A program made the position numbers and the translations under genes. Under the pieces are notes generated by a model. The model was not told the DNA's origin. It did no database searches and worked only from the letters and a program-made list of their open reading frames with translations. From Thermoplasmata archaeon (lineage in GTDB: Archaea; Thermoplasmatota; Thermoplasmata; Thermoplasmatales; Thermoplasmataceae), in NCBI GenBank assembly GCA_021806235.1, contig JAJZXU010000014.1, forward strand, positions 1 through 64,000: DNA of 64,000 nucleotides, written 5' to 3'. Shown here piece after piece: positions 1 to 64,000 of the stretch. How positions within the stretch are numbered: the stretch's first letter is position 1; every line of letters starts with the position of its first letter.

Positions 1-293
1 TTTTTAATGTAATCTATTTTTATTCCGGCAATAAATGATATTACTATCTTATTTTTTAAATTGCTTTTTATTTCATCTAAAACCTTATCTATAATATCTG
101 GTTTTACCGTTAATATTATTATATCACCATAATTAGAATTATCAACGTTATTATTAAAAATTTTAAATCTATTATTATTCCATGCCTTTAATTTTTCAAA
201 TGAACTGGAACTCAAAGATATTTCAAAGTCATCCTTTATTGCGTCCGCTATTGATTTACCCACTGTTCCTGCACCTATTATTGATACCTTCAT
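1..293 (-). CDS. proC: Pyrroline-5-carboxylate reductase, partial (C-terminus beyond window)
   Basis: The first 97 residues of a Rossmann-fold NAD(P) enzyme read from an ATG at 293 to the window edge without a stop. The start MKVSIIGAGTVGKSIADAI has the GxGxxG nucleotide-binding loop. A strand ending in ILTVKP, followed by a helix and then VISFIAGI, is the pattern of ProC, which reduces pyrroline-5-carboxylate to proline in the cytoplasm. Other F420/NADP oxidoreductase-fold proteins share the N-terminal pattern, but TVKP followed by SFIAGI favours ProC. Only the 5' half is visible, so the catalytic C-terminal domain cannot be checked. Confidence 0.75.
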   Translation of the reverse strand, partial: MKVSIIGAGTVGKSIADAIKDDFEISLSSSSFEKLKAWNNNRFKIFNNNVDNSNYGDIIILTVKPDIIDKVLDEIKSNLKNKIVISFIAGIKIDYIK

Positions 294-767
294 GGCATAC
301 TAATAGCTAAACAATATATTACTTTTCACACATTTGATGGTGAACATTACTGTAACTTCCAAATGGCTTCAACACCTGTTGAATTGTAGGCTCAATTGCC
401 TTCTCCACGCCGGAATCACTGTAGAATACCTTTATGTCAAATCATAACAATACTCTTGCATTTATCCGGAAATAACCTGCATGATATCCTGTAAAAGTGA
501 GTTACATATATTCATCTTTATAGCATCAGGGTGAATTATTTAAATATAACACGCCCTGGCAATATGTATTTTATTTACTAATGAAACCGTGAGGCACTGG
601 TGGGCTTTATTTTGCTAATTCAACAGCTATAACGTCCTGTTTTATGGATAAAAAGATTTCAATGAGTTTAATAAATTAAAATTTACAGGGTTAATTGTTT
701 CCGATTGCGTACAGATAATTATTAGTATTAAATAATAAAAATTAAAAATATAAAAAAAATTTATATT
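294..767. other. Gene-poor region with decayed coding fragments
   Basis: No intact gene is visible. On the minus strand about 40 codons (roughly 331-450) read like protein, ending in FGSYSNVHHQMCEK before a stop, but there is no start codon and a TGA lies just upstream. A second short piece near 605-660 ends in QDVIAVELAK. These look like C-terminal debris of dead genes, possibly transposases, but I cannot assign a family. The last 60 bases before the next gene are almost pure A/T. Confidence 0.35.
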
Positions 768-1235
768 TCACAGTAATTCATTTAATCTTGAACCCTTATC
801 ATATTTCATTAGAACGTAGCCAAATATTAATATAACTAACCAGCCAGCCAGGGATAATGCTCTACCGTATGAATACTGGGAAAAAGCAATATGCCCAACG
901 AGAACTGTTGAATATAAACCTGGTATAGTTGTTAATCCTGATAGGAAGTACAAGAATAGATTCCATATATTATATATCCACGCAATTAAATAATATGATT
1001 TTAATCCCATAATAAACAATACACCTAGCAGTATATAAATTGCTGTTTCCGTATCCAGATAAAAAGTAACTCCTGGACTTGCACCTGGAACTGCAAACAT
1101 ATGTGCTGCTGCATCAAAAAGAGCGAAAATTGCTACAAAAAATCTTAAAAAGTGGATTTTATCGTAGTTCTTTGGCAGGTTCTGATACATTACGCTTTCA
1201 CGTATTTTTCCTTTCCCTACTTCAATGTTTTTCAT
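768..1235 (-). CDS. Small polytopic membrane protein, function unknown
   Basis: A 155-residue protein if translation starts at the ATG at 1235, which has GAGGT 8 nt upstream; the reading frame stays open upstream to 1364, but that part is low-complexity and lies in the promoter-like region. After a short polar N-terminus there are about four hydrophobic segments (FLRFFVAIFALFDAAAHMFA, an AIYILLGVLFIMGL segment, a YLIAWIYNIWNLFLYFLSGL segment, and WLVILIFGYVLM near the C-terminus). No family is recognised. It is transcribed alone, divergently from the ribbon-helix-helix gene at 1621. Confidence 0.6.
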   Translation of the reverse strand: MKNIEVGKGKIRESVMYQNLPKNYDKIHFLRFFVAIFALFDAAAHMFAVPGASPGVTFYLDTETAIYILLGVLFIMGLKSYYLIAWIYNIWNLFLYFLSGLTTIPGLYSTVLVGHIAFSQYSYGRALSLAGWLVILIFGYVLMKYDKGSRLNELL

Positions 1236-1620
1236 CTCAATATACCTCAAATTATTATTGCAATATTCTTTATGAAGTATCTGACACGGTTTTATACATA
1301 TGTGCACATATATACACACATATACACCATATGGTATCCAAGGGTACTGTAATTGTAGATACACTTTTCATATCTACAGCATATTAAATGGTATTTGTAC
1401 GATTTTTATTGCTTTTTTCAATGTCCATTAACTGCTTCCACTATTCGTTGTGATCTATTGCTGTTGCGTTTTCTATAATTGCCCTGTATTTGTGCATTGC
1501 CAGCTGAAACGTTTAATGGAATTCAGAACAGACATGCAGGGAATGTCAGTTATCCACGTTATATACATTTAGATTTTAGTAGATAGCAACAATTAAATAA
1601 AACAGTAGAATTTATGCTAA
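1236..1620. other. Intergenic region with CA/TA-rich tract and a decayed minus-strand fragment
   Basis: Bases 1295-1340 are an alternating CA/TA tract (CATATGTGCACATATATACA) that probably contains the promoter of the minus-strand membrane protein. Bases 1384-1497 on the minus strand read as two short in-frame pieces split by a TAG (AMHKYRAIIENATAIDHNE, then WKQLMDIEKSNKNRTNT), which looks like the tail of a dead gene. No complete gene is present. Confidence 0.3.
1591..1600 (+). promoter_or_regulatory. TATA box for the RHH gene (leaderless start)
   Basis: AATTAAATAA lies centred about 25 nt before the ATG at 1621 and is preceded by a purine-rich stretch (AGATAGCAAC) that could be the TFB-recognition element. 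The spacing puts the transcription start at or next to the start codon, so the mRNA would be leaderless. Confidence 0.45.
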
Positions 1621-2187
1621 ATGGCAAGGTTAAATATTTCCATGAACAATGAAATGGTAAAATATATAGAAAAAAAAGCAGAGGATGAAGGAAAAACTAT
1701 ATCATCTTATATTGCTGAGGCTGTAAAAAGTTATAGCAATATAAAAAATGCAGGACTCCAGAAGGAAGATATGGAATTTATGCTAAAATATGTTAGTATG
1801 TTCATATCTATAGGAGTCGTTCCTGTACCTGCCTTTTTGTTAGATGAAATAACTAAAATCTCATTTTCTAAATCCAGTGATACGGTATCAAACGCCTGGT
1901 ATGAAAGGGGGAAAATTGCTGCCGACATACTTAAAGGATATGCAACAACACTTGAGGAGCTATGGGAAACAATAAAACATTTTAGACCTTTTTTGCCACT
2001 AAATATGATAGAACTTAAAATAACCAATAAAAATGTAGAGGTAACAATATCCGGCAGTGGATACAGTATTGAAGCATCAAAATGTACAGCCGAGGGTCTT
2101 AGAGGGGTTTTAGAAATTTATGATGTAAAAACTAACAATTATGAAATAGCAAGTGGTTTTGTAAAGGTATACGGTATAAAAAAGTAA
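1621..2187 (+). CDS. Ribbon-helix-helix (CopG/Arc-like) protein with unknown C-terminal domain
   Basis: 188 residues. The N-terminal 40 (MARLNISMNNEMVKYIEKKA, then EDEGKTISSYIAEAVKSY) match the RHH fold: a short beta strand that binds DNA in a dimer, then two helices. Residues 50-188 form a mixed alpha/beta domain with the notable stretch SNAWYERGKIAADILKG and a C-terminal beta-rich part. I do not recognise it; it may be a ligand-sensing or oligomerisation domain. There is no ribosome-binding site and a TATA box lies at -25, so the start is probably leaderless. It is a single-gene unit, likely a transcription regulator. Confidence 0.7.
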   Translation: MARLNISMNNEMVKYIEKKAEDEGKTISSYIAEAVKSYSNIKNAGLQKEDMEFMLKYVSMFISIGVVPVPAFLLDEITKISFSKSSDTVSNAWYERGKIAADILKGYATTLEELWETIKHFRPFLPLNMIELKITNKNVEVTISGSGYSIEASKCTAEGLRGVLEIYDVKTNNYEIASGFVKVYGIKK

Positions 2188-2273
2188 TCGATCCTTAAAC
2201 TTTATAATTTTTTATTGACCATCCTAACATGTTTATGTAAATAAATTTTTATTCCTATATGAATTAATGTTAT

Positions 2274-3482
2274 ATGAATAATATAGAAATAACCAACTCT
2301 AAGGTAAGGAAAATTTTTGATTCCAGAGGCAATGAAGCAATAGAGGCAACAGTATATATTGGTAGTGTTGAGGGCGCATGCTCTGCACCTGCCGGGGCAA
2401 GTACTGGCGAAACTGAGGTAATTGCATATCCTGATCATAATATAAATAAAAGTGTAGAATTTTATAATAAAAATGTCAGAAATGCAATAATAGGTTTTAA
2501 TGCAATGGCACAGAAAAATTTTGATACATTATTGCATGAAATAGATGGTACTGGTAACTTTTCTGCAATGGGAGGCAATTTGGCAACAGCACTGTCCATA
2601 GCAAATGCAAAAGCAGTTTCAAAATATTTAAACATGCCACTATACAGGTATGTTGGCGGATTAAACCCTGAAATACCGAGACCTATGGGGAATATAATAG
2701 GTGGTGGAAAACATGCAAAAAATGGCACAACAATTCAGGAATTTTTAGTTTCATCACAGGGCAAAACATTTTTTGAATCTGTATACAGTAATATTATGGT
2801 ACATAGAAGGGTTGGAGAAAAACTATCCGAAAAATTGAAGGGGCAGAGTGTAGGACTTGGCGATGAAAAGGCATGGAGTGCAGATGTTTCTGATGAAGAG
2901 GCAATAAATATATTAAAGGATGCTGCGTCCGAAATATCCAGGGAAAATAATATAGAAATACTACTTGGCGTTGATTTTGCATCAGATTCATTCTATGAAA
3001 ATGGTAAATATGTGTATAAAAAAGGAGACAACTCAAGGGATGAACAGATAGATTTTGCGATTTCAATGAACAGGGAATATGGTTTTTATTTTATAGAAGA
3101 TCCATTATATGACCGGGATTTTGAAGGTTTTGCAGAAATTACAAAAAAAATAGGAAATAAAGCATTGATTGTGGGCGATGATTTATACACAACAAATCCT
3201 GAAAGGATTAAAAAGGGTATAGAGTTAAAATCTACCAATGCAGTTTTAATTAAGGTAAATCAGATCGGTACATTATCCGATACGGTAAATTCCGTTAAAC
3301 TTGCAACAAAAAATAAAATGGAGACGGTTGTATCGCACAGAAGTGGGGAAACAACGGATGATTTCATAGCACACCTGGCAACTGCATTTAATTCAAAGTT
3401 AATAAAAACCGGTACAATAGGCGGTGAAAGGCTGGCTAAATTAAATGAGGTTATAAGAATAGAGGAGGATCTGGTTCAGTAA
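2274..3482 (+). CDS. eno: Enolase (2-phosphoglycerate dehydratase)
   Basis: 402 residues, normal for an archaeal enolase. It interconverts 2-phosphoglycerate and phosphoenolpyruvate in the lower glycolytic/gluconeogenic path. Visible signatures are the N-terminal [11 protein letters not shown] and the mobile loop GASTGETEV. The barrel metal and catalytic residues are [15 protein letters not shown] and LIKVNQIGT, followed by [18 protein letters not shown]-like TAAATAAATTTTTATT sits 25-40 nt upstream. Its last base overlaps the start of dph5 (TAATG), so the two are translationally coupled. With the FBP aldolase/phosphatase at 15758 it supports gluconeogenesis. Confidence 0.97.
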
Positions 3483-4246
3483 TGTTGAATATTATAGGCC
3501 TTGGATTACGTGGAATAAAGAGTTTAACACTGGAACAATTCGATATATTAAAAAATTCCGATATAATATACTTTGAAGTTTATACATCAATTTCCCCTCA
3601 AAATACAGTAAACCATCTGAATAAAATCATAAATAAGGATATAATCAGTGCGGATAGAAATTTAATAGAAAACAGTAATGAAATAATTAAAAATGCACAT
3701 GAAAAAAATATTTCACTGATAGTAACGGGAGATGCATTATCAGCAACAACGCACAATGAAATAAGGGAAGAGGCAATAGAAAATAATGTAGATGTAAGAA
3801 TTTATGAAAATGCTTCAATAATAACTGCATTTGTATCAAAAACAGGATTGTTTAACTATAAATTTGGACAGATAGTATCTATACCGTATATACATGAAAA
3901 CTTTTTCCCCCTAAGCGTTTATGATAAAATTTACGTTAATTATGAGAATAAAATGCATACATTATTATTACTGGATTTAAAGGATAATAAAACAATGGAC
4001 CCATATTATGGCATTCGAATATTGAGGGATATGGAAAATAAAAAAAATAAAAACCTAATAAATGATGATACTAAAATAATTATAGGAATTAAAATAGCCA
4101 CCGTTGATGAACAGATAATATATACGGATATTAAAACCGCAGTAAAAAATAAAATAAGCGGTTCTCCGGCATCAATAATTTTACCATCAGAATTAAACGA
4201 CAAGGAAATGGAATTTGTAAATTCATTCTGTAAAATAATATTATAA
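3482..4246 (+). CDS. dph5: Diphthine synthase (Dph5)
   Basis: 254 residues, the usual length for the family. It uses S-adenosylmethionine to methylate the diphthamide intermediate on the histidine of elongation factor 2. The SAM-binding tetrapyrrole-methylase fold is shown by [20 protein letters not shown], the YFEVYTS strand, and VTGDALSATTHNEI, which replaces the GDP loop of cobalamin methylases and is typical of Dph5. The ATG overlaps the eno stop by one base. The enzyme is specific to archaea and eukaryotes. The same fold recurs in the cobalamin genes at 9.5-13.4 kb, but TGDALSATTH separates this gene from them. Confidence 0.93.
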   Translation: MLNIIGLGLRGIKSLTLEQFDILKNSDIIYFEVYTSISPQNTVNHLNKIINKDIISADRNLIENSNEIIKNAHEKNISLIVTGDALSATTHNEIREEAIENNVDVRIYENASIITAFVSKTGLFNYKFGQIVSIPYIHENFFPLSVYDKIYVNYENKMHTLLLLDLKDNKTMDPYYGIRILRDMENKKNKNLINDDTKIIIGIKIATVDEQIIYTDIKTAVKNKISGSPASIILPSELNDKEMEFVNSFCKIIL

Positions 4247-4289
4247 TAAGCATAAAAATAAAATACAATTCTTATATTTATGATAGAAT

Positions 4290-5618
4290 ATGATAGATAT
4301 AAAATTATTAAGATCTGATAAAAAAATATTTTATGATTCCTGCATAGCCAGAGGTTTTGATATAAAAATACTGGATAAATTTTTTGAACTTGATGAAAAA
4401 TGGAGGGAAAACCTGAAGGTATTGAATAATTTAAAACATGATAAAAATAATATAACTGCTGAAATAGCAAAAAAAGTGAAAAATAATGGGGATATAGCTG
4501 ATTTAAGGGGTAAGGTTGCATCAATTAATAATAATATAAATAAACTATCGGACGAACAAAAAACTATAGAGGATGAACGTGATAAAATTATTAGATTAAT
4601 ACCGAATCTGCTGGATAAAAATGCACCTGTATGCTCCGGGGATGAAAACAGCCAGTTCATAAGGTATTATGGCATGGCCAGGGTTTATAAGGATGATCTG
4701 AAATATTTTAAAAAAAATAGCGGGAACTCCAGTGATTACAAGATATTAGAGGAAAAGCCCGAGGGGCATATGGAGCTGCTGAACGAATATAATTTGGCTG
4801 ATATTGAAAGAGCAGGCAAAATAGCTGGATCAAGATTCTATTTTTTAAAGAATAGGTTATTTAAATTAGAACTTGCACTGATAAACTATGCTGTTGATTT
4901 TTTATCCCAGAGGAATTTCACAGTAATGGAGCCACCGTTTATGATAAATTATTCATCAATGTCTGGGGCCACCGATATTGAAACCTTTAAAGAATCACTG
5001 TATAAAATAGAGGGGGATGACCTGTATTTAATAGCAACGTCAGAGCATCCGCTGGTATCAATGCTGTCAAATGAAATTTTAAATATGGATGAACTGCCCA
5101 TAAGAGTTTCTGGTGTTTCACCCTGCTTTAGAAGGGAGGCTGGGGCACATGGAAAGGATACAAAGGGTATATTCAGGGTACATCAGTTCAACAAAATAGA
5201 GCAGTTTGTATTCTGTAAACCTGAAGATTCATGGGATTATTTTGATGAACTGGTAAAAAATGCAGAGGACATTTATAAAAGTTTGGAAATACCATACAGG
5301 ATCGTAAATATATGCTCAGAGGATCTGGGAAGCCTGGCAGCAAGGAAATATGATATAGAGGCATGGTACCCATCACAGGGCAAATTCAGGGAAATTGTTT
5401 CCGCATCAAATGATACAGATTATCAGGCAAGATCACTGAACATAAAATACAGAACAAAGGATGGAAATAAATTTGTAAATACCCTAAACAGTACAGCAGT
5501 TGCCACTGAAAGAATCCTGGTGGCAATACTAGAAAATTATCAGAGGGAGAATTATATAGAAATACCAAAGGTACTGGTACCCTACACGGGTTTTGATAAA
5601 ATAGAGAGGGAGGATTAA
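4290..5618 (+). CDS. serS: Seryl-tRNA synthetase
   Basis: 442 residues, a class II aminoacyl-tRNA synthetase of the common (not methanogen-type) form. Residues about 25-105 form the long antiparallel coiled coil that grips the tRNA variable arm. Class II motif 2 is visible as SGVSPCFRREAGAHGKDTKG followed by IFRVHQFNKIEQF, and motif 3 near the C-terminus contains STAVATERILVAILEN. It is transcribed with eno-dph5 (43-nt gap) and its stop codon directly abuts the start of the MscS gene. Confidence 0.97.
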   Translation: MIDIKLLRSDKKIFYDSCIARGFDIKILDKFFELDEKWRENLKVLNNLKHDKNNITAEIAKKVKNNGDIADLRGKVASINNNINKLSDEQKTIEDERDKIIRLIPNLLDKNAPVCSGDENSQFIRYYGMARVYKDDLKYFKKNSGNSSDYKILEEKPEGHMELLNEYNLADIERAGKIAGSRFYFLKNRLFKLELALINYAVDFLSQRNFTVMEPPFMINYSSMSGATDIETFKESLYKIEGDDLYLIATSEHPLVSMLSNEILNMDELPIRVSGVSPCFRREAGAHGKDTKGIFRVHQFNKIEQFVFCKPEDSWDYFDELVKNAEDIYKSLEIPYRIVNICSEDLGSLAARKYDIEAWYPSQGKFREIVSASNDTDYQARSLNIKYRTKDGNKFVNTLNSTAVATERILVAILENYQRENYIEIPKVLVPYTGFDKIERED

Positions 5619-6773
5619 ATGCAGAGGGACATAAAAAAAAGGACAAATGAACTGGTAAAAATAGCTATCGAGATAGTAATAGGCGTAATATTATCGATAT
5701 TAATAGGTATATTTCTTAATGCATTTATCACAGCATTTTTACCGGCGTATAAAGCATATAAAGTTTACATAAATGAGGGAGTTTATGCCGCGGTAATACT
5801 TATAATAGGTTTTATGGTAACAGGGTCTATAATAAGGTATATAGAGTTTAAACTCTCAACAACAAAGAAGGAATTATATGGCGTATCTCTTATAATAAGA
5901 ATAGTAATGTACATATTAATACTGGCACTGGTATTATCAGTATTTCATGTAAGTGTAACAGGTTTACTGGCAGGTAGTGCAATAGGCGGTGTGGTTTTAG
6001 GTTTAGCAGTTCAAACGGTTGCATCAAACCTGTTATCCGGTATATTTGTAACATCAACAGGGACACTGAAATATGGTGATGTTATAACTATAAATTCATG
6101 GGTATGGAGTGTTGAAACAACCGGTAAGATAATAGATATAAAAACATTATTTTCAAAAATGTTAACAAAGGATAATAACATTATAAACATACCTAACGCT
6201 GCACTTCTGGGTAGCGGTGTAATAGTAGAATTCAAACAGAAGGATTCAAAATATTTATACCCGGTAAATATTACGGTATCTGCAGATGTACCTGTTAGTA
6301 AGATTATTGAATATGCAAAAAATCAAAATAAGGATATAGATATATATTTATCCTCAAAATCGGGAGTTACAAATGTTTTACTTATTATGGTTAAATTTGA
6401 TGATGTACTTGAAATAAATAAAAAAATATCAGAGGTAAATGAACTCGTGGATAGGGCATACTGGGATACCAGAACAAAGATGCTGCTGGTTGGAAATAAT
6501 GCATTATACGAATACAACCAGACTGGCAGGATTTATCCCCTGGCTGTTACCCTGAACTCAGATGTACCCGCAGATAAAATTATAGAAAATATAAATAAAG
6601 TTGATAATAAACTTAAGGTTTACCTTCTATCAAAAACTGGTGGTACAAATATATTCTCGGCAAACTTTGAATATGGGAAACAGGATGAGGTCATGGATAA
6701 TATAAACAGGATAAATTTACTGTTCGAAAGTACATATAACAGTATAAAAAATAGTGATGTAAAAAAACAATGA
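5619..6773 (+). CDS. MscS-family mechanosensitive ion channel
   Basis: 384 residues. Three hydrophobic segments occur in about the first 150 residues; the third (LLAGSAIGGVVLGLAVQTVA followed by SNLLSGIFV) is the Gly/Ala-rich pore helix TM3 of MscS, and YGDVITINSW opens the beta domain. The C-terminal half contains two related stretches (YPVNITVSADVPVSKIIE and YPLAVTLNSDVPADKIIE), suggesting a duplicated cytoplasmic alpha/beta domain. It probably opens under membrane tension to release osmolytes. The ATG follows the serS TAA without a gap, with GGGAGGAT just upstream, so the genes share an mRNA. Confidence 0.88.
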   Translation: MQRDIKKRTNELVKIAIEIVIGVILSILIGIFLNAFITAFLPAYKAYKVYINEGVYAAVILIIGFMVTGSIIRYIEFKLSTTKKELYGVSLIIRIVMYILILALVLSVFHVSVTGLLAGSAIGGVVLGLAVQTVASNLLSGIFVTSTGTLKYGDVITINSWVWSVETTGKIIDIKTLFSKMLTKDNNIINIPNAALLGSGVIVEFKQKDSKYLYPVNITVSADVPVSKIIEYAKNQNKDIDIYLSSKSGVTNVLLIMVKFDDVLEINKKISEVNELVDRAYWDTRTKMLLVGNNALYEYNQTGRIYPLAVTLNSDVPADKIIENINKVDNKLKVYLLSKTGGTNIFSANFEYGKQDEVMDNINRINLLFESTYNSIKNSDVKKQ

Positions 6774-6861
6774 GTGTATTTACAGGAAATTTGTTAGAAT
6801 TTTTGTATTTTTTGTACAATATTTAATTTTATTGCCATAATATCTTATTATGGTTAGAAAA

Positions 6862-6874
6862 CTTTATATTATAT
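6862..6874 (+). promoter_or_regulatory. TATA box for the MoxR/VWA operon
   Basis: CTTTATATTATAT sits about 26 nt before the ATG at 6895 with no ribosome-binding site between them, which fits a leaderless archaeal promoter. It opens a new transcription unit after the mscS gene. Confidence 0.4.
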
Positions 6875-6894
6875 GGTTTTAATTATTAATAATA

Positions 6895-8061
6895 ATGAGT
6901 AATATAAATAAGATTGTTGAAATAAAAAATTATTTATCAAATAATTTTGTGGGTAGGGACGATGTGATAAATGGTGTTATGGCCGGTTTAATATCAGGTG
7001 AACCAGCACTGTTGATAGGCCCTCCGGGAACAGCAAAAACTTCAATAATAGATACAATGAGCAAATTAATAAATGCAAAGTATTTCTATTATTTATTAAC
7101 AAAATTTACAGAGCCTGAAGAACTGCTGGGCCCAATAGATATCAATGCATTAAAAAATGGTGAATATAAGAATATAACCAGGGGTAAACTGCCTGATGCG
7201 AATATAATATTCCTTGATGAAATATTCAAGGCAAGCTCTGCAATAAGAAATACCTTGTTAGATATAATGCTCAATAAGAGGTTGCCAAATGGGGATAAGA
7301 TGTTATCTTTAGATATTCTCGGTATATATTCAGCGAGTAATGAAATATCAAATGACGAGGATGATAGGGCATTATATGACAGGTATCCAATAAAGGTATT
7401 TCATAAATATATAGAAAAAACCCTCATAAACGATCTGCTGGACCATGGCATAAGTTTAATGGATAATAATAATATTGAAAAACCTTTAATTAATATAAAC
7501 GAAATAGCATATTTACAGGAAGAATCCGTAAGAAGATTAAAATCTATGAAAAATAATGATAATGAAACTTTAAGTAGGTATATTGATGCATTATTCCAGC
7601 TTGAAGAAAACAATGTATTATTAAGTGATAGAAGAAAAATAAAATTATTAAAAATAGCTTCAGCTTTCAGTATATTGATGGATTCAAATAAAATAACTGG
7701 AAATGATATTGCAATGGCATTAAGATACAGTGCAGATTATGAGGATGATTTACCTAAAATAGAGGCCGCAATAATAGATTCAAAACTTGAAAACAATGCA
7801 CAGATGATAAATGATGCATTAACACTTATAGAGGAAACAAAATCATGTATAGAAAACACCGAGGACTCAATAAATAAGAATTTGCCATATAACCAGGTTC
7901 TTGATAAATTAACATTATTACAGGTTTATATAAAAAAACTGGAAAAAATGAAAATAGATTTGAGCAGCGATGATAACCCATATCATAGAGATATAGTGGG
8001 TAAAATAAATCATTCCCTGGATTATGCGGGATCCAGATATGAAAAATTAAAGGCGAAATAA
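6895..8061 (+). CDS. MoxR/RavA-type AAA+ ATPase
   Basis: 388 residues. Walker A is GPPGTAKT (42-49), Walker B IIFLDE (104-109), and the sensor region around IYSASNE is followed by the arginine-bearing DRYPIKVFH. The segment FTEPEELLGPIDINALKNGE is the hallmark MoxR/RavA insert. The C-terminal 90 residues are helical. MoxR ATPases act as chaperones that remodel or mature protein complexes, usually with a partner carrying a von Willebrand A domain; that partner follows one base after the stop. The closest named pair is RavA-ViaA. The client here is unknown. Confidence 0.9.
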   Translation: MSNINKIVEIKNYLSNNFVGRDDVINGVMAGLISGEPALLIGPPGTAKTSIIDTMSKLINAKYFYYLLTKFTEPEELLGPIDINALKNGEYKNITRGKLPDANIIFLDEIFKASSAIRNTLLDIMLNKRLPNGDKMLSLDILGIYSASNEISNDEDDRALYDRYPIKVFHKYIEKTLINDLLDHGISLMDNNNIEKPLININEIAYLQEESVRRLKSMKNNDNETLSRYIDALFQLEENNVLLSDRRKIKLLKIASAFSILMDSNKITGNDIAMALRYSADYEDDLPKIEAAIIDSKLENNAQMINDALTLIEETKSCIENTEDSINKNLPYNQVLDKLTLLQVYIKKLEKMKIDLSSDDNPYHRDIVGKINHSLDYAGSRYEKLKAK

Positions 8062-8062
8062 A

Positions 8063-9346
8063 ATGTCGGATCTGTTAAATGAATATTACAATGAAAATAA
8101 GAGTAATATAGAGGGCATAGATTCGCTGGGTAAAATATACAAAACAACCAGGGAGAGAATAGTAAAACATATAAATGTTGATAATAGCATTAAAGAAAAT
8201 ATGAAAACTGCGGCCGCAGATCTTTATTTTTTATATTATTCATCGCTTTCATACATAAAGGATAAAAAGAATAATAATGAATTCCTTGAAAATGTCAGGA
8301 ATAATATGATAAAACTTGTAAAAACCGATGAATTCAAAAAGGAAAAGGTATCTTCAGGCTTAAATGATAAACTATCAATGCTCTACAGTATAAATTTTAT
8401 AAAACAGTTAAATGAAAACGTCAAAAAAAATAGGGAAAAAAACCAGAATTCTGACAATGAAAAAATGAATGAAATGGTAAACGATGCCATGGCCAGTGCA
8501 TCAAAAAAAATGGAAACTGCCGATAAAATAGAAAAATTAATGAAAACAAACAGGCCAGGAGGCAGATCTGCCAGCAGGGATGATATACCACTGGAGAAAT
8601 TGATTGACCTTACAGATAAAGTATTGACGGTTGAAAATGCAGAAAACATTATATCAACAGCGAACAAATTATTTGATATAATGCCAAAATTTACAAAAAA
8701 AATGAAAACCCGGTCCAACACGGGTGAGCTTGGTGGTTATTATAAAACATTGCATATATCAAATGTTTTATCCAGAGAACTGGCAATGCCCGATGAAATA
8801 TTTTACTCGAAAATAATAAACGGATTTACCGGCAAAGAAAAAATGCTTTTAAGCGAGGGGGCATATTATGTATTGCTGGATAAAAGCGGAAGCATGTATG
8901 AAGGTGATAAAACAGTGTGGTCAAGATCAGTTGCACTGGCATTATTCAAAATTGCCACAATGAAAAACAGGAAATACTTCCTGAGATTCTTTGATAATAA
9001 GCCACACGAATTAATGGATAAGCCCTATGAAATAGTAAATGCAATATTAACGGTAGAGGCAAATAAGGGTACATATATTGAGGGGGCTCTTGAAACATCA
9101 ATAAGCGATTTAAAAAATACAAAATTATCCTTTAGAACAAATACAGTAATAGTTATTACCGATGGGGAGGATAAGATAAACATGGACAGCATTTTAAAAC
9201 ACCTGTCAAAACTTGATATAAACATAATAAGCGTAATGATAAATGGATATAACGAGGGACTTAAAAAAATAAGCAATAAATATTTAAATGCAAAATTAAA
9301 TGAGGATGGTGCATTGAGATTATTGAATATAGCAAAATCATTTTAA
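8063..9346 (+). CDS. VWA-domain protein, ViaA/CoxE-like partner of the MoxR ATPase
   Basis: 427 residues. Residues 1-250 are helical and charged. From about residue 265 there is a von Willebrand factor A domain with a complete metal-ion-dependent adhesion motif: DKSGS at 273-277, a conserved Thr in KGTYIEGAL, and ITDGED. The order and spacing (ATPase, one-base gap, VWA protein) match RavA-ViaA and other MoxR-VWA operons, where the VWA protein is thought to bring the ATPase to its target. No signal peptide or membrane segment is seen, so the pair should act in the cytoplasm. Confidence 0.88.
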   Translation: MSDLLNEYYNENKSNIEGIDSLGKIYKTTRERIVKHINVDNSIKENMKTAAADLYFLYYSSLSYIKDKKNNNEFLENVRNNMIKLVKTDEFKKEKVSSGLNDKLSMLYSINFIKQLNENVKKNREKNQNSDNEKMNEMVNDAMASASKKMETADKIEKLMKTNRPGGRSASRDDIPLEKLIDLTDKVLTVENAENIISTANKLFDIMPKFTKKMKTRSNTGELGGYYKTLHISNVLSRELAMPDEIFYSKIINGFTGKEKMLLSEGAYYVLLDKSGSMYEGDKTVWSRSVALALFKIATMKNRKYFLRFFDNKPHELMDKPYEIVNAILTVEANKGTYIEGALETSISDLKNTKLSFRTNTVIVITDGEDKINMDSILKHLSKLDINIISVMINGYNEGLKKISNKYLNAKLNEDGALRLLNIAKSF

Positions 9347-9499
9347 TTTTTTTAATACACTTAATGCATCTATAAATGCATTTAATCCAGCTGCAACTTC
9401 CGGGTACCTGCATTAATTTAAATTTGTCGTACTGAGGGGTTTTTATGGATAATAAAAATTTATAAATAAAAACAAATATGAATTATAAATACAGTTCCA

Positions 9500-10771
9500 A
9501 TGTCCACAGTATATATTATAGGATCTGGTCCAGGTGACCCGGAATTGTTAACGTTAAAGGCACATAATTTAATAAAAAAGGCGGATGTTATTATATATGA
9601 CCACTTAATTAATCCATATATACTGAATCTTTTAAAAAATACATGTATAAGGATATATGTCGGTAAAATACCATATAAAAAAAGGGTAGATCAGGAAGAA
9701 ATAAATAAATTACTGGTAAAATACTCATTGGAGTATAATACTGTTGTACGGCTAAAGGGTGGAGACCCATTTTTATTTGGAAGGGGTGGTGAGGAAATAG
9801 AGGAATTAATAAAAAATAATATAAACTATGAGGTGGTGCCAGGTGTCTCATCTCTGCTTGCTGTTCCTGCATATTCCGGTATACCACTAACGCATAGGGG
9901 TATCAATCATGGCATTATTGTAACAACAGGCAATAACGTTGAAAATATGAACATACCAGATTGCAAATATTTTAACTGCGATTCCTATACGTTGATAATT
10001 TTTATGGGATCGCACAATATAAATGAAATAATAAAAAAATTATTATTATCTGGATATAATAAAAGCACAAAAATAGCCTTAATCAGGAATGGCACGTACA
10101 ATTACCAGAAAACTATTATAGGGACACTGGAAAATTTTAATTATGACTATGATAATTCACCATCACTGATAGTTGTAGGAAATGTGGTTAAGTACCATGA
10201 ATATTTTGACTATTTTGAGAAACGGAAATATTCGGGAAAAATTCTGACAGCTTTTTATGAAACAACAGAGGTAGATACAGAGGAATTTGAAAATAATGGT
10301 TTAACGGTGTTTAAAATAAGAACAGCTGATATAAGCACAAATAAAATTGACCCGGAAATATTTAAAAACAGAAACATTGTTATAAATGGATTTTACATAA
10401 AATATCTTATAGAATTGTTCAAAATAAACAAATTTGATATGAGGAATGTAAAGAACATTATAACAGATAATTATGGCATAGATTATTTAAAAGGATATTT
10501 GATATTCAATGCCAGCAATATAAATGGATATAATGCTGGTGATGATGATATTATAATAGGTTTTAACAGTGAAAATTTGAAATTAATAAATAAAAAAAAT
10601 ATAGAGATTAACAGTTATATAAAGGAACACATAGAGAGGTCTGATTATATTCTGTTCATGGATGATTCGTACAAAATAATGGATGATGTGGGAGATGTTA
10701 TAAAGGATAAGGAAATTCTTATAAACGAAGATATAAAAAAAATTTTTAACCATATGGGGGGAAATAATTGA
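9500..10771 (+). CDS. cobA: Uroporphyrinogen-III C-methyltransferase fused to a uroporphyrinogen-III synthase-like domain
   Basis: 423 residues. Residues 1-240 are the SUMT/CobA methylase making precorrin-2 from uroporphyrinogen III: VYIIGSGPGDPELLTLKA, VVRLKGGDPFLFGRGGEE, VVPGVSSLLAVPAYSGIPLT. Residues from about 245 onward (GKILTAFYETTEVDTEEFEN to the end) look like a shortened, divergent HemD domain, which would cyclise hydroxymethylbilane. CobA-HemD fusions are known in bacteria. It heads a tight operon: the next gene starts inside its stop codon (TTGA). The HemD assignment is weaker than the CobA one. Confidence 0.9.
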   Translation: MSTVYIIGSGPGDPELLTLKAHNLIKKADVIIYDHLINPYILNLLKNTCIRIYVGKIPYKKRVDQEEINKLLVKYSLEYNTVVRLKGGDPFLFGRGGEEIEELIKNNINYEVVPGVSSLLAVPAYSGIPLTHRGINHGIIVTTGNNVENMNIPDCKYFNCDSYTLIIFMGSHNINEIIKKLLLSGYNKSTKIALIRNGTYNYQKTIIGTLENFNYDYDNSPSLIVVGNVVKYHEYFDYFEKRKYSGKILTAFYETTEVDTEEFENNGLTVFKIRTADISTNKIDPEIFKNRNIVINGFYIKYLIELFKINKFDMRNVKNIITDNYGIDYLKGYLIFNASNINGYNAGDDDIIIGFNSENLKLINKKNIEINSYIKEHIERSDYILFMDDSYKIMDDVGDVIKDKEILINEDIKKIFNHMGGNN

Positions 10772-11961
10772 ATAAAATTAATATTATTGGAATAAATCCG
10801 GGCAAAAAATTTAATGATGATGAATTATATTGCATTAATAATAGTGATGTAATATTCTCGGGTAGAAGAAATATTAATTTATTAAATAATATAAATAAAA
10901 ATAAAATAGAAATAAAAAATATGGATAGTTTTTTAGATGGATTGCGGAAATATTTTAATGATAATAAAATAATAACAGTAATAGTCTCTGGTGATCCATT
11001 ATTTTACAGTATAGGCAAATTAATAGTAAATAATTTTGACAGGAAATTTATAGATGTAATCCCCGGCGTGGGTACACTGCAGATAGCAATGGCTAAAATA
11101 AAAGAAGATTATAATAATATAGATGTAATAAGCCTGCATGGGCGGTCCATAAAAGGCCTGGCACAGAGGATAAGGTTTCATAATAAAATATTCCTATTCA
11201 CGGATAAAATAAATACTCCATCATACATTGCAAAATATTTAATCGATTTCAATTTAAATAATTTTATTGCCTATGTGTTTGAAAATCTGGGCTATGAAAA
11301 TGAAAGAATAGGAAAATATAATTTAAATGATTTAATAAATATGGAGTTCAGCGATTTAAATGTAATTTTATTAAAAAAATGCAGGGATAATATAATAAAT
11401 CTGGATGATGAAAATTTTACTAAAAAAAATAATAACATTACAAAAAAGGAGGTAAGAAGTATAGATATTTCTGATATGAATATTAAAAATGGAGATACTG
11501 TATGGGATATTGGATCAGGCACCGGATCTATATCAATAGAAACGTCATTTATTGACGGAAATGGAAGAATATATTCAATTGAAAAGGATGTTGCATCATG
11601 CAGTAACATAATAGAAAATATGAAAAGGTTTTCAGCAGATTTAAATGTTATAAATGGGGAAGCCCCAGCTGTATTGCAGGATATAGGTGATGACCCGGAT
11701 GTAGTTTTCATAGGAGGATCCTCATCAAAAATTGAGGGTATAATAGAATACTCATACAGAAGGTTAAAGACCAGTGGTATTATGGTAGTAAACACCACGA
11801 CCGTGGAAAATATGGTCAGAGCATATAACAAAATGAGGGGAATCAATATGAATGTGGATATAAAACAGGTGAATATATCCAGAAGCAGGGATATAAATAA
11901 CCTAACAAGATTCGTGCCACTGGATCAGATATATATATTAAAGGGCGTTAAAAATGAGTGA
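10768..11961 (+). CDS. cbiET: Precorrin-6Y C5,15-methyltransferase (decarboxylating), CbiE-CbiT fusion
   Basis: 397 residues starting at TTG, overlapping the cobA stop (TTGA) with GGGGG upstream. The first 190 residues are the CbiE methylase (NIIGINPGKKF, VIVSGDPLFYSIGK, VIPGVGTLQIAMAKI). The last 170 are a Rossmann-type CbiT methyltransferase with DTVWDIGSGTGSISIET. Together they methylate C5 and C15 of the corrin ring and remove the C12 acetate carboxyl in anaerobic cobalamin synthesis. In many archaea CbiE and CbiT are separate; here they are fused as in CobL. Confidence 0.9.
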   Translation: MNKINIIGINPGKKFNDDELYCINNSDVIFSGRRNINLLNNINKNKIEIKNMDSFLDGLRKYFNDNKIITVIVSGDPLFYSIGKLIVNNFDRKFIDVIPGVGTLQIAMAKIKEDYNNIDVISLHGRSIKGLAQRIRFHNKIFLFTDKINTPSYIAKYLIDFNLNNFIAYVFENLGYENERIGKYNLNDLINMEFSDLNVILLKKCRDNIINLDDENFTKKNNNITKKEVRSIDISDMNIKNGDTVWDIGSGTGSISIETSFIDGNGRIYSIEKDVASCSNIIENMKRFSADLNVINGEAPAVLQDIGDDPDVVFIGGSSSKIEGIIEYSYRRLKTSGIMVVNTTTVENMVRAYNKMRGINMNVDIKQVNISRSRDINNLTRFVPLDQIYILKGVKNE

Positions 11962-12613
11962 TTTTACAGTTATAGGTCTCGGTCCGGGTGATCCGGAATT
12001 AATAACACTGAAAGGTTATAAAAAATTAATGAATTCCGATATAATATTTTACCCTGAAACCTCATTAAAAATTGCGGAGAAGATATTAACGCATTATAAT
12101 ATAGATAAAAATAAATTTTACTCATTAAATTTTCCAATAGGGTCAAAAAACATTGATAAAATAGGGAGGGATTATGCCCTGTTAATTAAAAAATATTTAG
12201 ATAGTGGAAAGAATGTTGTCTATGCAGTTGAAGGAGAACCTTTACTATACAGTACATTTATAGATATAATGAAATATATCGACTTTGATTTTAATGTTAT
12301 CCCGGGAATAAGTTCAATAAACGGTTTATCCGCACAGTTGAAACTGATATTATCAACAAAGAATGAAACGCTGTTAATAATACCTGCTGTTGATGATTAT
12401 GACTATATGAAATCAAAAATATTATCCGCGGATAATATAGTCCTATTAAAGATAACAAGGTCAAGGGAAACAGTAAAAAGAATAATAAATGAGTTAAACA
12501 TCAAAAATTATTATATAATGAGCTATGTATCAATGGACAACCAGAAAATTTATTATAACGTTGATGATATAAAGGATTACATGACTGTAATGGTGATAAA
12601 ACGATACACATAA
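11954..12613 (+). CDS. cbiL: Precorrin-2/cobalt-factor II C20-methyltransferase
   Basis: 219 residues. Signatures are FTVIGLGPGDPELITLKGYK, then YPETSLKIAEKIL, the acceptor loop VVYAVEGEPLLYSTFIDIM, and FNVIPGISSINGLSAQLK. CbiL adds the methyl group at C20 that is later lost during ring contraction. The ATG overlaps the end of cbiET by 8 nt. The last codons are interlocked with cbiF: the frame that encodes CbiF is open before the CbiL stop, and the two could be joined by a -1 shift at AAAA (12597-12600). A 43-nt stretch at 11981 is 40/43 identical to one in cbiF. Confidence 0.9.
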   Translation: MSDFTVIGLGPGDPELITLKGYKKLMNSDIIFYPETSLKIAEKILTHYNIDKNKFYSLNFPIGSKNIDKIGRDYALLIKKYLDSGKNVVYAVEGEPLLYSTFIDIMKYIDFDFNVIPGISSINGLSAQLKLILSTKNETLLIIPAVDDYDYMKSKILSADNIVLLKITRSRETVKRIINELNIKNYYIMSYVSMDNQKIYYNVDDIKDYMTVMVIKRYT

Positions 12614-13356
12614 TAGGTGCAGGTCCGGGTGACCCGGAATTAATAACACTGAAAGCGTATAAAATAATTGAAAATACAGATGTAATACTGTATGCAGATT
12701 CCCTGGTAAATGATGATATTTTAAAAAATTCAAAGGCAGAAAAAATTATTAAAACCTCAAATTTGAATATAAATGAGATAACATCAATAATAAAGGAATA
12801 CTATAATAAAAATTATGATATATCAAGATTGCACAGTGGAGACCCATCAATATATGGTGCAATAAATGATGAAATTCTATTTTTTGAAGAGAATAATATG
12901 GATTATGAAATAATACCTGGAATAAGCTCCGTTTTTGCAGCTGCGGCAAAATTAAAAATTGAATTAACTTCCCCAGGAACAACACAGACAGTTATATTAA
13001 CAAGGGTGCCCAGAAGAACAGAAAAATTCGAGAATGAGGATCTATCAGTAATAGCAAAACACAAAACATCCCTGGCAATATTTTTAAGTGCATCAAATGC
13101 CTCAGAGGTAAAGAAGAAACTATTAAGTGCAGGGTATTCAAAAGATGATAAAATAATAATTGCATACAGGGTTTCATGGCCGGATGAGAAAATAATATTT
13201 ACAGATATTGAGAACCTTGAGAATTCAATATTTGTTAACAGAATAAACAGACAGGCATTATTATTAATAGGTGGCAATATCTCATATTCGTCTGATAAAA
13301 AATCCTTTTTATATAATCCTGAATTTACACATTTATTCAGAAAGTCACCCAAATAA
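12601..13356 (+). CDS. cbiF: Precorrin-4/cobalt-precorrin-4 C11-methyltransferase, lacking a standard start codon
   Basis: The frame encodes a complete CbiF: HIIGAGPGDPELITLKAYK, then LYADSLVN, RLHSGDPSIYGAINDEI, EIIPGISSVFAAAAKL, ELTSPGTTQTVILTR. The SAM-binding loop lies at about 12613-12645, but the first usable start codon in frame is a TTG at 12763, which would delete it. Between the upstream in-frame TGA (12565) and the loop there is no ATG, GTG or TTG. Either a -1 slip on AAAA at the end of cbiL makes a CbiL-CbiF fusion, a non-standard start is used, or one A is missing here: adding it would give an ATG-GTG start at 12590. Its end overlaps the convergent gene by 12 nt. Confidence 0.82.
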   Translation, partial: TIHIIGAGPGDPELITLKAYKIIENTDVILYADSLVNDDILKNSKAEKIIKTSNLNINEITSIIKEYYNKNYDISRLHSGDPSIYGAINDEILFFEENNMDYEIIPGISSVFAAAAKLKIELTSPGTTQTVILTRVPRRTEKFENEDLSVIAKHKTSLAIFLSASNASEVKKKLLSAGYSKDDKIIIAYRVSWPDEKIIFTDIENLENSIFVNRINRQALLLIGGNISYSSDKKSFLYNPEFTHLFRKSPK

Positions 13357-14406
13357 TATATTATTTAATCTTTCACAGTTATTTCCTATTGTGTTTATCC
13401 TGTTTTTTATAAGTTCCCTTGTTATAGCATTTGTTTCCTCACTTGACTCTGGCAATTCCTTCACAAGGTTTTTTATATAATCTGATTCCATCAGTTTGCA
13501 GAACAGTTTATCAAATAATGTATTTTCTATTAAATCATTACCGTCCAACCTGAGTGATAACAGTTGAATTTTGTTATTTTCCAGGTCTATAAATATACCG
13601 TATAATTTTTTCATAACGTTTGTTATTAGATTTTTATCTATATTACCTATTAAATTTTTATCGGACATTAGGTCTAAAACACCACTGATATCCGAATAAT
13701 ATACTGATTTTATAGAATCATCTATTGAATATTCAAATTTAAATGATTTATTATCATCCCTGAATTCAGCTATCATACTGCCGTCCGATAATTCTGCCTT
13801 ATATAATGAATACATATCTAACTTTTCATACAGTATTTCACCATTATCCGAAAACTTAGTTGGAATTTTAATTCCCGGTGTCAGTGTTAGAAAATATGGA
13901 TTCTGTGCAAATGTTAAATCCTTATTCTCCAGTAAAAACTCATATTCAACATTTAATACACATCTGTATGAGGCTATCGATAAAAGTGAGTTGCTGTCAT
14001 TACTTATTTTTATTGATTTATTCAGTATCTTTAATGGATTGTTAATTAAAAATGATTTCATGTTTTCAATAGCATATTTTATATCATTCTCTATTTTTTT
14101 TGTAATATCTGTTATTAATGATACTGTTTCGTTTGACATTAAGGAGAAAAATTGATCAATTGATGTTGCCATATAATTATCTATCTGTTCCCTGTATGGT
14201 AAGAAATCCCTGTATTCCTTACTATAATTATTCGTTAATTCAGCTATTCTGGATTTTAACAGTTCTATATCTGATTTTTCCTCCCCTAGTTTTTCATTTA
14301 AACTGTTTATCTGAATTTTTTTAGATTTTATATCATTTATATATGAAACAGAATCAACAAGATATGTAAAAATATTGTTTAATAAATTTAAATCATGTTC
14401 ATCCAT
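13345..14406 (-). CDS. Unknown protein with N-terminal coiled coil
   Basis: 353 residues, no recognised family. Residues about 20-70 are strongly coiled-coil (KSKKIQINSLNEKLGEEKSD, IELLKSRIAEL). The rest is soluble alpha/beta, without membrane segments or cysteine clusters; one stretch is hydrophobic (YRCVLNVEYEFLLE), and TLTPGIKIPTKF might be a strand-loop. Its 3' end overlaps cbiF by 12 nt in convergent orientation. Nothing in the neighbourhood gives a function. Confidence 0.6.
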   Translation of the reverse strand: MDEHDLNLLNNIFTYLVDSVSYINDIKSKKIQINSLNEKLGEEKSDIELLKSRIAELTNNYSKEYRDFLPYREQIDNYMATSIDQFFSLMSNETVSLITDITKKIENDIKYAIENMKSFLINNPLKILNKSIKISNDSNSLLSIASYRCVLNVEYEFLLENKDLTFAQNPYFLTLTPGIKIPTKFSDNGEILYEKLDMYSLYKAELSDGSMIAEFRDDNKSFKFEYSIDDSIKSVYYSDISGVLDLMSDKNLIGNIDKNLITNVMKKLYGIFIDLENNKIQLLSLRLDGNDLIENTLFDKLFCKLMESDYIKNLVKELPESSEETNAITRELIKNRINTIGNNCERLNNILFG

Positions 14407-14586
14407 AATTACTTATTATTTCATTCTATTTAATCATTATAACTATGAATTCATATAGGAAATGAAAAAATTGTAAAAATTTTAGGGTGAATAATTTTTT
14501 TATGCAGTAGAGCAAATATTTCTGTATGAATGAGATTTTGTAAGATAAAATTTATAATTGCCTGTAAAATATGGCTTCGATTTATA

Positions 14587-15579
14587 ATGAAAGGTAAAGT
14601 TGTGATACTTGGAGGGGGCATTGCGGGCATATCTGCAAAACTGGTTAACAGGGATGCTGTACTCATAGATAAAAGCAGATATATGATAATGGCACCACGC
14701 CTGATAGATGTCGTATCTGGCTATCCTGAGGAACATGCAATGATAAATAGGAATGCCGATATAATTGATAATATAAAAAATGTTGATTTTAAAAATAAAA
14801 GCATAATACTGGATAATAACACAGTAGAATATGAAAAATTAATTATAGCCCTGGGCCCATCACAGAATTATTCATTTATAAATGGCAGTGAATATGTATA
14901 CGGGTTATCATCTCTTGAAGGTGCCGTAAAAATACGTGAAAAATTAAAAACCGCTAAGGATGTGGTCATAATAGGTGGTGGATACCTGGGTGTTGAAATA
15001 GCAGGTGCGATTAAAAATAAAAATATAACAGTAATAGAACGGGCTGAAAAACTGTTGACAGGCTTACCTGAAAACTTTTCCACGCATGCTGAAAAGATTT
15101 TAAGAGAGAAACATGTAAAAATAATATATGGTTCAACTGTAAAATCTGTAGGTAAAGATAGTGTAATTACTTCAGATAATGAATATAACTCCGATCTGAC
15201 ATTATTTGCAGGTGGACTAACAGGCAATAAAATTATAGGTAATTTTGATATAACAAACAAAAATCTGAAAATAGTTGTTGATAAATATTTAAAATCGGTG
15301 GATTATGAAGATGTCTATGCCTGTGGCGATTCGATGTTTATTGAAAATAAGGCAAATATACCAATGTCGGCTATAATAGCAAGATCATCAGGCATAACTG
15401 CAATGCATAATGCCCTTGGTTATAGGAGGGAATTCAGAAACAACAACTGCGTAAATGTTATAGAAATAGGAAATAATTATTTTGGAACTCTAAATAATTC
15501 ATTTATAAATGGCAGTACTGCAAAATTTCTGAAAAAGGCTGCAATAGCTTTAAGTGTAAACTATGCGGGATCAATATAA
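14587..15579 (+). CDS. FAD-dependent pyridine nucleotide-disulfide oxidoreductase (NDH-2/SQR-like)
   Basis: 330 residues from the ATG at 14587; the frame is open upstream but VVILGGGIAGISAKL, the FAD-binding GxGxxG, must lie near the start, and a TATA-like AAATTTATAAT lies further up. The second nucleotide-binding loop is VVIIGGGYLGVEIAGAI, and the FAD-ribityl motif is VYACGDSMF near residue 250. No CxxxxC redox pair or C-terminal membrane helix is evident, so it resembles type II NADH dehydrogenases or sulfide:quinone oxidoreductase relatives more than a thioredoxin reductase. The electron acceptor cannot be named. Confidence 0.8.
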   Translation: MKGKVVILGGGIAGISAKLVNRDAVLIDKSRYMIMAPRLIDVVSGYPEEHAMINRNADIIDNIKNVDFKNKSIILDNNTVEYEKLIIALGPSQNYSFINGSEYVYGLSSLEGAVKIREKLKTAKDVVIIGGGYLGVEIAGAIKNKNITVIERAEKLLTGLPENFSTHAEKILREKHVKIIYGSTVKSVGKDSVITSDNEYNSDLTLFAGGLTGNKIIGNFDITNKNLKIVVDKYLKSVDYEDVYACGDSMFIENKANIPMSAIIARSSGITAMHNALGYRREFRNNNCVNVIEIGNNYFGTLNNSFINGSTAKFLKKAAIALSVNYAGSI

Positions 15580-15757
15580 TATATGTAACCAGAGATTTAA
15601 AATGCATTAAAAGGCTATATATAAGTTTTTAACCAATCTAAACTTTGAGGTATTGCAAAACGTGATTTTATAATTTATTTCCACTTAAAAAAATATATAA
15701 TTCATTAAAAAGAGATTTAACAAAATATTTAATAAGAATAAAAGCAATATGTAACGT

Positions 15758-16903
15758 ATGAAAACAACAATTTCGCATATAAAAGCAGATATTGGTAGTT
15801 TGCCAGGTCATACAATAGTATATCAGCCCGTAGTGGACGCTGTTGACAACTATGTAAAGAATAATTCAAACGGTTTGATTTCGGATTATAGAATATCACA
15901 TATTGGTGATGATATACAGATAACAATGGTGCATACAAAAGGTGCCGATAACCCGGAAGTACATGAACTTGCATGGAATGCTTTTAAGGCCGGTACAGAG
16001 GTGGCGAAAAAAGTAGGTTTGTATGGAGCAGGGCAGGATTTATTAAAGGATGCATTTTCTGGTAATATAAAGGGTATGGGGCCAGGGGTTGCTGAATTAG
16101 AAATAACACCAAGGAAGGCAGAACCATTTATAGTATACATGATGGACAAGACAGAACCGGGATCATTTAATTATCCGATATATAAAATGTTTGGAGACCC
16201 ATTCAATACACCCGGACTTGTAATAGATCCGAATATGCATATGGGATTTAAATTCGAGGTCTGGGATATCTACAATGGTAAAAGGGTGTATTTATCATTG
16301 CCAGAGGATACATATGACCTGCTGGCATTAATAGGTTCAAAGGGAAAATACGTTATAAAAAGGGTATTTACAAAGAAAGAGCATACAAAACTGCCGGATG
16401 AAAATGTTGCGGTTATAACAACAGATAAATTATCATTCATAGCCGGGGAATATGTAGGCAAGGATGACCCTGCAGGAATAGTAAGAATACAGTCGGGATT
16501 ACCTGCAAGCGGTGAGGCTCTGGAACCATTTGCAAATTCATATCTGGTATCTGGATGGATGAGGGGTTCATTCAATGGACCTATGATGCCTGTGGGTGAA
16601 AAAGATTCAAAAATGGCAAGATTCGATGGCCCACCGAAGGTCAGAGCTCTTGGTTTTGTGATGAAAGATGGAAGATTAAATGGGCCTGTAGACCTGTTCG
16701 ATGATGTGGCATTTGACTTTGCAAGGAATGAGGCACTGCAGATGGCAAATTATATAAGAAAAATGGGCGTATTCGAGCCACATAGATTGCCTGATGAGGA
16801 CATGGAATATACAGCACTGCCCAGAATACTGGAAAAACTGGCACCCAAATTCGAAAAAATAAATGAAAAAGGTGCAAAATCCGAAATTAAGATAGAAAGG
16901 TAA
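15758..16903 (+). CDS. fbp: Fructose-1,6-bisphosphate aldolase/phosphatase (bifunctional, archaeal)
   Basis: 381 residues, typical for the class V FBPase. The enzyme condenses triose phosphates and hydrolyses the product to fructose-6-phosphate, making gluconeogenesis unidirectional in archaea. Signatures are ISHIKADIGSLPGHT at the N-terminus, SHIGDDIQITMVHTKG, YGAGQDLLKDAFSGNIKGMG, and FGDPFNTPGLVIDP. The metal-binding acidic residues and the Schiff-base loop region (YLVSGWMRGSFNGPMMPVG) are present. A TATA-like AAAATATTTAATAA precedes the ATG by about 25 nt, suggesting a leaderless mRNA. Confidence 0.97.
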   Translation: MKTTISHIKADIGSLPGHTIVYQPVVDAVDNYVKNNSNGLISDYRISHIGDDIQITMVHTKGADNPEVHELAWNAFKAGTEVAKKVGLYGAGQDLLKDAFSGNIKGMGPGVAELEITPRKAEPFIVYMMDKTEPGSFNYPIYKMFGDPFNTPGLVIDPNMHMGFKFEVWDIYNGKRVYLSLPEDTYDLLALIGSKGKYVIKRVFTKKEHTKLPDENVAVITTDKLSFIAGEYVGKDDPAGIVRIQSGLPASGEALEPFANSYLVSGWMRGSFNGPMMPVGEKDSKMARFDGPPKVRALGFVMKDGRLNGPVDLFDDVAFDFARNEALQMANYIRKMGVFEPHRLPDEDMEYTALPRILEKLAPKFEKINEKGAKSEIKIER

Positions 16904-17165
16904 AAATTATAATTTTTAATTTTGTCTGGCATAATAAAAATTTTTTACTTTTGTTATTTTAGTATTAAAATATTTTAAAACGAATTCAACTCATTTAATT
17001 TTGTGGTTCCTGTATTGATTTTCCCGCTCTGGTATTATGGCATTTAATATGGGAATACCATAAAAATTCTGTTTATTATATTATCTGGATTTTTAACTGC
17101 GGTTTCAATTAAATGTTAAATAACAAAGTTAAAATATGCTTTAAAGATAAGGAAAAAGTGATTTT

Positions 17166-17315
17166 ATGCCTTTCGCAGAAGCAATAGAGAGAAGATTAAA
17201 TAGAAAAATATGCATGAGATGCTATGCAAGAAATTCGATATATGCAACAAAATGCAGGAAATGTGGTTATACTGGATTAAGAGTTAAATCAAAGGAGAGA
17301 AAGAGTGCAAAATGA
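17166..17315 (+). CDS. rpl40e: 50S ribosomal protein L40e
   Basis: A 49-residue basic protein ([20 protein letters not shown] followed by [20 protein letters not shown]). The CxxC...CxxC zinc ribbon and the start [11 protein letters not shown] are diagnostic for archaeal L40e. The end overlaps the GTG start of purQ by 11 nt in another frame. Confidence 0.95.
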
Positions 17316-18090
17316 TGGTTTAAAAGCTGGAGTTCTCCGCGTGGAAGGAACAAATAACGAGGAGGAGGCTTTTTTATCATTAAAAAGGTCAGGATTTGAT
17401 CCTGATTATGTGCACATAAGTGAACTGGGTACTAAAAAAAATATAAACGATTACGATTTAATTTTTATTCCCGGTGGTTTTTCTGTAGGAGATTATATAA
17501 GGGCAGGTGCTTTATTTGCCGCAAGATTAAGGCCATTTATGAAAGATATAAACAGGTTTATAGATTCTGGCAAACTTTTAATCGGTGTATGCAACGGTTT
17601 TCAGGTTTTAAGTGAACTGGGATTGCTGCCTGATACGGATAAGAAAAAAAATAGAACAATGGCACTTGCAATAAATGATTCCAATAGATTTGAATGCAGG
17701 TACACATATATAAAATATAGTTCAAAAAATAAAGTTTTTAAAAAATATTTTGATAATAAGATTTTTCAGGTGCCTGTAGCGCATCTTGAGGGAAAGGTAA
17801 CATTCAATAATGAAAATACATTGGATGAAGTATTAAATAATGATCAGATACTTTTCAAATATACGGATATAAGTGGTAATAATTCTGAATACCCGTGGAA
17901 CCCTAATGGCTCTATTATGGATATTGCATCACTGTCAAATAAATACGGAAATGTAATAGGATTAATGCCACATCCGGAGCGTGTTTATTATAATTACCAG
18001 TTGATGAATGATAACATTTACCATGAAAATGGTACTGGTGAATACTTCTTTAAATCGCTATATAATTATACAAAAGATCTGGTTTTCTGA
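17305..18090 (+). CDS. purQ: Phosphoribosylformylglycinamidine synthase, glutaminase subunit
   Basis: 261 residues from a GTG that lies inside the end of rpl40e, with AAGGAGAG just upstream. It supplies ammonia from glutamine to PurL in purine synthesis. Class I glutaminase signatures are [16 protein letters not shown], the nucleophile Cys in [18 protein letters not shown], and a distal His/Glu pair in [13 protein letters not shown]. Length fits the stand-alone PurQ form, slightly longer than the bacterial one. Translation is probably coupled to L40e. No purL or purS is visible in the window. Confidence 0.95.
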
Positions 18091-18249
18091 TATAATAATA
18101 CAAAAAATTACAGTAGTATGGTTTTTCTGTAAATATTACTTTGCACCCTAAAGTAAATATCATTAATTATTTAAATAATTAACGTATAGTTTAAATTTCT
18201 ATTAATTATGTTAACTACTTATAACACCCTTCACCATTTAACGTTTCAT

Positions 18250-18266
18250 CTAAATATTTTTATAAT
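18250..18266 (+). promoter_or_regulatory. Strong TATA box upstream of the candidate RNA gene
   Basis: CTAAATATTTTTATAAT predicts a transcription start near 18282, just before the GC-rich structured segment. No reading frame of useful length starts in the right place downstream, which supports a non-coding transcript. Confidence 0.5.
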
Positions 18267-18279
18267 ACAGCGTAACAAA

Positions 18280-18560
18280 GAAATGCGAGTTTTCCAGCAT
18301 AACTGCATAAGTCCAGAGGACAGGGGTGCTGGAAAATAATGAACAGGAATGAAATCTCTTCTGCAAGAAGGGCTCGATGCGTATAGGGTTCCCGACCCGG
18401 GGTAAAACGCAGGCAAAACAGGTCATGCTTTGAAATCGACAGAAACGTGATTTTATATAATAAAGCAATCTCCGAACCGGAAGGGGACGGGGTAGATGCC
18501 TTAGGGTTAAGGCAACGAAGTTTAAGCTCTTCATAAAAGATGATAACTTCCAAAGATGAA
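18280..18560 (+). ncRNA. Candidate structured non-coding RNA (family not identified)
   Basis: A GC-rich island of about 280 nt between AT-rich flanks, preceded by a strong TATA box. Visible perfect helices: TTTTCCAGCA (18290-18299) with TGCTGGAAAA (18327-18336), enclosing GTCC/GGAC (18311-18321); TGCGT (18378-18382) with ACGCA (18407-18411), enclosing GGGT/ACCC; GCCTTA (18498-18503) with TAAGGC (18508-18513); GAAGTT (18517-18522) with AACTTC (18545-18550). Its size suits RNase P or SRP RNA, but I could not place RNase P GAGGAAAGUCC or the SRP helix-8 loop; ACAGAAA at 18439 is suggestive only. In AT-rich thermophiles such islands are usually RNA genes. The ends are estimates. Confidence 0.55.
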
Positions 18561-18776
18561 TGTTAACATGGTTAACAGAAATCATAACCTGATTCCTCAA
18601 CCTGTACATTATCTTTTATTACTTAACATCATAAAAATAAATAAAAATTTTTGTGTAAACCCGTTAAACAAATGAGAGCTATACATTATATATGCTGTTT
18701 TAGAACACTAAATGATCGACATACTGTATATAATAAAATACACAAATAAATTTTTATATTATACTGTAATCAAATT

Positions 18777-20156
18777 ATGATAATTATGTTACAACAATTT
18801 ATTAACAGGAAATATGAATTGAATTTTTTAAATAACAAATATACGGAAAATAAATCTCAATTAATAATAATTTATGGAAGACGGAGGGTCGGCAAAACTG
18901 AACTTATAAAGGAATTTATAAATAAGAAGAAGGCAGTATACCACCTATGTACTGAAGATAGTCTACTGGAAAATGTCAATTACCTAAAATTAGAATTTTA
19001 TAATATTACCGGTAAATCATATTTTTTAAACCTGGATGTGGATTTATTTACGTTGTTCAAATATTTTATAGAGGAAATAAAAAACGAAAAAATCATAATA
19101 GTATTCGATGAAATACCATATTTAATATCAATAAGCAAGGGAGTTTTATCGGTATTCCAGAAAATATACGATGAATTAATAATAAATTCCAATTTATTTA
19201 TCATTTTTTCTGGGTCAAGTATCAGTATGATGGAAAATGAAATTTTAAATTTTAAATCACCACTTTATGGTAGAAGAACCGGAAGTATTGAAATAACTGG
19301 TTTTGATATAAATCTAATATCGCATTTTTATAATAATAATTTTGAAGATATTGTAAAGATAGACTCAATATTCGGAAATATACCATTTTATCTATCATTG
19401 ATCGATAAAAGTAAAAGTATTGAATGGAATATAAAAAATAAGATATTCACAAAAGGTGAAATTCTATACGAGGAGCCCAAGATACTTTTAAAGGAGGAAT
19501 TCCGCGAACCAAGAGTTTATGAATTAATATTAAAGAAAATTTCTGAAGGATATAATACATACGGTAAATTGCAGAATTCATTGCATATCGACTCTGGAAA
19601 TATATCGAAATATTTAGAAACACTCATATCAAGCAGGTTTATTAGATATGTTATTCCCTTAAATCAGAAAAGACGCGGTATTTATGAAGTTAATGACTAT
19701 TTTTTAAATTTTTATTATAAATTTGTATACCCAAATATATCAGATTTGGAGATCGGAAATATAAATACTGTTTATAATAGAATTGATAGAGATTTAAATA
19801 CGTTTTATGGGCATACGTTTGAGAGAATTGTATTAAACATGATTTCAAAACATATTATACCAGTGCCCATTGAAAATTTTCATATAAGCAAATTCTGGCA
19901 TAAGGATATTGAAATTGATGGAGTCGCAATAAACGATGAAAATGGTGTTGTGTTTATCGAGATAAAGTTTTCATCCGATGTTGATGGTATAAAAATATTC
20001 AAGGACTTAAAATATAAATCTATGAATGTTAATATAAAAAGGAATGGGGAATTTTTCATGGTTATAGCAAAGTCGTTTAAAACAAAAAGTGATGAATGTA
20101 TCAATATAGATTTTGATGATATAGGAAAAATAATAAAAAAGTTAAATAAATCCTAA
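18777..20156 (+). CDS. Archaeal ATPase with C-terminal DUF234 (PD-(D/E)XK-like) domain
   Basis: 459 residues. The N-terminal half is the STAND-related archaeal ATPase family: IIIYGRRRVGKTELIKEFIN is Walker A, IIVFDEIPYLISI is Walker B, and a sensor-type FIIFSGSSISMME follows. A winged-helix-like region comes next (YNTYGKLQNSLHIDSGNISK). The C-terminal DUF234 domain has IEIDGVAIN followed by VVFIEIKFS, an acidic residue plus ExK that resemble a restriction-like nuclease core. This family is widespread in archaea, often in accessory regions, and its function is unproven. It is a lone gene directly after the candidate RNA. Confidence 0.85.
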   Translation: MIIMLQQFINRKYELNFLNNKYTENKSQLIIIYGRRRVGKTELIKEFINKKKAVYHLCTEDSLLENVNYLKLEFYNITGKSYFLNLDVDLFTLFKYFIEEIKNEKIIIVFDEIPYLISISKGVLSVFQKIYDELIINSNLFIIFSGSSISMMENEILNFKSPLYGRRTGSIEITGFDINLISHFYNNNFEDIVKIDSIFGNIPFYLSLIDKSKSIEWNIKNKIFTKGEILYEEPKILLKEEFREPRVYELILKKISEGYNTYGKLQNSLHIDSGNISKYLETLISSRFIRYVIPLNQKRRGIYEVNDYFLNFYYKFVYPNISDLEIGNINTVYNRIDRDLNTFYGHTFERIVLNMISKHIIPVPIENFHISKFWHKDIEIDGVAINDENGVVFIEIKFSSDVDGIKIFKDLKYKSMNVNIKRNGEFFMVIAKSFKTKSDECINIDFDDIGKIIKKLNKS

Positions 20157-20243
20157 ATTGCTATATTTTGATGTTATATTATAAATTTTTTATAAAAAAT
20201 ATGTTTTACATTGTCTGCTAAACCTCAGGATATTCAGGCTCAT

Positions 20244-20358
20244 CTATACATTAATTACTATAGGAGGCATATTCTGAATTTTGTTTAACACTCTATCAAC
20301 CTTATCTGAAGGCCATATTTTAAATGTTATACGGCAGTGTTCACAATTGTTGTATTTT
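20244..20358 (-). pseudogene. Small coding remnant with a CxxC motif
   Basis: In the 330-base gap after the DUF234 gene, 37 minus-strand codons read like real protein: an N-terminal NNCEHCRITFK, then WPSDKVDRVLNKIQNMPPIV, then a TAG. There is no start codon, and a TGA lies directly upstream. It is probably the tail of a deleted gene and may share an origin with the truncated permease next door. The rest of the gap is AT-rich with nothing recognisable. Confidence 0.3.
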
Positions 20359-20485
20359 CATTTATAGTGATTATTATGTTTCCTATTTTATAGGATTGGT
20401 ACAATAGGTATAAGTTTAAAAAAAAGATATAAAAATTAACAAAATTATGTGTGGTTATTTCATGACTTATGTGGTTAAAAATTAG

Positions 20486-20728
20486 TTAGAATGGAATAAC
20501 TATTTTGGTTCCCATTGATTTTATTATTACATTGGTGAAAAGATGTTCTATTCCCGCAATAAATTGAATTCTTGTGAGTATATTATATAAATCAGACTGG
20601 TCCTTTGAATACCCCCCCAATATTAAATCATATTCACCGGTTATCATGTCGACAGAGTATATTTCTTTTATTTTCATTATCTTTTTAGCTATTGTTTCAG
20701 AATTGTTTGCATTAATAACTCTTACCAT
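20486..20728 (-). CDS. Stand-alone Lrp/AsnC effector-binding (RAM) domain protein
   Basis: 80 residues without a DNA-binding domain. The pattern of strand, helix, VDMITGEYDLILGGYSKDQS, helix and C-terminal strand is the alpha/beta sandwich RAM domain that binds amino acids in Lrp/AsnC regulators. Single-domain versions occur in archaea and may modulate full-length Lrp proteins. The whole gene lies antisense to the open frame that precedes the APC permease, and its ATG (20728) shares the CATG with a possible permease ATG (20727). The RAM similarity is clear, so I take the opposing reading as the shadow. Confidence 0.7.
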   Translation of the reverse strand: MVRVINANNSETIAKKIMKIKEIYSVDMITGEYDLILGGYSKDQSDLYNILTRIQFIAGIEHLFTNVIIKSMGTKIVIPF

Positions 20729-21866
20729 GGTCCTGTATATTTTATATGAATTTGCAAATTTAACCTTTATACTGGGATATTATGTGTTAACGTTTGCCCC
20801 TACACTGGACTATGTTTCCGGCTTAAATGTACCGGATTATTACAGCTATTTATATATAATATTAATTTCAATTCCCGCATTCTATGTAGTTTACCGTGGA
20901 ATTAAACTATCATATAGGTCACAGATGGTTGCCAATATTATGCAAATTATATTTGTTATTTCTATATCTATAATCATAATTTTATCTTCTCCAAGAATTG
21001 GTTTTGCTCCATTTACTGCCTATAATATAGGTATAAAGGGTGTTTTTTTAGGCTTTATTACAGGTAGCTATCTTTCGTTTGCCGGTTTTGGGTCTATAGT
21101 ACCTCTGGGTGAGGAGGCTAAGGCTCCACATAAATCAATAGGTACTTCTGTTATGCTAATAATATTAATAATGGGAGGTATATACCTACTGGGTTCATAC
21201 GCTATGGTAGCCGGATGGGGAATTAATTCTATAGCCACATTTAGCCAGAGCATATATCCTGGCTTTATTATTGTATCAAAATATGGAAAAATGCCTAATT
21301 ACATTTTCTTCATATTAAACTTCTTTGTGGTATATCCACTATTTGTTACCATGGCTACGGCATTATCAAGAAATATATATGCCATGGCAAAGGATGGAAT
21401 CTTACCATTGAATTTTTCAAAAACCCACGAAAAGTATAAATCACCACATATAGCAGTATTATATATAGTAATAATATTTTCAATTGTATCATTCGTATCA
21501 TCAATTATATTTTATTATTATGAAATGGGATTTTTCAATGGATTCTTCTATGATTTTCTATTTTTTGCATCACTCAGCACAATTATTACATTAATTATGC
21601 ATATGTTTGTAAACTTCTCGTTGTATTCAAAGTTTAAATTTGAAAAATCATATAACATAGGAAAAATATTAACGCATATTGTACTGCCCACAATATCAAC
21701 TATCATAACTATACTGGCAGTATACTATGCAATAATTTCACTGACATTCCCCGTTATCTATGCTCCCATTATAATATTAATATACTCTTTATTAATCATT
21801 ATAATATATATGGTATTCAGGAAAAACAACATATCTATAAATGTTGAGGGGGATATATATGAATAA
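20727..21866 (+). CDS. APC-superfamily amino-acid permease, probably truncated at the N-terminus
   Basis: The frame is open from 20574, but 20574-20726 is the complement of the RAM gene. From 20727 about 379 residues remain with roughly ten hydrophobic segments. YRGIKLSYRSQMVANIMQII is the loop-TM5 region of APC transporters, GFITGSYLSFAGFGSIVPLG followed by EEAKAPHKSIG is the TM6 unwound region, and NIYAMAKDGILPLNFSKTHE the TM8-9 loop. The usual TM1-TM2, with the first substrate-binding break, are not found, so the gene seems to have lost its 5' end. It is followed, with overlap, by an aminotransferase. Confidence 0.65.
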   Translation: MVLYILYEFANLTFILGYYVLTFAPTLDYVSGLNVPDYYSYLYIILISIPAFYVVYRGIKLSYRSQMVANIMQIIFVISISIIIILSSPRIGFAPFTAYNIGIKGVFLGFITGSYLSFAGFGSIVPLGEEAKAPHKSIGTSVMLIILIMGGIYLLGSYAMVAGWGINSIATFSQSIYPGFIIVSKYGKMPNYIFFILNFFVVYPLFVTMATALSRNIYAMAKDGILPLNFSKTHEKYKSPHIAVLYIVIIFSIVSFVSSIIFYYYEMGFFNGFFYDFLFFASLSTIITLIMHMFVNFSLYSKFKFEKSYNIGKILTHIVLPTISTIITILAVYYAIISLTFPVIYAPIIILIYSLLIIIIYMVFRKNNISINVEGDIYE

Positions 21867-22974
21867 AGAAGATATACGCAATTTATTTTATAACCTTGAT
21901 AATATTAACCATTTGGCGGCGTGTTCGAAATCACCGCTACTGAAAAATGTTGACCATGCCATGCAGGAATATTTGGACGATGTTAAAAATCTTGGAAATC
22001 CATGGGATTTGTGGTCATCAAAGGTTGAAGAGCCCAGGCATCTTTTTGCCAGATTAATAAATGCTAATGATGATGAAATTGCCATATTATATTCTGTTTC
22101 ATCCTGCCTGAATGCACTTATGAGTTCATTTAACTTTGGCAATAAAAATAGTATAATTACTTCGGATTTAGAATATCCAACAACAAATTTCATATTAAAT
22201 GCATATAGAAAATATGGTTTAACCGTAAAAACCATAAGGAATACTGGTGGTATAATTAACACCGGAGAATATTCCAATTATATCGATAATAATACATTAA
22301 TGATGACTGCAACACATGTTTCGTCCCTAAATGGATTTAAGCAGGATGTTGGCGAAATAGCAAAAATAGCACATAAAAATTCAGCGTATATATACGTTGA
22401 TGATTACCAATCACTGGGAGCATTGAATATGGATGTCAGGTCATACAGAATTGATTTTCTTGCCTCCGGTAACCTTAAATGGCTTCTTGGAACCTCGGGC
22501 ATAGCCTTTTTATATGTTAATAAAAGTATAGCAAATGAACTTGAACCAACCAATATCGGCTGGTTCTCACAGAAGAATCCATTTGAATTTGGATCAGAAA
22601 AACTGGATTATGCAGACGGTGCCAGGAGATTTGAAAATGGAACATGGTCCATACCATCGGTATATGCGGCCATAGAGGGCATGAAAACAATAATAAAATA
22701 TAAAAAATATATAGAGGAGGAAAATAAAAAACTCTTTGATTACACCATGGAATTGCTGGAACACTATAACATGAAAACCATAACATCACAGCATGGGGCT
22801 AATATCGTATCTATTGATATTAAAAATCCTGCTGGGGCCGAGAAAATGCTTAAAAGCAAATATAAAATTATCACATCAGCCCGCGGGAATTCATTGAGGA
22901 TAGCTCCGCATTTTTACAATACCTATAATGAAATTGAAAATGCTATTAGGGTCATTAAAGATAATTTTCAATGA
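21859..22974 (+). CDS. Class V aminotransferase-fold PLP enzyme
   Basis: 371 residues from the ATG at 21859, which has GAGGGGGAT at the right distance; an earlier ATG at 21841 is open but lacks such a site. The PLP-binding region contains YIYVDDYQSLGALNMDVRS and the Schiff-base lysine in LASGNLKWLLGTSGIAFLYV, like cysteine desulfurase/isopenicillin-epimerase/kynureninase relatives. No cysteine is seen in the desulfurase active-site loop, so a desulfurase role is unlikely. The overlap with the permease suggests a shared amino-acid catabolic operon. Substrate unknown. Confidence 0.82.
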   Translation: MNKEDIRNLFYNLDNINHLAACSKSPLLKNVDHAMQEYLDDVKNLGNPWDLWSSKVEEPRHLFARLINANDDEIAILYSVSSCLNALMSSFNFGNKNSIITSDLEYPTTNFILNAYRKYGLTVKTIRNTGGIINTGEYSNYIDNNTLMMTATHVSSLNGFKQDVGEIAKIAHKNSAYIYVDDYQSLGALNMDVRSYRIDFLASGNLKWLLGTSGIAFLYVNKSIANELEPTNIGWFSQKNPFEFGSEKLDYADGARRFENGTWSIPSVYAAIEGMKTIIKYKKYIEEENKKLFDYTMELLEHYNMKTITSQHGANIVSIDIKNPAGAEKMLKSKYKIITSARGNSLRIAPHFYNTYNEIENAIRVIKDNFQ

Positions 22975-23223
22975 TGTAAATTTTAAGGGCAATTAACAGG
23001 GAAATAGTAAGTTTGAGAAATTAAATAATGCCATAAGGGGATTGGATATTATTCATTCATAAAGTGGTAATGATACCGTTACAGTAGTGAAAGCATACAT
23101 GATTTATTATCATGGCGATAATACTAATTATATGCAATGGCATACAGGAAAAATAGCAGTAAAATGAGGATATATAGGTTATAATGGTTTATACAGAGGA
23201 AGTAATAACTGGATACTATAAAT

Positions 23224-23784
23224 TTAGTTTTCTGGTTTTAATTTTATGTTATGCCTTTTTATAACCTCATTAAGAAGCAATTCAACATTTTTCTTATATT
23301 CATCCAGGGTTGAATCGTTTACAATCATATAATCCGCCAGTGAAATTACCTTACCTATTCCCCATGATAGTTCTCTGGAATCTCTGTCCTCAAAACCGGT
23401 ATGATCATGAAGATCATCTTCCCTGTTTCTTTTTATTATTCTGTCAAGCCTGTCATCAGCATTCGCGAAAACAGCAATAACAAATACATTTTTATAATAA
23501 TCTTTAAAATATAATAATTCTTCATAATTCCTTAGCCCATCAACTATTGTTATATCCGGGTCTTTTATATATGCTGATGTTCTTTTTGCCCATATGTCCA
23601 TACCGTAATTATTTCTTTCCTTTGTTGCAAATGTACCTATTGTCCTGTCAGTTAATTCAATATTATTTTCATTTGCATATTTCTTTACAGTATTCCCCAT
23701 ATGCACATCTAAAAAGCCAAATTCTTTAGCTACCTTGACAAATTCATCCTTGCCCGATCCGGGCATACCTGTAATTATTAACAT
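23224..23784 (-). CDS. UPF0200-type P-loop nucleotide kinase-like protein
   Basis: 186 residues beginning MLIITGMPGSGKDEFVKVAK, a Walker A loop with Asp after Lys as in the archaeal UPF0200 family, related to dephospho-CoA kinase and adenylate kinase. ITIVDGLRNYEEL is the Walker B-like segment and RLDRIIKRNREDD the Arg-rich lid. The substrate is not known. It lies 2 nt downstream of a 96-residue unknown gene, and both sit below orc1/cdc6 on the same strand. Confidence 0.8.
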   Translation of the reverse strand: MLIITGMPGSGKDEFVKVAKEFGFLDVHMGNTVKKYANENNIELTDRTIGTFATKERNNYGMDIWAKRTSAYIKDPDITIVDGLRNYEELLYFKDYYKNVFVIAVFANADDRLDRIIKRNREDDLHDHTGFEDRDSRELSWGIGKVISLADYMIVNDSTLDEYKKNVELLLNEVIKRHNIKLKPEN

Positions 23785-23786
23785 AA

Positions 23787-24077
23787 TTATCCAAAAAGAA
23801 ATCCCATACCATCCTGGGAATTATTTTCTTCGTTTTTTACCTTTTTATAGACTTCATCCGCTTTTTTCCCCGGCAATTCTTTTAATTCATTTTCCTTTAA
23901 ATCACGTATCCTTGCAAATATATCAGGTGAGCCTTCAATTATTACTATAAATTTTGAATTGTAACCATAGTTTGATCCGTCCTTATATGTTATGCTCTGT
24001 CTGCCTATTATGTCATCTGCCAGTAATTTATCAATTATATTCCTGTTTTCCTTGCTCAATTCATATACCTTAAACAT
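23787..24077 (-). CDS. Small conserved-looking protein, function unknown
   Basis: 96 residues: MFKVYELSKENRNIIDKLLA at the N-terminus, the basic/aromatic middle DGSNYGYNSKFIVIIEGSPD, and a charged C-terminal tail ending MGFLFG. The pattern of strand-helix-strand with a polar tail looks like a small soluble protein. No family is recognised. The close spacing to the UPF0200 gene suggests co-transcription and possibly a shared job. Confidence 0.6.
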   Translation of the reverse strand: MFKVYELSKENRNIIDKLLADDIIGRQSITYKDGSNYGYNSKFIVIIEGSPDIFARIRDLKENELKELPGKKADEVYKKVKNEENNSQDGMGFLFG

Positions 24078-24111
24078 TAAATGTATATTGTTATTTATTT
24101 ATTAAATATTT

Positions 24112-25377
24112 TTAAAAGTGGTCTTCGGAATCCTTATAGTTATTCACATATTCATCAAAATTTGTTCTGAGTTTTGACTGCTTAACAATCTTTGATCCCT
24201 GAAAGTTTGAAAACATTGGATCCTCCATTATATAATTTTTAATGGTTGTAATTGAACCCATGACACGTATAAATTTGGTTCTCCCATATCTTCCCAGAGA
24301 TCTTGTATTTGTTGTTAATAATCCTATATCCTCCAGATCCGATAGTAGATCCGAAATCCTTCTCATTGTCAGTGGTTGAAATCCAAGTTCGTTGCATATA
24401 TTTCTATAATTATCATATATTTCCCCTGTAACGGATAAATCCATGTCCGTTTCCTGTGTTAATGTTGCACTCAGTAATACCATCTTTGAATGAATGGGCA
24501 ATGTTTTAATTGATTCCTTTAAAACGTTCATTTCAAATCTATCTCTGGCCCTGTAAACATCCTCTGCAAGTACTGTATCCTTTTCCTCACGCAATGCAGA
24601 ATCTATTGCAATTCTTAATAAATCTATGGATTTTCTTGCATCGCCATGTTCCTGTGCACCCAGTGCTGCACATAAATTTATCGCAGAATCCTCTATAAAT
24701 TCCCTTTTAATTATTCCATTTATCCTTGAATTTAATATATCCCGTAGTTCAACTGCATTATATGGCGGGAATATTATACTTTCCTGGTTTAATCTGCTCT
24801 GGACTCTTGCATCCAGTTTTGTTACAAATGATGCATCGTTTGTAATGCCTATAATCGAACTGTTTGAATCTGATATTGATTTTAATATTACGTACAGTGC
24901 ATCACTGCCATTTTTCTGGACAAGTTTATCAATTTCATCCATGATAACAAGGGTATACCTGTTTGATTTGTTTAATCTTTTAATCAGTTCAAAATAGATT
25001 TTATCCAGTGGCAATCCCATTGGTGGAAGCTGCTCTTCGCCTGAAATTATTGAATTTGCCATATAAACAAGTATGGAATACTGTGACTCGTATATCTCAC
25101 AGTTTACATATATAATATTTAAATCGCCTGAAACTGCCTCGGATAATAAATTTGTAACATATATTGCCGATGAGGTTTTGCCTGAACCGGATTTGCCATA
25201 TAGCAAAATGTTTGATGATATCCCACCATTTGTTACTGAACTTAAAATCTTTACAATGGCATCTATCTGAATTTCCCTGTGTGGAAAGCTATCTGGTATG
25301 TATGAACTACTTAATTTTTTTAGATCACCTATGACGTAATCCTTAGTTTTGTTGTATTTTATAAAAGGGTTGTCCAT
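24112..25377 (-). CDS. cdc6: Orc1/Cdc6 replication initiator
   Basis: 421 residues. The AAA+ part has Walker A LLYGKSGSGKTSSAIYV, Walker B TLVIMDEIDKLV, sensor 1 IIGITND and the Arg finger region DARVQSRLNQESIIFPPYN. The C-terminal winged helix (about 300-390) contains GFQPLTMRRISDLLSDLEDI. It binds origin repeats and loads the MCM helicase. It heads a minus-strand cluster; its promoter region holds nested palindromes that could be autoregulatory. Confidence 0.93.
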   Translation of the reverse strand: MDNPFIKYNKTKDYVIGDLKKLSSSYIPDSFPHREIQIDAIVKILSSVTNGGISSNILLYGKSGSGKTSSAIYVTNLLSEAVSGDLNIIYVNCEIYESQYSILVYMANSIISGEEQLPPMGLPLDKIYFELIKRLNKSNRYTLVIMDEIDKLVQKNGSDALYVILKSISDSNSSIIGITNDASFVTKLDARVQSRLNQESIIFPPYNAVELRDILNSRINGIIKREFIEDSAINLCAALGAQEHGDARKSIDLLRIAIDSALREEKDTVLAEDVYRARDRFEMNVLKESIKTLPIHSKMVLLSATLTQETDMDLSVTGEIYDNYRNICNELGFQPLTMRRISDLLSDLEDIGLLTTNTRSLGRYGRTKFIRVMGSITTIKNYIMEDPMFSNFQGSKIVKQSKLRTNFDEYVNNYKDSEDHF

Positions 25378-25384
25378 ATATATC

Positions 25385-25446
25385 AGTAAGTATTCTATAT
25401 AGTTTAACTATACAAAAATATTTTTTAACCGACTTTATTACTTACT
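25385..25446. promoter_or_regulatory. Nested inverted repeats upstream of orc1/cdc6
   Basis: TATAGTT (25398-25404) and AACTATA (25406-25412) form a 7-bp perfect palindrome with one central T. Outside it, AGTAAGTA (25385-25392) is mirrored by TACTTACT (25439-25446). The whole lies in the 83-bp gap before the cdc6 start (25377). It is a good candidate operator or initiator-binding site for autoregulation, but the gap is too short to argue for a full origin. Confidence 0.4.
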
Positions 25447-25460
25447 ATTTGACCGATAAA

Positions 25461-26747
25461 TTAATTAATAGCAAAAGGTATTACCGGGGAATTGATGTAT
25501 TTTTTTAACATGCCAACCAGGTACATAGAGCCTGTGACAAGGATGCATGAACTATTTTTTATTGCATAATTATATGCCTCTATAGGGTCATTGATAACCG
25601 TTATAGTTTTAAATAAATCCTTTACATATTTCCTTATTTCATATGGATCCAGTGCCCTTCCTGGTTCATCCGGCTTTGTCAGTACAATATCATCAGATAG
25701 TTTACTCATTATTGATAGGTATGAAAAGAAATCCTTATCAGATAACATGCCTATTACTAATAGGGGTTTTTTATTTACTATTTGATTAAATGATTTTACC
25801 AGGGCATTTGCAGCCGGTGGATTGTGTGATGAGTCCATTATTATTAATGGATCTGTGTTTACAACCTCAAAACGTGCAGGCCATCTCGATTCATTTATGC
25901 CCCTTTCAATATCCTTTTTATCTATTTTATTTTCATTTAACAGTTCTATAGCACTTACTGACGCTTCTATATTTTTTATCTGGAATAACCCAGAATTAAC
26001 TGCATTTATATTATATTCATTATATTCTGTCTTTAACGTAAATGATAAATTTAATGTGTCATATTTTAAATCCGAGATCTTACAGTAATCATCTATTAAA
26101 ATCAATTTTGAATTTCTTATATCCGATAATTTTTTTATTTCCTTTACAACCTCTGGCTTATTATCTAACAGTACAACAGGTTTATTTTCCTTTATTATGC
26201 CTCCTTTTTCATATGCTATTGAGGTTAATGAACAACCCAGTCTCTGATAATGTTCATAACCAATCTGGCCTATAATGCTAACTTCGGGATTTAATATATT
26301 GGTTGAATCCAGTCTTCCTCCCAACCCCACTTCTATGGCTCCATAATCAGCTTTTTTATCCGAGAAATATTTAAACGCCATTACCGTTGTTGTTTCAAAA
26401 AATGTGGGATTTCTTTTTTTAATGCCCAGTTCCTCTATGTATTTTCTATTTTCATTTATAAAACTGGCTATATAATCATTGCTTATCATTTCCTTATTAA
26501 ATATAAACCTCTCATTGAAATCAATTAAATGTGGTGAGGTATATAATCCTGTATCATATTTCTGCCTTAATATATTGTATGTATATGATGAAATTGAACC
26601 CTTGCCATTTGTACCTGCTACATGTATATTTTTAAAATTTTTTTCCGGATTGCCCAGATGGTTTGCAAACTCCCTTGTGGCTTCAAGGTCCAATTTTATG
26701 CCCTCCCTTTTCAAACTGTATAAATAATCTAAAGTTTCTTCAATCAT
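25461..26747 (-). CDS. folC: Folylpolyglutamate synthase / dihydrofolate synthase
   Basis: 428 residues, Mur-ligase fold. The ATP loop is IHVAGTNGKGSISSYTYNIL, followed by LYTSPHLIDFNERF, the signature FFETTTVMAFKYFSDKKADY, and AIEVGLGGRLDSTNIL. The C-terminal domain holds IIMDSSHNPPAANALVKSFN. It adds glutamate to pterin-derived cofactors or makes dihydrofolate. It is co-directional with cdc6 and tenA, with a 16-nt gap to the latter. Confidence 0.93.
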   Translation of the reverse strand: MIEETLDYLYSLKREGIKLDLEATREFANHLGNPEKNFKNIHVAGTNGKGSISSYTYNILRQKYDTGLYTSPHLIDFNERFIFNKEMISNDYIASFINENRKYIEELGIKKRNPTFFETTTVMAFKYFSDKKADYGAIEVGLGGRLDSTNILNPEVSIIGQIGYEHYQRLGCSLTSIAYEKGGIIKENKPVVLLDNKPEVVKEIKKLSDIRNSKLILIDDYCKISDLKYDTLNLSFTLKTEYNEYNINAVNSGLFQIKNIEASVSAIELLNENKIDKKDIERGINESRWPARFEVVNTDPLIIMDSSHNPPAANALVKSFNQIVNKKPLLVIGMLSDKDFFSYLSIMSKLSDDIVLTKPDEPGRALDPYEIRKYVKDLFKTITVINDPIEAYNYAIKNSSCILVTGSMYLVGMLKKYINSPVIPFAIN

Positions 26748-26763
26748 TGATAGTTAATGCCAA

Positions 26764-27390
26764 TCAAATATTTATATTGCTATATTTTTCATACGAATCG
26801 ATCCAGTAGTTTAACTCATACAGTAAACCATATTTAAATATATTTTTCTGTAGATTATTAATGCCAGATTTATTTAATATCTTAAAGTATAATCCCGTTA
26901 TATCCCTGTATTTATCATTTTTATAAAAATCAAACCAGAATTTATATTTACTGTTTACATCATCTATGTTTTCGGCTATAAATTCATATGACCACTGGCA
27001 TGCAAACATTGAATACATGCCATTTATATCATTATCCATTGACCAGCGCAGTAGATGGTTTACATACGAATATGTTGTATAATTTACCATATTTTCATTT
27101 ATATTTTCTTTTTTTAGGTTGAATTGTTTTAACATGTTAATATGGAATAATGGCTCATCATCACCTATTAACTTATATAAATCCTTTATTTCATCATTTT
27201 CTGTTATTTTTTTAATGCTTGAACCTGCCATTTTATAATATTTTAAATATACATCATCCTGAATCAGGTAATATCCAAAGCGATCGTCTATAAGTTCTCC
27301 TGATGCCATTTCCCTTACAAAATCGGTATTTAATATTTTACCCGATATGCCTTTTATTTCATCTGAATTTATAAAATCTGTTATATTCAT
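26764..27390 (-). CDS. tenA: TenA-family protein (thiaminase II / aminopyrimidine aminohydrolase)
   Basis: 208 residues, all-helical. The N-terminal half includes YYLIQDDVYLKYYKMAGSSI, the aromatic-rich helix shared by TenA proteins. SMFACQWSYEFIAEN carries the conserved active-site Cys of the TenA_C class. The enzyme salvages degraded thiamin pyrimidine. No other thiamin gene is next to it; its nearest neighbours are folC and the GH1 gene. Some TenA-like proteins have other roles, so the exact reaction is inferred. Confidence 0.8.
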   Translation of the reverse strand: MNITDFINSDEIKGISGKILNTDFVREMASGELIDDRFGYYLIQDDVYLKYYKMAGSSIKKITENDEIKDLYKLIGDDEPLFHINMLKQFNLKKENINENMVNYTTYSYVNHLLRWSMDNDINGMYSMFACQWSYEFIAENIDDVNSKYKFWFDFYKNDKYRDITGLYFKILNKSGINNLQKNIFKYGLLYELNYWIDSYEKYSNINI

Positions 27391-27422
27391 GGTTAATAAG
27401 ATATATTTATATTATTTATTTT

Positions 27423-28895
27423 TTATGGATATTCTTTATAGGCTCCATCTTCTATACCGTTCTCTGAACATATGTCCTTATATAAATCAACTGCCCCCGT
27501 TTTTACGGCATTATTATTTTCGGTTTTATATAAACCGAATCTGTACTTAAACCCATGTGCCCACTCATAGTTATCCATTAATGACCAGTGATAATACCCT
27601 ATTATATCTATTATATCTATTATATCTATTCTATCATTTTCTATTGCCTTATGCAGTTCAATAATGTGGCCTCTAATAAAATCCGGTCTGAGTTTATCAT
27701 CCGAATCTGCAACACCGTTTTCCATTATTATTAACGGTTTTCTATACCTGTTGAATATAATATTTGAAACCTTTCTTATGCCTTCAGGATATATATCCCA
27801 GTAATTATCCGAACATTTATTACATGGTAAAAATGTATATCTTAATCTGGTATCAACATCATCATTATTTACATATCTTACCATTACTCTACTGTAATAG
27901 TCTATGCCTATAAAATCCGTTCCGGAAAACTCATATGGCCTTGACTCGTCAAATAATCCTGATAGGGAGTTGTCAAAATTTCCATACAGGGCGGAATCCA
28001 GGTATAATTCATTAAATAAATAATTAACATAATTGCTTATAAAAATATTATTTTCCTCATTCTTTTCAGGTTCGAAATACGGTGATGCTATGTTAATGCC
28101 AGCATATGCATTTTTATTTATACTTTTTATTGTTTTATATGCTATATTATGTGCATATGCCAGATTCCTTAAAACCCTGATTGTATAACCATAATTCGAT
28201 AATCCTGGAGGAAAGTTTTCCAGGTTGCCATATAAATAACCATTTATGGCTATAATATTTGGTTCATTTAATGTATGCCATATAGCTATATATTCACTGA
28301 ATTTTTTATAAACAAAATATGTATATTTTGCAAATTCCAGAACTGTATTTTTATTGAGCCAGCCAGTCTTATCTGTTTTATTAATATCCCTGTTGCACTG
28401 AATTGGGTCATGCAACCATAAGGGCAAAGGTCAGTGATATAATGTCAGTAATATTTTGATATTTTTAGATTTTATATAATTAAAAATTTCTCTGTAATGG
28501 CTAACGGCTTCATTATCTGCTATTTCATTTAATTCATTAAAAGTATTATTATTAAATTCAACATCGTAAATATCATCCCTATCATTTTTCTTATAATTTA
28601 CCTTAATATTTTCCGTTGAATTTTTAAATATTCTTGACCAGTCAATGCTTAATCTTATTGAATTATTATTCATATACAGTATTTTATCTATATATTCCCT
28701 ATATTTATCCCAGAAATTCGGACCATCCTCAGGCAGATCGCCGCTTACATAATTCATTTTTTTAGTAAATTCATCATGTGTCCATAAATACCAGTCGCTA
28801 TTTTCGGATATGGATTCCCGGCTATGCCCCATTTCTGTTTGAAATGCACTTATAGATGTACCAAATAAAAAATTATTTTTAAATTTTCTTAGCAT
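27423..28895 (-). pseudogene. GH1 beta-glycosidase interrupted by a single in-frame TGA
   Basis: One reading frame of 490 codons, LacS-type length, is complete except for TGA at 28431-28433. The 5' part (from ATG 28895) starts MLRKFKNNFLFGTSISAFQT and runs to LLTLYH; after the stop comes PLPLWLHDPI. Archaeal homologues have Trp here (HWPLPLW), so TGG probably became TGA. The acid/base Glu is in IWHTLNEPN and the nucleophile Glu in LIIMENGVAD, both intact. Alternatives are stop read-through or a sequencing error. A restart on TTG at 28427 would make only the C-terminal two thirds and could not form the barrel. Confidence 0.85.
27601..27627. repeat. 9-bp tandem repeat inside the GH1 gene
   Basis: ATTATATCT occurs three times in a row, encoding the repeated residues IDI-IDI-IDI near the C-terminus of the glycosidase. 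It keeps the frame and is probably slippage-derived. Confidence 0.7.
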
Positions 28896-28918
28896 TGTAT
28901 ATTAATTACATTGGCTAT

Positions 28919-29857
28919 TTAAATTTTGATATCCTTAGCAGATTCTTTTTTCTCACCGAGAATTGAAATATACGCGGATTCCAGGTCTGAACCATATGTA
29001 CTGTATGAAAGCACAGGGCATATTTTGATTGCCTCATTTAATATATCTGCACGTTCGTTATCATCACCTGAATATTTTAAAACTACAGTTTTATCCTTTA
29101 TGTTTATTATTTCGTGGTTTAATGATTCAACAGATTTTTTAATATTATCATCCACATTTTTAATAAATTCCACCGATACAGCATTTGTGTTGAATTCCTT
29201 TGATATTATATCGATATTGCCCTGCTTTAATATTTTGCCATTATTTATAAATATTACATCATCGCAAGTTTCGGCTACTTCAGATAATATATGCGATGAG
29301 AAGAATACCAGTTTATCCTTTTTAAGTTTCAGTATGAAATCCCTGAATATTTTTCTTTCGAATGGGTCCAGACCGGTTGTGGGTTCATCTAAAATTACTA
29401 TAGATGGGTCAGGAATTAAAACAGATGCAAAAACTGCCCTCTGCCTCTGGCCTTTGGATAACTGGCCCATCTTTGATGTTAATGGCGGCAACTTCAATGC
29501 CTCGGCAAATTCATCTATTTCAGAATTTATTGTCTTTTTATCTATACCTCTTAATTCGCCTATAAACCGTAATGATTCCTTTACGGTTAAATATGGATAC
29601 GGTGTTGGCGTTTCGATCATAGACCCGACACTGTATAGGGCTTTCTTTGGATTTTTTGTTACGTTTATGCCGTTTAATTCAATTACACCTTTTGAAGGCC
29701 TTATTAAATTTGTCATTGCCTTTAATGTTGTTGTTTTGCCGGCACCATTAGGACCTAAATAACCTATGGCACCGTGATCGTTGAAATCAAATGATATGCT
29801 GTCCAGTGCCTTAAATTTACCATAATTTTTTGATACATTTTTAAATGATATTTCCAT
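28919..29857 (-). CDS. ABC transporter ATP-binding protein (ABC-2 exporter type)
   Basis: 312 residues. Walker A GYLGPNGAGKTTTLKAM, Q-loop near SMIETPTPYP, signature LSKGQRQRAVFASVL, Walker B SIVILDEPTTGLDPFE, and switch His in VFFSSHILSEVAETCDD. The C-terminal 80 residues are the accessory domain of the CcmA/DrrA type, which includes drug, lipid and antibiotic exporters. It follows the membrane gene with a 10-nt gap and forms a two-gene exporter. Substrate cannot be told from sequence. Confidence 0.92.
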   Translation of the reverse strand: MEISFKNVSKNYGKFKALDSISFDFNDHGAIGYLGPNGAGKTTTLKAMTNLIRPSKGVIELNGINVTKNPKKALYSVGSMIETPTPYPYLTVKESLRFIGELRGIDKKTINSEIDEFAEALKLPPLTSKMGQLSKGQRQRAVFASVLIPDPSIVILDEPTTGLDPFERKIFRDFILKLKKDKLVFFSSHILSEVAETCDDVIFINNGKILKQGNIDIISKEFNTNAVSVEFIKNVDDNIKKSVESLNHEIINIKDKTVVLKYSGDDNERADILNEAIKICPVLSYSTYGSDLESAYISILGEKKESAKDIKI

Positions 29858-29867
29858 ATTTACCCCT

Positions 29868-30719
29868 CTATTTTTGCCTCCTTGTATAGATTAATATAGC
29901 CAATACCCCAGATATTACCAGATATGCCAATAATACATATATTCCCTGTGGAACTGACGGTAAGAATGTATAAATTGTTGCACCATGTGCACCAAAACCA
30001 CCATGCGTAACAACTTTTGTAGGATAGTTATTATCAAAGACAAGATAAACAATTTCCCCAACAAAATAAATGCTGAATAATGGGTCTATACCGGCTATAC
30101 TACCCACAACCACATCCATTATACTGAAACCGAGAACAAATATTAATATGGATACAACTATTCCATTTGATGGATTCTTAAATATGCCTGAAAATAGTGC
30201 AGAAAACGCTATGCCTGCAGCTATAAATAAGACTAAAATGCCTATACTGTTCAGTATCAAATGTGAAACTGTACCATAGAGATATAGTGATGCACCGATT
30301 GCTACAAAAAAGTAGATAAATATTACAATAAATGCAGCTATTATTGCAGCAATAAACCTACCTAAAAATAAAACCGATCTCCTTACTGGCTGAACCAGCG
30401 TGTAATATGCTGCATCTGTTCCCATATCTGCCGATATTAAATCACCGCCAAAGAATGCTGCGATTAATAATGTGAACAGCACTGTAAATGGTGATAAATA
30501 CTGGTAGAAAAATGAAACAGAATCTGCAGCCTTTAATGAGCTGTACTCATTATGGAACATTAAGGTCGTCACAATTATTGAAATTATAAGTGAGAATATT
30601 GCAAGTCCTATAAACCGCCTTGTTCTTATATATGCAAGAAACTGATACTTCAGTGATACTTTAAACTGATTGAAATCACTGTCATTCTCCCGGCGGGCAC
30701 CCAATGTATTTGCTTCCAT
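29868..30719 (-). CDS. ABC-2 type transporter permease
   Basis: 283 residues with six hydrophobic segments, the first being RFIGLAIFSLIISIIVTTLMF and the last GIYVLLAYLVISGVLAILIY. ADMGTDAAYYTLVQPVRRSV after TM2 is the amphipathic elbow region typical of ABC-2 permeases (cf. GERErGTlelLl..PvsR). The 30-nt cytoplasmic N-terminus is polar. A TATA-like TAAATATTATAAT at about 30733-30746 precedes the ATG, so this is the first gene of the exporter operon and leaderless. Confidence 0.88.
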   Translation of the reverse strand: MEANTLGARRENDSDFNQFKVSLKYQFLAYIRTRRFIGLAIFSLIISIIVTTLMFHNEYSSLKAADSVSFFYQYLSPFTVLFTLLIAAFFGGDLISADMGTDAAYYTLVQPVRRSVLFLGRFIAAIIAAFIVIFIYFFVAIGASLYLYGTVSHLILNSIGILVLFIAAGIAFSALFSGIFKNPSNGIVVSILIFVLGFSIMDVVVGSIAGIDPLFSIYFVGEIVYLVFDNNYPTKVVTHGGFGAHGATIYTFLPSVPQGIYVLLAYLVISGVLAILIYTRRQK

Positions 30720-30834
30720 GCTGTTTTATTGCATTATAATATTTAAATGTTTATTAAAGAATAGTTTATTAAGAAAATATTACAATTGAGAAGTATTATC
30801 ATCAAATTTTTATTCCTTAATGTTATTATTTATA

Positions 30835-31464
30835 ATGAAATCCTATATATATAACTTATCTACAATTGATTATAATACATGCACAGTTTTCCAGAAAAGA
30901 TTGAATAATTTGAGAAATGATGGTGAAATATCTGATTCCTTTATATTCCCCGAGCATGATGATGTTTACACTGCCGGTATACACTATAAGGGTGATTTAA
31001 ATAATATAATAAAAACCGAAAGGGGAGGGTATGTAACATATCATGGCAGGGGACAGCTAATAGCATACTATATAGTAAATTTAAAGGACAGGAAAATGAA
31101 TGCACTTGATTTAATCAAATTAATCCAGAGTTCCGTTATTGAGCTCCTGAAAACTTATAATATTGATGGCTATCCACTATATGATGAAAAAACAGGTGTA
31201 TGGCATGGCGATAAAAAAATAGCCTCTATAGGCATTGCAGTAAACAGATTTTCAACATATCATGGAATGGCCTTAAATATTTCTACAGATTTAAAAAAGT
31301 TTAATTTTATAAATCCATGTAATTTCTCACCGGATATAATGACGTCTATGGAAAAAATTAAAGGCCAGAAATATGATTTAAATGAGGTAAAGAAGAGGTT
31401 TATTGAAATTACCTTAAAAAAATTTGATATAACTGATTATGTAATAAAAAATAATATTATTTAA
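30835..31464 (+). CDS. lipB: Octanoyl-[acyl carrier protein]:protein transferase / lipoate-protein ligase B
   Basis: 209 residues from the ATG at 30835 (five upstream codons are open, but AAATTTTTATT lies about 25-30 nt before this ATG). Signature: GGYVTYHGRGQLIAYYIVNL, then TGVWHGDKKIASIGIAVNRF with the active-site Lys, and INPCNFSPDIMTSM with the catalytic Cys. It transfers an octanoyl or lipoyl group to lipoyl domains. Its 3' end overlaps the convergent aminotransferase by 8 nt. The presence of lipB implies 2-oxoacid dehydrogenase or glycine cleavage complexes elsewhere in the genome. Confidence 0.9.
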   Translation: MKSYIYNLSTIDYNTCTVFQKRLNNLRNDGEISDSFIFPEHDDVYTAGIHYKGDLNNIIKTERGGYVTYHGRGQLIAYYIVNLKDRKMNALDLIKLIQSSVIELLKTYNIDGYPLYDEKTGVWHGDKKIASIGIAVNRFSTYHGMALNISTDLKKFNFINPCNFSPDIMTSMEKIKGQKYDLNEVKKRFIEITLKKFDITDYVIKNNII

Positions 31465-32611
31465 AATTTTCAATATATTCCTGTGTGGCCGTTATTCCTG
31501 TTCCGTATTTTATTTTCCTTCCAAACTTATTTAATGCCCTTTCTATAACTGCTACTGTTGATATTGCATCGTTTTCATTAATCCAGCCCATATGCCCTAT
31601 CCTGATATATTTGCCGGCATATTCAGGTATAATTCCCGTGGCCATTTCTATTCCACTGTTTAAGCACTCATTCAGGAAATTATTCATATCTATATTATTC
31701 AGCATCATTGCAGTTACAGTATTGCTGTAATATTTTTCATCTGCCATTATATTTAGATCCATTGCATTTAAGCCGGATCTAATTGCACCTGAAACTATTT
31801 TGTGTCTTTTTATTCTCTTTTCCATTGTTTCATCCCTTATTAAATCAAATGACTTTTCCAGGGAGAAAATTAAATGTATGGGTAAGGTTGTATAATAACC
31901 CGATTTATTGTTTTCAAAGTTATTCATTATATTTTTCCATTGTTTTAAATTTGTATAAAAGCCGGATAATGAATCATCTGACATATATGATAATGCATTT
32001 TCAGATAATACTAACAGTGACGCACCTGGAGGTGTTGCCAGAGCCTTCTGGCTTGCAGTTAAGCATACGTCAATATTCCAGTCATGAACACGTAATTCTT
32101 CAGCTCCGGCACCTGCAACAGCATCAACAACTATTAAATCCGTTTTATCCCTGATTTTTTTTGCCATTTCCTTTACTGGGAATTTAACACCGGTACTTGT
32201 TTCAACCTGCGTCATGGTTACCATTTTATAATGTTTTTTATCTAATTCCTCCATAATTTTATCTTCATTTACGATTTTTCCGGGTTCTGATCTTAACAGT
32301 GTACAGTTGATTTTATATCTATCTAATATTGCTTTCCAGCGATCTCCAAAAACCCCTGAGCTTATTACCAGAACGTTATCGTCCTCTTTTAATAATGAGG
32401 TCATGCTTTCCATACCAAGGGTTCCACTTCCGGGTAATATAAATGGTTGATAGCCCTCAGCATTCATCACATATTTTAATCCATCCAGAGAATTTTTCAT
32501 TGCCGGTATAAATTCCGGTGAGGCAAATCCTGTATTGTTTCTTACTCCAGCCAGTAGAACGTCCATATCTATCATTGTGGGGCCAACGTGCATCAATAAT
32601 TTTCTGTTCAT
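31457..32611 (-). CDS. Class V aminotransferase, alanine/serine-glyoxylate type
   Basis: 384 residues. N-terminal LLMHVGPTMIDMDVLLAG with substrate-anchoring GPT; ILPGSGTLGMESMTSLL is the PLP-phosphate loop; LIVVDAVAGAGAEELRVHDW holds the PLP-ring Asp; CLTASQKALATPPG carries the Schiff-base Lys. These match AGXT/serine-glyoxylate and phosphoserine-type family members. A role in glyoxylate or serine-glycine metabolism is likely but the amino-donor is not fixed by sequence. Confidence 0.88.
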   Translation of the reverse strand: MNRKLLMHVGPTMIDMDVLLAGVRNNTGFASPEFIPAMKNSLDGLKYVMNAEGYQPFILPGSGTLGMESMTSLLKEDDNVLVISSGVFGDRWKAILDRYKINCTLLRSEPGKIVNEDKIMEELDKKHYKMVTMTQVETSTGVKFPVKEMAKKIRDKTDLIVVDAVAGAGAEELRVHDWNIDVCLTASQKALATPPGASLLVLSENALSYMSDDSLSGFYTNLKQWKNIMNNFENNKSGYYTTLPIHLIFSLEKSFDLIRDETMEKRIKRHKIVSGAIRSGLNAMDLNIMADEKYYSNTVTAMMLNNIDMNNFLNECLNSGIEMATGIIPEYAGKYIRIGHMGWINENDAISTVAVIERALNKFGRKIKYGTGITATQEYIENFK

Positions 32612-32667
32612 ATTAAATAAGAGTATATTATGGAATATAAATTTATTTCATTGTTTAATTCGATATA

Positions 32668-33486
32668 ATGGGAGAGAGAATGGATGTACTCGGAGCGGCA
32701 TTTCTCTGGGGAACAATGGGAGTGGTTATAAATTTCTTATACATGCTTGGTGGCAATTCATTTTCCATGGTACTGTTTATGTCAGTATTTGGATTGGTCT
32801 TTTTGCTGTTCTATAGGGATTTTAAAAAATTATTAAATTTTAGGTTGCTTTTGCTTGGCACCATAAATGCAGTTTTTATTGAGGTCTTTGCCGGTTCAAT
32901 AACAATTGCGGGAGCACCCCTTATGGCTGTACTGCTGTATACATCCATAATATTTGTTATACTGTTTTCCTTTTTCCTTATAAGGGAAAATATTACAAAA
33001 ATAAAGTTATTATCGGCATTACTGATAATCTCTGGTTTATACCTAACATATTTAGGAACGGTGAAGTTTTATTTTATAATTTTAGGGTTATTATCCGGTT
33101 TAACATATGGATTATTAATATCTTTTTCAAAAAAGTTGCAGTTTTCTGGAGTTGATAATAATAGCATTATAGCCGCAGGGGTTGTATGGTCAATACCGTT
33201 GATAGTTCTGGTATCATTTTTTGTTAATATTGATTATAATATATATTCAATTTCAGGGGGCTTATATATTGCAATATTTGCTGAAATAATTCCATTTTAT
33301 CTATTTTACAGGGGCATGAAGAAAATGGATTCCTCACTGGCAATGATGATCTCATCAATGGAACCTGTTTTTACCATTATACTGGCATTTTTTATATTAA
33401 ACGAAACATTGACAACTGTTCAATTTATAGGTGCATTTGTAATCATAACAGGTATAATAATTTCAGACATAAAAATTAAGAAATAA
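32668..33486 (+). CDS. EamA/DMT-family transporter
   Basis: 272 residues and about nine to ten hydrophobic segments in two repeats. The first EamA unit has AAFLWGTMGVVINFLYML and ends in ALLIISGLYLTYLG; the second has LSGLTYGLLISFSK and ends in GAFVIITGIIISDIKIKK. The conserved SSMEPVFTIILAFFILNETL marks TM9 of drug/metabolite transporters. Probable export of a small metabolite. The start could also be the ATG 12 nt downstream (MDVLG). Confidence 0.88.
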   Translation: MGERMDVLGAAFLWGTMGVVINFLYMLGGNSFSMVLFMSVFGLVFLLFYRDFKKLLNFRLLLLGTINAVFIEVFAGSITIAGAPLMAVLLYTSIIFVILFSFFLIRENITKIKLLSALLIISGLYLTYLGTVKFYFIILGLLSGLTYGLLISFSKKLQFSGVDNNSIIAAGVVWSIPLIVLVSFFVNIDYNIYSISGGLYIAIFAEIIPFYLFYRGMKKMDSSLAMMISSMEPVFTIILAFFILNETLTTVQFIGAFVIITGIIISDIKIKK

Positions 33487-33517
33487 AGTATTTATTGGAT
33501 AAATTAATATAAAAAAT

Positions 33518-33982
33518 ATGAAGGAATTTACAACGTTTCATTGCATGGTATCTGATAAGGATGAAGATTTTGACAGTGATATACAGATGTATTTTGTGAA
33601 GGAATATGAACTGGCAAGCATAACATCAAACCTGATAAAACTTGATGCAGAATTTTCAGATAATTATAAAAAAATTGTTAATTACATAAAGTCATTAGAA
33701 AATTTTATAATAATGGGAGAAAAAGCTGAAGACCCCCAGTTTTTAAAAAAATTGCCACAGGAAAAGGGCTGGAAGGATGATTATAGTATTATATTAAGCG
33801 ATAACAGGTCTGCGAAGGTTGCATTCAGGGCCTGCACAAAGGTAATAGAGGTACTGTATTATTATAGAAAATTATCAAGAGAGGAAGATTACAAAAACAG
33901 ATTCAGCACAGAAAATTTTGAGGCTCTGTTATTACTGAGAGATATATTTTATAAAAGGTCTTCCGATCTGATAAAAAATTAA
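33518..33982 (+). CDS. Unknown soluble protein, helical
   Basis: 154 residues, predominantly helical and charged (MKEFTTFHCMVSDKDEDFDS at the N-terminus, KVIEVLYYYRKLSREEDYKN in the C-terminal half). No motif or family recognised. It lies 31 nt after the EamA gene in the same direction and is likely co-transcribed with it. Confidence 0.6.
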   Translation: MKEFTTFHCMVSDKDEDFDSDIQMYFVKEYELASITSNLIKLDAEFSDNYKKIVNYIKSLENFIIMGEKAEDPQFLKKLPQEKGWKDDYSIILSDNRSAKVAFRACTKVIEVLYYYRKLSREEDYKNRFSTENFEALLLLRDIFYKRSSDLIKN

Positions 33983-34068
33983 TTTTATAATCAATATGAA
34001 ATGTAATATGAATAGAACCGTTCTAATTGCAGATAATTGCCATGGCCACAGAACATAGTTTATAAAAA

Positions 34069-35283
34069 CTATAATTTTAATAATTTGTTTATCCTGTCCT
34101 TTAAAAACATATTGTTTGTTATATCATTGATGTATCCAATAAAGCCCTCTATTATTAGTCTCTCAGATTCTTTTTCGTTTAATCCTCTGGAACGTAAATA
34201 GAATACCTGTTCCGGATCTAAACTTGATATTGATGAGGAATGCTTTGATTTTGTATCGTTGTTTTTTATTAATAATGCAGGTTTTGAATTGCCTTTACCG
34301 TTTTCAGACATTAAAAGAATTGCTGATCCATAAAACCCGGTGGACTTTATACCTTCAGGCTCAATATCAATATTACCACGATGCATTGTTGAACTATGGT
34401 CAAATACAACGCCCTTTATATTTATGTCACAGTTAGAATATTTGCCGTACTGTAAACTTGAATCCCAGATATCCATTTCCTGTAAGCCCTTTGATACATT
34501 TATGCCGTACGATTTCATTGTTGTGCTATCATACATTTTACTTTCATGATTATAAAATACCTTTCTGGAACCTATGTTTACATCTATTATTTTTATTTCA
34601 GAATTTCTGTATAATGTTGGCCTTACATATGTTAAATTTGTTATGTCATTTCCTTCATTCTGTACATAATTATATGTAACCCTTGAATTTTCTTCACAGA
34701 ATAAATATATATTCCTTCCATGTACACCTTTGCCACCATTCTCCTTCTCATATATATCTGTAATTTCAACGTTTGAATTTCTGCCAATAATTATCACGTT
34801 TTTAAATGTAAATGATGAATTTGAATCCTGCAATGATTCTATTTTTAATTCCGCCGTGGTATCATCCGGTACATATATGAAATACCCATTTTCATATGAA
34901 AAATTTATTAAATATTCCCGGTTATATTCCCCGAATTCACCATCAACATACTTATCAAATAATTCCCTTTTTTCAGTAAATGCATTATCCATATTTGATA
35001 TATATACATCTTTTCTCTTATTTTTTATTTTGAATTCTGAATCCGTGACAATTAAATCAAAATCGCTATCTATTTTTTCATCCTTTTTTACACTTATAGA
35101 TAATTCTCCATATGCCATCCTTTCAAGTTCGTCTTCAGTTATATGCACATATTCCTTACGGTCAGGGCTTTCCTTATATGGCGGGTCCGGGTATTTAAGA
35201 TAGTAAATATATGCCTGTTTCCTGTATTCTATATCAAATTGCTTAAATCTCTCATTTAATGTGCCCAGATAATCTTCAATCAT
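34069..35283 (-). CDS. sufD: SufD-like Fe-S cluster assembly protein
   Basis: 404 residues from the ATG at 35283, which has GGTGAT 4 nt upstream; an earlier TTG at 35295 is in frame but lies in that site. The C-terminal beta-helix with GIKSTGFYGSAILLMSENGK and FYLRSRGLNEKESERLII is characteristic of the SufB/SufD scaffold family. It has lower similarity to SufB than SufB has to bacterial proteins, hence SufD-like. It is the last gene of sufC-sufB-sufD; its partner SufB holds an intein. Confidence 0.88.
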   Translation of the reverse strand: MIEDYLGTLNERFKQFDIEYRKQAYIYYLKYPDPPYKESPDRKEYVHITEDELERMAYGELSISVKKDEKIDSDFDLIVTDSEFKIKNKRKDVYISNMDNAFTEKRELFDKYVDGEFGEYNREYLINFSYENGYFIYVPDDTTAELKIESLQDSNSSFTFKNVIIIGRNSNVEITDIYEKENGGKGVHGRNIYLFCEENSRVTYNYVQNEGNDITNLTYVRPTLYRNSEIKIIDVNIGSRKVFYNHESKMYDSTTMKSYGINVSKGLQEMDIWDSSLQYGKYSNCDINIKGVVFDHSSTMHRGNIDIEPEGIKSTGFYGSAILLMSENGKGNSKPALLIKNNDTKSKHSSSISSLDPEQVFYLRSRGLNEKESERLIIEGFIGYINDITNNMFLKDRINKLLKL

Positions 35284-35309
35284 TAATATCACCAAAAATT
35301 AAAAAATAT

Positions 35310-37799
35310 TTATCCTACAGCACCCATCTTTGACATTTCCAGCTTTACTAGCCTGTTCATCTCAACGGCAAATTCCATAGGTATCTCCTTCATAATATCG
35401 TCCATGAATCCAAGGACTATCATTGATGATGCCTCATCCTCACTTAATCCCCTGGATCTCAGATATGTCAGTTCCTCGGTTCCAATTTTTCCAACTGTTG
35501 CCTCGTGGCTGAATGTTGCTGTGGGTTCATATATCTCATCGTATGGGTATGTATAGTTCTTTGAATCATTGTTTATCAATAATGCATCACACTGTACATG
35601 GCTTTTTGCGTTTTTTGCACCCTCATTCATTCTTACCAGTCCACGGTATGCCGTTAACCCATCATCCAGGCTTATAGATTTTGATACAATCCTTGATGTT
35701 GTGTCCGGTGCCATATGTATTGCCTTTCCACCCGCATCCTTAAATGTGCCCTTTGTTGCCAGTGTTATCTGTAGATTAGATGTTGATGCTCCTCTCCCAC
35801 GGAGATATGATGATGGATATATCATCGTTACCTTTGATCCGAGTTCACCGGTGACCCAGTCCATATGTGCACCTTCATCTACCCATGCCCTTTTCACAGG
35901 TAAATTATATACACTGTCGGACCAGTTCTGTACACTTGTATATTTTACATCTGAGTGTTTTCTGGCATATATTTCAACTATTGCGGTATGCAATGAACTT
36001 GTATTGTATTTCGGGGCAGTGCAGTTATGTACAGCGAAACCTTTCACGAGGTATGAATCGTCTGTTTCCACCTCTAAATTATAGACTATATCATTGTATT
36101 CTTCTCTCTCAATTTTTTTAATGGGTACGTAATAATAGTTATCTTTATGCCTTACCCTGCTGAATTTTATATTTTTAGTATATTCTATTATATACTGTTC
36201 CTTACTGTTAATTCCATTCCCGTTAGTGTGGCCTTTTGATGCTTTTCTTATCGTGATGCCGGCAAATATACTGCTCCTTGATAACATTTCCTGTACCTGG
36301 AATGCTAACATTTTACTAGCTGTTAAGAGCCTTACCGCCCTTGAGCTGCCCTTCCTGGTGTATATGTTGCCATCACCCTTTCTGTAATATTCCAGTAATA
36401 GCATCTGCTTTTCAGGTGGAAGTTTCATAATTTTACCTGAAAATACCTTCTGGTCAGCATATTTGCCCGCATTGTCCGAGCATATGTCAATTAGTTTCTT
36501 TGAATGTGTTGATACTGTATAATATTTATCAGGTACTCTGGATATATCTACCTGTTCTCCTAGGGCCTTTATTATTCCATATAATTCATATGCAATTTCC
36601 TTACCGGAATTACAGAACGAGAATGATAATTGAGATGTACCCAATGATACGGACCCTCTGGCTGTATATAAACCCAGGATCTTCAGTATATTGCCATCCA
36701 TAGATGGGTCATCAACTGTTTCTTTTGGTGATACATATACCATAAAATCGCCAGTGCTTAATTCATCAACCCTGCGGTATTCTGGAGTTGCTTTCATCAA
36801 TTTCTCTGTGGATATTTCGTATTTACCATTTCTAATTCTCGATGCAACACCCTCATTCTTAATACTCAATAGTGGATGTTCGGATGTGGCCCTGAAGGCG
36901 TTTCCAGCAGATAACGGTGTAATTTTATACATATATCCATTGTATGGATGTACATATTTCCTTGCTATTTTTCTCTTGTTTCCTGTATTAGATATAACCT
37001 CATCATTAGTGTATAAATCGTATATCTCCGTGAATTTATCACCCTGGCTTACCAGTTCATCTTCAGGCAGGCAACCCTCTATATAGTGAACTTTAGCGCC
37101 CTCATCAGCTATTACTATTGTGTGTTCAAACTGCCCGCTCTGTTCACCGTTTAACCTGAAATATGTCTGCAATGGCATATCTATTGTAACGTTTTTCGGT
37201 ACATATAAGAATGAACCCCCGGACCATACTGCACCGTTCAGGGCTGCAAATTTATTATCACTCGGTGGTATTGCCTTACAATAGTATTCCTTTACTAAAT
37301 CAGGATATTTCTGTACTGCTGTATCCAGATCTGTAAATATAACACCCTTATCTTCCCATTCCTTTCTCAGGCTACCGTAAACACCCTCACTATCATATTG
37401 TGCCACAGATCCTGCTAAATACTTCTGCTCCATCTGGGGTATACCTAATTTATTGAATGTTTCCTTTATCTGGTCTGGCACATCATCCCAGTTTTTTGCC
37501 TTTGACTCACCTGGTTTTGTATAGTATGTAAGCTCATCAAAGTTTATCTCTGATAAATCCGGGCCCCACGTTGGCATTGGCTTTGAGAAAAATATATCCA
37601 GTGCCTTTAACCTCATTCTTTTCATCCATTCAGGCTCTTTTTTAATTTCTGATATTTCCTCAACTATTTTACCGTTTAAACCTTTACCTGTTGAATAAAC
37701 CGGATTGATTTTATCATAAAATTCAAAATCCGATTTTTTGCTATGCTTTAAACTTTCGGTTAATTTTTCTATTTCCTCATCCTTACTGTAATCTTCCAT
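35310..37799 (-). CDS. sufB: SufB Fe-S cluster scaffold, interrupted by an intein
   Basis: 829 residues from the ATG at 37799 (GGGGTGAT lies 4 nt upstream; an in-frame ATG at 37820 sits within the end of sufC). Residues 1-242 and 593-829 are SufB exteins of normal combined length (about 479). Before the intein the chain reads HTIVIADEGAKVHYIEG, and after it CTAPKYNTSSLHTAIVEIYA, the conserved SufB core. The insertion is therefore at a highly conserved Cys. SufB forms the SufBC2D complex that builds [Fe-S] clusters. Splicing must occur to give active protein. Confidence 0.95.
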   Translation of the reverse strand: MEDYSKDEEIEKLTESLKHSKKSDFEFYDKINPVYSTGKGLNGKIVEEISEIKKEPEWMKRMRLKALDIFFSKPMPTWGPDLSEINFDELTYYTKPGESKAKNWDDVPDQIKETFNKLGIPQMEQKYLAGSVAQYDSEGVYGSLRKEWEDKGVIFTDLDTAVQKYPDLVKEYYCKAIPPSDNKFAALNGAVWSGGSFLYVPKNVTIDMPLQTYFRLNGEQSGQFEHTIVIADEGAKVHYIEGCLPEDELVSQGDKFTEIYDLYTNDEVISNTGNKRKIARKYVHPYNGYMYKITPLSAGNAFRATSEHPLLSIKNEGVASRIRNGKYEISTEKLMKATPEYRRVDELSTGDFMVYVSPKETVDDPSMDGNILKILGLYTARGSVSLGTSQLSFSFCNSGKEIAYELYGIIKALGEQVDISRVPDKYYTVSTHSKKLIDICSDNAGKYADQKVFSGKIMKLPPEKQMLLLEYYRKGDGNIYTRKGSSRAVRLLTASKMLAFQVQEMLSRSSIFAGITIRKASKGHTNGNGINSKEQYIIEYTKNIKFSRVRHKDNYYYVPIKKIEREEYNDIVYNLEVETDDSYLVKGFAVHNCTAPKYNTSSLHTAIVEIYARKHSDVKYTSVQNWSDSVYNLPVKRAWVDEGAHMDWVTGELGSKVTMIYPSSYLRGRGASTSNLQITLATKGTFKDAGGKAIHMAPDTTSRIVSKSISLDDGLTAYRGLVRMNEGAKNAKSHVQCDALLINNDSKNYTYPYDEIYEPTATFSHEATVGKIGTEELTYLRSRGLSEDEASSMIVLGFMDDIMKEIPMEFAVEMNRLVKLEMSKMGAVG
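36024..37073 (-). other. SufB intein (350 aa) with a LAGLIDADG-type endonuclease domain
   Basis: Begins with Cys (CLPEDELV, block A), block B contains ATSEHPL with the Thr-x-x-His splicing motif, and it ends YLVKGFAVHN before the +1 Cys (blocks F and G). The two endonuclease blocks are at host residues 375-383 (LGLYTARGS) and 470-478 (EYYRKGDGN). In active DOD endonucleases each block carries an acidic catalytic residue: here the second (GDG) is kept, but the first has Arg where Asp/Glu is expected. The homing activity is therefore probably lost while splicing should work. SufB inteins are known in Ferroplasma. Confidence 0.93.
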
Positions 37800-37804
37800 A
37801 TCTA

Positions 37805-38548
37805 TCACCCCGTTATCCAATCATATCCTTCATCCTCTATCCTATCGGATGTACTCTTATCGCCATTCATCACTATTTTCCCATCCTTCAATACGTGAAC
37901 AAATTCAGGTTTTATGTCCTTTAGTATCCTCTGATAATGGGTTATAATTAAAAATCCAACATTCTGATTGTGCATTTTTTTGATCTCTGCAGAAACGAGT
38001 TTTAATGCATCAACATCCAGGCCGGAATCGATTTCATCCAGTATTACAATCTTTGGTTTCAGCACAACCATCTGCAATATTTCAAATCTCTTTCTTTCCC
38101 CTCCAGAGAAACCATCGTTTATTGACCTTGATATAAATGATTCGTCCATATCAACATCTTTCATTACAGCTTTTACCATATTGAAGAAATCCTTCAATGG
38201 CATTTTTTCTTCAGGATATAAATTATTATATGCCATTCTTAAAAATGATGAGATTTTTACACCACTTATCGAAATAGGGCTCTGAAATGCAAGGAATAAA
38301 CCGAGTTTTGCCCGGTCCTCTGGGGCAGCGTTTGTTATATCCCTGCTGTTGATTAATATTTTTCCTGATGTAATTTTATAATTTGGATGACCTATTAATA
38401 CCTCACCCAGAGTACTTTTACCTGCACCGTTTGGACCCATCAGGGCATGAATTTCTCCAGACTTTACGGTCAGGTTTATGCCCTTCAGTATTTCCTTATC
38501 TTCAACGTTTGCTTTTAAATTTTTAATTTCAAGTACTGTTTCACTCAT
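37805..38548 (-). CDS. sufC: SufC, Fe-S assembly ATPase
   Basis: 247 residues. Walker A ALMGPNGAGKSTLGEVLIG, signature DGFSGGERKRFEILQMVV, Walker B IVILDEIDSGLDVDAL, and the H-loop FLIITHYQRIL. The SufC-specific SGGERKR and EIDSGLD forms separate it from transporter ABC proteins. It powers the SufBC2D scaffold. The stop sits just before the sufB start with a GGGGTGA that serves as the sufB ribosome-binding site. Its promoter overlaps a palindrome. Confidence 0.95.
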   Translation of the reverse strand: MSETVLEIKNLKANVEDKEILKGINLTVKSGEIHALMGPNGAGKSTLGEVLIGHPNYKITSGKILINSRDITNAAPEDRAKLGLFLAFQSPISISGVKISSFLRMAYNNLYPEEKMPLKDFFNMVKAVMKDVDMDESFISRSINDGFSGGERKRFEILQMVVLKPKIVILDEIDSGLDVDALKLVSAEIKKMHNQNVGFLIITHYQRILKDIKPEFVHVLKDGKIVMNGDKSTSDRIEDEGYDWITG

Positions 38549-38571
38549 TAATGTATTATTACAAATTCATA

Positions 38572-38595
38572 TTTAAACATTTTATTATGTTTAAA
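38572..38595. promoter_or_regulatory. Palindrome overlapping the sufC TATA box
   Basis: TTTAAACAT (38572-38580), a 6-nt spacer, then ATGTTTAAA (38587-38595): a perfect 9-bp inverted repeat. On the minus strand the proximal arm forms TTTAAATATG about 25 nt before the sufC start, i.e. it covers the TATA box. It is a candidate operator for the divergent SufR-like regulator. Confidence 0.55.
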
Positions 38596-38602
38596 GTAAC
38601 TA

Positions 38603-38619
38603 AAATACTATAAGTATTT
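38603..38619. promoter_or_regulatory. Second palindrome, upstream of the SufR-like gene
   Basis: AAATACTATAAGTATTT is a 7-bp perfect inverted repeat with a 3-nt centre. It overlaps the AT-rich TATTTATATT that is the likely TATA box of the plus-strand regulator (start 38649). Binding would repress the regulator itself. The arms differ from the first palindrome, so a common protein is not certain. Confidence 0.45.
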
Positions 38620-38648
38620 ATATTAAAAGATAATATATAAGTGATAAC

Positions 38649-39302
38649 ATGGAAGAAGTTGTAAACGATTATCTTGGTACCAATAAAAGTTCGATATTAA
38701 ATTCACTATTATACGAGGATAAAACACTTGATGAACTGTCAGTTATACTGGAAATAAATAAAAATGCTGTGAGAGAGCATATAAATTACCTTGAAAATAA
38801 AAATCTTGTTTCATCATATTTTTTAAGGGTAAAAACTGGAAGACCGAAGAAATACTATAAATTAACAGAGAGGGGAATGCAAATATTTCCAAAACAGTAT
38901 ATTAACTTCTCATCATTATTATTAAAGGAAATAGAAAGTGAATTCGGAACTGCAAAGCTTAACAATATACTTGTAAAAATTGCGGATAGGATGGTACATG
39001 ATATAGACTCAGATAACATGTCATTAAATTTATTATCAAGGGAAGAAAAGATTGAAAAATTGAAAAGCTATGTAAACATACTGAATAAACTCGGGTATTA
39101 TGCAAAAATGGAAATAGATGGGGACTGTGTAAAAATAATAAGGCATAACTGCATATTTTATGAGCTTGCAAAAAATAATAAAGAACTTGTATGTGGATCC
39201 CTGGAAAAATCAATAATAGATGATACCCTGAATAATAATTTTACACTGCTTGAGAATTTCCCTGACGGGGACAGTAAATGTGTTGTTGAAATTAAATTAT
39301 AA
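38649..39302 (+). CDS. SufR-like winged-helix regulator of the suf operon
   Basis: 217 residues. Residues 10-75 are a winged helix (LDELSVILEINKNAVREHIN followed by YLENKNLVSSYFLRVKTGRP, the wing). The C-terminal half contains four cysteines (160, 168, 182, 211), three of them in IRHNCIFYELAKNNKELVCG and SKCVVEI, an arrangement like the Fe-S-binding cysteines of SufR. It is divergent from sufCBD with a 100-bp gap and two palindromes, the classic layout of a repressor that senses Fe-S cluster supply. Identity as SufR orthologue is inferred from structure and position. Confidence 0.78.
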   Translation: MEEVVNDYLGTNKSSILNSLLYEDKTLDELSVILEINKNAVREHINYLENKNLVSSYFLRVKTGRPKKYYKLTERGMQIFPKQYINFSSLLLKEIESEFGTAKLNNILVKIADRMVHDIDSDNMSLNLLSREEKIEKLKSYVNILNKLGYYAKMEIDGDCVKIIRHNCIFYELAKNNKELVCGSLEKSIIDDTLNNNFTLLENFPDGDSKCVVEIKL

Positions 39303-39659
39303 CAATTTATCAAAACTGGCAATATTTTTATTTTTTAAAAAATTGTATAAAACCAACGCATTGCTATGTTCTTCATCCTTTGTTGCATACAGTAGGGTGA
39401 TATTATATTTCCCGGATAGATTTATTATTTCATTGACATATTTACTGTTTTCAAGTTCATTGTTATAGCGTTTTTTGAATTCTTCCCACCTATCGGCATT
39501 ATGGCTATACCATTCCCTCAGGTCTTTTGACGGCGCAATTTCCTTTAACCAGATATCTATATTATCCCTTTTTATGCCACGTGGCCACAAGCCATCTATC
39601 AGAATTTTTTTATAATCTGCATCGGTATTTTTATCATAGACCCTTTTTATTCTGATCAC
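39297..39659 (-). CDS. DUF488 family protein
   Basis: 120 residues, normal for the short YeaO-like DUF488. Motifs: RVYDKNTDADYKKILIDGLW, PRGIKRDNIDIWLKEIAPS, LREWYSHNADRWEEFKKRY, and ITLLYATKDEEHSNALVL, all family hallmarks. No enzymatic function is established for the family. It overlaps the SufR-like gene end by 6 nt in convergent orientation. Confidence 0.9.
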   Translation of the reverse strand: MIRIKRVYDKNTDADYKKILIDGLWPRGIKRDNIDIWLKEIAPSKDLREWYSHNADRWEEFKKRYNNELENSKYVNEIINLSGKYNITLLYATKDEEHSNALVLYNFLKNKNIASFDKLL

Positions 39660-39770
39660 AGATAATATTATATGATGGTTTTATAAATATATTTCTATAA
39701 TTTGTAACTGGAATTTACCGGTATACACAATGCGGGATCATTATAAATTCCGGAATTACCGGGATTTTAG

Positions 39771-40346
39771 CACAGTGAGCGAGAGGCCCCCCATGAAAGC
39801 CCGATGGCCCAAATTAAATTTATAAAGAGTTAGACAATAGTGTGATGACTTTCCTAAAAACCCTTCTTTGGCTCCTTTGGGTCAGATATCTCCTTTATGT
39901 TTTTGTACACACGTTTGATCCCTGAATCTATGAATTCCTGACTCTACGGTATGAATCTTTATTCATGTCATGACAATCAAATTCTCTGATCACATCAGAA
40001 AATGAGGTTATTAGGAAACGTCTGATATGGAACTAACATATTTTAATGAAAATTGCCATACCACACAGGAAAGTTAATGCAGGTTCAGATTTAAACTTGT
40101 TTCTCTTCCCTGTTACATGCACCTTGATCCGGGAAATCAGGGGATGGGGAGTTATATTACGGAATACTTCTACTTGCCTCCATGACAAACAGCTATTTTG
40201 GGGGGCATCACAATTAACGGGTGTTTTGGGTCACTCATAACAGTAAACTCATTTGCAACTGGCAGTGATGCAATCAATCTTTACTAAGAAAACAAAGTCT
40301 CGGGGGGTAATTTTTGATCTACTGTTTAGTCGTGGGAGGATGTCAC
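39771..40346 (+). mobile_element. Decayed IS200/IS605-type element (ends only recognisable)
   Basis: The left end CACAGTGAGCGAGA (39771) and the right end TTTAGTCGTGGGAGGATGTC (from 40325, then AC) match those of the 225-bp elements at 45912 and 61561. It is preceded by TTTAG rather than TTTAT. The 576-bp interior has no intact gene. On its minus strand about 39855-39947 reads FIDSGIKRVYKNIKEISDPK then EPKKGF and a stop, a likely transposase remnant of unclear family. A 64-codon plus-strand frame at 40046 looks accidental. The remainder of the 39660-40446 gap shows no gene. Confidence 0.55.
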
Positions 40347-40446
40347 GTCACGGAACATAACTGTATATAAATGGGAAGGATAATTTTAAAAAAGTATATA
40401 ATAAATTATGCAAAGTTACAGTGCATCATTTTTATTCTAAAAATTA

Positions 40447-40920
40447 TTATAAGTGATCGCCAGATTCCATGAAAACAAACTTAAAGTTTACACTTTTGTT
40501 AAGGGACTTGTTTAACATGTTTCTTATAGAATTTAGATTTTCGGTATATAACACCGCAATAAAACTGGAATTATTATTTGTAAAAACGGGCAAATTCCAC
40601 TTTTTTAACATTCCATAAGAAACGTTCATTTTTTCTCTTATCTGCTGTACAATTTTATTAAAGGTTTTACCATTTTTATTTGTAAAATTACCTTTTAATT
40701 CTATCATGTATATCAAAAATTTTTTCTTCTGGTCATCTTCTTTTATTACAACAAAATCACATCTGGGTTTTTTACCTGCTTTAATTTCCAAATCTTCCAT
40801 ATCCCTTTCAATTTCATAATTAATTATCATCATAGAGTTGCCGAAAATGGGTGCATAAATGCCATTTTCACACATCACGCATTTACCATTTTTTATTGTT
40901 ATCTGGGTAGTCAATAGCAT
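40447..40920 (-). CDS. Small PD-(D/E)XK nuclease-like protein, partner of the AAA ATPase
   Basis: 157 residues from the ATG at 40920, which overlaps the ATPase stop by one base (TGATG); a GTG at 40923 is also possible. The core PRCDFVVIKED followed by FLIYMIELKGNF has Asp, then Glu-x-Lys at the spacing of a restriction-like fold (D...ExK), and QQIREKMNVSYGMLKKW is a helix after it. The exact family is not recognised. Tight coupling to the ATPase suggests a two-component system in which this is the effector. Confidence 0.6.
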   Translation of the reverse strand: MLLTTQITIKNGKCVMCENGIYAPIFGNSMMIINYEIERDMEDLEIKAGKKPRCDFVVIKEDDQKKKFLIYMIELKGNFTNKNGKTFNKIVQQIREKMNVSYGMLKKWNLPVFTNNNSSFIAVLYTENLNSIRNMLNKSLNKSVNFKFVFMESGDHL

Positions 40921-42695
40921 CACTCTGTTTTATTGTTTATTTTTATTGCCCAGTTAGCAACAAGATCGTCAAAATCAGTCATTGATTTTATTTCATTTCC
41001 TATTTCATCCATATTTATTTTTTTAATGCTCCTGTTTCCAGCTAAATAATTAAAACTTACATTGAAATTTTTTATATTTTTTATTAGCATTTCAGCAAAT
41101 TTGTTATGATAATCATTAAGCTTTTTAATATTAAAAATATATTTCAGGAATAATTTCATATCATCAATTGAGGGCTCGAAATATTGCATTAAATATATAC
41201 TGTTTATTATATAACTGCTATGTGTTGTAATAATTATTTTATGCCCTAACTTTGCAAGCGCAATTATAAGCAAACCCATCAAAAATTGTGCCTGTATATG
41301 TAGCTGGGTTTCTGGTTCTTCTATAAATATAAGGGATTTGCCATCTATAGCGTTTATAGGCAATAATAATCCGGACACTTCCTGTACCATAGCAGATGCC
41401 ATATTAATATCCACTTTAACATGATTTTTTGCATCGCTGTATATAAGCTGACCTAAATTATTAATTGAAATATCACCATTTATAAATATTTTAAAAAATG
41501 TAGTTATATCGCCATTTAAATGATTTTGCTTTAAATTGCTTACACCAGTACGATAATAGGCTAGATAGCTATTTATCAACGTTGCCATTTCGTTACGCCG
41601 GTTGTGATATAAACCCGGCCTTATATCTAAAGCCGTATTATTGATTAATACCGATCTGCCATACGGTATAAAAATAGAATCGGAAACACCTAATTTATTT
41701 TTAATATTGTTTATAAAAATATTTATTGTTGTGTTAAGATAATTCTCAAATTTTTTATTTACATAGCCTTTGATCAGGTAATTATATAATGTGTTCTGGA
41801 AATCTATATAGTTTTCATATGTCCTGTCAAGTTTATCTAATAAGGCTGTTATATCCTTTATATCAGTTTTTTCATTTTTATGCATATTCCTTGAAATTGA
41901 AATAAATGAATTATCATATTTTGTTGTTATATCTATGGATGCATCTACTTTTATATTAAATGTGGATTTATTGGTGCTTCTTTCCATTACAGTTAAATTA
42001 TCTTTTAATTTAATACTTATACTTCTAAGGGAATTTATTATTTGTATAGAGGTAATAGACTTTATGGAACCTCTTATGGAGAGGTAAAATGGCTCAAGGG
42101 AAATATTTACTGGTGAACTGCCTTTGAGTTTAAACTCGGATTCAACATCGTCTATTGAAAAATTATCTATTATGTTATCAAAATTATCTATTCTAACCGA
42201 TGTTTTATTTTCTTCATATGAAACTACACTTGAATACCATATCTTATCATACTTGTTTATAATCTGTTTTATGTTATCATTAATGTTAATATTAAAATTA
42301 AGCCTCAATGGTATATTAAAAGTACCATCGTTGTATGTAACATTAACATTATATCTTTCTGAAATAGTTTTTATTATAATGTTTATGATCTCGTCATTTG
42401 AAATTGATTTTTCATTTAATATGTATGATATTGAAATAATAGCTTTTATTGAATTTTTTTCTTCTTTGCCAATCTTTTCATTTATGTTATATACCTTATT
42501 TATGTCTTCCATAAAGTAATTTATAAAATCCTTATCTATTTCAGCATTGAGAAAACGTGTAACTGAAAATAATGACCTTAATGTATAGGATTTTCCTGCA
42601 CCAGGCAATCCGTATAATACCGTAATATTATCGATGTCTATTTTTGCATCGGTAATTGGACCTATGTTTTTTATTTCTGCACCTATTTTTGACAT
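40920..42695 (-). CDS. AAA ATPase of the RecF/OLD-like (AAA_15/AAA_21) class
   Basis: 591 residues. N-terminal IKNIGPITDAKIDIDNITV is the strand-loop of SMC/RecF-type ATPases, with Walker A GLPGAGKS (29-36). The middle 380 residues are a long, low-similarity insert with helical parts. Walker B LIFIEEPETQLHIQAQ and the switch histidine in KIIITTHSSYIINSIYLMQY are intact near residues 455-490. It lacks a TOPRIM domain, unlike OLD nucleases, so the paired small gene may supply the nuclease. ATPases of this class are common in anti-phage systems such as PARIS and Septu. The cassette abuts a mobile-element relic. Confidence 0.8.
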   Translation of the reverse strand: MSKIGAEIKNIGPITDAKIDIDNITVLYGLPGAGKSYTLRSLFSVTRFLNAEIDKDFINYFMEDINKVYNINEKIGKEEKNSIKAIISISYILNEKSISNDEIINIIIKTISERYNVNVTYNDGTFNIPLRLNFNININDNIKQIINKYDKIWYSSVVSYEENKTSVRIDNFDNIIDNFSIDDVESEFKLKGSSPVNISLEPFYLSIRGSIKSITSIQIINSLRSISIKLKDNLTVMERSTNKSTFNIKVDASIDITTKYDNSFISISRNMHKNEKTDIKDITALLDKLDRTYENYIDFQNTLYNYLIKGYVNKKFENYLNTTINIFINNIKNKLGVSDSIFIPYGRSVLINNTALDIRPGLYHNRRNEMATLINSYLAYYRTGVSNLKQNHLNGDITTFFKIFINGDISINNLGQLIYSDAKNHVKVDINMASAMVQEVSGLLLPINAIDGKSLIFIEEPETQLHIQAQFLMGLLIIALAKLGHKIIITTHSSYIINSIYLMQYFEPSIDDMKLFLKYIFNIKKLNDYHNKFAEMLIKNIKNFNVSFNYLAGNRSIKKINMDEIGNEIKSMTDFDDLVANWAIKINNKTE

Positions 42696-42758
42696 TATTT
42701 CCTAATGTTGATTATAAAAATATATAATTAGTTTTTGCTTTAATTTAAATTAAAAAAT

Positions 42759-43898
42759 TTAAAGTTTGTTAAAATAATCAGCTATTCCTGATATACCGGC
42801 CTTTATTGTTTCTTCCGACGCTGCATATGATATTCTGAAATGCTTTTCTGCACCGAATGGGTCACCGGGAGTAACAATAACATTTTCTCTATCCAGTAAA
42901 TCCATAGCCAGATCATCAGATTTCTTATCAGCATTGTATTCTGGAAATACATAAAATGCCCCCTCTGGCTCATACAATGATAGACCATCTATTTCCTTAA
43001 GCATGGATACTGCTATATCCCTCCTTTTGCTGAATTTATTTTTCATTTCAATAACACTTTTTTCATCGTCCAGGGCCTTTAATGCCGCATACTGTGATAT
43101 TGAAGGTGCACATGTTAATGTCTGTTGCTGAACCTTATTTGATGCCTTTATGATTTCTTCGGGTGCCACCATATACCCGATTCTCCATCCTGTCATTGCA
43201 TAGCTCTTGGAAAAACCACTGATGGTTATGGTTCTTTCCTCCATTTCCTTGATGCTCCCGGGCGAAAACATTTTTCCCTTATAAATCAAATCCTCATATA
43301 TTTCATCGGAAATTAAATATAAATTATTTTCAATAATAAAATCAGATAGTTCCCTTAAAGATTTTTCTGAGTAAACCTTGCCTGTAGGATTTACCGGATT
43401 ATTTAACATAAATACCTTTGTTTTTGGTGAAACGTATTTTCTCATTAAATCCGGATCAAATTCATAGTTGTTATCGGTTTCAGCTATTACATTTTTTCCC
43501 CCATTTATTTTTACTATATCTGGATATGATACATAATACGGTGAGGGCAGTAAAACCTCATCACCCTCATCTATTATAGAATACAATGCAAGATTCAGGG
43601 AAAATTTTGTGGGAGTAACAAGAACATTTTTTGCTTCTGTATCGATGTTATTCTTTTTCTTCATTTTCTCGGCTATTTTTTTTCTCAATTCCATTATACC
43701 TGCAGAGGGCGTATAATGGGTTTTACCCTCAAGTGCCTCCTTATATGCATAATCGATAATTTCCTTGGGTGTTGTGAAATCCGGCTCACCAATGCCGAAA
43801 TTATATATTGTTTTGCCCTGTGCCTTCAATTCAGCTGCCTTGTTTGACATACTTACAGTTGCAGATTCGTTAATTTTATTTACCCTTGAGGATACCAT
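42759..43898 (-). CDS. aspC: Class I aminotransferase (aspartate-type)
   Basis: 379 residues. PLP-related motifs: NFGIGEPDFTTPKEI, the TPSAGIMELRKKIAEKM region, LNNPVNPTGKVYSEKSL, ISDEIYEDLIYKG, and Schiff-base Lys in ISGFSKSYAMTGWRIGYMVA, followed by the carboxylate-binding Arg in HFRISYA. This is the archaeal aspartate/aromatic aminotransferase group (subfamily I-gamma), so aspartate or aromatic amino acids are the likely substrates. Monocistronic. Confidence 0.9.
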   Translation of the reverse strand: MVSSRVNKINESATVSMSNKAAELKAQGKTIYNFGIGEPDFTTPKEIIDYAYKEALEGKTHYTPSAGIMELRKKIAEKMKKKNNIDTEAKNVLVTPTKFSLNLALYSIIDEGDEVLLPSPYYVSYPDIVKINGGKNVIAETDNNYEFDPDLMRKYVSPKTKVFMLNNPVNPTGKVYSEKSLRELSDFIIENNLYLISDEIYEDLIYKGKMFSPGSIKEMEERTITISGFSKSYAMTGWRIGYMVAPEEIIKASNKVQQQTLTCAPSISQYAALKALDDEKSVIEMKNKFSKRRDIAVSMLKEIDGLSLYEPEGAFYVFPEYNADKKSDDLAMDLLDRENVIVTPGDPFGAEKHFRISYAASEETIKAGISGIADYFNKL

Positions 43899-44025
43899 TA
43901 TCTGTGATTAATTATTAATTTATAACGTTTATTATTAAAAATATGGACGAGTGACAAATTATCAAAATGCTGTGTAAAAAATTATTTAGCAGAATAAATT
44001 AAAAAGATAATATTTTAGGTGTGTT

Positions 44026-44967
44026 TTAATTATTTGTGATTTTTTCATTCAGTTTATCTCTGACTATGAGTAATAATATGCCCGGTACTATACCACCGAA
44101 TATTAGTGCCAGTATTCCAAGAACAACACTGTTTTCCTTATATACCTGTTTATAATTCCCACTATTCAGGTATATTAATACCATAAATATTCTCAAAATG
44201 ATATATATATCTACTAACATTATAAATGATGTTAAGTATATCAATTCATATACACCGGAAAAAATTGATATTGCCGGTGCTAGTTTTGAGGTACTGATAA
44301 GATTTGCCGTTACAATAATAGTGTATATCTTATAAACTAAATATATAATAGATATTATAAACGCTATTAATATAATTATTGACTCGTTTCTTATTGTTAA
44401 TTTATCAGGAATGCTGTAATTATATTCGCTTAAGCTTTCAACGCTTTCTTTTTCATTGTCTATAATTATTTTGTAATATTTTTTTTCATCATTAAATGTA
44501 AATTTTGTTATTATAATCCATTTATCTTCTTCCAAATCCTGTGATTCTATCACAACATCATTAACATTGAATTTATTTTTTATTTCGGATCTTGCAATTT
44601 CAATTATATTATTTAATTTAATAATATTATCATAATTAACATCTCTGTATTTATCTGCCGTGATATAATAAATTTCAATAAACAGGGGTATTAAAAAGAA
44701 AACTAATGACAAAAACGATGAAATCATTAATAAAACTATAAAATGTATATAAAACAGTACTTTCCATTTTTTATTGAAGTTTTTACCATAAAAGGTTAAA
44801 AAAATACTTGGAAATGCAACCGCCAAAAACGCTAAGAAGATAAAAAATATCTGGCTTAGACTTATATAATGATTTACATATATAATAAAAATTATAGTAA
44901 ATATGAAGGTTATGAAAGCAATAACCGTATTTATTAAGGGCCATCTATTTATTTTATTATATTTCAT
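44026..44967 (-). CDS. Polytopic membrane protein, partner of the upstream secreted protein
   Basis: 313 residues from the ATG at 44967, with GGTGAT 4 nt upstream. About seven hydrophobic segments: three near the N-terminus (NTVIAFITFIFTIIFIIYV, IFFIFLAFLAVAFPSIFLTF, FLSLVFFLIPLFIEIYYI) and, after a polar middle part, IIILIAFIISIIYLVYKIYT and three more. The polar middle (residues about 120-205) may be a cytoplasmic domain. Family unknown. It follows the secreted protein gene with a 14-nt gap. Confidence 0.65.
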   Translation of the reverse strand: MKYNKINRWPLINTVIAFITFIFTIIFIIYVNHYISLSQIFFIFLAFLAVAFPSIFLTFYGKNFNKKWKVLFYIHFIVLLMISSFLSLVFFLIPLFIEIYYITADKYRDVNYDNIIKLNNIIEIARSEIKNKFNVNDVVIESQDLEEDKWIIITKFTFNDEKKYYKIIIDNEKESVESLSEYNYSIPDKLTIRNESIIILIAFIISIIYLVYKIYTIIVTANLISTSKLAPAISIFSGVYELIYLTSFIMLVDIYIILRIFMVLIYLNSGNYKQVYKENSVVLGILALIFGGIVPGILLLIVRDKLNEKITNN

Positions 44968-44981
44968 TTTTATCACCCTAA

Positions 44982-45725
44982 TTAACTTACTATGTACTGC
45001 ATTACACATTTGTAACCTGAGAAATCACCATTAAATAAAGTGCTGCTGCTATATAATTTTGGAGAATTGTATATAGTATTATGTATATAGGTTACTGTTG
45101 TTCCACTTGAATATGCATGTATGTTGATTTCAGGATAAGCTAACCATGTACAGCTATAAGACCCTGCAAAAATGCCATAAAAACATGCATTGCCATATGC
45201 ACTTACCTCAGTATCCTGACTATTCTCGGATGCATTTATAGATTTATATCCAAGCCACCAGTTATGAGGGGATGATTCTGCTTTTGCACACATTAAATAT
45301 GAATATGAACCTGAGTTGAAATTAGTTACCAAAAGACATGTGCTGGCATACCCGGGATATCCAAACTGTAAGGATTTAATCTGCATTTTATAATATATAG
45401 TATTCGTACTATAAACTATATTATTGGGTACATATGATGTGTTTGATATATATGGTATTAACCTAACTGTATTGTTGTTTTCTATGGAAATATATGCTAT
45501 GAAATAATATTTATAGTTATTAATTGAAACTTTGTATTCAAATATGCCATTATTGAAACTGTTATATAAATTATTAGATGCGGTTACTGCTGGTTTTGTT
45601 GTATTAGTTTGCCGCGTTTCATTCCTCATAGCTGACATTCCTGTCATAGTAATCATAATAAATATAATTACTATGCTTAATAATATTTTGATTTTTTTAT
45701 ACAGAGTATACAAATATTTGTGCAA
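44982..45725 (-). CDS. Putative secreted, cysteine-containing protein
   Basis: 247 residues. The N-terminus (KKIKILLSIVIIFIMITMTG) is a signal peptide or membrane anchor. The remaining 210 residues are Ser/Thr/Asn/Tyr-rich with several N-x-S/T sites, as usual for exoproteins of acidophiles. Five cysteines (in STCLLV, LMCAKA, NACFYG, YSCTWL, YKCVMQ) could form disulfides. No family is recognised; I considered thermopsin-like and G1-type acid peptidases but found no clear catalytic motif. It precedes a membrane protein gene on the same strand. Confidence 0.6.
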   Translation of the reverse strand: MHKYLYTLYKKIKILLSIVIIFIMITMTGMSAMRNETRQTNTTKPAVTASNNLYNSFNNGIFEYKVSINNYKYYFIAYISIENNNTVRLIPYISNTSYVPNNIVYSTNTIYYKMQIKSLQFGYPGYASTCLLVTNFNSGSYSYLMCAKAESSPHNWWLGYKSINASENSQDTEVSAYGNACFYGIFAGSYSCTWLAYPEINIHAYSSGTTVTYIHNTIYNSPKLYSSSTLFNGDFSGYKCVMQYIVS

Positions 45726-45911
45726 TGTTAGACCTTAACACGCGTAGGAAATTAATACACAATTCCTGCTGATCCCCGGTGTTTTTGTGACTACATAGAG
45801 TTTTTCAAGTTCCTCTGGATCAACATTATCATCGGCTTTTACGATTGCCTGCCCATCTCTTAGCGATACATATACCTCCTCAACACCTATGCAACCGTCA
45901 CATGTCATTCC

Positions 45912-46057
45912 GTGACATCCTCCCACGACTAAAGCCGTGGGCTTCCTGTTTCATCGACAGTGCCTCTTTCATGTATTCCAGAGGTCTTACTCCATCTCCC
46001 GCCACCATTTTTGGGTGGTTTATCAGGCTTCAAATCCCCACTGCCCGTGGGTACTCA
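45912..46057 (-). ncRNA. Predicted omegaRNA-like transcript of copy B
   Basis: A TATA-like ATATATAAAT at element position 51-60 predicts a start near element position 80. The transcript would run through four hairpins, including the right-end one, and exit into the HMA gene, where GGAATGACATGTGACGGTTG would serve as the guide-like part. This is by analogy with TnpB omegaRNAs of IS605 elements. No transcript data are available. Confidence 0.35.
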
Positions 46058-46136
46058 AGTATGTAAGTACTTATTCATTTATATATGTTCGCTTTCATCC
46101 CACCCATAAATGGGGTGGGTTTTCTCGCTCACTGTG
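45912..46136 (-). mobile_element. 225-bp IS200/IS605-type miniature element, copy B
   Basis: Reads (minus strand) from CACAGTGAGCGAG to GGGAGGATGTCAC and appears identical to copy A at 61561. It has no coding capacity. The left end is a hairpin CCCACCC/GGGTGGG, and the right end is the subterminal hairpin CCCACG/CGTGGG, as in IS605-group elements. It sits directly 3' of TTTAT with no target duplication; excision restores the HMA gene exactly. TnpA and TnpB must come from an autonomous copy elsewhere. Confidence 0.85.
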
Positions 46137-46294
46137 ATAAATCCTTAATTCCGTATTTTTTGCCATAATATTACATTGAATGGCGGCATTAGTGTTGATA
46201 AGCAAATAAAAATTTACATTAATTTTAACATATTAATAGTTGCGTGTTTATTCCTTTTGAAAAATCTTATATAATATTTTGACGTATCGTATCC

Positions 46295-48055
46295 ATGGAT
46301 GATGTAATAGTAAGAATAGGTGGTGCTGCAGGTGACGGAGTGCAATCTGCGGGTTTAATATTAACAAAAACATTTTCAAGAAATGGTTTATACGTGAGCA
46401 CATACAATTATTACCAGAGCCTTATACGTGGTGGTCAGGGCTGGTATCAGATAAGAACATCAGAAGAGGTTGTGAAAAACCAGGGTTCCGGCTTGGATGT
46501 GTTAATAGCACTGAATGAGGATGCATTAAACAGGCATACAGATGAAAATATAAATGAAGGCGGTGCGTCTCCATTAAGCGGCATAGCAATTTTTGATGGC
46601 GTAATGATAACAAACTACAATAAAAATAGTAATGTAAAATATTGCCCGGTTCCATTAAGAGACATAGCACTGAAATATGACAAGAACCCGCTATTAAAAA
46701 ATACAGTGGCATTGGGGGCAACAATAGCATCTTTGGGTGTTGGCTTTAATGCATTTGCCAATGTGATAAGGGAGGTCTTCGGCAAAAAGGGGAAAATAGC
46801 TGAATTAAATGTAAACGCTGCCAAAGAAGGTTATGATTATTTCATGGATAATTATTCTGTATATAAAAAAGTAAAAACAATAAAAAGAAAAATGTATGCA
46901 AGTACTGGTGGCGATGCTGTTGGGTTTGGTGGAATAAATGCAGGCATGCAAATGTATTTTGCATACCCCATGACACCTGCGTCATCGGTAATGCAATTCT
47001 TTTCCACACATGCAAAAAAATATAATATATTTGTAAAGGTAACTGAGGATGAAATATCCGCAATAAATGCTGCTATAGGTGCAAATTATGCGGGTGTTAG
47101 GACAATGACAGGTAGTTCCGGTGGTGGCTTTGCACTGATGACAGAAGGAGTGGGATTATCAGCTATGACTGAAGTACCACTGGTGGTCTATGAAGCACAG
47201 AGACCGGGACCCTCTACAGGTTTGCCAACAAAAACCGAGCAGGGTGATTTAAACCAGGTTATTGGAGCAGGCCAGGGTGATTTTCCAAGGATAGTGCTGG
47301 CACCGGGAAACATTACGGATGCTTTTAACCTTACAAAAGAGGCATTTAACCTTGCTTATAAATACCAGTTACCTGTGTTTATTATGTCTGATCTGTATCT
47401 TGCTGAGCATGTTGAAACTTTATTAAACATAGATCTTGATTATATAATGGATAATGGTTTAATGGCTAAGGATAATGAAGAAAACTATAAAAGGTATGAA
47501 TTTACTGATAGCGGTATATCAAAAAGGGCTGTTCCGGGGCAGAAAGGATTAATGCATAACGAAGATTCCGATGAACATGATGAATATGGCAATGTTGTCA
47601 GTGATCAGGTAACTGACCCAAAAATAAGGATGCTTTCTGTTGAAAAAAGAATGAGAAAAATTGAGGATTATATAAAAAATATGCCACCGACAAGAACATA
47701 TAAAATAGAAGAGGCGGATTATTTAGTAGTACAGTGGGGATCAACACGTGGGGCTGTTGAAGAAGTCATAGATAAACTCAGAGGAGAGGATATTAAAATA
47801 GGAGCAGTAGAAATAGACCACATATTCCCATTAAACCCGGATATTAAAAACTATCTGAAAAATAAAAAGAGAATAATAGTTGTGGAAAACAATTATTCCG
47901 GCCAATTAAATAAACTGTTAAAATCCGAATTTCTTATAAATACTGATTTTATAGGAAAATATGATGGAGAAGCATTTTATCCAGATGAACTTAAAAATAG
48001 TATTGAGGGAAAGATAAATGAGAAATATGAAAAAATAAAAATAAGGGGTGAATAA
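46295..48055 (+). CDS. korA: 2-oxoacid:ferredoxin oxidoreductase, alpha subunit (gamma-alpha fusion)
   Basis: 586 residues. Residues 1-190 are the gamma domain (IVRIGGAAGDGVQSAGLILTK start) and 200-586 the alpha part, as in the two-subunit crenarchaeal and Thermoplasma enzymes. MQMYFAYPMTPASSVMQFFS holds the YPxTP motif, and VRTMTGSSGGGFALMTEGV plus EAQRPGPSTGLPTKTEQGDL are the substrate-binding parts. Together with KorB it decarboxylates 2-oxoacids (2-oxoglutarate, pyruvate) to acyl-CoA while reducing ferredoxin. TATA-like CTTATATAATATT lies 20-30 nt upstream of the ATG. Confidence 0.93.
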   Translation: MDDVIVRIGGAAGDGVQSAGLILTKTFSRNGLYVSTYNYYQSLIRGGQGWYQIRTSEEVVKNQGSGLDVLIALNEDALNRHTDENINEGGASPLSGIAIFDGVMITNYNKNSNVKYCPVPLRDIALKYDKNPLLKNTVALGATIASLGVGFNAFANVIREVFGKKGKIAELNVNAAKEGYDYFMDNYSVYKKVKTIKRKMYASTGGDAVGFGGINAGMQMYFAYPMTPASSVMQFFSTHAKKYNIFVKVTEDEISAINAAIGANYAGVRTMTGSSGGGFALMTEGVGLSAMTEVPLVVYEAQRPGPSTGLPTKTEQGDLNQVIGAGQGDFPRIVLAPGNITDAFNLTKEAFNLAYKYQLPVFIMSDLYLAEHVETLLNIDLDYIMDNGLMAKDNEENYKRYEFTDSGISKRAVPGQKGLMHNEDSDEHDEYGNVVSDQVTDPKIRMLSVEKRMRKIEDYIKNMPPTRTYKIEEADYLVVQWGSTRGAVEEVIDKLRGEDIKIGAVEIDHIFPLNPDIKNYLKNKKRIIVVENNYSGQLNKLLKSEFLINTDFIGKYDGEAFYPDELKNSIEGKINEKYEKIKIRGE

Positions 48056-48056
48056 A

Positions 48057-48914
48057 TTGTTATCTGTGGAATCATATAAGGGGAAAGTAGCACCTGACTG
48101 GTGCCCGGGCTGTGGAAATTTCGCACAGTTAAGAGCTATATCGGCAGCACTGGCAGAATTAAATATAGAGCCGGAAAATGCGGTTATAACTTCTGGAATA
48201 GGATGTTCCAGTAATATGCCAGAATTTATCAATGCTTATGGATACCATGGCTTACATGGAAGGTTAGTGCCGGTGGCTGCAGGTATAAAATGGGCAAATC
48301 CTGATTTAACCGTAATAGGATACGGTGGTGACGGTGATGGTTATTTTGAGGGTACACAGCATTTATACCATTTTGCAAAGAGAAATGTTGATATAACGTA
48401 TATGGTATCCGACAATCAGGTATTTGGCCTAACAACAGGCCAAGCATCTCCAACAACTCCAATAGGGAGAAAAACAAAAAATACGCCAGACGGCAATATA
48501 GAGCCACCGTTCAACCCATTGCAATACGTACTAACGGCAGGGGCGTCATTTGTTGCCAGGGGATTTTCTGGTGATATAAAAACTCTAACAGAAATAACAA
48601 AGGAAGCAATAAAACACAAGGGCTTTTCATTTATTGATGTATTAAGTCCATGCCCTACATATAACAAATTTAATGGCTATGATTTTTACCGTAAAACATT
48701 TTACAGATTAGAAAATAATAATAAAGAGGATTTTTATGAAGCGTATAAACACGCATCCGAATGGGGAGATCAACCACATAGCATACCAACGGGCATATTT
48801 TATGAGGTTAATAAAACAAGATATGAGGATGCTGATGAAGTTTTATCTAAGGGTTCATTGAAAAAGACAGCACCGTATAAATTAACTGAAGATGACCTGA
48901 CAGAATTTTATTAA
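48057..48914 (+). CDS. korB: 2-oxoacid:ferredoxin oxidoreductase, beta subunit
   Basis: 285 residues from a TTG at 48057, preceded by GGGGTGA at a good distance; a GTG at 48048 lies inside that site and would overlap korA by 8 nt. The N-terminal DWCPGCGNFAQLRAISAALA gives two ligands of the [4Fe-4S] cluster. GIGCSSNMPEF and SPCPTYNKF give the other two, and VIGYGGDGDGYFEGTQHLYH binds thiamin diphosphate-Mg. It pairs with korA as a heterodimer. Confidence 0.92.
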   Translation: MLSVESYKGKVAPDWCPGCGNFAQLRAISAALAELNIEPENAVITSGIGCSSNMPEFINAYGYHGLHGRLVPVAAGIKWANPDLTVIGYGGDGDGYFEGTQHLYHFAKRNVDITYMVSDNQVFGLTTGQASPTTPIGRKTKNTPDGNIEPPFNPLQYVLTAGASFVARGFSGDIKTLTEITKEAIKHKGFSFIDVLSPCPTYNKFNGYDFYRKTFYRLENNNKEDFYEAYKHASEWGDQPHSIPTGIFYEVNKTRYEDADEVLSKGSLKKTAPYKLTEDDLTEFY

Positions 48915-48924
48915 ATTTAATTTT

Positions 48925-49221
48925 TTATATATATTTTAGCCATTCCATTACCGGGTCATCTTCATCTTCTAACTCAATTTCTGTTTTATTTTCACTACTT
49001 ACCGTTACAAATCTATAAAAGTATACCTTATCATTTATGACCTTACCATGCATTATATGCTCAACCTGCTCCCCATTGGGGAAATGTTCAACCTGTTCAG
49101 GTAAAAATGGTATAAAATGTAATTCTATTAAATCATTTTGCTCTATAATGCCAAATGCAGAGTTTTTCATTACATATGCTTTTAATTTTCCTATTCCTAT
49201 TGATGGTTTATCTTCTATCAT
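48925..49221 (-). CDS. Small acidic protein, function unknown
   Basis: 98 residues from the ATG at 49221; the upstream extension reads into the insertion sequence and is not convincing. The sequence starts MIEDKPSIGIGKLKAYVMKN and contains a duplicated EQVEH stretch (FLPEQVEHFPNGEQVEHIMH) and an acidic C-terminus (EIELEDEDDPVMEWLKYI). No family recognised. It is convergent to korB. Confidence 0.5.
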   Translation of the reverse strand: MIEDKPSIGIGKLKAYVMKNSAFGIIEQNDLIELHFIPFLPEQVEHFPNGEQVEHIMHGKVINDKVYFYRFVTVSSENKTEIELEDEDDPVMEWLKYI

Positions 49222-49333
49222 TAAATAATGAATTATAGATCTGTATATAATTATTATTAGAATGATTTTAGCATTATTACACACCAAAAAAATGTTACCC
49301 GTTTCATATCCGGCAAGAGGTATAGTGCTCCTC

Positions 49334-50590
49334 GATAGTGTACACAAATTGCTGTAAATTTAAAAAGGTCCTGCACATTCAGAATTGAAAGGTGAGAAAA
49401 ATGCAGGACCAAATAGATATAATAAAAGGAATGGTAAATAGTTATCTAAATGACAGTAAGGAAGGAAAGAAACAGTTAGTAGAGTGGTTTCTAAATTCAG
49501 TAATGGAGGAGGAAGCAAATATACAGGTAAATTCATTGCCATACTGGAGAAAGGATGATAGAAAAGGCTACAGGAATGGTTCAAGGAAAAGAACATTAAA
49601 AACATCAGATGGTGAATTGGAACTAAAGAAGCCACAGATAAGGGAATTCCCTTTTCAAACTAAGGTATTTGAGAAATATTCAGGGGTTGAAAAGGCACTG
49701 GATTCAGTTATATTGGAATCATATATACAGGGAGTATCAACCATGGATGTAATGAATGTAGTCAGATCATTGGGAGTGGAAAATATATCAGCAACATATG
49801 TTTCATCATTAGCATCTGAACCTGGCATAAATGTAAAATCATTTATGGAAAAAACAATAGATAAGGAAATTAAATTCCTGTACATAGATGCTACATATTT
49901 CAAAGTCAGGGAAGAAGGAACATATAGAAATAAGGCACTGTATGTATGCATTGGAATAGATAATGAAGGAATGGAGGAAATATTATCATGCAGATTGTAT
50001 GATTCAGAAACAGAAATAGAATGGGAAATATTCTTTGATGACCTTAAGGAAAGAGGTTTGAAAGGTGTAGAAATGGTAATATCCGATGGCCATAAGGGAA
50101 TACAGGGAGCTGTAGAGAGATCTTTCTTAGGTGCATCATGGCAGTACTGCCATATCCACTTTATGAGGAACTTAAACAAACTAATACCAAAGAAGAAGCA
50201 ATTATCTATAATGCAGATAGTAAAACAGGCATTGGAGAATGAAACACTTTTGCCATATGTACAGGATATCCTTGTTAAGGAGGGATTGAACAAAGCATCA
50301 GACATGTTTGACAGATATTACCCTTCATTATACAATTATAAGGCATATAATGAAGCAAACCATAGAATATTAAAGACTGCTAATGTAATTGAGAGGCTAA
50401 ATTTAGAATTTAAGAGGAGAACTAAGAAGATAGCTGCATTCCCATCTGAGCAATCACTTCTAAGGCTTGCTGTAATCATAATGATGGACATTAATGAGGA
50501 ATGGCTAACAGGAAGGAAATATATAAATATGGAGGTAGATTAAGGTTGTATAGGACCTTTTTAAATTTACAGCAAATTCAATACACTATC
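49334..50590 (+). mobile_element. IS256-family insertion sequence, intact
   Basis: About 1257 bp with one transposase gene. The imperfect terminal inverted repeats begin GATAGTGTA on both ends and share TTGCTGTAAATTTAAA and the following AAGGTCCT; roughly 36 of 43 positions agree. The flanks (TGCTCCTC before, AATATTCT after) show no 8-9 bp target duplication, which IS256-type elements normally make. The insertion may have been rearranged after transposition. It lies between korB and the phosphoesterase. Confidence 0.85.
49401..50543 (+). CDS. IS256-family (mutator-type) transposase
   Basis: 380 residues from the ATG at 49401, with AAAGGTGAG about 10 nt upstream; a GTG at 49392 overlaps that site. 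DDE catalytic residues: Asp in FLYIDATYFKVREEG, Asp in MVISDGHKGIQGA, Glu in NVIERLNLEFKRRTK. The Cys-His pair in WQYCHIHFMRNLNKLIPKKK, diagnostic for this family, is present. The gene is full length and unbroken, so the element may still be active. Confidence 0.93.
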   Translation: MQDQIDIIKGMVNSYLNDSKEGKKQLVEWFLNSVMEEEANIQVNSLPYWRKDDRKGYRNGSRKRTLKTSDGELELKKPQIREFPFQTKVFEKYSGVEKALDSVILESYIQGVSTMDVMNVVRSLGVENISATYVSSLASEPGINVKSFMEKTIDKEIKFLYIDATYFKVREEGTYRNKALYVCIGIDNEGMEEILSCRLYDSETEIEWEIFFDDLKERGLKGVEMVISDGHKGIQGAVERSFLGASWQYCHIHFMRNLNKLIPKKKQLSIMQIVKQALENETLLPYVQDILVKEGLNKASDMFDRYYPSLYNYKAYNEANHRILKTANVIERLNLEFKRRTKKIAAFPSEQSLLRLAVIIMMDINEEWLTGRKYINMEVD

Positions 50591-50649
50591 AATATTCTTT
50601 TAATGCGTACAGTTTTATAAGTCAATATATTCTATTACAAATCCATAGA

Positions 50650-51447
50650 ATGCATTTATATGTTAATATTTTTAATTATAGTAAAAGTTATTATTTCATT
50701 TTTAATGATTGTATTGAATTGAAGGAGATACAGATAACAAAGAATGTTTTCATTTCGGATTTATACTGCGTATATCTAAAGGATATCTCGGCAGTTGTTA
50801 TCTCGGATTTGCACCTGGGCTTCGAAGAGGAAATGAATCTCCATGGTTTGTTTTTACCGAAATTACAGAGAAACCATATAGAAAATATGGTTGATAATAT
50901 TCTTGATACATATTCTCCGGATAAATTAATAATAAATGGGGATTTCAAACAGGAATTCTCAAGAAATCTGCCACAGGAATGGGATGATGTAAATCATTTT
51001 ATAGACAGGTATAAAAAAGAAACAGAATTGATATTTGTAAGGGGCAATCATGATAATTATCTAATGACAATATTGAAATCAAATAAAATAGATATGTACG
51101 ACTATTATGAAACGGATAATTACTATATTTATCACGGTGACAGGGACAGATCATTAAAAAAACTTACAATACTCGGGCATGAGCACCCATCCATAGTCCT
51201 GAGGGATGAGATAGGCAGCGTATTTAAAATACCTGCATTTGTTTTCAATAATGATTACAGGGTTTTAATAACGCCAGCAATGAGTTTCTTTTCGTCCGGA
51301 ACGGATGTTTCAGAATCACTCTTAAGTGATGAACATTTTACACCTGTATTAAAGAATGTATCGAATAAATTCAGGGCATATGGCATTACAGAGGATTTTG
51401 GATTGCTGGATTTCGGTTATATAACAGATATTTCACAGCATGTTTAA
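50650..51447 (+). CDS. Metallophosphoesterase, archaeal YbbF/MJ0037-like
   Basis: 265 residues as marked; the first 24 may be untranslated since homology seems to start around VFISDLYCVYLKD. Metal-binding motifs: VVISDLHLGFEEEMNLHG, LIINGDFKQEFS, LIFVRGNHDNYL, then YIYHGDRD and TILGHEHPSIVLRD. This is the calcineurin-like fold, related to DNA-repair-linked archaeal phosphoesterases that sit near helicase genes, but no helicase is next to it here. Substrate unknown. Confidence 0.85.
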   Translation: MHLYVNIFNYSKSYYFIFNDCIELKEIQITKNVFISDLYCVYLKDISAVVISDLHLGFEEEMNLHGLFLPKLQRNHIENMVDNILDTYSPDKLIINGDFKQEFSRNLPQEWDDVNHFIDRYKKETELIFVRGNHDNYLMTILKSNKIDMYDYYETDNYYIYHGDRDRSLKKLTILGHEHPSIVLRDEIGSVFKIPAFVFNNDYRVLITPAMSFFSSGTDVSESLLSDEHFTPVLKNVSNKFRAYGITEDFGLLDFGYITDISQHV

Positions 51448-51449
51448 TT

Positions 51450-52568
51450 CTATTTTTTATAATCTCTTCTGTCGTAACCGTTGTAAATTGCCCTGGGTCT
51501 TATTAATCTCTCCTGTTTTTCAACGTATTCTATTATATGTGCCAGTATTCCTGATACCCTGGATAAGCCAAATAATGTTGTAAACATATCTACTGGAAAT
51601 CCGATTGCATTGAAAACTATTCCAGAGTAAAAATCGGTATTTGTGTATATGCCCTTCGGGCTAAATGTTTTGACTCCAAGGGCTTCCAGTCTTTTTGCTA
51701 TCTCCAGTATATTTTTCTGATCCGGAGCTGTACTTAATTTATCCGCATACTTTTTAAAACTTGTTAATCTTGGATCATATGTTCTATAAACCCTGTGACC
51801 TAACCCAATTAATCTTTTTTTATCATCTATTATATTTTTATTAAACCATGGCTCCACATTTTCTGGAGTTTTTATCTCCAAAAATTGTTTATATGCTCCT
51901 TCGGCAGCTCCACCATGCAATGGTCCCCGCAATGCGGCTATTGCGGATACCAGAGATGAATACATATCTGATAATGTTGAGGCTGTCACAAGGGCCGATG
52001 TAGTTGAAGCGGGTATCTCATGGTCCATATACAGTATTAATGCAGAATCCATGGCATTTATCTTATCATCATCTATTTTATCAAAACATGCCCTTAGAAA
52101 TGTTGATGCATAATTTTTATCTGGAACCGGGTCTATTATATCCCTGCCGGATTTCAATCTGTATATATTTGCAACTATTGATAACACATTGCCCAGAATT
52201 TCCGGAATTATTTCCATATCATTTTTTTCACTGTACTTATAATTTGATTCCACAGAGGACCTTGCCGATAAAACGGTCTGGAGTATACCTAAAGAGTCGG
52301 CTTTTTCGGGTAGTTCTTTTAAAATATTCTTCATATAATCTGGCAGCTTCAAATTTTTATTTATCTGGTTTTTAAAATTTTGCAATTCACTTTCATCCGG
52401 CAATTCACCAAAAAGCATCAGGTATGATACCTCTTCAAATGAAGATTTCTCTGCCAGTTCATTTATATCATAGCCGCGATAGCGCATTATACCCTTATTT
52501 CCATCTATGTATGTCAATGCAGTGTATTTTATATAAACGTTTTCAAGTCCTGGGCTTACTTCTGTCAT
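51450..52568 (-). CDS. gltA: Citrate synthase or 2-methylcitrate synthase
   Basis: 372 residues, archaeal-type short form. Active-site parts: ALILYMDHEIPASTTSALVT (His), RGPLHGGAAEGAYKQFLE (His), IGLGHRVYRTYDPRLTSFKK, and the C-terminal RLIRPRAIYNGYD. Its position with prpB and prpD suggests a role with propionyl-CoA (methylcitrate cycle), but citrate synthases of this class often use both acyl-CoAs. A small open frame and 228 nt separate it from prpB. Confidence 0.9.
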   Translation of the reverse strand: MTEVSPGLENVYIKYTALTYIDGNKGIMRYRGYDINELAEKSSFEEVSYLMLFGELPDESELQNFKNQINKNLKLPDYMKNILKELPEKADSLGILQTVLSARSSVESNYKYSEKNDMEIIPEILGNVLSIVANIYRLKSGRDIIDPVPDKNYASTFLRACFDKIDDDKINAMDSALILYMDHEIPASTTSALVTASTLSDMYSSLVSAIAALRGPLHGGAAEGAYKQFLEIKTPENVEPWFNKNIIDDKKRLIGLGHRVYRTYDPRLTSFKKYADKLSTAPDQKNILEIAKRLEALGVKTFSPKGIYTNTDFYSGIVFNAIGFPVDMFTTLFGLSRVSGILAHIIEYVEKQERLIRPRAIYNGYDRRDYKK

Positions 52569-52613
52569 AGATAAGTAATACGTTATAGTTATAAAAAGTT
52601 TGGATATATAACT

Positions 52614-52730
52614 CTATGGTCTGATGCTTTTTGTGCCAGTATCAACAGGTACGTTAAGATAGTGCATTTTTAGACAATAGGCATTTGCCATTGCATTATT
52701 TATTAACTTGATATTATCATTAATTTTCAT
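52614..52730 (-). CDS. Possible 38-residue small protein between citrate synthase and prpB
   Basis: ATG at 52730 to TAG at 52614: MKINDNIKLINNAMANAYCL then KMHYLNVPVDTGTKSIRP. The A/T-rich upstream has a TATA-like TATATAATATTTAAA about 25 nt before. It could be a genuine small protein or a remnant; no family is seen. Confidence is low because short frames occur by chance. Confidence 0.25.
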   Translation of the reverse strand: MKINDNIKLINNAMANAYCLKMHYLNVPVDTGTKSIRP

Positions 52731-52796
52731 AAACAATAATTATTATATAGAATTTAAATATTATATAAATAAGCATATATTAATATAAATTTATAA

Positions 52797-53636
52797 TTAT
52801 TTTTTATCCATAATATTTTTATCAAAGTTGTTATAAAAATCGTAGTTTATAACATCATACTGTTCTTTCCTTGTCATCATATTGCTGATAATGTTCCCCT
52901 GTGTACCCTCATTTTTTATTGCATCCAGTGCATCATCCATTGCCTTTGCTGCTGCCCTAAATAATGTTACCGGAAATATTACAAATTTATAGCCAAATTC
53001 TTCAAATGTTTTTGCTTTTATAAATGGTGTTTTCCCGAATTCCGTCATATTTGCGAGCAGAGGAAAATCAATTTTGTCCGAAAAATATTTAAATTCTGAT
53101 TCATCCGTTAAAGCTTCGGGAAATATTACATCCGCACCTTCTTTAATATATAATTCCGCTCTATTTATTGCATCTTCAATTCCATTTACTGCCCTGGAAT
53201 CCGTCCTTGCTATGATCAATGCATTATTCCTTGCCCTGGTTGCAGCCCTGATTTTTTCGACCATGTTCTGTTTTGAAACTATTTCCTTGCCATCTAAATG
53301 ACCACATCTTTTTGGAGATATCTGGTCTTCTATCTGTACTGCCGATGCACCTGCTTCTTCCAGTAATTTCACAGTTCTGTAAACATTTAATGTTTCACCA
53401 AAACCCGTATCAGCATCAACTATTATAGGTATATCTGTAATTTCATGTATTTTTCTTACCATATCTGTTAATTCTGTTAGGGTTATTACACCTAAATCAG
53501 GTAATCCATAGGATGCTGTTAACCCACCACCGGATAAATAAACGGCATTAAATCCCTTCCTTTTTGCTAACAATGCTGAAAATGGATTATAAACACCTGG
53601 AACTACATTAAATTTATTTTTTAATAAATCAGACAA
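52797..53636 (-). CDS. prpB: 2-methylisocitrate lyase
   Basis: 279 residues of the isocitrate-lyase/PEP-mutase barrel. Signatures: GVYNPFSALLAKRKGFNAVY, IIVDADTGFGETLNVYRTVK (Mg-binding), VQIEDQISPKRCGHLDGKEI with the catalytic Cys in KRCGHL, and IIARTDSRAVNGIEDAINRA. It cleaves 2-methylisocitrate to pyruvate and succinate. It overlaps prpD by 8 nt; with the citrate synthase it completes most of the methylcitrate route of propionate breakdown. Confidence 0.93.
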   Translation of the reverse strand: MSDLLKNKFNVVPGVYNPFSALLAKRKGFNAVYLSGGGLTASYGLPDLGVITLTELTDMVRKIHEITDIPIIVDADTGFGETLNVYRTVKLLEEAGASAVQIEDQISPKRCGHLDGKEIVSKQNMVEKIRAATRARNNALIIARTDSRAVNGIEDAINRAELYIKEGADVIFPEALTDESEFKYFSDKIDFPLLANMTEFGKTPFIKAKTFEEFGYKFVIFPVTLFRAAAKAMDDALDAIKNEGTQGNIISNMMTRKEQYDVINYDFYNNFDKNIMDKK

Positions 53637-54918
53637 GATTATTCACCTCCATATTCTCCATTGACCATAAATTCTTTAAAACATCGGTCATGCCGGTCAA
53701 TCTTACAAATTTTGTTTCAACCTCACGGTCTGTCATGGGATTTAAATAATGGCCCTTGGGTATCGTGACCTCACTTTCATAGGTTTTATTATTTGATTTT
53801 ATTGATATTTTTATAGGCAATTTTTCCGGGTATTGTTCTGTATATTCCTTATCTTCAATAACCTTTATTTTTTTCATAATGCCCGATACCATACTGTTTT
53901 TTATATCGTTATAGTTATTTACCCAGAAATCCTTATTTAATATAGTAGATGCTATTATAAATGGCAGGCTATGATCGGCGGTTTCCTTATTCTGTGGCTC
54001 CCATTTTTCTCCATCCGCTAAAATTGATACTGCAGCCTCATATGTATAAACATTTATTTCGTCTATGGCGTGTATATCTATTTCATTTGCTAATTTTAAT
54101 GCTGCGGTAACAGCAGCCTGTGCATGGTATTCCACGGGATATTTCTTTATATAAGTTCTCAGTATGCCGTCCGTTGTCGTTTTATCAATTTTTGAAAAAT
54201 CCATATCCGGTGCTATTATATTTTTAAAACCAAGTTTGCCAGAAATTGGCTCATTTGTGGATGTAAAACCATATAATGATGATAGAGCAGCAAATACAGA
54301 ATTCCTTGCAGAATTTGCTGCAGCTCCGGCTTTCCACATTGATAAATCACCTACCCTGGTCTGCCTTAATGCAACATGCGGTATCAGCGATATTGAAATT
54401 GTGTTTATTATTTTATCATTATCGAAATCCATTAGCTTTGATAGTGCAGCCGCCATTGCTATTTCTGTGAAATTGACATGATCGTAGCCCTTTTTCCTCA
54501 ACGATGTTGAATCACATAACCTTGTTCCTATTTCATATCCTACTGCAGCTGCGGTTATTAAGTCCCTGCCTGTTTTATTGAATAATGTGGATAATGATAT
54601 TAATGGACCAAACATATCGCTTGGATGTAATGGCTCCAGCGATAAATATGTATCATTAAAATCCATGTATCTTATAATTAATGAATTCATAAATGCGGAG
54701 AAATCCGGTGATGCCTTATCAAATCCAATAATCTTTGAATTGCCTGGATATAGCCCTATCATTTTTTTTATTTTATTTGCAGGTTCGGAATTCAGTGATG
54801 AATAGGCTACGCCCAGTGCATCAATAAATCGTCTTTTAACCTCATGTTTTACCTTATCGTCAAGATCTTCATATTTTACACTGAAAATATAATTTGCTAT
54901 GCTTTCTTCAATTTTCAT
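53629..54918 (-). CDS. prpD: 2-methylcitrate dehydratase (MmgE/PrpD family)
   Basis: 429 residues from the ATG at 54918; the frame is open 23 codons further upstream but that region is A/T-rich non-coding. MmgE/PrpD hallmarks: HEVKRRFIDALGVAYSS, IIRYMDFNDTYLSLEPLHPS (substrate pocket), SMWKAGAAANSARNSVFAA, and KGHYLNPMTDREVETKFVRL. It dehydrates 2-methylcitrate. The overlap with prpB shows co-translation. Not all MmgE/PrpD proteins are dehydratases, but operon context supports it. Confidence 0.9.
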   Translation of the reverse strand: MKIEESIANYIFSVKYEDLDDKVKHEVKRRFIDALGVAYSSLNSEPANKIKKMIGLYPGNSKIIGFDKASPDFSAFMNSLIIRYMDFNDTYLSLEPLHPSDMFGPLISLSTLFNKTGRDLITAAAVGYEIGTRLCDSTSLRKKGYDHVNFTEIAMAAALSKLMDFDNDKIINTISISLIPHVALRQTRVGDLSMWKAGAAANSARNSVFAALSSLYGFTSTNEPISGKLGFKNIIAPDMDFSKIDKTTTDGILRTYIKKYPVEYHAQAAVTAALKLANEIDIHAIDEINVYTYEAAVSILADGEKWEPQNKETADHSLPFIIASTILNKDFWVNNYNDIKNSMVSGIMKKIKVIEDKEYTEQYPEKLPIKISIKSNNKTYESEVTIPKGHYLNPMTDREVETKFVRLTGMTDVLKNLWSMENMEVNNLV

Positions 54919-55046
54919 AATTATGTCATAACATATTATAATATATTGTTTATTATTATTACATTGATAGAAATTATATATTCTCAATATTTAATATTGT
55001 GTACATAATAATGTTTTTATATAACATTGTATTCGTTTAATTAATT

Positions 55047-55916
55047 ATGGGTAGCAAAAGCAATAAAAACAGGAAAACTAACAATAATAAGGGTACTACT
55101 AAAAAGAGTAATAAGGTTACTAAGGGAACTGAATTAAAGAAGATAGTAAAGAATAAAAATTTTAAATGGGCAGTTATATTTTCCGTTATAATTGTGGTAA
55201 TAGTTGTAATTGCCGCGGTATATCCGTATATAGCACCTTTCAGTGCACCGTCTTCAATTAAACCCGGTAAATATTATGAAATTTCAAACAAAGACCTTTT
55301 AAATAATGGATCTTCTGCAGTATTCTTCATTTCCTGGTATGGATGCCCTATTGGAGCTACAGATTCCTGGCCATTATATCTAACTATGAATAAAACCACA
55401 GATATTTCCAGCCACGTAAGATACAATACAGCCGACCCTACCGATATCTATGGAAATGGTTCAGTGGGGCAACCGGGGCTTTTGTTCAATGGGAACTTTA
55501 CCTTTAAGAACAACGGCACAGTATTTTCCTTCCATCCATTATACATGTTCAATAAAACAATGACTGGCACTGTTAAAAATAAAACTATACCCGAAACCCT
55601 TGTATCATATGGACTGTCATTGATTAACAGCACATATCCTTCAAACGTGGCAAAGATGTTCAACAAATATGCAACAAGCATCACGTTTAGCGGGCACCTG
55701 ACCACTACATTTATAATAACAGGTCCCCATGGCACATATATATTTAACACATTTATGTATCAACCAGGAAATGAGCTTGGAACTGGAACGTGGAGCTCAA
55801 CACATAATACATACAGGCCTTTTACGCCACAGTATGTAATGTCAAATTTAAAAACTGACAGTAGCATAGATGGTGCCGCATCAACATTCTCATCCTATCT
55901 TGGAAAGGCAAAATAA
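55047..55916 (+). CDS. DUF929 family membrane-anchored surface protein
   Basis: 289 residues. The N-terminal 43 residues are Lys/Asn/Thr-rich (cytoplasmic), residues about 46-65 (IFSVIIVVIVVIAAVYPYIA) form one transmembrane segment, and the rest lies outside. VFFISWYGCPIGATDSWPLY is the signature of DUF929, an archaeal family of thermoacidophiles with a thioredoxin-like look. The domain is Asn/Ser/Thr-rich with many glycosylation sequons. Function is not established. A related truncated copy follows at 56140. Confidence 0.85.
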   Translation: MGSKSNKNRKTNNNKGTTKKSNKVTKGTELKKIVKNKNFKWAVIFSVIIVVIVVIAAVYPYIAPFSAPSSIKPGKYYEISNKDLLNNGSSAVFFISWYGCPIGATDSWPLYLTMNKTTDISSHVRYNTADPTDIYGNGSVGQPGLLFNGNFTFKNNGTVFSFHPLYMFNKTMTGTVKNKTIPETLVSYGLSLINSTYPSNVAKMFNKYATSITFSGHLTTTFIITGPHGTYIFNTFMYQPGNELGTGTWSSTHNTYRPFTPQYVMSNLKTDSSIDGAASTFSSYLGKAK

Positions 55917-56139
55917 GTTTAAGGCTACCCTGTCCTGATTTTCCCCTGATGGTGAACCCGACTGCTTTGGGTGGAATGGGGTAAAAAATGCTGATGCTGT
56001 CCTGCTCTCATAATTTTCTTCCTTTAACTTCCTGAGGGAAAGATATAGTCAAAGCGCCCTGTGAATACAATTAAATACGCATATAAGAGTACATTTTTTA
56101 ATGGCACAAGTGTAAGAAGATAGGAAAAATCCAACATCT

Positions 56140-56310
56140 ATGGTAATAACGGGATCTAAAAGAGCGTATATTTTAAATGCCTTTGTGTACGACCCAACAA
56201 GCAGCTGGCATGCAAGTTCACCGCAAAGTGTTATGGCAGGTATGAGTGAATCAACTACAATAACAGCTCCAGCAAGTAAATTCAGTGGACATCTAAACAA
56301 GGTAGGATAA
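56140..56310 (+). pseudogene. C-terminal remnant of a second DUF929 gene
   Basis: 56 codons that align with the end of the preceding DUF929 protein: VITGSKRAYILNAFVYDPTS against FIITGPHGTYIFNTFMYQPG, and SWHASSPQSVMAGM against YRPFTPQYVMSNL. The end is KFSGHLNKVG then TAA. Upstream (55917-56139) no matching coding sequence is intact, so this is the tail of a decayed tandem paralogue. Its ATG is probably not a real start. Confidence 0.6.
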
Positions 56311-56340
56311 ATAATATATTTTAATAAAATATTAACTCCG

Positions 56341-57084
56341 ATGAAAAAATTATATTTAATAGGCATAGGTCCGGGGGATATCGATAACCTGACGTATCTG
56401 GCAGTTAAAAAAATAAATGAATGCGATATAATAATAGGTTATAAAGAATATTTAAGGTTAATAAAAGAAATTTTAATAGATAAAAATATTGAGGAATCCG
56501 ATGTGGCTGATGAGTTGGAAAGGGCAAACCATGCAATAGACTACGCACTTGAGGGTAAAACAACCGGTGTAATATCAAGCGGTGATTCCGGAATATATGG
56601 AATGGCAGGATTAATCCTTGAGATAATTGCAAAGCATAATTATGATATAGATCCTGAAATAATACCGGGAATAACAGCAATAAATTCTGCTGCTTCCCTG
56701 GCTGGTGTACCGTTAATGAATGATTTCTGCTCAATAAGTTTAAGCAATAAGTTAACACCGGAAAATATAATTCTGGAAAGAGTTGAAAACGCAGCCAGAG
56801 GGGATTTTGTCATGGGCTTATATAATCCCGTAAGTAGAAAAAGAACTGAATTAATAAAGGAAACCAGAAATATATTATTAAAATATAGAAACATTAACAC
56901 TCCTGTAGCCATCGTAAGAAATGCATATAGAAAAGATCAGGAAATCAAAATATCAAATTTAAATGATTTCCTTGACAGCTATATCGATATGTTTTCAATA
57001 ATAATTATCGGCAATTCAAAATCCTATATATATAAAAATTATATAATAACGCCAAGAAATTATAATATAAAATACAATCTGTAA
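56341..57084 (+). CDS. cbiH: Precorrin-3B / cobalt-factor III C17-methyltransferase
   Basis: 247 residues. KLYLIGIGPGDIDNLTYLAV at the start, the CbiH-type TGVISSGDSGIYGMAGLILE loop, PEIIPGITAINSAASLAGVP, and MGLYNPVSRKRTELIKETRN are all diagnostic. CbiH methylates C17 and drives ring contraction. It is about 43 kb from the cobA-cbiET-cbiL-cbiF cluster, so the pathway is split. TATA-like TATATTTTAATAAA lies upstream. Confidence 0.93.
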   Translation: MKKLYLIGIGPGDIDNLTYLAVKKINECDIIIGYKEYLRLIKEILIDKNIEESDVADELERANHAIDYALEGKTTGVISSGDSGIYGMAGLILEIIAKHNYDIDPEIIPGITAINSAASLAGVPLMNDFCSISLSNKLTPENIILERVENAARGDFVMGLYNPVSRKRTELIKETRNILLKYRNINTPVAIVRNAYRKDQEIKISNLNDFLDSYIDMFSIIIIGNSKSYIYKNYIITPRNYNIKYNL

Positions 57085-57123
57085 TTTCAAAAATTATTTA
57101 AATATAATAGAAATAAATGTTAT

Positions 57124-58200
57124 GTGCTTGCATTATTAAATAATGGATTAATAAAAATGGAATATGATAACAGGATAATATTAATGGATTCTAAGTCGGA
57201 TATGATATATTACACACGGGGAAATAAAACATACAGGAGAACCTTGATGAATGATGTTATTGAGATAAAAATTGATAGTAATATAAGGAAAATTAGATAT
57301 TTAGATAAAGATGAAAAGGTAAACGTTGTAAATAATTTTTATCACGATGTAAAATTATTATCCGGAAAATATGAATTTTTAAATGAACATATAAAGAATT
57401 ATAATTATTTATATGGAAGATCAATGGATTTAATAAAAATTTACAATGAAAGAATACCGATAGTACCACCAGATCAATATTTTTCATTATATTTAAGAAT
57501 ATCATATGGATGTCCATGGAATAAATGTACCTTCTGCAATTTATATAAAAATGAAAAATATAACATAATAGATTTTCCCTCACTGAAGGATCAGATCAAT
57601 AACCTGAAATTGTATTTCGGTGATTCAATAAAATCAAGAAAGGGCATATTTCTGGGGGATGCCAATTCGATAAATATAAAAAATAATATTTTAATTAAAT
57701 ATATAAAATACATTAACGATAATTTTAATTTGCCGTTATATGCATTTTCCGACGCATTTACAACACCCTTCAATGATAATGATTTTGATTTATTAAAGAA
57801 ATATAATATGAAAAGAATATACATTGGCATAGAAAGCGGTAATGGGCAGATACTGAAAATGCTGAACAAAAAAATGGACCCGGATATAGCTATAAAATTC
57901 ATAAATAATATAAAAAAACATAATATAAATATTGGATTGATAATAATGTCCGGTTTTGGCAATTCTAACCATGTAAATGATACCATAAATTTTATTAAAA
58001 ATATAGATTTAAGCAGGGGTGATATTGTATATATTTCTCCTTTAAAGGAATACAATGATTTCAGTAAAATAATAATAGAAAATAATATTGATGATTCCAT
58101 CGAGGTAAAAAATAACCAGTTTATGGAATTAAAGGAAAATATATCTGAATTATATAATATACCGGTGGTTTTATACGATATAAATGAGGCATTATACTGA
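57124..58200 (+). CDS. Radical SAM protein with CX4CX2C motif
   Basis: 358 residues from a GTG at 57124 with TATA-like ATTTAAATATA at -25 (leaderless). The cluster motif is YGCPWNKCTFCNLYK, the CX4CX2C variant rather than CX3CX2C, placed at about residues 130-138 in the middle of the protein. KRIYIGIESGNGQILKMLNK is the SAM-binding SGN-like segment. The first 120 residues are not recognised. Function unknown. It converges on another radical SAM gene and overlaps it by 9 nt. Confidence 0.8.
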   Translation: MLALLNNGLIKMEYDNRIILMDSKSDMIYYTRGNKTYRRTLMNDVIEIKIDSNIRKIRYLDKDEKVNVVNNFYHDVKLLSGKYEFLNEHIKNYNYLYGRSMDLIKIYNERIPIVPPDQYFSLYLRISYGCPWNKCTFCNLYKNEKYNIIDFPSLKDQINNLKLYFGDSIKSRKGIFLGDANSINIKNNILIKYIKYINDNFNLPLYAFSDAFTTPFNDNDFDLLKKYNMKRIYIGIESGNGQILKMLNKKMDPDIAIKFINNIKKHNINIGLIIMSGFGNSNHVNDTINFIKNIDLSRGDIVYISPLKEYNDFSKIIIENNIDDSIEVKNNQFMELKENISELYNIPVVLYDINEALY

Positions 58201-59271
58201 ATTAATACATGCCGGATCCCCAGCAAATATATCATTATAATATGAATATGCCCTTGACCTTGAACCCCCACATTTATCATTCCATGTGCATGAACCACAT
58301 GGTTCTTTGAAATTTGTAGGTATTCTTAATTTTTTAAGTATTGCATTATTTCTGTATATATTTACAATATCATTGTCTCTTATACTGTCAATGGACACAG
58401 GCAAAAACCCCGATGGATAAACCTCACCATTTTGTCCTACGAAAATTATGCCCTTGCCATCCCTTGTTTCAGAACTTTTCAGGTATAAGTTTTTAGTTTC
58501 CGGTTCACCAAGTAGATTCACTGTTTTGTTGACAAGTTTATCATATAAATTCCCATGATAGTTTTCATTGCTCTCATCTATTATTCTTCTTAATGCTGGA
58601 GATTCAACCGTCCTGATAATCATACTGTAATGCATGGCAAACAATAGCCAGTGATTTATATCTTCATATTCATACGGTGTTAAATCCTCTGCATCAATTG
58701 CCCTGCCTGTCTGAATTAAAAAGAAAACCTCCCATATATTTATGTGGTTATCAATTAATAATTTTAATATATCGGGTAGATCCATTATATTCCTTTTCAT
58801 GGCAACGGTATTTATCTGCAATTTCATTTTCTTATCCGCAATTTTTTTCATTAAGTCTGTGGTTTTATCATAAACTCCATTGCCACGGAGCCAGTCATGC
58901 ATTCCCCTATTGCCATCTAATGATAATGATATTGATAACACCTTATGTTCCCTGAAAAAATTTAATCTCTCATCCGTTAAGAATGATGTTGCTGCGGGAC
59001 TTACGGATACTGGTATACCATTATCGTTTGCTGTTTCAATAATTTTTTCTATGCCGTTTTTTCTCATAACATCTCCACCGGTTAATATCAAAACAGGATA
59101 TGGTTTTCCAAAATTTTTAATCGATTTCACAAAATTTATGCTTTCCTCATATGAAAGTTCATCTTCCAGCGGTGATTCCATTGCAGAGGCCCTACAATGT
59201 TTACATGTCAGTCCACATGCCTTCGTTGTTTCCCAGAATATTAATATGGGTTTTTCATTATAGTTTATCAC
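58192..59271 (-). CDS. Radical SAM/SPASM protein, AhbC/AhbD- or PqqE-like
   Basis: 359 residues. KACGLTCKHCRASA is the canonical CX3CX2C at residues 19-26; LILTGGDVMRKNGIEKII is the GGE-like SAM motif. The C-terminal SPASM part contains PCGSCTWNDKCGGSRSRAYS, binding a second cluster. Members of this group decarboxylate heme precursors (AhbC/AhbD), modify peptides or carry out other reactions. With hemA and cobA in the window, a tetrapyrrole role (siroheme route to heme) is plausible but unproven. Confidence 0.78.
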   Translation of the reverse strand: MINYNEKPILIFWETTKACGLTCKHCRASAMESPLEDELSYEESINFVKSIKNFGKPYPVLILTGGDVMRKNGIEKIIETANDNGIPVSVSPAATSFLTDERLNFFREHKVLSISLSLDGNRGMHDWLRGNGVYDKTTDLMKKIADKKMKLQINTVAMKRNIMDLPDILKLLIDNHINIWEVFFLIQTGRAIDAEDLTPYEYEDINHWLLFAMHYSMIIRTVESPALRRIIDESNENYHGNLYDKLVNKTVNLLGEPETKNLYLKSSETRDGKGIIFVGQNGEVYPSGFLPVSIDSIRDNDIVNIYRNNAILKKLRIPTNFKEPCGSCTWNDKCGGSRSRAYSYYNDIFAGDPACINSV

Positions 59272-59348
59272 AGTTAATTATATTTGTATAATATAAAATG
59301 TATTAATAAAAATAGAAAATATTCAACAGAATAATCAGGTATAAATAT

Positions 59349-60284
59349 TTAATAATTTTTTAATATTTCAGGGAAAGAATCTAAATAAAAATGGTTTGTA
59401 TTAAAATGTCCGGCATCGTATTCCTTAAAGAAATGGTTTACATTATTCTCTATTAAATAATTATTTAATATATTCATGCCTATATCTATTTTAAATTCAT
59501 CCTTAAAACCCGTTTGAAGTATTACTTTCTTATTTTTTATGTTATTTAATTTATTTTTTATAACATTTACAGGGTCTATTGATAACCAGTTGTTCCATAT
59601 TTCACTTTTTATTGTGCCATCATATATATTAAATGGTAAATCAATATCGTTACCCCTGGAATAAAATGCGGACATTGCAATTATATTAAATGCTGTGATT
59701 TCATCGGTGTTATGCAGATATTTGCTGTCAAATTCGGAAATGAAGTCATTTAAATTTTTATTTTTCAGTACCCTATATGTAACCGGGAAATCCGGTAAAT
59801 ATGAATACTCAAAGTATGAATCTCCGGAAATATCAATAAAACCGGAAAATATATCGGGATGATTTATAGTTAGTGTGAATGACCCAAAGCCACCGGAAGA
59901 TTTTCCGAATAAATATAAAGCCCTATCACCATATAAATTTTTAATATAGTTTACTAAATCTGTTGAAATAAAATTCTCATAATTTCCCACAGTTTTTGAA
60001 TTTGTATACTGGTTCCCGTGGAAATGTGTCATTGTATCAGGCAATATAATTATAAAACCATATTTTTTTGATATTACATCCAGCATTGTTAAAAAATCCA
60101 GTGATGTATAGTTTCTATTCAGGAAACTATATGATGTGCCGAAAAAACCGGCTAAACCTATCATTACCGGTGTTTTATCAGTAATATTATTTTCTATTAT
60201 TGTTATATTCCTTTCATATGGGTCCTTCAATGCATTATTTTTTAATGAATTTGCTATTATCTTATCGTGTTTTATCTGATACAT
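59349..60284 (-). CDS. Alpha/beta hydrolase, esterase-like
   Basis: 311 residues. ALYLFGKSSGGFGSFTLTIN has the nucleophile elbow GxSxG; GFKDEFKIDIG and EYDAGHFNTNHFY give the likely Asp and His. PVMIGLAGFFGTSYSFLNR is the oxyanion strand-loop. Similar to esterase D/feruloyl-esterase (S9-type small esterases). No signal peptide, so intracellular. Substrate unknown. Confidence 0.78.
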   Translation of the reverse strand: MYQIKHDKIIANSLKNNALKDPYERNITIIENNITDKTPVMIGLAGFFGTSYSFLNRNYTSLDFLTMLDVISKKYGFIIILPDTMTHFHGNQYTNSKTVGNYENFISTDLVNYIKNLYGDRALYLFGKSSGGFGSFTLTINHPDIFSGFIDISGDSYFEYSYLPDFPVTYRVLKNKNLNDFISEFDSKYLHNTDEITAFNIIAMSAFYSRGNDIDLPFNIYDGTIKSEIWNNWLSIDPVNVIKNKLNNIKNKKVILQTGFKDEFKIDIGMNILNNYLIENNVNHFFKEYDAGHFNTNHFYLDSFPEILKNY

Positions 60285-60367
60285 ATTTCATAAATAAAAC
60301 CATGTATTAATAATATTATTATTAAACAGATGAAAATCTTAATATATGGAGTATTACATTATTTAGT

Positions 60368-60622
60368 ATGGGACCCATAGATTATTTCAAAAATAAGACT
60401 GTAACAGTCTATCTTTTTGATGATGAAAATGATTTTCTAACAGGGATTTTGAAGGATTATGATGACAATGGTTTGCTATTAAAAATAAAGGATTGCGATA
60501 AGAGCATAAACAATAAAATGGTATGGCTTTCTCTCGATAATATTGAATCCATATATGAAGGAAATACAGAAAAGGAAAATGTACTGGAATTAAAGATAAA
60601 AAAGAGGAGGAGTAAGAAATAA
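60368..60622 (+). CDS. Small Sm-like (LSm) protein, putative
   Basis: 84 residues. NKTVTVYLFDDENDFLTGIL followed by KDYDDNGLLLKIKD resembles Sm motif 1 (strand with F/L-x-G-x-L-x-x-x-D) and WLSLDNIESIYEG resembles Sm motif 2 (I-R-G-like position replaced by IES). The tail is basic (LKIKKRRSKK), as in RNA-binding proteins. Archaeal Sm proteins bind U-rich RNA; this one would be divergent, so the assignment is tentative. The 200-nt gap after it shows no gene. Confidence 0.5.
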   Translation: MGPIDYFKNKTVTVYLFDDENDFLTGILKDYDDNGLLLKIKDCDKSINNKMVWLSLDNIESIYEGNTEKENVLELKIKKRRSKK

Positions 60623-60824
60623 TCTTTATTTATATTTTAATAATTATCCTGTATCGAGTTCTTATAAAGCAGATATAGGGTAGATAAAAATTTATAAATG
60701 TTTAAAAATGTAATTAAAATACATAGCTAAATTTACATGTTAAATGGAAAAATATTAGTAAAAACATCGTATTAATTTGTTACAGTACAATAATAAAAAT
60801 AGGTAAATTGTATCGGAGTGTGAA

Positions 60825-61427
60825 ATGCAGGTAAAATATTTTACAGAGGATAAAAGTTGCTATTTAAAAGGTATAGTTAACAGCGATATAAAGTTCAGAA
60901 TAATTAAAAGAGAAGTAATAGGTGATAATTTAAATGAAATCGTTGAAATATACAACAATGATGAGAACTTAGTAAAAGAATTACTTAATTCCATTGCAGT
61001 AATGGATGCAGAGATTTTATATAGAAATAATAAAGTATTAATATTAAAAGTAAAATTGAGAGAATGCAAAACATTCACAATGATAAGAGAGCATTATAAT
61101 AAAAAGAATATAAATGAGGAGAAAATTGAAAACAATTATAATATCTGGAATTTCGATCTAGATAATGTGCATGAAATACTCGGTGTGAAAAAAAAATTTA
61201 TTGAGATAACTGGAAATGGCGTATATGCCAAAATAGTTAAAAACCCTAATAAGGATATAAAATTATTACCGATACTAAGAGATGCCTATGATTTAGGTTA
61301 TTTCGATGTACCCAAGAAGGTTAATTTAATGGAATTGTCAAAAATACTTGATATAACTCCTACAAAATTAAATTTAATAATCAGAAAGATATTAAAGAAT
61401 TTTCTTAAAGAAAATCTAAAAAAATGA
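60825..61427 (+). CDS. HTH_10 (bacterio-opsin activator-like) transcription regulator
   Basis: 200 residues. The C-terminal 55 are the HTH_10 domain: LRDAYDLGYFDVPKKVNLME, LSKILDITPTKLNLIIRKIL, typical of archaeal Bat-like regulators. The N-terminal 140 are alpha/beta with repeated hydrophobic strands (VLILKVKLRECKTFTMIREH) and could sense a ligand. It is followed at 134 nt by the second 225-bp element, which did not disrupt it. Targets unknown. Confidence 0.82.
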   Translation: MQVKYFTEDKSCYLKGIVNSDIKFRIIKREVIGDNLNEIVEIYNNDENLVKELLNSIAVMDAEILYRNNKVLILKVKLRECKTFTMIREHYNKKNINEEKIENNYNIWNFDLDNVHEILGVKKKFIEITGNGVYAKIVKNPNKDIKLLPILRDAYDLGYFDVPKKVNLMELSKILDITPTKLNLIIRKILKNFLKENLKK

Positions 61428-61560
61428 GTTTATACGGTAATTTAAGGAGATGCAGTATAACGAGGTGGAATTTTTGGCCTGCGGATAAAGTGTTGTTTAA
61501 CCCGCCCGTAATATTCTGTATGTGGTATAAGGTTATGATTTCGGGTAATTATGATTTTAT

Positions 61561-61785
61561 CACAGTGAGCGAGAAAACCCACCCCATTTATGGGTGGGAT
61601 GAAAGCGAACATATATAAATGAATAAGTACTTACATACTTGAGTACCCACGGGCAGTGGGGATTTGAAGCCTGATAAACCACCCAAAAATGGTGGCGGGA
61701 GATGGAGTAAGACCTCTGGAATACATGAAAGAGGCACTGTCGATGAAACAGGAAGCCCACGGCTTTAGTCGTGGGAGGATGTCAC
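61561..61785 (+). mobile_element. 225-bp IS200/IS605-type miniature element, copy A
   Basis: CACAGTGAGCGAG (left) to GGGAGGATGTCAC (right), directly after TTTAT (61556-61560), no target duplication. It appears identical to copy B, which indicates recent mobility. Hairpins: CCCACCC/GGGTGGG (61578-61598) in the left end; CCCAC/GTGGG (61646-61660), CCACC/GGTGG (61679-61695), CCTCT/AGAGG (61713-61734) inside; CCCACG/CGTGGG (61756-61775) in the right end. It has no gene. The rest of the 61428-62026 stretch shows no other gene. Confidence 0.85.
61640..61785 (+). ncRNA. Predicted omegaRNA-like transcript of copy A
   Basis: ATATATAAAT (61611-61620) is a TATA-like box; 25 nt downstream a transcript would begin near 61640, contain the four hairpins listed for copy A, pass through the right end and continue into CTGGGAGGCATATGGTCGAA, which would be the guide. 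The layout (structured scaffold ending at the transposon end, then flanking DNA) is that of TnpB guide RNAs. Inferred from sequence only. Confidence 0.35.
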
Positions 61786-62026
61786 CTGGGAGGCATATGG
61801 TCGAATGAGAATCAAAAACATTCCATGCAATAGCTTCTTTTTTATGTATAAGAAATAGTAGGAATTTGTTTCCTCTAAAAATGTATTTTAAATTTAATTA
61901 TAATTATAACATAATATATTAATTATACAATCTTATTTTTATATTATAAAAAGCGGATCAGGAGTATATAAACCAGATGATAATTGCAGGTGTTAAGGCA
62001 AATAGGAATCTGAAGTTTTATGGATA

Positions 62027-62099
62027 CGCCCCGAGCGGGATTTGAACCCACGTCACAGGCTCGACAGGCCTGTATGATAGGCCGCTACACTATCGGGGC
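62027..62099 (-). tRNA. tRNA-Asp (GTC)
   Basis: On the minus strand GCCCCGA (acceptor 5') pairs with TCGGGGC near the 3' end; the anticodon arm is CAGGC-CTGTCGA-GCCTG giving anticodon GTC; the T arm contains GTGGGTTCAAATCCCGC. It has 73 nt, no intron, and no encoded CCA. A TATA-like TTTATATAAA lies about 30-40 nt upstream (62128-62138). Confidence 0.95.
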
Positions 62100-62162
62100 A
62101 TATTATACCTTCTTCATAATTGTATTGTTTTATATAAACATTTTTTATTTTATATTGAATTA

Positions 62163-62408
62163 CTATCTCTTATTTGCCCTGTATATATTGTATAAAAACC
62201 ATATAAAGAAAAAGGTCAGCAAAATTCCAGATACTATATTAAATAACAGTCTTAGTAATAATGAGTGGAATTTTATTGAATATATAAGCAATATAATATC
62301 TATTGTTATCATGCTTATAAGTAAAAGTATAAATTTTGATTTTAAGAAGCTTCTATATCTATTATTTTCTTCGTATAATCTATGAATTTCGTGATCTATA
62401 TTATCCAT
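62163..62408 (-). CDS. Small two-TM membrane protein, function unknown
   Basis: 81 residues. A charged N-terminus (MDNIDHEIHRLYEENNRYRS) is followed by two hydrophobic segments (SKFILLLISMITIDIILLIY and LLFNIVSGILLTFFFIWFLY) and a short basic tail. No family recognised. It lies between the tRNA and hemA. The overlapping plus-strand frame runs through the tRNA and is a shadow. Confidence 0.55.
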   Translation of the reverse strand: MDNIDHEIHRLYEENNRYRSFLKSKFILLLISMITIDIILLIYSIKFHSLLLRLLFNIVSGILLTFFFIWFLYNIYRANKR

Positions 62409-62547
62409 TATTTGTATAGAACAACGTTTAATAAATTTTTTTCTATTTTAACCTTATGTTACAATTTAGTAAAAAATTATTTATTTATATACGCTCCTCT
62501 AAATCAGTTCATTTATATAATAAAATACAATTATAGAGTGTGGTTCA

Positions 62548-63753
62548 ATGGTAGATATCAATTTACTCACATGGAATTATAAAGATACCCCAGATACTTT
62601 TGATAGTATGATAAAGTATGATTATTCATATTTTGAGGATTTAATGCAGAATAATAATATAAAACATTACGTTATATTGATCACATGTAATAGAATTGAG
62701 ATATATTTTGAGGGAAATGAGATATATAATAGTTATAATGCATTGCCTCTTGGATATCCGGAATCCATAGAGCATTTATTTTATGTTTCATCTGGACTTG
62801 AATCAATGTCAATAGGGGAAAACGATATTTTAAGACAGATAAAAGATTCACTGGATTTATCAAAAAATAGGGGACATACAAATAAATTTTTATACTTCAC
62901 ATTTCAAAAGGCATTGAGCATTGGGAAGGATGTGAGGACAAAAACTAATATATCAAAGGGTAAAACATCATTATCAACAATATCCCTGGATATATTAAAT
63001 AAAAAATATGATATAAATAATAAAAAACTATTAGTTATAGGAACTGGCAAGATGGCAGTTGCATTATTAAACTATTTAAAGGGATCAAATATTAAAACAA
63101 CAGTAGCAGGTAGAAATAAGGATCACGCAGAGGAGCTTGCAATAAAATACGGGGCATTTTATTCTGGTTTATCTGATATCAAATCACTGATAAAAAACAA
63201 TGATATAATAATTACAGTTACATCATCAAAAAATCATATAATAAAAAAAGAAGACCTGGATGAGATAGATGGCGATAAAATCTTAATAGACCTGTCAAAT
63301 CCCGCAAATATAGAAAAAATGAATAAAAATAATATAGACCTGTATGACCTTGATTCAATATACAGCATTTCAAAGATAACCGGTGAAGAACGAAAAAACG
63401 AAATAAGAAAGGTTAAAAAAATAATAGATGATGAACTGGTTCTGTATCAGCAGAAAATAAATGAAATGAAATCCGATGATATAATAAGCACATTTTATAA
63501 ATTTGCAGAAAGTATAAAGGAGGAAGAAATGGATGAGTTAGAAAGAAAAGTAGATTTAAACGATGAACAGTTAAAAACAATAAATATAATGATGAATTCA
63601 TTTACAAATAAAATTCTGGCTCCGTATACAAATTCCGTAAAGACATTCATAAAAAACAATAATAAATATGCCTATATATTGCAGGAATATGATAAAATGC
63701 TTGAAAAATTATTAAAAAATAATGATAAAATTAAAATAAAACAGAAAAACTAA
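62548..63753 (+). CDS. hemA: Glutamyl-tRNA reductase
   Basis: 401 residues. The catalytic Cys is in YVILITCNRIEIYFEG; SIGENDILRQIKDSLDLSKN, HTNKFLYFTFQKALSIGKDV, and the NADPH domain KLLVIGTGKMAVALLNYLKG are all present, with a helical dimerisation tail. It reduces glutamyl-tRNA to glutamate-1-semialdehyde, the first step of tetrapyrrole synthesis, feeding cobA and the cbi genes. A TATA-like TTTATATAATAAAA lies about 25-35 nt upstream. Confidence 0.95.
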   Translation: MVDINLLTWNYKDTPDTFDSMIKYDYSYFEDLMQNNNIKHYVILITCNRIEIYFEGNEIYNSYNALPLGYPESIEHLFYVSSGLESMSIGENDILRQIKDSLDLSKNRGHTNKFLYFTFQKALSIGKDVRTKTNISKGKTSLSTISLDILNKKYDINNKKLLVIGTGKMAVALLNYLKGSNIKTTVAGRNKDHAEELAIKYGAFYSGLSDIKSLIKNNDIIITVTSSKNHIIKKEDLDEIDGDKILIDLSNPANIEKMNKNNIDLYDLDSIYSISKITGEERKNEIRKVKKIIDDELVLYQQKINEMKSDDIISTFYKFAESIKEEEMDELERKVDLNDEQLKTINIMMNSFTNKILAPYTNSVKTFIKNNNKYAYILQEYDKMLEKLLKNNDKIKIKQKN

Positions 63754-63772
63754 TTAAAATGTATAAAAAATT

Positions 63773-64000
63773 TTAGTAGAGGAAATAGTAGAAAAATGGG
63801 TAATATAATGGTGCATAATCCCCCCCATATGCAATTAATCCGTAATCATTGTACGGTATTGTGCCATTGAAATTATACCAGAAATTGCCTCCCTGATAAC
63901 GTGTGTGGATTATACTGCCAGACAGGGTAAACCCATTGAAATAATGAACAATATACGCCGGTTGTTTTGATATGTTCCAGTGATTCATGTATACAGCGGA
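63773..64000 (-). CDS. C-terminal end of a probably secreted protein (partial)
   Basis: The frame is open to the window edge; 75 residues are visible, ending in YPFFYYFLY. It is very rich in Tyr, Gly, Asn and Phe with N-x-S/T sequons (NIS, NGT), the composition of exoproteins of acidophilic archaea. The family cannot be told from this part. It is convergent to hemA. Confidence 0.4.
   Translation of the reverse strand, partial: SAVYMNHWNISKQPAYIVHYFNGFTLSGSIIHTRYQGGNFWYNFNGTIPYNDYGLIAYGGDYAPLYYPFFYYFLY

Follow-up and report, generated by a model that had tools for sequence, protein, structure and literature searches.

The window, a 64,000-nt stretch of a contig from a Thermoplasmata archaeon (genome G000), contains a GC-rich non-coding island at 18285-18589, 3′ of a TATA box, that folds into conserved helices. 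GC content is 0.45-0.50 at 18300-18500, against 0.19-0.28 upstream and 0.18-0.26 downstream. An original prediction, made from the sequence alone, had placed a GC-rich island with a clear TATA box and several perfect helices at 18250-18610. The island and the TATA box (TTTATAAT; first base 18259, with helix-bearing sequence beginning 26 bases further on, at 18285) were confirmed, and the helices are present: P1 with 10 bp and a closing G-U, P2, P3, P4, and P4b. The limits were slightly off, as alignment of copies with their flanks places a mobile element at 18188-18589 (~400 bp). Downstream of the element, the product of the gene at 18777-20156 is 459 aa long and has a Walker A-like motif, GRRRVGKTE; by eye it was judged to be probably an archaeal ATPase. 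The element and its surroundings comprise the following features.

18185-18187, + strand: TAT, a target/TAM-like motif of the host DNA that abuts the element on its 5′ side; it precedes the left end in nearly all recognisable copies.
18188-18258, + strand: left end (LE); the shared sequence of the copies starts here, and the LE consensus is that of autonomous IS607 elements in genome G041.
18259-18266, + strand: TATA box, 39-43 nt before an invariant CATAACTGCAT core in nearly all copies, in all genera.
18285-18428, + strand: predicted 5′ RNA domain (model R1) with P1, P2, P3, P4, P4b, and a pseudoknot, from covariation in 13 copies.
18289-18337, + strand: P1 (18289-18299/18327-18337) enclosing P2 (18311-18314/18318-18321).
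18357-18371, + strand: P3 hairpin (18357-18362/18366-18371); three pairs changed on both sides.
18379-18424, + strand: region of P4 (18379-18382/18407-18410), P4b (18390-18393/18399-18402), and the pseudoknot.
18394-18398 with 18420-18424, + strand: pseudoknot between the P4b loop and downstream bases in the 5′ domain; GACCC:GGGUC in G067 and GACAC:GUGUC in G182.
18429-18458, + strand: variable linker joining both domains; it is shorter in G041, in G346, and in one copy of G277.
18459-18589, + strand: putative omegaRNA-type scaffold, homologous to the tnpB 3′ end and right end of IS607 elements.
18497-18514, + strand: hairpin S2; five pairs with double changes.
18504-18508 with 18586-18590, + strand: putative guide-proximal pseudoknot, in which loop GGGUU can pair with AACCU; its pairs were counted across the solo copies.
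18517-18550, + strand: stem S3 (GAAGUU/AACUUC); 96% of cells paired.
18561-18577, + strand: terminal hairpin UGUUAAC-AUG-GUUAACA in the right end; 93% of cells paired.
18591-18606, + strand: putative guide of ~16 nt in flanking host DNA, placed from TnpB biology (PMC10097598, PMC10711439) and the empty site.

The expectation that the island holds no protein gene was borne out. Its sense frames contain stops throughout. In this genome the island does have antisense ORFs, 97-119 codons long, but copies in G041 carry stops in every antisense frame, indels between genera shift the frame, and substitutions have no codon periodicity. A protein-coding reading of these ORFs was ruled out on these grounds.

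Covariance models of all 4227 Rfam families gave no match at the island at E values up to 10, barring one chance match, and none at ten loci with relatives. The models for RAGATH-18, HEARO/IscB omegaRNA, and group I and II introns match neither the window nor those ten loci. The original prediction allowed for a diverged housekeeping RNA, RNase P or SRP RNA, and proposed two models as a check. Size and GC content do suit such an RNA, but neither the archaeal RNase P model (RF00373) nor the archaeal SRP model (RF01857) matches the island, the true RNase P RNA gene lies elsewhere in the same genome (G000:C27:69279-69569, 208 bits), and the island is multi-copy and mobile. The chance that it is a diverged RNase P or SRP RNA is negligible, and any housekeeping role is very unlikely given the multi-copy mobility. 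What stands of the prediction is an apparent RNA gene with its own promoter that matches no described RNA family.

A search with 18260-18580 found six full-length copies in this genome, the five others 93-98% identical to the window copy, plus partial ones. In alignments with flanks, the similarity of the copies begins and ends at the same points and the flanks are unrelated; the repeated island is therefore a mobile element. Nearly every copy whose left end can be recognised has TAT adjoining that end on the 5′ side. The copy on contig C27 (L032) splits a nitroreductase-like gene <1 kb from the RNase P RNA gene. Its empty site in relatives reads ...CATAT^GATTC...; the insertion removed no bases and duplicated none except one shared T. 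TAT is native there and immediately precedes the flank. The empty site of the window copy in G002 is AATTAACGGAT^GATCCC and carries GAT, one substitution from TAT; T18590 is common to both junctions of that copy. These two clean empty sites with one shared T match IS607 insertion through a short core without long target duplication. No GG core of the kind described for other IS607 elements was seen, and TAT is the common feature. At each site the target motif 5′ of the element (TAT at C27, GAT in G002) adjoins the predicted guide match.

Three species (L039, L048, and L049 in G000, G002, and G005) have an old insertion of the element in common, at one site next to a methyltransferase gene, with a different internal deletion in each. 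Adjoining this relic, L048:4266-5272 and L049:4297-5282 encode a coiled-coil protein with tandem repeats (MDKTDEHIARIEEHIEALEAR...) and masked bases inside; the repeat number varies between species. At L033 (G000:C34), ~190 bp at about 4765-4956 interrupts the left end of a copy, which is adjoined by an IS607 element with a truncated TnpB ORF.

The 5′ half of the island was compared across copies. From the near-constant spacing between the TATA box and the CATAACTGCAT core, transcription should start near P1, at ~18285. P2 pairs GUCC with GGAC, and P3 pairs UCUUCU with AGAAGG. The folding energy of the single sequence stands out only modestly (z = -2.15; 3 of 200 shuffles do as well) and is weak evidence for an RNA; comparison is decisive. 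Compensatory changes in Thermoplasmatales relatives, which the original prediction proposed to look for, were found, and the helices covary over 13 copies. The 34 pairs of the 5′ domain are 90% paired, against 43-46% with slid partners. Double-changed cells number 40, against 19 ± 2.6 in shuffles, in a set that holds six near-identical copies and four from G041, so that cell counts overstate independent events. The covariation score is 0.271 against 0.170 ± 0.012 and was reached by none of 500 shuffles. Pairs with a double change (10) and pair types (19) are not above shuffles in the 13 copies. P4b shows C-G to G-C swaps among copies. Outside the set used for model building, the G182 copies have the pseudoknot as GACAC:GUGUC and P1 rebuilt, and the G067 copies have it as GACCC:GGGUC. 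These divergent copies add independent support for the predicted 5′ fold.

The 5′ domain is absent from the tnpB-bearing elements tested, and autonomous IS607 elements in G041 leave no room for it between left end and tnpA. An origin as a piece of tnpB was rejected because tblastn matches the last ~60 codons only. A place inside tnpB loci was rejected as well, since the domain model, run with filters off, found no credible copy there; the sole good hit near such loci is the relic of the element itself beside the methyltransferase gene. A weak match (26.6 bits) lies just upstream of an IS605-type tnpB ORF at L187 (G182:C7, 2203-2346, minus strand). A right-end-like sequence and a second TATA box intervene, and a role as tnpB leader is not claimed. 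The comparisons argue for a separate, strongly covarying RNA domain with a second pseudoknot and no known family, and identify a structured RNA domain missing from Rfam. In ISDra2, RNA upstream of the scaffold is dispensable and can be deleted without effect (PMC10097598), so guiding alone leaves the strong conservation of the 5′ domain unexplained. Our guess is that the domain acts in 5′-end protection or in loading of TnpB in trans.

Normally, it is the 3′ end of tnpB that gives rise to the TnpB guide RNA. Positions 18459-18589 match the last tnpB codons and the IS607 right end in many Thermoplasmata genomes, with homology running to the right end and 75-82% DNA identity to tnpB 3′ ends in relatives. 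tblastn still recognises the last ~60 codons of tnpB there, with a stop. Across 13 solo scaffolds, 29 pairs are 91.4% paired, against 33-49% when slid, and eight pairs changed on both sides, against 4.6 ± 1.3 expected. The S2 helix is preserved with base pairs other than those in tnpB, in which this stretch codes for GIGLYP. The stem-loop can form a pseudoknot with the bases just before the guide; GGGUU:AACCU pairs in full in 10 of the 13 solo copies and is mostly invariant, which makes it weak as covariation. IS607 TnpB requires such a guide-proximal pseudoknot for its activity (PMC10711439), and TnpB and Cas12 guide RNAs have it as a conserved feature (PMC10097598). Solo scaffolds have in common a derived stretch of the GAACCGAAAGGG type that was not seen in tnpB copies and points to one old family. 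In G346 and G041 the terminal part of the scaffold is identical or nearly so to that of the resident tnpB, as expected if solo elements depend on resident enzymes. Judged by its pairing, the 3′ ~130 nt keeps a TnpB guide-RNA architecture through compensatory changes, with coding lost.

Autonomous relatives were found in G041. Solo elements and three intact IS607 elements with serine TnpA and TnpB share the left-end consensus, (A/G)GTYAAGT, the TAT, and the right end there, and the ends are thus common to IS607 serine-transposase elements. The G041 proteins match IS607 transposase NF033518 and RNA-guided TnpB NF040570. The intact IS607 copies of the window's own genome share the right end and do not share left-end sequence beyond TAT. 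Full-length TnpB ORFs with the scaffold occur in G000, G041, G346, and G182. None was found at the loci checked in G277, G052, G045, and G013, where several loci are contig ends.

Multi-copy relatives of the element occur in other genera of the family, with six copies in G041, six in G277, and several in G346; G013, G052, G001, and G045 have one to three each. The 5′-domain model matches 11 of 400 genomes of the class Thermoplasmata. A sequence pattern of the P4 region, searched in 84,980 species genomes, matched only records titled Thermoplasmatota, Thermoplasmatales, Thermoplasmata, or Euryarchaeota. A similar pattern matched nothing in viral contigs, and viral spread was rejected on that basis. 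Genome G067 contains five repeats with IS200/IS605-like ends (L188, L189, and L190, with further copies in L266 and L267), with a TTAC-type left flank and right end GGGGGGAGAGTAGGTCAA. They carry the same P4, P4b, and pseudoknot with a different 3′ part, for which this 74%-complete genome yielded no corresponding tnpB.

The locus is probably a non-autonomous IS607-family element that encodes only a stand-alone omegaRNA of about 305 nt and uses TnpA and TnpB in trans. Comparison of the copies demonstrates, at the level of sequence, clean insertion next to TAT, ends shared with IS607 in G041, a fixed TATA box, and a covarying scaffold and 5′ domain. From these we infer transcription of the RNA, its loading onto TnpB, and cleavage of the empty site. 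TnpA, the serine recombinase of a resident IS607 element, would mobilise the element in trans, as the shared ends and copy number suggest. The element's own TATA box would drive a transcript through the right end into the flank, and the 3′ guide would be copied from neighbouring host DNA. TnpB from another element could then bind the scaffold. The complex may cut DNA carrying TAT and a guide match, which is the empty site, after excision or on the sister chromosome, and repair of the cut would copy the element back. A guide starting at 18591 directly follows the target motif at the empty site, so loaded TnpB would cut precisely the element-free sites. A retention role of TnpB akin to that of homing endonucleases has been described (PMC11870625). 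The 5′ domain probably supplies what a tnpB transcript gives in cis, which we again guess to be 5′-end protection or TnpB loading. Some observations weigh against the trans-acting omegaRNA: the different left-end sequence of the intact IS607 copies in G000, conservation of the 5′ domain beyond what guiding needs by the ISDra2 precedent (PMC10097598), the other ends of the G067 elements, which have the same P4 and pseudoknot and no matching tnpB in that incomplete assembly, and confirmation of full-length TnpB partners in some host genomes only.

The main rival for the 5′ domain is a decoy or regulator of TnpB, in which the scaffold would bind TnpB and the 5′ domain would inactivate or redirect the complex, restraining or parasitising full IS607 elements. 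Conservation of the domain past the needs of guiding (PMC10097598) and its absence from the autonomous elements tested speak for this role. A decoy would not strictly require the guide-proximal scaffold, the pseudoknot, and the exact right-end boundary, all of which are kept, and we regard the role as unlikely. A simpler account is a plain IS607 derivative that arose by internal deletion and is moved by TnpA; the RNA likeness would then be no more than a relic of tnpB and the ends. Such non-autonomous elements are common in archaea, for example in Sulfolobus (PMC3718332), ends alone are enough for mobility, and truncated copies exist. The compensatory changes in both halves across genera, the TATA box at a fixed distance, and a 5′ domain derived from neither tnpB nor the ends make this account quite unlikely.

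The compact nested helices and pseudoknot upstream of the guide RNA also invite comparison with a self-processing RNA, a ribozyme or intron-like domain that would trim the guide RNA, and in IStrons a group I intron is joined to an IS605/IS607 element (PMC4227781). Even at relaxed thresholds, intron and ribozyme models gave no match to the domain, the element has no fixed terminal G, the TATA box is internal, and the IStron survey found none in archaea (PMC4227781). An IStron or group I intron was ruled out by the absent model match and terminal G, and self-processing of any kind is highly improbable.

In the trans-acting omegaRNA element, it seems that the guide RNA has turned into a mobile gene, equipped with a promoter and an additional conserved domain, for which other elements would provide nuclease and transposase. 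If this is confirmed, RNA-only elements can act as parasites of RNA-guided transposon maintenance, and the element is a natural trans-acting TnpB guide system in archaea. The separation of guide RNA from nuclease gene, a step assumed in the origin of CRISPR-Cas12, would become testable. A bolder and rather doubtful reading takes the 5′ domain to be a new RNA module, evolving independently, through which elements without protein genes hijack TnpB in trans. The module would define a separate lineage of RNA-only selfish elements with two end types: those of Thermoplasmatales are IS607-type, and those of G067, from a distant family of Thermoplasmata, are IS200/IS605-like. If true, this RNA-only lineage would be comparable to guide RNAs becoming their own genes in CRISPR evolution.

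Stand-alone IscB omegaRNAs (HEARO-type) are guide RNAs without an adjacent nuclease gene and are thought to act in trans; they serve a different nuclease family, and the HEARO model has no match here. Archaeal non-autonomous IS derivatives (PMC3718332) and RNA-guided IS607 TnpBs (PMC11061315, PMC10711439) are already known. The CC-licensed PMC literature yielded no protein-less element that combines a TnpB-type guide RNA with a promoter of its own and a further conserved domain; subscription papers lay outside this search, and priority is not established. IStrons likewise join IS605/IS607 to a structured RNA and include ORF-less copies, but the RNA described here is no recognisable group I intron and the IStron survey reports none in archaea (PMC4227781). 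Sulfolobus SMN1 and SM3A (PMC3718332) are likewise short and without ORFs, and the transposase of a related IS mobilises them in trans; the papers covered describe no conserved guide-RNA gene for the Sulfolobus elements. A conserved structured RNA also serves IS607 TnpB in the case of RAGATH-18-derived RNAs (PMC11061315), whose model does not match here and which lie mostly beside tnpB, whereas the solo elements have no tnpB. IS607 elements with TnpB reRNA/omegaRNA, such as ISXfa1 (PMC10711439), share the ends and TAT context (in G041), the scaffold, and the guide-proximal pseudoknot. Unlike them, the present element has neither tnpA nor tnpB and carries its own TATA box, an extra 5′ domain, and a guide RNA outside a tnpB transcript.
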